From positions 1 through 21,092 of the IMG/VR virus record IMGVR_UViG_3300027659_000258: a stretch of DNA of 21,092 nt. One strand, given 5' to 3'. The notes below the pieces were generated by a model that saw only the letters and a list, made by a program, of their open reading frames with translations, was not told the DNA's origin and made no database searches. Source of the DNA: a virus. This document shows, piece after piece, positions 1 to 21,092 of this stretch. Positions within the stretch are counted from its first letter, which is position 1, and every line of letters starts with the position of its first letter. Both the position numbers and the translations under genes were made by a program.

Positions 1-2
1 CC

Positions 3-2144
3 GGTGGTCAAGCCGGCGAATATGCAGGTGAAAAAGTAGGTGCTCCAGGCACTGGCCGGTTTCTTGGTAGTTTGTTTGGTGGCGTTACTGGCGCCTATGG
101 CACTAGTGCTGGCGTAAAAACCGCCGAGTTAGGTGGAAAAGGTTTTAACTTGGCAAAAAGCCAGTGGGACAAAATACGCGGTACTAACCCTGAAGATGAA
201 TTGCTGAAAGACGTTGACAACCGAATCAGCAACATCTTTATAGCCGCTGGTGCAGCCGACCCCAATTTTATGAAAGTGCTTACCGACGCTGCCAAAGCGC
301 AGGAAAGCGTCTATCTAAAGGCGCCAGGCGGCGCGCCTGTGCAAATGCCACTTAGTTCGTTGTTGGCCGATAACCCAGTTATCAACAACTTCATCCAAAG
401 CCTGTCATCCAAAGACCCAGTGTTCCGCGCTCAATACAGCGATCAGTTTGAAAAAGCCAAGCAAGCCATGGTGGCCAATCAAATTAGATTGTTTGGCGAC
501 CCATCTAAAGTACAGGTAAATATTAAACCTACTGATTTGGCGACGCCACAAGCGCGTCGTCTTCGCACAATCGATGAGCAAATTGCTGACGTCTACAGCG
601 ACAAGTCTATGGACCCAACCATGCTGGGTAACCGAATTGATAGTTTGCTGGCTAAGAAAGAAGACGCTGCTTACAAAGAAGTGCGCCCTCTGTACACGGA
701 AGCGTTCAATATTGCCAAGGCTAAGAATGTTGAATTGCCTTCTGCGGCAGTTGATGACGTTTTTAACTCTGTGGTTGGCGCACAAGCGTCAGATATTTTT
801 AAGACGTTCCCAACTATCTACAACCGCGTACGGGCAAACTTTAGACCAGAAACTGTTGAACCTAGCGCAATCTTAACGGCCGAGGGTAAACCCGCAATTG
901 AAGGCGGCGTTAAGTTTTCTGCGGCCACAGTGGAAGACTTGGATTCTCTAAAGCGCGAGATCAACAAGCAATTGCGTAAGACCTCGGACTCTGCTGACAT
1001 TCGTCTGTTAAGCGAACTCAAAACGCGCGTCAGTGGCCACATTGACAACCTCGACCCTGAATTTGTTACAGCATACCGAAATGCGGATAATTCTTATTTG
1101 CAAAAAGTAGGTCTGCCGTTCAATTCAGATACGCTAAACAACATTGACCGCAAGAAGTTTGTCGAACAGATTGCGCCTGCGCTACTAGGCAACAAGTCCA
1201 ATGTCAGCCAGTTTATTGACGCTACCGGCCAAGAAGGCGTGCGTGTAGCGCGCGACGCCTTTATGGATAGCTTCAGTCGTGCTGCGCTAAAGGACGATGT
1301 CATTAACCCTAAGATCGCCGAAAAGTGGCTTAAAAAGAACCAAGGCGGTCTGTCTTTAATACCTGGGCTAGAGAATGAACTGCGCGGCTCTGTAAATAAC
1401 GTACAAGTGTTATTAGCTGAACGTAAGCGTTTAGATGACGCATTTAGAGAAGTAGCCGGCAACCAAATCATTAAAGGTGAGGGGTTTGACAACGCTAAAG
1501 ATTTGGTTAATCAAATGTATGGCAGTTTAAGTTTTACTAACAAATTTATGTCTAAGTCTGGGTACGGCGAAAATAAAGACGCCGTCAATGCGGTTAGATC
1601 ATTTATGTTGGACGATATCGTTAAGTCCGGCGATCCAATTGCTTTATTAAACGATCGCGATAAATCCGCTGTCTTTAACCGCGTGTTTGGCCCTACCTAC
1701 GCGCAGAAGGTCGCTGACTTTGCAACAGTGTCAAACCGCATAACCAGAGACTTAACTAACGTGCCGTTTAGGACTGAGACTGTCGCTAAGACGCCGGTTG
1801 AAATGCTAACTGGTATCCCGCCTGAACAAATCATTTCAAGAATCTACAACCCTGTGTCTGGCGTAACCTACGCCATTACATCTTTGGCTAGTAAATTCTG
1901 GGCTAATCAAGCGTCCAAGATGACTGAGCAACGCATCAAAGAATTGCTTCTTAATCCTACTGACGCCGTTAAAGTGTTTAACGCTGTGCAGCCAAAAATT
2001 AATCAGTTTGACCGCGCTAAAATTGACGAGGCTATCGCCATAGGCAAAAGGTACGGCATTAATTGGGTCGCTGATGCATTTAACGACGCTGTGTCTGGCG
2101 CGGCCCGTGGTGCAGTGCAGGGCGTTCCAGAACCCCAGGAGTAA
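3..2144 (+). CDS. Putative phage DNA-ejection / internal virion protein, 5'-truncated
   Basis: The frame is open from the left edge, so the gene begins upstream and at least 713 residues are visible. The first visible stretch (nt 3-116) is very Gly/Ala-rich with GxxxG-like spacing (GGQAGEYAGEKVGAPG, then LGSLFGGVTGAYGTSAG). This resembles membrane-inserting glycine-zipper segments. The rest is long, polar and mainly helical, with no enzyme motif I recognise. Size, composition and position, just before the lysis genes and at the end of a virion module, fit proteins carried in the head and ejected with the DNA in P22- or T7-like phages. The stop at 2142-2144 lies next to the Shine-Dalgarno of the following gene. 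The virion role is inferred from context and composition, not from a catalytic signature. A tail-associated structural protein is the main alternative. Confidence 0.6.
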   Translation, partial: GGQAGEYAGEKVGAPGTGRFLGSLFGGVTGAYGTSAGVKTAELGGKGFNLAKSQWDKIRGTNPEDELLKDVDNRISNIFIAAGAADPNFMKVLTDAAKAQESVYLKAPGGAPVQMPLSSLLADNPVINNFIQSLSSKDPVFRAQYSDQFEKAKQAMVANQIRLFGDPSKVQVNIKPTDLATPQARRLRTIDEQIADVYSDKSMDPTMLGNRIDSLLAKKEDAAYKEVRPLYTEAFNIAKAKNVELPSAAVDDVFNSVVGAQASDIFKTFPTIYNRVRANFRPETVEPSAILTAEGKPAIEGGVKFSAATVEDLDSLKREINKQLRKTSDSADIRLLSELKTRVSGHIDNLDPEFVTAYRNADNSYLQKVGLPFNSDTLNNIDRKKFVEQIAPALLGNKSNVSQFIDATGQEGVRVARDAFMDSFSRAALKDDVINPKIAEKWLKKNQGGLSLIPGLENELRGSVNNVQVLLAERKRLDDAFREVAGNQIIKGEGFDNAKDLVNQMYGSLSFTNKFMSKSGYGENKDAVNAVRSFMLDDIVKSGDPIALLNDRDKSAVFNRVFGPTYAQKVADFATVSNRITRDLTNVPFRTETVAKTPVEMLTGIPPEQIISRIYNPVSGVTYAITSLASKFWANQASKMTEQRIKELLLNPTDAVKVFNAVQPKINQFDRAKIDEAIAIGKRYGINWVADAFNDAVSGAARGAVQGVPEPQE

Positions 2145-2150
2145 ACCATT
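2137..2150 (+). promoter_or_regulatory. Shine-Dalgarno plus ATT start codon
   Basis: AGGAG at 2137-2141 inside the end of the preceding gene is followed after 6 nt by ATT (2148-2150), in frame with the open frame that contains ATG 2169. No purine-rich stretch precedes ATG 2169. The spacing is ideal for ATT. ATT is a rare but known initiation codon (for example infC in E. coli). Confidence 0.5.
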
Positions 2151-2867
2151 GATCCTTTCTCTCTTCTCATGTTGGCGCAAGGTGCAGTTAGCTTTATTAA
2201 GCAAGGCTGCAACATGCTCCATGAAGGGCGAATGGAGTTGGAAGGCGCCAAGAAAACAGTCGAAGGCGTCCTTGCAGATGTCAAGGCAATCAAGGGAATC
2301 TTTCAGTGGTTCATTGGCCTATTCACTCCTAAGTCTGACAAGCCTGTTGATGCGCCAAAGCCTGTGGCGAAAGCGAAAGCCAAAGCAGTTGCCGCCCAGC
2401 AGTCCTACGAAGAGATGGAGCTCAAGCTCATCAAAGATATTGGCGACAAACTTGGGATGCTTTTTGACACACAGCAGCAGATCAACGATTACTATCACGA
2501 ACTAGAAGAGGAATCAAAAACTAATTACAACCCAGAGCAAAACAATAGCAAAAAGGCCATTGAGAGGGCGCTAATTGAGTTGCAGATGGAAAAGTTGTTT
2601 GAGCAAGTGCGAGAGGCAATGGTCTACGCGCCTGCTGAGTTGAAGGATTTGTACAGCCGGTTTTTGAAAATGCACGCCAAGATCGAACAAGAACAGGCGT
2701 GGGCTAGATCGGAGATGATACGCAGGGCTAGATTGGCTAGATGGCGTAAGGAACAGTATGAGATTCGTTGTGTCGAGATAACAAGTGGGGTAATTGCCGT
2801 GATGTTCATATCATTATTTTTTGGGTGGGTAATGTGGCAACTACGAAGCTGGTCTACTGGATATTGA
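2148..2867 (+). CDS. Coiled-coil protein with C-terminal membrane anchor, apparent ATT start
   Basis: Unknown function. The first ATG (2169) has only pyrimidine-rich sequence upstream. An in-frame ATT at 2148 lies 6 nt after AGGAG (2137-2141), which gives 239 residues beginning (M)DPFSLLMLAQG. A conventional caller would use ATG 2169 (232 residues). The protein has an amphipathic N-terminal part, a Pro/Lys/Ala linker (about residues 65-82), a long Glu/Lys/Gln-rich helical region compatible with coiled coil, and one hydrophobic segment near the C-terminus (ITSGVIAVMFISLFFGWVMW) followed by a short polar tail. It sits between the ejection-type protein and the lysis genes and overlaps the next small gene by 34 nt. 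It could be a virion-associated or a lysis-related membrane protein; the sequence does not decide. Confidence 0.7.
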   Translation: MDPFSLLMLAQGAVSFIKQGCNMLHEGRMELEGAKKTVEGVLADVKAIKGIFQWFIGLFTPKSDKPVDAPKPVAKAKAKAVAAQQSYEEMELKLIKDIGDKLGMLFDTQQQINDYYHELEEESKTNYNPEQNNSKKAIERALIELQMEKLFEQVREAMVYAPAELKDLYSRFLKMHAKIEQEQAWARSEMIRRARLARWRKEQYEIRCVEITSGVIAVMFISLFFGWVMWQLRSWSTGY

Positions 2868-3001
2868 TAGGAGTAGCGATATGTCTTATTGTTGGAGTAA
2901 CATCAATGGCATACGTGGAAACCCTATATATGCGAGCCCAACTGAAGCAAGAGATGAAAGAGTTGCGTAAATTGAAACGTGAACTGAAAGAATCTAAATG
3001 A
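2834..3001 (+). CDS. Small membrane protein with basic C-terminal helix
   Basis: The frame is open from TTG 2768, but the likely start is GTG 2834 (55 residues, (M)ATTKLVYW...). That removes a polar extension lying inside the previous gene. One clear transmembrane segment (about residues 7-24, YWILIGVAICLIVGVTSM) is followed by a charged helix rich in Lys/Glu (LKQEMKELRKLKRELKES) that looks like a short coiled coil. Its stop overlaps the next start (ATGA at 2998-3001). The Shine-Dalgarno before GTG is weak (GGGTGGG), so initiation probably depends on coupling to the upstream gene. The position at the head of the lysis cassette suggests an antiholin, pinholin-like or accessory lysis role, but this is inference. 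The strong AGGAG at 2869 sits ahead of a different frame and is noted separately. Confidence 0.55.
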   Translation: MATTKLVYWILIGVAICLIVGVTSMAYVETLYMRAQLKQEMKELRKLKRELKESK

Positions 3002-3222
3002 GAATTGTTCTTGTTTTATTGTTGTTTTTGATGGCCTGTGATGACAGGTATAGATACTTTTGCCAAGACCCAAAGAACTTTCCTGCCAAGCGATGCCAAC
3101 GTCCTGATTGCCAATTCACCCAAGACTGTCCCGACTACCTCGTAGCACCTATATTGGAGAAACAAGTTGTCCAACCCCCACAAATTCCAAGTCAATCGGC
3201 TTCTGACGCAAGAGGAAATTGA
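2998..3222 (+). CDS. Small Cys-rich lipoprotein
   Basis: 74 residues. A signal peptide (MRIVLVLLLFLMAC) ends in a lipobox, Leu-Met-Ala-Cys, predicting lipidation at Cys14 and a mature protein of about 61 residues on the periplasmic side of the envelope. The mature part has four more Cys (22, 33, 38, 44), enough for two disulfides, then a Pro/Gln/Ser-rich tail. It starts by ATGA overlap with the preceding gene. Its 3' end contains the start region of the holin-like gene in another frame (56-nt overlap). Phage lipoproteins of this size include o-spanins and superinfection-exclusion proteins. A normal o-spanin is encoded inside the Rz gene, so this one may do something else, such as blocking a receptor. 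The lipobox is seen; the role is inferred. Confidence 0.7.
   Translation: MRIVLVLLLFLMACDDRYRYFCQDPKNFPAKRCQRPDCQFTQDCPDYLVAPILEKQVVQPPQIPSQSASDARGN
3156..3169 (+). promoter_or_regulatory. Shine-Dalgarno and TTG start inside the lipoprotein gene
   Basis: GGAGA (3156-3160), 6 nt, then TTG (3167-3169). This fixes the start of the holin-like gene within the last fifth of the lipoprotein gene in a different frame. No ATG with comparable spacing is available before the first hydrophobic segment. Confidence 0.7.
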
Positions 3223-3655
3223 AATACGAGTTTGGGCTTGCGTAGTCCTAATCGTAACAATCATCCTTGCTGGCATAGTGATGTTTATGCTCTATAGCCT
3301 CGCTTTTGTCGTTCAGCCCATTAAGAGCATGGCGCCGATCGATCAGGCGTTTGCCAAGATGTTGAACGACATCGTGCTGCTGATCGTTGGCGGCATCGGC
3401 GGCGTGATGAGTCGCAAGGGTGTGCAGACATTGGCTGAGAAGATGTCAACACCTCCACCAGCACCGCCACCAGCCCCACCACCAACTGCCACTTCTACCT
3501 GGACTTCTCCATCTGGCGCATTGCCTGCATGGATCAACCCTGTCTTGGATGAAGAGTGGCGCGCGCCACCACCACCCACTACGCCGCCCGATTACGTCGA
3601 CCCGGCCAAGGAAGAAATAGCCAACGAACGGGCGTTAGCAAAGGGTGAGCAATGA
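3167..3655 (+). CDS. Holin-like membrane protein with proline-rich tail
   Basis: 162 residues from TTG 3167, which has a well-placed GGAGA. A polar N-terminus is followed by a long hydrophobic segment (about residues 22-49) and then a shorter Gly-rich one (about 68-81, NDIVLLIVGGIGGVM). The C-terminal half is soluble, with two proline runs (about 96-107 and 134-144) and acidic segments. Two membrane segments, position directly upstream of the spanins and endolysin, and an endolysin without a signal sequence all make this the best holin candidate. The proline-rich tail is longer than in typical small holins. The stop overlaps the Rz start (ATGA at 3652). Topology and function are inferred. Confidence 0.65.
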   Translation: MSNPHKFQVNRLLTQEEIEIRVWACVVLIVTIILAGIVMFMLYSLAFVVQPIKSMAPIDQAFAKMLNDIVLLIVGGIGGVMSRKGVQTLAEKMSTPPPAPPPAPPPTATSTWTSPSGALPAWINPVLDEEWRAPPPPTTPPDYVDPAKEEIANERALAKGEQ

Positions 3656-4116
3656 TTCCTAATCCTTGGGTAATCTTAGGTGTTCTACTGGCCTTGGCTG
3701 GCTTCTATGGTTATGGTCACCATAAAGGCTGGGCAGAGCGCGACGCGGAAATGCAATCAGAGATTGCGGCTAAAAATGAAGAGGCGCGAACCAAAGAACA
3801 GGAACTTGCCAAGCAGATCAACGACCAATCGTACAAACTTCAGGAGGCGAACAATGCCATTACTCAAAAACAAACTGACATTACTAGGCTTATTAATTCT
3901 GGCAGGGTGCGCCTCCAAGCCACAGGTTGCCCACAAAACAATCCAAGTCCCGCCGCTCCCAGCGGAGATCGGAACACAGAGGGAGGCGAATCTGAGCGAC
4001 AGACTCTTGCAGCTATTGCAGAGATCGTCGCCCAAGGAGACAGAAACACCGCCCAACTCAACCAGTGCATCCAAGCCTACAACCAAGTAATGGAGAAAGT
4101 AAATGGTCAACGCTGA
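3652..4116 (+). CDS. Rz-like i-spanin
   Basis: 154 residues. It has an N-terminal transmembrane anchor (about residues 6-22, WVILGVLLALAGFYGYG), then a Lys/Glu/Gln-rich periplasmic region (about 30-82) of coiled-coil type and a Pro/Gly/Ser-rich stretch before a final helix. This is the standard architecture of the inner-membrane spanin. It spans the periplasm with the lipoprotein Rz1 and fuses inner and outer membranes in the last step of lysis of Gram-negative hosts. Rz1 is encoded entirely inside it in the +1 frame, as in lambda-type embedded spanin pairs. Its end overlaps the endolysin start by 14 nt. Confidence 0.88.
   Translation: MIPNPWVILGVLLALAGFYGYGHHKGWAERDAEMQSEIAAKNEEARTKEQELAKQINDQSYKLQEANNAITQKQTDITRLINSGRVRLQATGCPQNNPSPAAPSGDRNTEGGESERQTLAAIAEIVAQGDRNTAQLNQCIQAYNQVMEKVNGQR
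3854..4090 (+). CDS. Rz1-like o-spanin, embedded in the Rz gene
   Basis: 78 residues in an alternate frame wholly inside the Rz gene. AGGAGG (3842-3847) lies 6 nt before ATG 3854. That is better than any initiation site further upstream in this frame, although the frame is open from 3680. The signal peptide ends in Leu-Ala-Gly-Cys (Cys19), predicting an outer-membrane lipoprotein with about 60 mature residues. These are rich in Pro/Ser/Thr, including VPPLPAE near the mature N-terminus. This matches Rz1 proteins, which bind the Rz C-terminus. The nested arrangement, lipobox and Shine-Dalgarno together make this call strong. Confidence 0.88.
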   Translation: MPLLKNKLTLLGLLILAGCASKPQVAHKTIQVPPLPAEIGTQREANLSDRLLQLLQRSSPKETETPPNSTSASKPTTK

Positions 4117-4699
4117 ACAACTGGCAAAACTCCACATTGGCGCTGATTGGGTAGACGCGCTAAACGAGACATTCTCCCGTTTCAATATCAACACGAAAAA
4201 TCAACAGGCTATGTTTATTGGCCAATGCTCACATGAGTGCGGAAACTTTAGGTTGCTAGAAGAAAATCTAAACTATCGTGCAGAGACTTTGATGAAACTA
4301 TGGCCTAAACGCTTTCCTAGCCTAGAGTTTGCCAAGCAGTACGAGAAAAATCCACGCAAAATAGCCAATAGTGTGTACGCCAATCGTATGGGAAACCGAG
4401 ATGAAGCATCAGGTGACGGGTATCGGTTTAGGGGAAGAGGCGCGCTTCAATGCACAGGGCATAGCACGTATTTCCACGCAGGGAAAGCATTGGGTGTTGA
4501 TTTTGTTATGCAACCTGATTTTGTTGCAACCCCTAAATATGCCGCCCTTACAGCGGGTTGGTTTTGGGATACCCACAAACTCAATCCACCAGCGGATGCC
4601 CTTGATTATCAGAAAGTAACTCGCATCATAAATGGCGGGACCATCGGTTTGGACGACCGCATCAAGCACGTCCAGCAGGCTCTAGCGGTTCTAGGCTGA
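4103..4699 (+). CDS. GH19-family endolysin (chitinase-like lysozyme)
   Basis: 198 residues, the usual length of phage single-domain GH19 endolysins. The first catalytic motif is SHECGNF with Glu45 as likely general acid, followed by LEENLNY with Glu54 as probable second acidic residue. The family signatures NRMGNRDEASGDG (95-106) and FRGRGALQCTGHSTY (109-123) then line the sugar-binding cleft. The enzyme cuts the MurNAc-GlcNAc backbone of peptidoglycan. There is no signal peptide or SAR segment, so export depends on a holin. GGAG at 4092-4095 precedes ATG 4103. The stop at 4697-4699 directly abuts the stop of a minus-strand gene. Confidence 0.92.
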   Translation: MVNAEQLAKLHIGADWVDALNETFSRFNINTKNQQAMFIGQCSHECGNFRLLEENLNYRAETLMKLWPKRFPSLEFAKQYEKNPRKIANSVYANRMGNRDEASGDGYRFRGRGALQCTGHSTYFHAGKALGVDFVMQPDFVATPKYAALTAGWFWDTHKLNPPADALDYQKVTRIINGGTIGLDDRIKHVQQALAVLG

Positions 4700-4801
4700 T
4701 TACTTCTCTTGGCTAAACCAAAGGACGGCGAATAACACGCCTACGCCTATTAGCGCGCCAAGAAACAGCAAGACAAAGATAGTGAGGATTGTTTCAATCA
4801 T
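4700..4801 (-). CDS. 33-residue membrane microprotein
   Basis: The frame reads from ATG at 4801 down to TAA at 4700-4702. AGGAG (4815-4811) lies 9 nt upstream. The product is nearly all one hydrophobic helix (ETILTIFVLLFLGALIGVGV onward) ending in a short polar FSQEK tail. Its start overlaps the stop of the preceding minus-strand gene by ATGA. The stop codon is immediately next to the endolysin stop on the other strand. Function unknown. As the last gene of the leftward operon it could affect the host membrane; that is a guess. Confidence 0.65.
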   Translation of the reverse strand: MIETILTIFVLLFLGALIGVGVLFAVLWFSQEK

Positions 4802-4908
4802 TTGATCTTGCTCCTAATTACGTCTTCCAAACATTTCATCAAAGTAAATACCGCACTCAGGAAGGCGGGCGCCAACATACCAAGAATAAAAAGCGTGACA
4901 TCATACAT
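4798..4908 (-). CDS. 36-residue membrane microprotein
   Basis: ATG at 4908 with GGAG (4919-4916) 7 nt upstream; TGA at 4800-4798 overlaps the next start. The N-terminal two thirds are hydrophobic (YDVTLFILGMLAPAFLSAVF) and the C-terminus is charged (CLEDVIRSKIK), consistent with a single-pass inner-membrane peptide. Its start lies within the 3' end of the gene upstream (8-nt overlap). Function unknown. The correct Shine-Dalgarno and chain of overlaps are the main reasons to accept it. Confidence 0.62.
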   Translation of the reverse strand: MYDVTLFILGMLAPAFLSAVFTLMKCLEDVIRSKIK

Positions 4909-5038
4909 ATCTTGTCTCCAAATACATTTCGTGGAATGCCCACACAACCAACCAATCCCACATTAGATTGGGGCAGCCCCCGTCATGGTAGTACTTTGCC
5001 ATTTTTAGGCAATAGTCTTTAGTTGGCGCTGGTTTCAT
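4901..5038 (-). CDS. 45-residue hypothetical protein, aromatic-rich
   Basis: ATG at 5038 preceded by GGAGG (5049-5045) with 6-nt spacing, a strong initiation site. The product starts MKPAPTKDYCLKMAKYYHDG, contains Cys10 and Cys22, and has a Trp-rich stretch (MWDWLVVWAFHEMY). Soluble or peripheral; function unknown. It overlaps the preceding gene by 20 nt and the following one by 8 nt, in keeping with the operon. Confidence 0.62.
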   Translation of the reverse strand: MKPAPTKDYCLKMAKYYHDGGCPNLMWDWLVVWAFHEMYLETRYV

Positions 5039-5243
5039 ACTTTGCCTCCAGTTCCGCAACTCTGCCAGAAAGTACACGAACCAACTCGCTCAAGACTGTA
5101 ACTTCAGCAATTAGCTTGGCCTCCTTACTAGGATAGCGAATTGCCTCTTTCCTGACAGAACTTTGCTCCATTGCGCTAAAGAATTCCTTCTCCTCTGGCG
5201 TCTCTATTTGTATTGGTACAACTAATCCAATTGGTTTACGCAT
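5019..5243 (-). CDS. 74-residue helical hypothetical protein
   Basis: ATG at 5243 with GGAG (5252-5249) 5 nt upstream. An N-terminal strand-like part (IGLVVPIQIETPEEKEF) precedes a C-terminal amphipathic helix with heptad-like Leu/Val spacing (LIAEVTVLSELVRVLSGRVA), which suggests a short oligomerising coiled coil. No known family recognised. It follows the 69-residue protein by one base and overlaps the 45-residue gene at its 3' end. Confidence 0.68.
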   Translation of the reverse strand: MRKPIGLVVPIQIETPEEKEFFSAMEQSSVRKEAIRYPSKEAKLIAEVTVLSELVRVLSGRVAELEAKYETSAN

Positions 5244-5244
5244 A

Positions 5245-5454
5245 TCAACTCCAAATGTATTTAGTGAACATATAAAAGAAGAACCACACTATGGCGATTA
5301 GCGCGCAAAGGATGGCGAAGTCGCTGATCTGCGGCTCACGATAAGGGCCTGTGAAGATGTCTTCATTCACATAGTCTTTAGGCCATGCCTCTTGCATGGT
5401 GCGCGAAAACATTCGCACAGTTGGGTGGTTGTCATCAACTTCTTTTTGCATCAT
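5245..5454 (-). CDS. 69-residue protein with C-terminal membrane segment
   Basis: ATG at 5454 (a second ATG follows immediately), with AGGAG (5468-5464) 9 nt upstream. The first 45 residues are polar and probably cytoplasmic. Residues about 46-64 (FAILCALIAIVWFFFYMFT) form a tail anchor, leaving KYIWS at the end. The start overlaps the preceding stop (ATGA). Function unknown. Confidence 0.66.
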   Translation of the reverse strand: MMQKEVDDNHPTVRMFSRTMQEAWPKDYVNEDIFTGPYREPQISDFAILCALIAIVWFFFYMFTKYIWS

Positions 5455-5600
5455 TTGATTAAGCTCCTATAAGCGTTGAGCGCGTCTTTCAAATCATTCT
5501 GCAATTGCTCAATATAGTCCTGCTGCTGTTGCAACTTAGCGTACGATTCTTTGGCAAAGTTGGCTAGGTTTTCGTGGCTCCATGACTCGAACGTTGGCAT
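5451..5600 (-). CDS. 49-residue coiled-coil hypothetical protein
   Basis: ATG at 5600 with GGAG (5610-5607) 6 nt upstream, the Shine-Dalgarno overlapping the end of the zinc-ribbon gene. The product is almost entirely helical and Gln-rich (YAKLQQQQDYIEQLQNDLKD), fitting a small coiled coil. It ends by ATGA overlap with the 69-residue gene. Function unknown. Confidence 0.62.
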   Translation of the reverse strand: MPTFESWSHENLANFAKESYAKLQQQQDYIEQLQNDLKDALNAYRSLIK

Positions 5601-5602
5601 TG

Positions 5603-5830
5603 TTATCTCCAAAATCTTTTAAGGTTGTCGGTTGCAAATGTCTTTTGATACTCAGTTTCTTTGGGTGTGGTTAACCTGTTCTTCTGAGGCAAGGCGCCTG
5701 CGAATACTTCTTCTTTGGTTTTGAATATACAAAAACAAAGTTTGCAATATCTGCGGCGGTAAGTAAACTCTTCATTTTGAATTGTCTCTGTAATGGCAAT
5801 CTTGTCGCCTTCGCACTTGGGACACTTCAT
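5603..5830 (-). CDS. Small zinc-ribbon protein (NrdR-type Cys pattern)
   Basis: 75 residues. Cys3-x2-Cys6 and Cys29-x2-Cys32 with 22 residues between, preceded by RRRY, give a zinc-ribbon resembling the N-terminal zinc domain of NrdR, but there is no ATP-cone domain. AGGAGG (5846-5841) is 10 nt upstream and the start overlaps the previous stop (ATGA). Zinc ribbons of this size in phages often act as nucleic-acid-binding or transcription-modifying factors; the target here is unknown. The C-terminal half is basic and polar. Confidence 0.7.
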   Translation of the reverse strand: MKCPKCEGDKIAITETIQNEEFTYRRRYCKLCFCIFKTKEEVFAGALPQKNRLTTPKETEYQKTFATDNLKRFWR

Positions 5831-6018
5831 GGGCGTCTTGCCTCCTGCAATATCTCGATGCGCTCGCGTGCAGCGCGCAAGGTTGTATAGCGCTGGTGCA
5901 GCCGCTCTAGGACGGCCACACGTTTGCCAACTTCGCGTTCGTCGGTCAACATCTCCAGCACCTTGACTTCATCCAAGGTCCTAAGTTCAGCGTTTAATTT
6001 TCGCCAGGTAAGTGTCAA
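5827..6018 (-). CDS. 63-residue charged helical protein, TTG start
   Basis: The start is TTG at 6018 with GGAG 7 nt upstream (complement of CTCC at 6026-6029); no ATG is available near the N-terminus. The sequence is rich in Arg, Glu and Leu (about 30 percent charged), likely a helical hairpin. It overlaps the preceding 55-residue gene by 32 nt in another frame and the zinc-ribbon gene by 4 nt. No recognised family. Confidence 0.6.
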   Translation of the reverse strand: MTLTWRKLNAELRTLDEVKVLEMLTDEREVGKRVAVLERLHQRYTTLRAARERIEILQEARRP

Positions 6019-6154
6019 TTTTTGTCTCCAGTTTAGTGATTGTGTTTAGGGTTTTTACTAATGTTCGATTGGCGGCGTTAGCGTCTTTCTGATGTATTTT
6101 TAAGATGGACCGCGCGGCTTTAAGCTGCGCTTTCCACAGGTTTAGTCTAGTCAT
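5987..6154 (-). CDS. 55-residue basic helical hypothetical protein
   Basis: The frame is open upstream to 6211, inside the helicase gene, but ATG at 6154 is the convincing start. GGAGG lies 7 nt upstream and the ATG overlaps the helicase stop (ATGA). The product (MTRLNLWKAQLKAARSILKI...) is rich in Lys, Arg, Asn and Thr with helical periodicity and no Cys. A small nucleic-acid-binding protein is possible from its charge; function unknown. Confidence 0.6.
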   Translation of the reverse strand: MTRLNLWKAQLKAARSILKIHQKDANAANRTLVKTLNTITKLETKIDTYLAKIKR

Positions 6155-7446
6155 TTCAATTCCTCCATTGCGATATCTGACAAGGCACGCTTGTCGTGTA
6201 GCGCTGCCCAAATCTTCTCATCTACTGTTTTATTAGAAATCATTACGTAGCACCACACGTCATGCCGCTGGCCGCTACGATGCAGACGCCCGATTGTTTG
6301 TTCATACAGTTCGAGCGACCAGGGCAGGGACAAGAAGACGATTCGACTGCCGCCGTGCTGTAGGTTGAGCCCGTGGCCGGCTGACTTGGGGTGGACCAAA
6401 AGAAGTTCGACGCTTCCAGCATTCCATCGTTCAATAGCGCGGTCGTCGTCAAGGGTAACGGCTCTTGGGTATCTGCGTTTGAGTTCGGCCAACTCTTCTT
6501 TGTACGTGTACGCCACCAAAGTATTGGCATGTTGGTTTTCCTCCAGTAGTTCATCAAGCCGCTCAAATTTAGATGTGTCAAACCATACGGGTTTATCCGC
6601 ATATACAAAACCCGACGCCATTTGTTGCAGCTTGGCCGTCACGACGCCGGCGTTAACTGCAATCGCGCGGTCGTTGGGGAACTGCGCGACAAACTCAGTC
6701 TTCATGTCGTCATAGGGTTTACGATTAGTCAGGTTGCCGCGCACTTCAACTGTGTGCAGGGCCGGCAGTTTGTCTTTGTATTCGCCTGGCTCCAATACAA
6801 ACGTCGCCGGCTTGATACGCTCCATAACCAAAGCCAAGGCGCCAGGGCGCGGCTGCCAATCGTTGTACTCGCGGTTGATTAACGCAAAGTACTGCTGCAT
6901 GAACGCGCCCTTGGCACGGCCAAGCAGATTCTGGTCGACGATCTTGCACTGGCCAAAGACGTCCTCTAAGCCGTTGCTAGTAAAACTGCCGGTAAGCCCC
7001 CAGCGGATCACCATGGGCTCGATGACTTTGTTGAGCGCCTTAAACCGCGCGCCTGATGGATTCTTTAGCCGTGTAAGTTCATCAAACACAATGGCGTCAA
7101 AATCAAGTTCTTGTTCAGCCAGCCACTGCAGGTTGTCGTAGTTAGTCACGACAATGCGCGCGCTAGACGCTAGCGCTGCTAGACGTTCTTTGGGTGAGCC
7201 TACGGCCACAGCGATTTCATGGAACGGCGCCCATTTAGGCTGCTCCACAGGCCACACGTCAGTGCAAACGCGTTTAGGCGCCAGCACTAGAAAGCGCCCG
7301 ACCTCTTCATTAAAAAGCATGTCTTGCATAGCCGTTAGGGTGATGGCAGTTTTGCCAGCCCCTACCGGCGCCAAGATCATGGCGCGGTCGCGCTCATACA
7401 GAAAGTCAGCCGCCTCAATTTGATACGGCCTCAATGATCCAACCAT
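6151..7446 (-). CDS. SNF2-type superfamily 2 helicase/ATPase
   Basis: 431 residues. Motif I is APVGAGKT (26-33, Lys32). Motif II is DELT (122-125) with the SNF2-like continuation RLKNPSGARF. Motif III-like GLTGSFTSN follows, then a C-terminal RecA-like domain with GHGLNLQHG and motif VI QTIGRLHRSGQ (383-393) carrying the arginine fingers. Short SNF2-like ATPases of this kind are common in phage replication or recombination modules and are thought to translocate on DNA. AAGGAG lies 7 nt before ATG 7446. The gene overlaps the end of the VRR-NUC gene by 32 nt. The two probably work on the same DNA substrates, such as branched or host DNA, which is inferred from their pairing. Confidence 0.9.
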   Translation of the reverse strand: MVGSLRPYQIEAADFLYERDRAMILAPVGAGKTAITLTAMQDMLFNEEVGRFLVLAPKRVCTDVWPVEQPKWAPFHEIAVAVGSPKERLAALASSARIVVTNYDNLQWLAEQELDFDAIVFDELTRLKNPSGARFKALNKVIEPMVIRWGLTGSFTSNGLEDVFGQCKIVDQNLLGRAKGAFMQQYFALINREYNDWQPRPGALALVMERIKPATFVLEPGEYKDKLPALHTVEVRGNLTNRKPYDDMKTEFVAQFPNDRAIAVNAGVVTAKLQQMASGFVYADKPVWFDTSKFERLDELLEENQHANTLVAYTYKEELAELKRRYPRAVTLDDDRAIERWNAGSVELLLVHPKSAGHGLNLQHGGSRIVFLSLPWSLELYEQTIGRLHRSGQRHDVWCYVMISNKTVDEKIWAALHDKRALSDIAMEELK

Positions 7447-7696
7447 CTATTTGCTCCTTGCTCCATAAACATGCATACCTCTGATTCATTAGCGCCATGT
7501 CTGACGCGAATATTTTTTGCAGTTCTGACAAACGCCCATCAGGCGCCTTCAGTTCGATAAACCAAGTCTGGCCATTTGGCAAACAAACTACTCTATCGGC
7601 AACGCCCCTGTGCGCCGGACTAGTAAATTTGTACGCCCTACCGCCAAGGTCCTTGACGCGTTGCACTAAATATTTTTCGATTATTTTTTCTTTCAT
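7415..7696 (-). CDS. VRR-NUC domain nuclease
   Basis: 93 residues, the length of stand-alone VRR-NUC proteins. Family residues are visible: GVAD with Asp34, then Glu48-Leu-Lys50 (IELKAPDGRLSELQ) with Gln60 following, the PD-(D/E)XK core of the fold. An N-terminal helix carries Gln12. Stand-alone viral VRR-NUC proteins are described as structure-specific endonucleases acting on four-way junctions. ATG at 7696 has no evident Shine-Dalgarno. A possible -10 (AATAAT, 7719-7714) would place the transcript start about 10 nt before the ATG, so the message may be nearly leaderless. It is the first gene of the leftward operon and overlaps the helicase gene. Confidence 0.88.
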   Translation of the reverse strand: MKEKIIEKYLVQRVKDLGGRAYKFTSPAHRGVADRVVCLPNGQTWFIELKAPDGRLSELQKIFASDMALMNQRYACLWSKEQIDGWIIEAVSN

Positions 7697-7706
7697 GTCA
7701 AAAAGT

Positions 7707-7736
7707 TTAACACATTATTATTTTTTGTGCTATAGT
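7707..7736 (+). promoter_or_regulatory. Sigma70-type promoter for the replication module
   Basis: -35 TTAACA (7707-7712), 18-nt spacer, extended -10 TGC TATAGT (7728-7736). Each hexamer differs from consensus at one position. The predicted start near 7743 gives a leader of about 25 nt with AAAGGAG at 7753-7759. It lies in the divergent gap between the two operons. Confidence 0.68.
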
Positions 7737-7767
7737 TCAGTCTCAATCAATTAAAGGAGAGTTCAAT

Positions 7768-7965
7768 ATGAAAGATATTCCAGCATTTCCACAACCTATA
7801 AACCCAAGAGAGCAAGGGCGTGGCATGTCATTGCGTGATTACTTTGCGGCTAAGGCTATGCAAGGTTTATTAGCTTCTGAGGTTAACGCAGGGTTAAAAG
7901 CATTTGCAAAACAATCGTACGTAATGGCAGACGCAATGATGGAGGCTCGCAATGCAGCACAGTAA
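7768..7965 (+). CDS. 65-residue conserved-type phage protein
   Basis: ATG 7768 is preceded by AAAGGAG (7753-7759) with 8-nt spacing. The core GMSLRDYFAAKAMQGLL is a pattern I recognise from many short phage proteins of unknown function, usually near replication or recombination genes. It is soluble, helical and Met/Ala-rich. It is the first gene of the rightward replication operon, and its 3' end overlaps the DUF2800 gene by 14 nt and carries that gene's Shine-Dalgarno. I do not assign a function. Confidence 0.75.
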   Translation: MKDIPAFPQPINPREQGRGMSLRDYFAAKAMQGLLASEVNAGLKAFAKQSYVMADAMMEARNAAQ

Positions 7966-9073
7966 TATTGTTGGCGGTTCAACCGCAAAGCGTGTGATCA
8001 ACTGCCCAGGCTCAGTCGCCTTGGTGCAAAAGATGCCCCCACAACTCAGTAACAAATACGCAGACGAAGGCACGCTGTTGCACAACGTCATTGCTGAGAT
8101 CGTGATGAGCGATAGAACGCCTGAGAGTTTTCTTGGTACTAAATATGAAGACCAAGTTCTCACGCAAGAATTGATCGACAACAAACTCAAAGTCGCGCTG
8201 GCCGCGCTTGATGAGATCGACCCAAACAAGGAGATGCAAATTGAAGCTGAGACTCGCGTTGGCTTTGGTGATCTCTTGCCTGGCGTATTCGGTAGCACTG
8301 ATCTTATCGGACGTATTGGTAATCGCGCTGTGGTATTGGATTGGAAGTTTGGTGATGGCGTTGCTGTGGAAGTGGAAGAAAACCCACAGTTAATGTTCTA
8401 CGCTGCAGCCGCTATGCGTACTGAGGAATCTAAGTGGGCATTTGATGGTGCCACAGAGATCGAATGCATCATCGTGCAGCCGCCTGCAGTTAAGCGCTGG
8501 GTAACTACACCCAAACGCATCGCAGAATTTGAGGCGCAATTAGTGCGTGCGGTTAAACAAGCTGAACAGCCTAGTGCAATTCTACGTACGGGTGACCACT
8601 GCCGTTGGTGTACCGCCAAACCTATCTGCCCTCAGATGACCGGTGCTGCTGAACGCGCGTTAAAGACGACGCTTAATTCGCTCAACCCTGAGTTGATCGC
8701 GTCTTATCTAGTGCAGGCCGACATGCTAGATGACTGGATTAAAGAGTTAAGAAATATGGCGCATGTGATGCTAGATAATAGCGTCCCTGTGCCAGGGTAT
8801 AAACTGGTGCAAAAGCGCGCCACACGTCAATGGGTGGATGATAAAAAAGCTGCCGACGCATTGATTGAAATGGGCCTTGAAGCCTACAAAGAACCAGAGG
8901 TCCTATCGCCTGCACAGGCTGAGAAGGAACTCAAAAAGCGCAAGTTGGCATTGCCTGACGATCTTGTCGTGGCAGTGTCATCAGGCACAACGCTTGCCCC
9001 GGAGAGTGATCCCCGGCCAGCAGTGTTGCAAATCGGGAAGCAGTTAACTGCAGCCCTTTCTAAAATCAACTAA
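7952..9073 (+). CDS. DUF2800 family, Cas4/RecB-like nuclease
   Basis: 373 residues. The PD-(D/E)XK core is visible: an EGTLLH motif (Glu39-His44), Asp117 in FGSTDLIG, and Asp130-Trp-Lys132 in VLDWKFG, followed by NPQLMFYA. A Cas4-like iron-sulfur set is formed by Cys18 near the N-terminus and Cys217, Cys220, Cys226 (HCRWCTAKPIC). The family is common in phage replication operons next to a polymerase and is thought to act in end resection or recombination. GGAGG (7941-7945) is 6 nt before ATG 7952. The gene is followed after 10 nt by the probable ssDNA-binding-type gene. Confidence 0.88.
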   Translation: MQHSNIVGGSTAKRVINCPGSVALVQKMPPQLSNKYADEGTLLHNVIAEIVMSDRTPESFLGTKYEDQVLTQELIDNKLKVALAALDEIDPNKEMQIEAETRVGFGDLLPGVFGSTDLIGRIGNRAVVLDWKFGDGVAVEVEENPQLMFYAAAAMRTEESKWAFDGATEIECIIVQPPAVKRWVTTPKRIAEFEAQLVRAVKQAEQPSAILRTGDHCRWCTAKPICPQMTGAAERALKTTLNSLNPELIASYLVQADMLDDWIKELRNMAHVMLDNSVPVPGYKLVQKRATRQWVDDKKAADALIEMGLEAYKEPEVLSPAQAEKELKKRKLALPDDLVVAVSSGTTLAPESDPRPAVLQIGKQLTAALSKIN

Positions 9074-9083
9074 GGACTTAAAA

Positions 9084-9716
9084 ATGAGTTTAGTAACCTT
9101 CTCTAAAGCAAATCTCCCCGCAGTCAGTTCGTTGGCAACGTCGTTGCGAACAATCCAATCCGAAGTAGGCGCAGCCGGCGTTGTCATCTTAAAGATGGAC
9201 AAGACCGGTCACTGGGTATTCGGCGCGGATCAAACCGAAGTCGAAGACGACTCTCTGTGGGCCATCAATCCTTTCTCTTTTGTCCACGGCTTTATCGCCT
9301 GGGGCGACGGCGAAGTGCTTGGTGAGAAGATGGCCAGCGTAAGCCAGCCATTACCTGTATTGGATGAGGCCCCACCTCAAGCCAAGAAAGGTTGGGAGTC
9401 ACAAGTTGGCATGTCTTTGAAATGCATATCTGGTGACGACAAAGGAATGGAAGCGCGCTACACCACTACTTCGGTAGGCGGTAAGCGCTCAGTTCAAACG
9501 CTCGCAGTGGCATTGGCTGATCAGGTTGAAAAAGACCAGAACAAACCAGTGGCAGTTGTGCGTTTGAAGAAAGACCATTACGCGCATAAGTCCTATGGCA
9601 AAATCTACACGCCTGTGTTTGAGATTGTCGAATGGATTTCTATGGATGCAGATGCCACCGACGTAAAAGTCGAGGAAGAAGCGGAGCAACCTAAGCGTCG
9701 TCGTCGGGCTACCTGA
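9084..9716 (+). CDS. Uncharacterised replication-module protein, possible ssDNA-binding protein
   Basis: 210 residues, preceded by AAGGA. It has a conserved-looking core (VILKMDKTGHWVFGAD, WAINPFSFVHGFIAWGDGEVLG, SVGGKRSVQTLAVAL, HKSYGKIYTPVFEIVEWISM). The C-terminus is an acidic stretch (EVEEEAEQ) followed by a basic patch (PKRRRRAT). Its place between the Cas4-like nuclease and the DNA polymerase, together with the mixed beta-rich core, suggests a single-stranded DNA-binding or recombination-mediator role. That is inferred from context, since no OB-fold signature can be read directly. The stop overlaps the polymerase ATG by one base, so translation is coupled. Confidence 0.72.
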   Translation: MSLVTFSKANLPAVSSLATSLRTIQSEVGAAGVVILKMDKTGHWVFGADQTEVEDDSLWAINPFSFVHGFIAWGDGEVLGEKMASVSQPLPVLDEAPPQAKKGWESQVGMSLKCISGDDKGMEARYTTTSVGGKRSVQTLAVALADQVEKDQNKPVAVVRLKKDHYAHKSYGKIYTPVFEIVEWISMDADATDVKVEEEAEQPKRRRRAT

Positions 9717-11659
9717 TGACTCTTTGGGTTGATTTCGAGACCCGTAGCGCCTGCGACCTAAAAGCCGCAGGCGTTTACAACTACGCACAAGACGCGAGCA
9801 CCGATGTGCTTTGTATGTCTTATGCTTTTGATGATAGCGACGTGCAAACTTGGCTGCCAGATCAGCCATTTCCTGCCGCCGTAGCCCAGCACACCGGTTT
9901 GATCTGCGCCCACAACGCCGCGTTTGAGCGCCTGATCTTTTGGTACGTGCTACAAATGAATTTCAAGCTGGAGCAGTTCTACTGCACAGCAGCACAGGCC
10001 CGCGCCAATTGCGCGCCTGGCTCACTAGAAGACGTTGGCCGCTTTGCTGGCGCGTCTATGAAGAAGGATCATCGCGGCGCGCAGTTGATCCGCTTGCTGT
10101 CTATCCCGCAGGCCAATGGTTTATTCAGGCAAGACGCTACGCTTATGGCTGAGATGATCTCCTATTGTGAGCAAGACGTGCGCGCCATGCGTGCGGTCAG
10201 TCTAGGTATGCGGCCACTGAGCGAAGATGAGTTAGCCGACTATCACGTCAACGAACGTATTAACGATCGCGGCGTCATGGTGGATGTGCCGCTGTGCCAA
10301 GCTGCGGTCAAATTCGCCAGCGATGAAATGATCGAGATTGAGCAGATCGTGGCCGAAGTAACCGAAGGCGCGATCACTAGCGTGCGCTCTCCTAAGATGC
10401 GTCAATGGGTAATTGATCGTGTAGGCCCGCAGGCGCTAAAGCTGATGGAGTCGCATAAAGACGGCGAGAAAAAATATTCTATTGACAAAACAGTGCGGGC
10501 TAATTTGCTTGCGTTGGCAGAGGAGAACGATGATGAGATACCGCCCGCTGTTGCCGAGGTTATACAGTGCGCCGATGACCTATGGGCGTCGTCGGTTGCT
10601 AAGTTCAGCCGCCTTGCAGCGCTTGCAGATGAAGAAGACGCCCGCGTACGTGGTGCCTTCGTTTTCGCCGGTGGGTCAGCTACTGGCAGAGCGTCAAGCT
10701 ATGGAGCCCAAGTTCATAACTTCGCCCGTAAGTGCGCTGCCGAGCCCGACGCAGTCCGTAATGCAATGGTCAGAGGCCACACAATTGTCCCCAAGTACGG
10801 CGAACGCGTCACCGATGTTCTCAAAGGAATGCTCCGACCAGCACTCATACCCGCCTCCGGGAACCATTTGGTGGTTGCCGATTGGTCGGCGATAGAAGCA
10901 AGGGTAAATCCGTGGCTGTCTAACTGCTATGCCGGCGAACGCAAACTAGAAATCTTTGCTAAGGGCGAGGACGTTTACAAGGTCAACGCGGCCGCGACGT
11001 TTGGTGTGGCAGTCGATGCGGTAGACGATCATCAGCGCCAGATCGGTAAGGTGCAAGAGTTGGCCTGCGGCTTTGCCGGCAGCATTGGCGCCTTCGCGGC
11101 CATGGGCCGTATCTATAAAGTGTATTTGCCTGAGTCGGACGCCAGGCGCATGGTGGACGCATGGCGCAGAAATAATGCTTGGTCGGTGCCTTACTGGCAA
11201 AAGCTAGAAGAATCCTACACGCGTGCCATGCGAAACAAAGGCCATGAGTTCCCCGTTGGCCGCGTAACGTACATGTTCGATGGCCAGCACCTTTGGTACA
11301 TGTTGCCTTCCGGCCGTGTGCTTTGCTACCCGTACGCAAGACTAGAACAAGACGGGATAAGTTATGCCAAGGCGGCGTGGAAGCCTGCAGTAGATGCAAA
11401 AGAATGGCCGCGTGCAAGACTTTGGAAAGGGTTAGCGTGCGAGAATATCACCCAGGCCGTAGCCAATGATTTGTTGCGTCACGCCTTGCGCCAATTGGAT
11501 GATGTAGTGCTACATGTCCACGACGAAATCGTGCTAGAAAGCGCTGATCCAGTGGAAGCCGCCGCGAGGCTAGAGAAGGTAATGTGTACGCCGCCTGCCT
11601 GGGCCAAGGGTTTGCCCCTTGCTGCCGGTGTGTCGGTTATGACAAGATATGGAAAGTAA
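9716..11659 (+). CDS. polA: Family A DNA polymerase with 3'-5' exonuclease domain
   Basis: 647 residues. The N-terminal DnaQ-like exonuclease starts at once with Asp6-Phe-Glu8 (VDFETRS), followed by HNAAFE and a later YCEQDVRA. Polymerase motifs: A, Asp389-WSAIEA with Glu394; B, Arg441-QIG-Lys445-VQELACGF; C, HVHDE with His602, Asp603, Glu604. In motif B the residue at the position of E. coli Pol I Phe762 is Leu449, and the Tyr766 position is Phe453. This enzyme replicates the phage genome. There is no 5'-3' exonuclease domain. It has no Shine-Dalgarno and starts by a TGATG overlap. A strong hairpin terminator follows directly. Confidence 0.95.
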   Translation: MTLWVDFETRSACDLKAAGVYNYAQDASTDVLCMSYAFDDSDVQTWLPDQPFPAAVAQHTGLICAHNAAFERLIFWYVLQMNFKLEQFYCTAAQARANCAPGSLEDVGRFAGASMKKDHRGAQLIRLLSIPQANGLFRQDATLMAEMISYCEQDVRAMRAVSLGMRPLSEDELADYHVNERINDRGVMVDVPLCQAAVKFASDEMIEIEQIVAEVTEGAITSVRSPKMRQWVIDRVGPQALKLMESHKDGEKKYSIDKTVRANLLALAEENDDEIPPAVAEVIQCADDLWASSVAKFSRLAALADEEDARVRGAFVFAGGSATGRASSYGAQVHNFARKCAAEPDAVRNAMVRGHTIVPKYGERVTDVLKGMLRPALIPASGNHLVVADWSAIEARVNPWLSNCYAGERKLEIFAKGEDVYKVNAAATFGVAVDAVDDHQRQIGKVQELACGFAGSIGAFAAMGRIYKVYLPESDARRMVDAWRRNNAWSVPYWQKLEESYTRAMRNKGHEFPVGRVTYMFDGQHLWYMLPSGRVLCYPYARLEQDGISYAKAAWKPAVDAKEWPRARLWKGLACENITQAVANDLLRHALRQLDDVVLHVHDEIVLESADPVEAAARLEKVMCTPPAWAKGLPLAAGVSVMTRYGK

Positions 11660-11684
11660 AAAGCCGCCTTGCCGGGCGGCTTTT
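11659..11684 (+). terminator. Intrinsic terminator after the polymerase gene
   Basis: AAAAGCCGCC (11659-11668), loop TTGCCG, GGCGGCTTTT (11675-11684). This is a perfect GC-rich 6-bp stem flanked by complementary A and T runs, so it could work in both directions. The primase-helicase gene begins 20 nt later, suggesting either partial read-through or a separate promoter. Confidence 0.85.
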
Positions 11685-11703
11685 CTGTCAACAAGGAGAT
11701 GAC

Positions 11704-13971
11704 GTGGAGTTTTTAGATTATATCTGCAACCTAGCCCCAGAGGGCGAAACACCTTTAATAGTACGACAAAAACCACAGTTGAGAAACGGCGAAGTGCAGC
11801 TACACGCTGACGGCGCCATTGTCGCAACGTGGCCGTCGTATCTGCCGACCAAGCAAAAACCAAAAGAAGGCCAGGCGTGGTATGTGAACACTGGTAGCTT
11901 TATTGTCGACCGATTCAAAGACGGCAAAGTCAGTGCGTCCAAAGACAATATTGAGTTTGTACTTTGCCTAATGTTGGATGATATCGGGACCAAGTCCAAG
12001 GAGCCGCCACTAGCGCCGACGTGGAAGATCGAATCGTCGCCTGGTAATTTTCAGTGGGGCTACGCATTCAGTGAGCAGCCATCCAAGGCTGCGTTTGTCG
12101 CTGCGGTCGACGCAATCGCAGAGGCCGGCTACACCGACCCAGGCGCGCGCAATCCGGTTCGCAATTTTCGACTGCCCGGCTCTGTAAACCTGAAACCTAC
12201 GGCAGGCGGCTTTGTTAGCCGTTTAGTCGAATTTAATCCAGAGCGCGAGTACACGCTACAACAAATCTGCGACACTCTAGACGTCATCCCTAAACCGGAG
12301 CAAGGCGATACTTTACGCCCGATTAAGATGGCCGACGATGGCAACGACGACGTTTTACGTTGGCTATCGGATAACAGTTTGCTATTGTCAAAACCTAATG
12401 GGCTAGGCTGGGCCGGCGTCATTTGCCCTAACAGCGCGCAGCACAGCGACGGCAACCCAGAAGGTCGCTACATGCCGGCAACCCGTGCATATTGCTGCTA
12501 CCACGGCCACTGCCAAGAACTAAACTCGCACACGTTCCTAGAATGGGTGGCCGACAACGGCGGCCCTAAACATACGCCAGGGCTGCGCGAGGAACTCTTA
12601 ACCCAAGCTATGGATCAGGCGTTATCTAAACTCACGCCAACCGACATGTTCAAAGACGACGCTGCCGCGATCGTGGCTGAAACTGAACGCAAGGAACTAG
12701 GCCGCGTAGAAAAGTCTGAATGGTGGGACCGGTTTGCCTACATCCAAGAAGACGACGCCTATTTTGATATGCAGGACCGGCGCGAACTGGCGCGTGGCAC
12801 CTTCAACGCATTGTTTAGGCACATCGGTTGCAAGTCGGTCCACAACGGCCGCAAAATCGAGGCGTCTTATTCCTTTGACGAAAACCGGCAAACCAAAGGC
12901 GCCAAAGCGCTAGTTGGTATCACCTACGCCGCAGGGTCATCGGTGTTAGTTGTGCGCGATGGGCAAACCTACGGCAACCGCTGGCGAAATGCTAGGCCCA
13001 AACCTGTGCCAGGCGACGTTACCCCATGGCTGCGACACGTCGAGCGCATGGTGCCTGAAGCATTCGAGCGTGAGCACTTACTTAACGCGCTAGCTCACAA
13101 AGTCCAATTCCCTACGCACAAAATAAACCACGCGATCTTAATGGGCGGCAACCATGGATCGGGCAAGGATACATTATTCGCGCCGTTCTTTTGGGCCATC
13201 GGAGGCGAGGCCAAGCATAATTGCTCGCTAGTCAAAAACGAAGATTTAAACTCGCAGTGGGGCTACGCGCTTGAATGCGAAGTTATGGAAATAGCCGAGT
13301 TACGCCAAGCCGAAGCCAAGGACAGGCGCGCGCTAGAAAATACCCTAAAGCCAATCATCGCCGCGCCGCCTGAGCTACTGACAATCAACCGCAAGGGCTT
13401 GCATCCGTACTACGCCCTTAACCGGGTTTTTGTTGTCGCGTTTTCAAACGAACGCGTGGCAATCTCACTGCCAAGTGAAGATCGCCGGTGGTTTGTATTG
13501 TGGGCGGAGGCGTCAAAGCTAAACGAAGCGCAAGCCACGGCTTTGTGGAACTGGTACCAAAGGCAAGGCGGCTTTGCTGCAGTGTCTGATTATTTACACA
13601 AACGCGATGTAAGCGCCTGGAATCCATCGGCGCCGCCGCCAATGACCGAAGCCAAGGCCATAATGATCGAGCACGGCATGAGCACATCGGAGGCTTTTCT
13701 AGTCGATCTTATTCGCAGGCGTTCCGGTGAATTCGCGCGCGGCGTGGTCGGCGCGCCTTTTCATGGTCTATGCGACCGACTGCAGGGCCAGGCGCCAACT
13801 GGCGCCAAGATAGTGCAAGGCGCGTTACTACACGCGCTAAAAGAGGCCGGCTGGGTCGACATGGGCCGCATAAAGTCGCGCGAGCACGACAACCGAAAGC
13901 ATGTGTTTTGCGCGCCTGACATGGCCGGCATGTCAAAATCAGAACTGCGGCGCATGGTAGAGGCCGCATAA
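11704..13971 (+). CDS. Primase-helicase fusion (AEP-type primase, zinc finger, SF3/D5-type helicase)
   Basis: The frame is open from 11584, but the real start is GTG 11704 with AAGGAG (11693-11698) 5 nt upstream, after the terminator, giving 755 residues. The N-terminal part looks like an archaeo-eukaryotic-type primase, with acidic LMLDDIG (Asp92/Asp93) and RNFRLPGSVNLK (153-164). A zinc-finger region has Cys241, His247 and CCYHGHC (264-270). The helicase has Walker A GGNHGSGKDT (481-490), Walker B-like EVMEIAEL, and NRVFVVAFSNE with a downstream SEDRRW arginine finger. Such fusions prime and unwind DNA at phage forks and pair here with the family A polymerase. A terminator follows the stop. 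Confidence 0.9.
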   Translation: MEFLDYICNLAPEGETPLIVRQKPQLRNGEVQLHADGAIVATWPSYLPTKQKPKEGQAWYVNTGSFIVDRFKDGKVSASKDNIEFVLCLMLDDIGTKSKEPPLAPTWKIESSPGNFQWGYAFSEQPSKAAFVAAVDAIAEAGYTDPGARNPVRNFRLPGSVNLKPTAGGFVSRLVEFNPEREYTLQQICDTLDVIPKPEQGDTLRPIKMADDGNDDVLRWLSDNSLLLSKPNGLGWAGVICPNSAQHSDGNPEGRYMPATRAYCCYHGHCQELNSHTFLEWVADNGGPKHTPGLREELLTQAMDQALSKLTPTDMFKDDAAAIVAETERKELGRVEKSEWWDRFAYIQEDDAYFDMQDRRELARGTFNALFRHIGCKSVHNGRKIEASYSFDENRQTKGAKALVGITYAAGSSVLVVRDGQTYGNRWRNARPKPVPGDVTPWLRHVERMVPEAFEREHLLNALAHKVQFPTHKINHAILMGGNHGSGKDTLFAPFFWAIGGEAKHNCSLVKNEDLNSQWGYALECEVMEIAELRQAEAKDRRALENTLKPIIAAPPELLTINRKGLHPYYALNRVFVVAFSNERVAISLPSEDRRWFVLWAEASKLNEAQATALWNWYQRQGGFAAVSDYLHKRDVSAWNPSAPPPMTEAKAIMIEHGMSTSEAFLVDLIRRRSGEFARGVVGAPFHGLCDRLQGQAPTGAKIVQGALLHALKEAGWVDMGRIKSREHDNRKHVFCAPDMAGMSKSELRRMVEAA

Positions 13972-13972
13972 A

Positions 13973-13997
13973 AAAAAGCCCCTTCCGGGGCCTTTTT
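13973..13997. terminator. Bidirectional intrinsic terminator between convergent operons
   Basis: AAAAA GCCCC (13973-13982), loop TTCC, GGGGC C TTTTT (13987-13997). The A and T runs let it end the rightward replication transcript and the leftward cluster that arrives from 14055. Its T-run overlaps the stop codon of the last leftward gene. Confidence 0.85.
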
Positions 13998-14055
13998 ACT
14001 TTTTACGCCTGCCTAGAATCAACTGCAGGGCGTAAGCCGCTAGGGCGTACCACAT
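13996..14055 (-). CDS. 19-residue membrane microprotein
   Basis: MWYALAAYALQLILGRRKK, from ATG at 14055 to TAA at 13998-13996. It has a single hydrophobic helix and a basic end, the classic look of a very small inner-membrane peptide. GGAGG lies 7 nt upstream within the previous gene, which it overlaps by 16 nt. The terminator begins right at its end. Its size makes chance possible, but the Shine-Dalgarno, overlap and composition all agree. Confidence 0.5.
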   Translation of the reverse strand: MWYALAAYALQLILGRRKK

Positions 14056-14279
14056 AAGCCGGCCCTCCGCATGGCGTCAGCTTTGCACTGCTCGACCTGG
14101 TCATCAGTTAAGCCCTGCGCGAATTCCTCGGCCATGTCGGCGCACTGCTGCGCGGCTTTCGCATCCGGCGCCGTAAGCGCGAGCACCAGCGCGGCCGTCA
14201 CGCGCTCGCTGCTAGTACTGAGGGCAGGCGGCGCGAAGGGCCGTAACGCATCCTGCAAAATTTTAGGTATGTTATTCAT
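14040..14279 (-). CDS. 79-residue Ala-rich hypothetical protein
   Basis: ATG at 14279 (MNNIPKILQDALRPF...) is preferred over the upstream extension because GAGG lies 9 nt upstream and the start overlaps the previous stop by ATGAATAA. The product is Ala-rich and helical with Cys residues in QQCADMAEEF and EQCKADAM and a final GLCGTP. Soluble; family unknown. It is part of the leftward GC-rich cluster. Confidence 0.65.
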   Translation of the reverse strand: MNNIPKILQDALRPFAPPALSTSSERVTAALVLALTAPDAKAAQQCADMAEEFAQGLTDDQVEQCKADAMRRAGLCGTP

Positions 14280-14565
14280 TGTCGACCACCTCGCTGTAAC
14301 TGTCTTCACCGACCGGCGCCAGGCATGGCAGCTCGCGCAGCTGGTCCCAAGCTACCGGCAGCAAGTGTTTAGCATGGTTCAAGCGCTCATAAGCGCCGAC
14401 ATAGTCGGCCGTGCTCATGTCGGATATAAAAACCGGATAAAGCCGGCGCTCCGGCCCCTTAGACTTTACGCGCTTATGCTTGCCGGTGCATTTGGCGTGG
14501 TGCGCGAACATGTCGCGGTCGTCGCGCACTGTATAGCGCGTTTTTCCTAGCGTTATCGTTTTCAT
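14272..14565 (-). CDS. 97-residue hypothetical protein
   Basis: ATG at 14565 (MKTITLGKTRYTVRDDRD...) is chosen because GGAG lies 9 nt upstream; the frame extends five codons further to a TTG. The N-terminal half is basic (CTGKHKRVKSKGPERRLYPV) and the C-terminal half acidic. The pattern TRYTVRDDRDMFAHHAKC suggests a compact beta-containing domain, but I recognise no family. It follows the 27-residue microprotein after 2 nt and overlaps the next gene by 8 nt. Confidence 0.7.
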   Translation of the reverse strand: MKTITLGKTRYTVRDDRDMFAHHAKCTGKHKRVKSKGPERRLYPVFISDMSTADYVGAYERLNHAKHLLPVAWDQLRELPCLAPVGEDSYSEVVDNE

Positions 14566-14567
14566 GT

Positions 14568-14651
14568 TTAGATTCTCCAAATAAATAAATCAAGCGCTAG
14601 CACGGCCAGCGCGGCCAAATAAATAAAAATTGTCGCGTGTTTAATACTCAT
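14568..14651 (-). CDS. 27-residue membrane microprotein
   Basis: MSIKHATIFIYLAALAVLAL followed by DLFIWRI, from ATG at 14651 to TAA at 14570-14568. It is one transmembrane helix with a short basic N-terminus and an aromatic/basic end. The start overlaps the stop of the preceding gene (ATGA), and GGGG 5 nt upstream is the only Shine-Dalgarno-like run, so it probably relies on coupling. The stop lies within the Shine-Dalgarno spacer of the next gene. Function unknown. Confidence 0.55.
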   Translation of the reverse strand: MSIKHATIFIYLAALAVLALDLFIWRI

Positions 14652-14803
14652 AAATTCCCCAAAAAATAGTTGTCAAAATCAAAAACGGCCACATAAAAGC
14701 CGCGCGGGCCAGCTTGGACCTCATAACGCCAGGCGTCGGCGTCCTGCAGCGCCAGGCTATCGGCCAGCGCCTGCGCGGCGGCTTTCGTCGTGTAGTAGGT
14801 CAT
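14648..14803 (-). CDS. 51-residue hypothetical protein
   Basis: ATG at 14803 with GAGG 8 nt upstream; the longer open frame to 14956 lies over the preceding gene and is not needed. Sequence MTYYTTKAAAQALADSLALQ, then DADAWRYEVQAGPRGFYVAV and an acidic/aromatic FDFDNYF end. The shape suggests one helix followed by a beta hairpin, like small phage proteins that bind a partner. It resembles the 59-residue protein at 16421-16600 in length, in an AYxxxK/YYxTK-type motif and in a helix rich in Ala. Function unknown. Confidence 0.65.
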   Translation of the reverse strand: MTYYTTKAAAQALADSLALQDADAWRYEVQAGPRGFYVAVFDFDNYFLGNL

Positions 14804-14991
14804 CGTATAAACCTCGCGTGTAGGTCCTGCGCGGTCGCGTGGTGGGCCAGCATGTCGCGCAAAATAGCATGCCGCGCGTCGCGGTATTCGCGTGCTCGCG
14901 CGTTCGGTTTTAGTCGGCCATAAGTCGCGCGGATAACGTCGCGGTGTCCGGCCCACACTGGCAGCTTTAAACGTAAATAAGTACTAAACAT
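14800..14991 (-). CDS. 63-residue Arg/His-rich hypothetical protein
   Basis: ATG at 14991 with AAGGGG 5 nt upstream; stop overlaps the next ATG (ATGA). The product is strongly basic (MFSTYLRLKLPVWAGHRDVI, then repeated Arg and His), probably helical. Its charge suggests nucleic-acid or acidic-partner binding, which is only an inference. Confidence 0.65.
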   Translation of the reverse strand: MFSTYLRLKLPVWAGHRDVIRATYGRLKPNARAREYRDARHAILRDMLAHHATAQDLHARFIR

Positions 14992-15000
14992 AGTGGCCCC

Positions 15001-15240
15001 TTAGATTGTGCAGCAGCCGCAGCACGGCGCGTCGATACAACGGCCGCGCGCGTTACGTGTAAACGTGCGGTAGCGGCCCTGGTCGTTTAACGTTATCGTG
15101 TTTATTTCCTGCGCGTCATCTTCGCAGGTTATATACGCGGTCCGTGTGGCCGTGTCGAATGCTATTTCGTCGCCTGGCCGTATCGGCGCGCCGGTGCGGC
15201 TGCAGCGGCCGGCGTATTTGGCTCGCATAATTTTTATCAT
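15001..15240 (-). CDS. 79-residue Cys-rich protein with CCGCC C-terminus
   Basis: ATG at 15240 with GAGGG 7 nt upstream; the start overlaps the stop of the zinc-ribbon-like gene (ATGA). The N-terminal MRAKYAGRCSRTGAPIRPGDEIAFD is a small zinc-ribbon-like half (known small domains of the form C-x2-CG-x-PI-x2-GD), but the second Cys is replaced. Further Cys are at 39 and in the tail at 68, 73, 74, 76 and 77. The tail CIDAPCCGCC is unusual and may bind metal. Function unknown. Confidence 0.68.
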   Translation of the reverse strand: MIKIMRAKYAGRCSRTGAPIRPGDEIAFDTATRTAYITCEDDAQEINTITLNDQGRYRTFTRNARGRCIDAPCCGCCTI

Positions 15241-15419
15241 GATGTAACCCTCTCAAAATCAAAAAATGTAAACATGTGGCAATCGATACAGTAAGCGCGG
15301 TACTGGCCGCGATAGTTACCCTGGCCGCCAGGCGTCGGCGCCTGGTCGGTCAACGGCGCGCTACAGTTAAAACATGGGACCGGAGCGCCGGCCGGTATTT
15401 TGGGGAATAGTTTATTCAT
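15237..15419 (-). CDS. 60-residue zinc-ribbon-like protein
   Basis: Cys16-x2-Cys19 and Cys44-x2-Cys47, separated by 24 residues, give a four-Cys zinc-ribbon pattern in a 60-residue protein. The N-terminus is Pro-rich. ATG at 15419 has AGGG 6 nt upstream and overlaps the preceding stop by 8 nt. Such proteins often bind nucleic acid or modify host transcription, but no target can be read here. Confidence 0.68.
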   Translation of the reverse strand: MNKLFPKIPAGAPVPCFNCSAPLTDQAPTPGGQGNYRGQYRAYCIDCHMFTFFDFERVTS

Positions 15420-15624
15420 ATGTGGCCCTTTCCAATTGTGCGGCCAGTGCAGCCAAGCTGCTAACCAGGCCAGCGGCGCGCACGCGGCGCGTGGTGCCTG
15501 CGTTGATTATTTCAAACCAGCCGAGCGGCTCAGGGTTAACCACTAGTCGGTTATCGCGGCCCTTTACGGCGTGCCAGGCGCTCATATAGGCGTCAGCTAA
15601 ATTGTGTCGCGTTTTAATATCCAT
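15412..15624 (-). CDS. 70-residue hypothetical protein with 14-mer leader
   Basis: ATG at 15624 (MDIKTRHNLADAYMSAWHAV...). There is no Shine-Dalgarno; instead the exact repeat TAAACGAAAGTAAA ends 3 nt before the start. The protein combines an N-terminal helix, a strand region (RLVVNPEPLGWFEIINAG) and an Ala/Leu-rich C-terminal helix (LVSSLAALAAQLERATYE). The family is not recognised. The 74 nt upstream hold the repeat and two short GC-rich hairpins. Confidence 0.66.
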   Translation of the reverse strand: MDIKTRHNLADAYMSAWHAVKGRDNRLVVNPEPLGWFEIINAGTTRRVRAAGLVSSLAALAAQLERATYE

Positions 15625-15627
15625 GTT

Positions 15628-15641
15628 TTTACTTTCGTTTA
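15628..15641 (-). promoter_or_regulatory. Start-proximal 14-mer, copy 1 (TAAACGAAAGTAAA)
   Basis: Reads TAAACGAAAGTAAA on the minus strand and ends 3 nt before ATG 15624. The same 14 bases occur before the two other SD-less genes at 16358 and 16600. Probable translation-initiation or regulator-binding element in the mRNA. Confidence 0.6.
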
Positions 15642-15648
15642 CTGTTAC

Positions 15649-15664
15649 CGGGTGAAATTACCCG
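15649..15664 (-). other. Small hairpin in the 15625-15698 gap
   Basis: CGGGT GAAATT ACCCG, a perfect 5-bp stem with a 6-nt loop, lies between the stop of the 219-residue gene and the 14-mer of the next gene. No T-run follows, so it is more likely an RNA-processing or attenuating structure than a terminator. A second short stem, TGGCCG/CGGCCA, lies just beside it. Confidence 0.35.
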
Positions 15665-15698
15665 CGCGTGGCCGCTGCGACGGCCAGGCACTGAGAAT

Positions 15699-16358
15699 CT
15701 AGGCGGCCAGCTTGATATCTATCACGCGCTTTCGCGTGCCGTGGGCAGGAAAGCCGACAATGGCCGCGCGTTGTCGCTGGCACAATTGGCAGCTTGCACA
15801 TGTCACGTCGTCGCGTTGTGTGGCCGGGCATATGACAACCGGCCGACCGGCCGGCGTCATTGTGTTTTTGGTTTGCGTGCTAGGCAGCACGACGACGACC
15901 GGACCGGCCGCGTGGTCGGCGAGCCGGTCGGCGTCGTGTAGGTCATTGGCCGATAAGTTAACTGTAAAGCCCCAAGCATTGGCGTGGCGTATCCAATTAA
16001 TCGACGCGGCGTCGCGGTGGTGCGTGTAGGTAAAGCCGCGCCGGCCAGCATTGGCCGCGACCAGCTGGCCGAGCTTGGCGGCGTCGATTGTCGCGCCGGC
16101 TTTCGGCAGGTCCCCGGCCTGGTTATGCCGCCACAATTGGCCAGCCGGCAGCTGCGCGACCTGGTCGGTGAATGTGGCCCAGTCGGTGCCGCGTGTGCCG
16201 GCGCCGACGGCGCGCCAGTGCAGCGCGAGCGGGCCGCTGGCCGCGTAGCATTCGCGTTTTAGCTTGCAATCATCCGGGCAGCTATCGGGCTCAGTAGTTG
16301 AAACCGGTATCGGCCCGGTTTTTACATTCGCGCTTTTTAGGGTCATGTGTACTTGCAT
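15699..16358 (-). CDS. Cys-rich conserved-type phage protein of unknown function
   Basis: 219 residues from ATG 16358; an alternative ATG lies at 16346 (MTLKSANVKTG). The N-terminal Cys27-x3-Cys31-x5-Cys37-Tyr-Ala (ESD-like CPDDCKLKRECYAASGPLAL) and the C-terminal Cys177, Cys187-x2-Cys190-x2-Cys193 clusters suggest two metal sites. Between them are NxSANDLHDADRLADH and a VVVVLP strand. I recognise this as a type seen repeatedly in phage genomes, with CPxxCxL...CYAxSGPL as its signature, but know of no assigned function. It has the TAAACGAAAGTAAA element 3 nt upstream and no Shine-Dalgarno. It is the largest gene of the leftward accessory cluster. Confidence 0.8.
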   Translation of the reverse strand: MQVHMTLKSANVKTGPIPVSTTEPDSCPDDCKLKRECYAASGPLALHWRAVGAGTRGTDWATFTDQVAQLPAGQLWRHNQAGDLPKAGATIDAAKLGQLVAANAGRRGFTYTHHRDAASINWIRHANAWGFTVNLSANDLHDADRLADHAAGPVVVVLPSTQTKNTMTPAGRPVVICPATQRDDVTCASCQLCQRQRAAIVGFPAHGTRKRVIDIKLAA

Positions 16359-16361
16359 GGG

Positions 16362-16375
16362 TTTACTTTCGTTTA
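16362..16375 (-). promoter_or_regulatory. Start-proximal 14-mer, copy 2 (TAAACGAAAGTAAA)
   Basis: Ends 3 nt before ATG 16358. Copies 2 and 3 are identical over 16 bases (CTAAACGAAAGTAAAC). Sequence outside the element differs between copies, so the repeat is not part of a larger duplication. Confidence 0.6.
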
Positions 16376-16390
16376 GGTTAGTTGATTTGG

Positions 16391-16413
16391 TGGCCAGGCT
16401 GCGCGCCTGGCCG
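16391..16413 (-). other. 8-bp GC-rich hairpin between two leftward genes
   Basis: GGCCAGGC (16392-16399), loop TGCGC, GCCTGGCC (16405-16412), a perfect 8-bp stem. No T-run follows on the minus strand, so it is not a standard terminator. It may limit read-through from the 59-residue gene or protect the 3' end of its message. Confidence 0.45.
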
Positions 16414-16420
16414 GTCCGGT

Positions 16421-16600
16421 TTAATAGTTCCAGGCTTTCGCGCCAAGTATCGCGGCCGCCTTAACTGCCTCGTATTTGGTTTGATAGTAATAGGTGGCAG
16501 TTACTGAGTCGCCTGCGATGCTAGGCTCGCGGTGGATTAATAGCTCGAATTTATACCCGGTAGCTTTGCGTGCTTTGTAGATGGATGCGTATGCGGTCAT
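16421..16600 (-). CDS. 59-residue hypothetical protein, first gene of the leftward cluster
   Basis: ATG at 16600 to TAA at 16423-16421: MTAYASIYKARKATGYKFEL, then an REPSIAGDSVTATYYYQTKY middle and an Ala-rich C-terminal helix ending KAWNY. The likely fold is a beta hairpin or sheet followed by a helix. It has no Shine-Dalgarno and carries the 14-mer repeat 5 nt upstream. It is the first gene downstream of a clear promoter with an operator-like inverted repeat, so it should be made early and under control. No family recognised. Confidence 0.65.
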   Translation of the reverse strand: MTAYASIYKARKATGYKFELLIHREPSIAGDSVTATYYYQTKYEAVKAAAILGAKAWNY

Positions 16601-16605
16601 GGTCG

Positions 16606-16619
16606 TTTACTTTCGTTTA
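16606..16619 (-). promoter_or_regulatory. Start-proximal 14-mer, copy 3 (TAAACGAAAGTAAA)
   Basis: Ends 5 nt before ATG 16600. It lies downstream of the predicted transcript start (about 16647), so it is in the 5' untranslated region and would act at the RNA level. Confidence 0.6.
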
Positions 16620-16653
16620 GTGGATGCCGGCGCGATCTTGCGTCGGTGTAATT

Positions 16654-16681
16654 ATTGTAAGGCTATTCCTTACATTGTCAA
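16654..16681 (-). promoter_or_regulatory. Leftward sigma70-type promoter
   Basis: On the minus strand: -35 TTGACA (16681-16676, perfect consensus), 16-nt spacer, -10 TACAAT (16659-16654, five of six). Predicted transcript start near 16647, giving a leader of about 47 nt to ATG 16600. This drives the accessory cluster 16600-13996. Confidence 0.78.
16656..16674. promoter_or_regulatory. Operator-like inverted repeat inside the leftward promoter
   Basis: TGTAAGG CTATT CCTTACA, a perfect 7-bp inverted repeat with a 5-nt centre. It fills the spacer and runs into the -10, where a bound dimer would block RNA polymerase. It is unrelated to the TGTGGGTC boxes nearby, so a second regulator is implied. 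Confidence 0.6.
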
Positions 16682-16711
16682 GAATTATTTTATAGGTGTT
16701 TTCCCTAGTAG

Positions 16712-16767
16712 TTTGTGGGTCGCGTGTGGCCGCGTGTGGACCATGTTTTTAGGTGACATGACCCACA
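16712..16767. repeat. First inverted pair of TGTGGGTC boxes
   Basis: TTTGTGGGTC (16712-16721), followed by further TGTGG motifs at 16725 and 16735, is facing ACATGACCCACA (16756-16767). The second is identical to 12 bases of the boxes at 16927-16940. It lies between the leftward promoter and the AT-rich core. Confidence 0.65.
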
Positions 16768-16840
16768 CGCGGAGCCAATAAACATGCGGGTTTCAGCCTT
16801 TTGTGGGTCATGTGGACTATTATTTTATTTTATCCATGAA

Positions 16841-16863
16841 ATATATATATATATATATATATA
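16841..16863. repeat. (AT)11 dinucleotide tract
   Basis: Twenty-three bases of alternating A and T, preceded by TATTATTTTATTTTATCC. It is the most easily melted DNA in the window, placed between the inverted boxes. Confidence 0.95.
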
Positions 16864-16877
16864 GTAGTACTAGAGTA

Positions 16878-16889
16878 TACGTCGACGTA
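16878..16889. repeat. 12-bp perfect palindrome
   Basis: TACGTCGACGTA, self-complementary over 12 bp, with the 8-bp palindrome TAGTACTA at 16865-16872 close by. Possible protein-binding site within the hub; it could also be chance. Confidence 0.5.
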
Positions 16890-16930
16890 AATAAGCCGTG
16901 AGGGGCCAGCGATTAAAAAGTGATGGCCAC

Positions 16931-16959
16931 ATGACCCACATGACCCACAAATGTAGAAT
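16931..16959 (+). promoter_or_regulatory. Candidate promoter for the 68-residue regulator, overlapping the boxes
   Basis: -10 TAGAAT (16954-16959, five of six) with -35 ATGACC (16931-16936, four of six) at 17-nt spacing. The predicted start falls at about 16966, the A of the ATG, implying a leaderless message. The -35 is made of the 9-bp repeat, so any protein bound there would repress. Confidence 0.45.
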
Positions 16960-16965
16960 GCGGCC

Positions 16966-17172
16966 ATGGCACGACCTTGTAAGCCCGACACGAAAGAACT
17001 GCGACGATCGCTCACGACCGCGCAGCGCGCGATCATTCGCGCCGCCGGTGGTGGTGATCTTTCGCGCGGTTTTAATGAATTGATCGTTATCTATCACCAC
17101 CTACACACAATGGGCTACCGGCCAGGCATGCGGCCCGAAAATATCAAGATAGTGCAAAATTATGAGCTTTAG
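16966..17172 (+). CDS. 68-residue probable ribbon-helix-helix DNA-binding protein
   Basis: MARPCKPDTKELRRSLTTAQ followed by RAIIRAAGGGDLSRGFNELI and VIYHHLHTMGYRPG. The basic N-terminus, a short strand (RRSLTT), a helix, a GGGDLSRG turn and a second helix fit a ribbon-helix-helix fold, as in small phage and plasmid repressors. Such proteins bind short repeated operators as dimers. Two tandem 9-bp repeats end about 20 nt before its start. There is no Shine-Dalgarno, and the promoter geometry suggests a leaderless transcript. The gene has its own terminator, so it is a single-gene unit between the two arms. The fold is judged by eye only. Confidence 0.65.
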   Translation: MARPCKPDTKELRRSLTTAQRAIIRAAGGGDLSRGFNELIVIYHHLHTMGYRPGMRPENIKIVQNYEL

Positions 17173-17190
17173 GGTGCCTATAGCTTTTTT
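17165..17190 (+). terminator. Intrinsic terminator overlapping the stop of the 68-residue gene
   Basis: AGCTTTAGG (17165-17173), loop GTG, CCTATAGCT (17177-17185), then T-run to 17190. Nine paired positions with one internal mismatch. It includes the stop codon at 17170-17172. Confidence 0.7.
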
Positions 17191-17412
17191 CTATCGTGCA
17201 TTTGGCCTCCGGCTGGCCGCTGCCGGCCCGATCGCTGGCCAGTACATGGCGCGGTAGCTGGTCGCTGCCGGCGCCTGCCTGCCGGCCGCCTGGCCGGTTT
17301 CCTGCCGGTCCGAATTCGCTGGCCACATGGCCCACATGGCCCACATGGCGCGCCTGGCTGCCTGCCTGCAGCCGCTGGCCGTGCGGCGCCTGGCCGCCTG
17401 CCGTGCGGAATA
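17191..17412. other. GC-rich non-coding stretch ahead of the terminase genes
   Basis: About 220 bp with no believable gene on either strand. It is dense in CTGGCC and CCTGCC-type words; I count about eleven GGCC tetramers here. It contains the three tandem 9-bp repeats listed separately. Position just upstream of the terminase genes, and between a terminator and the next promoter, suits a packaging initiation site (cos or pac), an origin component or a regulatory spacer. Confidence 0.6.
17323..17349. repeat. Three exact tandem 9-bp repeats, CCACATGGC
   Basis: 17323-17331, 17332-17340 and 17341-17349, each CCACATGGC. They differ by one base from the CCACATGAC tandem repeats at 16927-16944, which suggests the same binding protein at both places. 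Confidence 0.8.
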
Positions 17413-17413
17413 G

Positions 17414-17444
17414 TTGACACGGGGGGAGGGGTATTGGCTATGAT
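17414..17444 (+). promoter_or_regulatory. Candidate promoter for the terminase operon
   Basis: -35 TTGACA (17414-17419, consensus) and -10 TATGAT (17439-17444, five of six) with a long 19-nt spacer that includes a G-rich run. The leader to ATG 17506 would be about 55 nt. The spacing makes it suboptimal, possibly dependent on an activator. Confidence 0.5.
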
Positions 17445-17505
17445 GAAACTTTTGCAGGAGCCACCTACCCACATAAAAAGGAAAATGGGGTTATAGTACG
17501 CAGCT

Positions 17506-17805
17506 ATGAGTTATAGGCCACCAAAAGTACTGCCAAAGACTGACTATCAAAAAGTTAAAGAACTTAAAGAGTTGATGTTGAAGTCCGGCGGCAAGCAGGT
17601 AGCGCAAAAAGTCATCGACATTGCGCTAAATGATGAGCATCCCGGACAGATGGCAGCGCTAAAGATGTGTATGGACCGGACGCTGCCGGTCAGCATGTTT
17701 GAGAAAGACAAAGCGCAACGCGGCGCAGTGACGATTAATATCACTGGAATTGGTGCTACCACCATGGTAGAAGATATAACGGACATCGAACCAAAAGATG
17801 AGTGA
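17506..17805 (+). CDS. Putative terminase small subunit
   Basis: 99 residues: MSYRPPKVLPKTDYQKVKEL, then a helical core (LMLKSGGKQVAQKVIDIALN, MAALKMCMDR) and an acidic C-terminal tail. No classical HTH signature is obvious. The call rests on size, helical make-up and its 8-nt ATGAGTGA overlap with the large subunit gene. If so, it recognises the packaging site and hands DNA to the large subunit at the portal. The Shine-Dalgarno is weak (only GGGG and a distant AGGA). Moderately sure. Confidence 0.65.
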   Translation: MSYRPPKVLPKTDYQKVKELKELMLKSGGKQVAQKVIDIALNDEHPGQMAALKMCMDRTLPVSMFEKDKAQRGAVTINITGIGATTMVEDITDIEPKDE

Positions 17806-19057
17806 ACTTAACTTTAGCTTACTGCCTTGGCAGCAAGAGGTGTTCAAGGATGAGACGCGGTTCAAAGTTATAGCTGCCGGCCGGCGGTGTGGCAAGTCCA
17901 GATTGGCCGCGACTACTTTGTTAATAGAGGCGCTGCGTTGTCCAGCCGGCAGCGCGGTGTTGTACGTCGCCCCAACGAATGGCCAAGCAAGGCAGATTAT
18001 TTGGGATGTCCTAATGGACTTAGGTCGGGAGGTAATACAGAATGCACACATCAACAACCAAAACATCACCACCATCAACGGCGCAAGTATCTACGTCCGA
18101 GGTGCTGATAGACCCGATACCCTGCGTGGAGTCTCCCTCACCTACGCAGTCCTTGACGAAGTCGCAGACATCAAGCCCGAAGCGTGGGAACAGGTTATCC
18201 GAGCCTCTCTGTCCGATAAAAAAGGAAGAGCCATGTTCATCGGAACTCCCAAAGGAAGAAACTGGTTCTACGATCTGTTTAGATTGGGCGAAAGCGCAGA
18301 GGATAAAGACTGGAAATCTTGGCACTTCACCACAAAAGACAACCCCCTGATTGACCCTACTGAGATCGAGTCAGCCAAGAAAACCCTGTCTTCCTTTGCT
18401 TTTAAGCAAGAATACATGGCATCCTTTACCAATGCTGGTAGCGACATCTTCAAGGAAGAATGGATTAAATACGGGGTTGAGCCTGAGTTTGGCAGTTACT
18501 ACATAGCCTGTGACTTGGCAGGATTTGAGGAAGTTGCCAAACAAGCGGCTAATTCTAAGAAAAGGCTAGACCAAACTGCTATTGCTGTGGTCAAGGTGAC
18601 AGATGATGGCAAATGGTTTGTCAAAGAGATTGTCTTTGGGCGTTGGGACATCCGTGAGACTGCGGCAACGATCTTATTGAAGATGCGTGAATACAAGCCT
18701 TTGAGTGTGGGAATAGAGAAGGGTGCGCTAAAAAACGCAGTTTTGCCATATTTATCTGACTTAATGCGTAAAAATAATGTATATTCGCACATAGTTGACT
18801 TAACACATGGCAACAGGAAAAAGGCTGACAGAATTATCTGGAGTCTCCAAGGTCGGTTTGAGCATGGGCGTATTGTGCTGAACTCTGAGGAGGATTGGGA
18901 TGAATTTAAAGATCAACTTCTTTTATTTCCCGCCATTGGAGTGCATGATGATTTGCCAGATGCTTTGTCATATATAGATCAGATGGCTGTCACCTCTTAC
19001 TTTGTAGATGACCAAGAAGATGAGTGGGAGCCTGTGGACATAATTAGTGGGGTTTAA
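17798..19057 (+). CDS. Terminase large subunit (packaging ATPase/nuclease)
   Basis: 419 residues. N-terminal ATPase with Walker A AGRRCGKS (27-34), an adenine-motif region LPWQQEVF (9-16), and Walker B AVLDEVAD with Asp120 and Glu121. The C-terminal RNase H-like nuclease has Asp239 (CDLAGFEE), Glu307 (GIEKGALKNA) and HDDLPDALSY (383-392) with Asp384 and Asp388. It cuts concatemeric DNA and drives it into the procapsid through the portal. It overlaps the small-subunit gene by 8 nt and abuts the portal gene, the usual order. Its base composition is clearly less GC-rich than the region before 17.4 kb. Confidence 0.94.
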   Translation: MSELNFSLLPWQQEVFKDETRFKVIAAGRRCGKSRLAATTLLIEALRCPAGSAVLYVAPTNGQARQIIWDVLMDLGREVIQNAHINNQNITTINGASIYVRGADRPDTLRGVSLTYAVLDEVADIKPEAWEQVIRASLSDKKGRAMFIGTPKGRNWFYDLFRLGESAEDKDWKSWHFTTKDNPLIDPTEIESAKKTLSSFAFKQEYMASFTNAGSDIFKEEWIKYGVEPEFGSYYIACDLAGFEEVAKQAANSKKRLDQTAIAVVKVTDDGKWFVKEIVFGRWDIRETAATILLKMREYKPLSVGIEKGALKNAVLPYLSDLMRKNNVYSHIVDLTHGNRKKADRIIWSLQGRFEHGRIVLNSEEDWDEFKDQLLLFPAIGVHDDLPDALSYIDQMAVTSYFVDDQEDEWEPVDIISGV

Positions 19058-21092
19058 ATGGCAACAGACAAACTAGAGCAAAACGAATTTTATGAGCCAA
19101 CTGAGGCTGATAAAGAGTTGACGGCTTTTGTGACAGACCATTGCAATCGTTGGCGTGAATACAGAGATACCAACTTTCTTCCCCAATACCTAGAGTACGA
19201 GCGCATCTTCCGTGGCCAATGGGCTTCTGAAGATAAAACCCGTGAGTCTGAGCGTTCACGTATCGTCACCCCCGCTACCCAACAAGCCGTAGAGACTCGC
19301 CATGCTGAGATCATGGAAGCAATCTTTGGTCAAGGCGAGTTCTTTGACATTGAAGATGACATCAGAGACTACAACGGCAACCCCATAGATGTTGAGTTAA
19401 TCAAGGCTCAACTGATGGAAGACTTTAAGAAAGACAAAATCAGGAAGTCGATTGATCAAATCGAGTTGATGGCTGAAATCTATGGCACAGGCATAGGCGA
19501 GATTGTTGTCAAGACTGAGAAAGAGTACGTCCCTGCCACCCAAGCCATTCCTAATATGCAAGGGCAAGCGGCTATCGGTGTCATGGAAAAAGACCGCATT
19601 GGCGTGAAAATCATGCCTATCAACCCCAAGAACTTCTTGTTTGACCCTAACGGCACATCCATTGATGACTGTATGGGTGTGGCTATCGAGAAGTACATCT
19701 CGATTCACAAGATTGTCCAAGGCATAGAGAAGGGTATCTATCGCAAGGTTGATATTGGTACTACTGGCGAGGATACAGACCTTGAGCCTACCCAAGAGGT
19801 AAGCCAATATCAGGACGAGAAGGTTCTTCTGCTGACCTACTATGGTTTAGTCCCAAGAGAGTACTTGAACAATCTCAAGGAAAACAAAGACATTGTTGAG
19901 TTGTTCCCTGAGAACTCTGTGGCTGAAGACTACTCAGACATGGTGGAAGCGATTGTTGTGATTGCCAATGATGGGCAGCTGCTCAAAGCAGAAGAAAATC
20001 CTTACATGATGAAGGATCGGCCTGTTTTAAGTTATCAGGATGACACAGTACCTAATCGCTTACTTGGCAGAGGCACAGTAGAGAAGGCGTTCAATATGCA
20101 AAAGGCTATTGATGCTCAGACCCGTAGCCACTTAGATTCCTTGGCATTGACCACCAGCCCCATGATTGCGATGGACGCAACTCGCCTCCCACGGGGAATG
20201 AAATTTGAGGTAAAGCCTGGCAAGGCGATCCTGACCAATGGCGCACCTTCTGAGATTCTCTACCCATTCAAGTTTGGTCAAAGCGACCCCAACAACTTGG
20301 CTACGGCCAAAGACTTTGAGCGTATGTTGTTGCAAGCAACGGGAACTCTTGATTCTCAGGGAATGATTAGCAATGTGGCTAGAGATGGTGGTCAAGGCGG
20401 TATGTCTATGGCAGTTGCCTCTATCATCAAGAAGTACAAACGCACTTTGGTGAACTTCCAAGAGGATTTCTTGATTCCGTTTATCCAAAAAGCGGCTTTC
20501 CGCTATATGCAGTTCGACCCAGAGCGTTATCCTTCTGTCGATATGAACTTCATTCCTACGGCTACGCTTGGAATTATTGCTAGAGAGTACGAGCAACAGC
20601 AGTTTATTGGGCTTTTGCAGACGCTTGGCCCGAACACGCCTGTGTTGCCAATCATCTTGAAGGGTATTTTGTCCAATTCAAGCCTATCTAACAGGTATGA
20701 GTTGATACAGATGTTGGACAAGATGAGCCAACCTGACCCACAAGCACAAGAGATGGAGCAAGTTAAGCAACAATTAGCTTTGCAAGCAGCTCAAGCGCAG
20801 ATTGCTGTCAGCACTACTCAGGCAGAACAGAATCGTGCAGAGGCTACCAAGTTGTCTGTTGAGGCTCAGTTGATGCCACAAGAGGTGCAAGCCAAAATGA
20901 GTGCATCTTTGACCAAGAATTTGCCAAGTGAGGCAGATGCTAACCAAAGAGAGTTTGATAAAAGGGTTAAGATTGCTGAATTGATGCTCAAAGAAGCAGA
21001 CATCAAGAATAAGAGCAAAATTGTTGAGTTACAGATGGCGAATAAACAAGAAAACCTTGCAAAAGTCGAGAATGACTTTCTTGAAGAGTTAT
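19058..21092 (+). CDS. Portal protein, P22-like, 3'-truncated
   Basis: ATG 19058 follows the terminase stop directly (TAA ATG); the frame runs open to the right edge, with 678 complete codons visible. The order after the large terminase, the size, the alternation of acidic and hydrophobic segments, the central RPVLSYQDDTVPNRLLGRGT and TRSHLDSLALTTSPM region, and the C-terminal Gln/Ala-rich helical stretch (about nt 20741-20900) fit podovirus portal proteins, which form the dodecameric DNA gate and end in a barrel or coiled coil. No stop is seen, so the true C-terminus lies outside. Confidence 0.85.
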   Translation, partial: MATDKLEQNEFYEPTEADKELTAFVTDHCNRWREYRDTNFLPQYLEYERIFRGQWASEDKTRESERSRIVTPATQQAVETRHAEIMEAIFGQGEFFDIEDDIRDYNGNPIDVELIKAQLMEDFKKDKIRKSIDQIELMAEIYGTGIGEIVVKTEKEYVPATQAIPNMQGQAAIGVMEKDRIGVKIMPINPKNFLFDPNGTSIDDCMGVAIEKYISIHKIVQGIEKGIYRKVDIGTTGEDTDLEPTQEVSQYQDEKVLLLTYYGLVPREYLNNLKENKDIVELFPENSVAEDYSDMVEAIVVIANDGQLLKAEENPYMMKDRPVLSYQDDTVPNRLLGRGTVEKAFNMQKAIDAQTRSHLDSLALTTSPMIAMDATRLPRGMKFEVKPGKAILTNGAPSEILYPFKFGQSDPNNLATAKDFERMLLQATGTLDSQGMISNVARDGGQGGMSMAVASIIKKYKRTLVNFQEDFLIPFIQKAAFRYMQFDPERYPSVDMNFIPTATLGIIAREYEQQQFIGLLQTLGPNTPVLPIILKGILSNSSLSNRYELIQMLDKMSQPDPQAQEMEQVKQQLALQAAQAQIAVSTTQAEQNRAEATKLSVEAQLMPQEVQAKMSASLTKNLPSEADANQREFDKRVKIAELMLKEADIKNKSKIVELQMANKQENLAKVENDFLEEL

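Follow-up and report, generated by a model that had tools for sequence, protein, structure and literature searches.

Short iterons that serve as origins, lie near a helicase gene and are bound by the C-terminal domain of the encoded protein are described for Cch2 and for the Rep proteins of SaPIs (PMC7581432), and in P4 it is a winged helix of the alpha protein that binds the repeats of the origin (PMC4234260). In SCCmec, the D5-type helicase Cch2 has a family A polymerase as partner, and its C-terminal domain binds three short direct repeats within a 23-bp block, the putative origin (PMC7581432). SaPIs combine multiple short iterons with a self-loading initiator helicase of the D5 family, to which a primase is fused in SaPI5 (PMC7581432). 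P4 alpha unites primase, SF3 helicase and C-terminal winged helix in one protein (PMC4234260). The primase-polymerase of NrS-1 is a phage-encoded primase plus SF3 helicase; the part of its description considered here reports no similarity of the Head and Tail regions to known folds and, in this differing from the locus treated here, describes no iterons (PMC7102993).

The DNA analysed here, called the window below, is a 21,092-base IMG/VR virus record. Its replication module consists of a DUF2800 exonuclease, a nucleotidyltransferase-family match, a family A DNA polymerase and a DUF5906 helicase-primase, so that a D5-type helicase is paired with a family A polymerase as in SCCmec. The other genes include an endolysin, an SNF2-type helicase and a VRR-NUC-like gene. 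A cluster of small leftward genes is followed by an intergenic hub and then by the small terminase (assigned by position), the large terminase and the portal. The hub lies 2.9 kb downstream of the helicase-primase gene, between divergent operons, and its non-coding DNA holds several short direct repeats. The features of the region are as follows.

9716-11659, forward strand: family A DNA polymerase, part of the replication module of the helicase-primase
11683-13971, forward strand: helicase-primase with DUF5906 and a RepB_primase-like N-terminus, the putative iteron-binding initiator
15699-16358, leftward: 219-aa gene of the DUF7227 family
16654-16681, reverse strand: leftward early promoter TTGACA-16-TACAAT, 11 of 12 positions matching
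16657-16673: palindrome GTAAGGctattCCTTAC in the spacer of that promoter, between -35 and -10
16714-16744, forward strand: degenerate iteron cluster TGTGGGTC-GCG-TGTGGCC-GCG-TGTGGACCA with a period of 10-11; relatives have forward boxes at the equivalent place
16756-16767, reverse strand: lone iteron ACATGACCCACA
16802-16815, forward strand: iteron pair TGTGGGTCA-TGTGG, which forms the left arm of the inverted arrays and is kept in relatives
16816-16926, no strand: AT-rich gap between the inverted arrays, 69% AT, with (AT)11 at 16841-16863; putative DNA-unwinding element
16908-16919, forward strand: conserved element AGCGATTAAAAA just 5' of the reverse array, an AGCGAYTnnAAA-like motif in many relatives
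16927-16949, reverse strand: main iteron array (CCACATGAC)2CCACA, which is TGTGGGTCATGTGGGTCATGTGG on the opposite strand, kept in relatives
16931-16959, forward strand: rightward promoter-like site ATGACC-17-TAGAAT, 9 of 12 positions matching, near chance level
16966-17172, forward strand: 68-aa protein, a small predicted regulator
17323-17349, reverse strand: second iteron array, three copies of CCACATGGC, flanked by the genes of the 68-aa protein and the small terminase

The repeat unit of the hub is a 9-bp iteron, TGTGGGTCA or, on the opposite strand, TGACCCACA, arranged head to tail; the forward pair at 16802-16815 accordingly amounts to about 1.5 units and the reverse array at 16927-16949 to 2.6 units. 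An earlier note on this DNA had described five boxes in the hub, and all five were recovered in position and orientation. Its copies are genuine, but the true repeat is the head-to-tail iteron rather than the box, and two forward boxes of degenerate sequence, at 16725 and 16735, had been missed. The view of an organised array rather than random repetition is upheld by the counts: five of the six occurrences of TGTGGGTC in the window fall inside the 240-bp hub, whereas dinucleotide shuffles yield a mean of 0.42 occurrences per whole window and at most one in any 260 bp. The statement that no comparable cluster exists elsewhere does not hold, as three exact copies of CCACATGGC form the array at 17323-17349. 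A 26-bp block there is 92% identical to the hub array, and this second array recurs about 397 bp from the first in close relatives.

The two arms of the hub form a perfect 16-bp inverted repeat (16800-16815 versus 16936-16951) around the gap, which is 111 bp long in the window. The same succession of forward pair, AT-rich gap of about 95 bp and reverse array is found in 25 of 38 clusters of relatives, while under the pattern used this simple layout is absent in the other 13. In the 25 clusters the gap has a mean AT content of 61%, against 45% for the whole contigs.

The array is conserved at the equivalent place: more than 100 contigs of related phages, most of them uncultured, carry it between a helicase-primase gene of the D5/NrS-1 type, which it follows at 1.4-4 kb, and the terminase genes, which it precedes. 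Exact matches to TGTGGGYCATGTGGGYCATGTGG were found in 21 viral loci, all of them relatives with the array at this place except for L016, whose match sits within an unrelated reading frame. A search with the primase alone returned 80 viral loci and two MAG contigs; the latter belong to a Rhodoferax bin and a beta-proteobacterial bin and are the two clues to the host. Two or more tandem 9-bp pairs (YNRYCnACA) are present in 66 of the 72 primase-fetched viral loci with at least 4 kb of downstream sequence, and in 19 of the 22 clusters formed from them at 93% identity. The boxes are not spread through the genomes at similar density: the hub holds 7.8 pairs per kb against 0.0135 per kb elsewhere in 40 primase clusters, a ratio that measures concentration and not prevalence because these clusters were chosen for having iterons. 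The location directly downstream of the helicase gene, a trait of SaPI and Cch2 origins, is thus missing here: SaPI origins directly follow rep, whereas the origin candidate of the window stands at a distance and between divergent operons, and its iteron sequence is also another one. An origin directly downstream of the helicase gene is not known to be required for P4.

The reciprocal search, with the array alone and a broader triple-iteron pattern (some loci overlap on one contig), found the primase in all but four of the loci having at least 4.1 kb of upstream sequence. The exceptions are L118, a coding repeat, L208 and L210, both in other contexts, and L202. The last is an unrelated element (5399-7004) with TGGTCCACA iterons, which start 115 bp after the end of its own D5_N/DUF5906/Pox_D5 helicase gene, and it is an independent example of the pairing of a D5-type helicase with iterons.

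Across the relatives, iteron flavours include TGACCCACA, TTGTCCACA, TTGCCCACA, TGGTCCACA, CTGCCAACA, TAGCCAACA and TAGCCGACA. L030 has the same layout with another iteron sequence, of the GACAATTAC type at 9-bp period. The more distant L215 (MW202483), with a primase 51% identical, carries CTACCAACA twice beside AT-rich DNA, together with the AGCGACT element, and the same 9-bp core was not seen in tandem in the distant relatives MW202496 and OP947166. With the hub as query, no nucleotide match was obtained among named phages, and an Rfam search returned nothing. Other repeat families occur in some of these phages. Hairpins of the form AAGTTAGT...ACTAACTT, in five to ten copies, lie just downstream of the reverse iterons in L042 (about 5798-6010) and are also present in L038, L046, L050, L057 and L061; the window does not have them. 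The Thiohalocapsa phage L218 (OP947166.1), which has a related primase region, carries 8-bp tandem arrays of TCGGGTTG and GGTTATCG near the ends of its record (1-24 and 42499-43351).

In family searches the helicase-primase has a match to DUF5906 and a weak one to RepB primase. A model of the C-terminal half of the protein (pLDDT 82) matches in fold the helicases of NrS-1, poxvirus D5, AsfvPrimPol and SaPI5 PriRep1 (7ola and 7pds for the SaPI protein), so that the replicon encodes a D5-like SF3 helicase. The closest solved helicase region, by sequence as well as by fold, is that of NrS-1; SaPI proteins were absent from the matches in the sequence search of solved structures with the helicase-primase. 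The model of the last 108 aa (pLDDT 89.5) shows helices with a beta wing after them and is, as a model, a confident one of winged-helix-like form. The same C-terminal domain ends NrS-1-like phage primases in a library of viral structures, while in a PDB search with the isolated domain the winged-helix matches were weak (best E 0.08). The predicted domain order recalls P4 alpha, from which the protein differs in its RepB-primase-like N-terminus, the P4 primase being of the TOPRIM type; the binding domain of P4 gave no match in the structure searches with the C-terminal domain. Cch2 differs in other respects: its iterons are 5 nt long (AAGTG) and follow the helicase gene directly, priming is due to a separate complex of polymerase and partner, and the element is staphylococcal and not a phage (PMC7581432).

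Iteron position 6 correlates with two residues of the wing, K731 and D736 of the 762-aa protein (K740 and D745 in a second numbering). Primases with K731 pair with C at position 6, and those of the non-C types have A, G or S at 731 and mostly Q at 736; in L030 the same residues have changed independently, to G and Q. Many columns outside the domain score equally well, and L117, L137, L151 and L010 break the strict rule. We regard the association as only suggestive, because it is confounded by ancestry within a single clade and has these exceptions. It raises the tentative and rather doubtful possibility of a phage-wide origin code, in which the 9-bp period and the inverted layout would be fixed while the iteron bases would drift with the wing residues of the fused helicase-primase.

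Phages with 97-98% identical primases carry different iteron flavours, and primase identity was rejected as the sole determinant of flavour. The primase sequence alone would not fix the flavour, unless that clade tolerates different bases at position 6. This failure of flavour to track primase identity is what speaks for another phage or host protein that would bind the array and act in partition, in the timing of replication or in recombination, as does the circumstance that the protein partner of the array is one we infer. We consider such a binder very unlikely, given that the primase is the consistent neighbour of the array and that no other gene was found to discriminate iteron types among the genomes with near-identical primases.

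The earlier note had offered two roles for the hub, a control centre for both transcription arms or a site of replication initiation, and the comparison favours the second. Neither of the two outcomes that the note had said would count against its reading was seen: the boxes do not occur at similar density throughout the genomes, and they are conserved in relatives. The array persists beside an exchanged, unrelated terminase and with or without the 68-aa gene. This independence, the conserved position, the inverted arrays around an AT-rich gap and the co-occurrence with a D5-type helicase-primase give initiation of replication good comparative support. A primary function in transcriptional control is not supported: no 68-aa protein was detected in many of the phages carrying the boxes, L030 has the protein together with different boxes, and the leftward promoter has its own palindrome, a candidate operator independent of the iterons.

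The transcriptional reading in its most specific form would make the boxes operators of the 68-aa protein, a ribbon-helix-helix-like and self-repressing regulator of the divergent arms. Tandem boxes are typical of regulators of this kind, the gene adjoins the array in close relatives, and the reverse array overlaps the -35 of its promoter-like site. Between the -10-like TAGAAT of this site and the ATG of the gene lie 6 nt (16954-16966), so that the transcript may be leaderless. The protein, however, has no family match in Pfam or PHROG, its gene is found in a minority of the loci with the array, and in many phages whose terminase is of the second type no relative of it was seen beside the array. 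L030 has a homolog with 76% identity and yet lacks TGTGGGTC boxes. Operators would be expected solely with their regulator and kept together with it; instead, boxes occur without the gene, and in L030 the gene occurs with other boxes. The 68-aa protein is therefore not the universal reader of the boxes, and its homologs were rejected as universal partners of the iterons; we hold the operator reading to be unlikely. In L030, four GACTATT-like repeats, 10-11 bp apart and distinct from its 9-bp iterons, occupy about 45 bp directly 5' of the ATG of the homolog (about 5955-6000), and these are a possible operator of that protein.

The iterons also resemble the DnaA boxes of bacterial oriC, being 9-bp units that end in CACA, and the array might be an origin whose 9-mers are read as DnaA-box-like sites by host DnaA or another host protein. 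Some relatives have TTGTCCACA or TTATCCACA, which equal the DnaA box or deviate from it by one mismatch, and the unrelated phage contigs L148, L174 and L210 have tandem arrays of the TTATCCACA type, with three boxes head to tail, in one case near a ParA-like gene. A distant relative, furthermore, encodes a DnaA domain IV protein: L215 (MW202483.1) has a stand-alone one (PF08299) in its leftward gene cluster at 7083-7379, and a weak match is seen in MW202496.1 at 28052-28519. None of the 30 IMG/VR records searched, the window and 29 contigs of relatives, encodes such a domain. The iterons themselves fail the consensus TTWTNCACA: TGACCCACA of the window differs from TTATCCACA at two positions, and many relatives have A, G or T at position 6, where the box needs C. 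Position 6 is thus variable and position 5 fixed, opposite to the DnaA consensus. Exact 9-bp packing head to tail, as in these arrays, is not typical of DnaA boxes, and an origin read by DnaA seems improbable to us.

Packaging sites can be arrays as well, and in most loci no more than about 1 kb separates the iterons from the small terminase gene downstream of them, as might be the case for a pac site read by the small terminase subunit. A pac site would be expected to change when the terminase is exchanged, but the iterons persist. Terminase sets of two kinds, with no match between them at E 1e-4, stand downstream of the same iterons, which argues against pac, and the array borders AT-rich DNA and lies outside terS. 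We consider a packaging function highly improbable.

We thus favour, as the likely explanation, that the hub is the replication origin of the phage and that its iterons are bound by the C-terminal domain of the helicase-primase. The binding protein, the activity as an origin and the order of events we infer from the iterons, their layout and conservation, the genomic partners and the predicted fold. The C-terminal domain would bind the 9-bp iterons and hexamers would load on both inverted arrays, upon which the AT-rich stretch between them would melt and the SF3 helicase would unwind outward. Primers would be made by the primase domain of the same protein and extended by the family A polymerase of the phage. 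A secondary effect on transcription is plausible, as the -35 of the rightward promoter-like site sits within the reverse array; for this reason binding of the initiator would probably dampen that promoter, and it may set the expression of the 68-aa gene.

An origin of this design is known from satellite elements (P4, SaPIs), and for this phage group it appears to be new, judging by the literature searched, in which nothing was found on the replication origin of the group. The hub provides a concrete origin candidate for a large phage group of which almost all members are known through metagenomes alone, and it would link tailed phages with NrS-1-like primases to the initiation mode of P4, SaPIs and SCC elements. 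The iteron variants and their matching primases form a natural series from which the specificity of D5-type initiators could be mapped. Should the origin code hold, related phages would possess mutually distinct and easily interchanged origin specificities.
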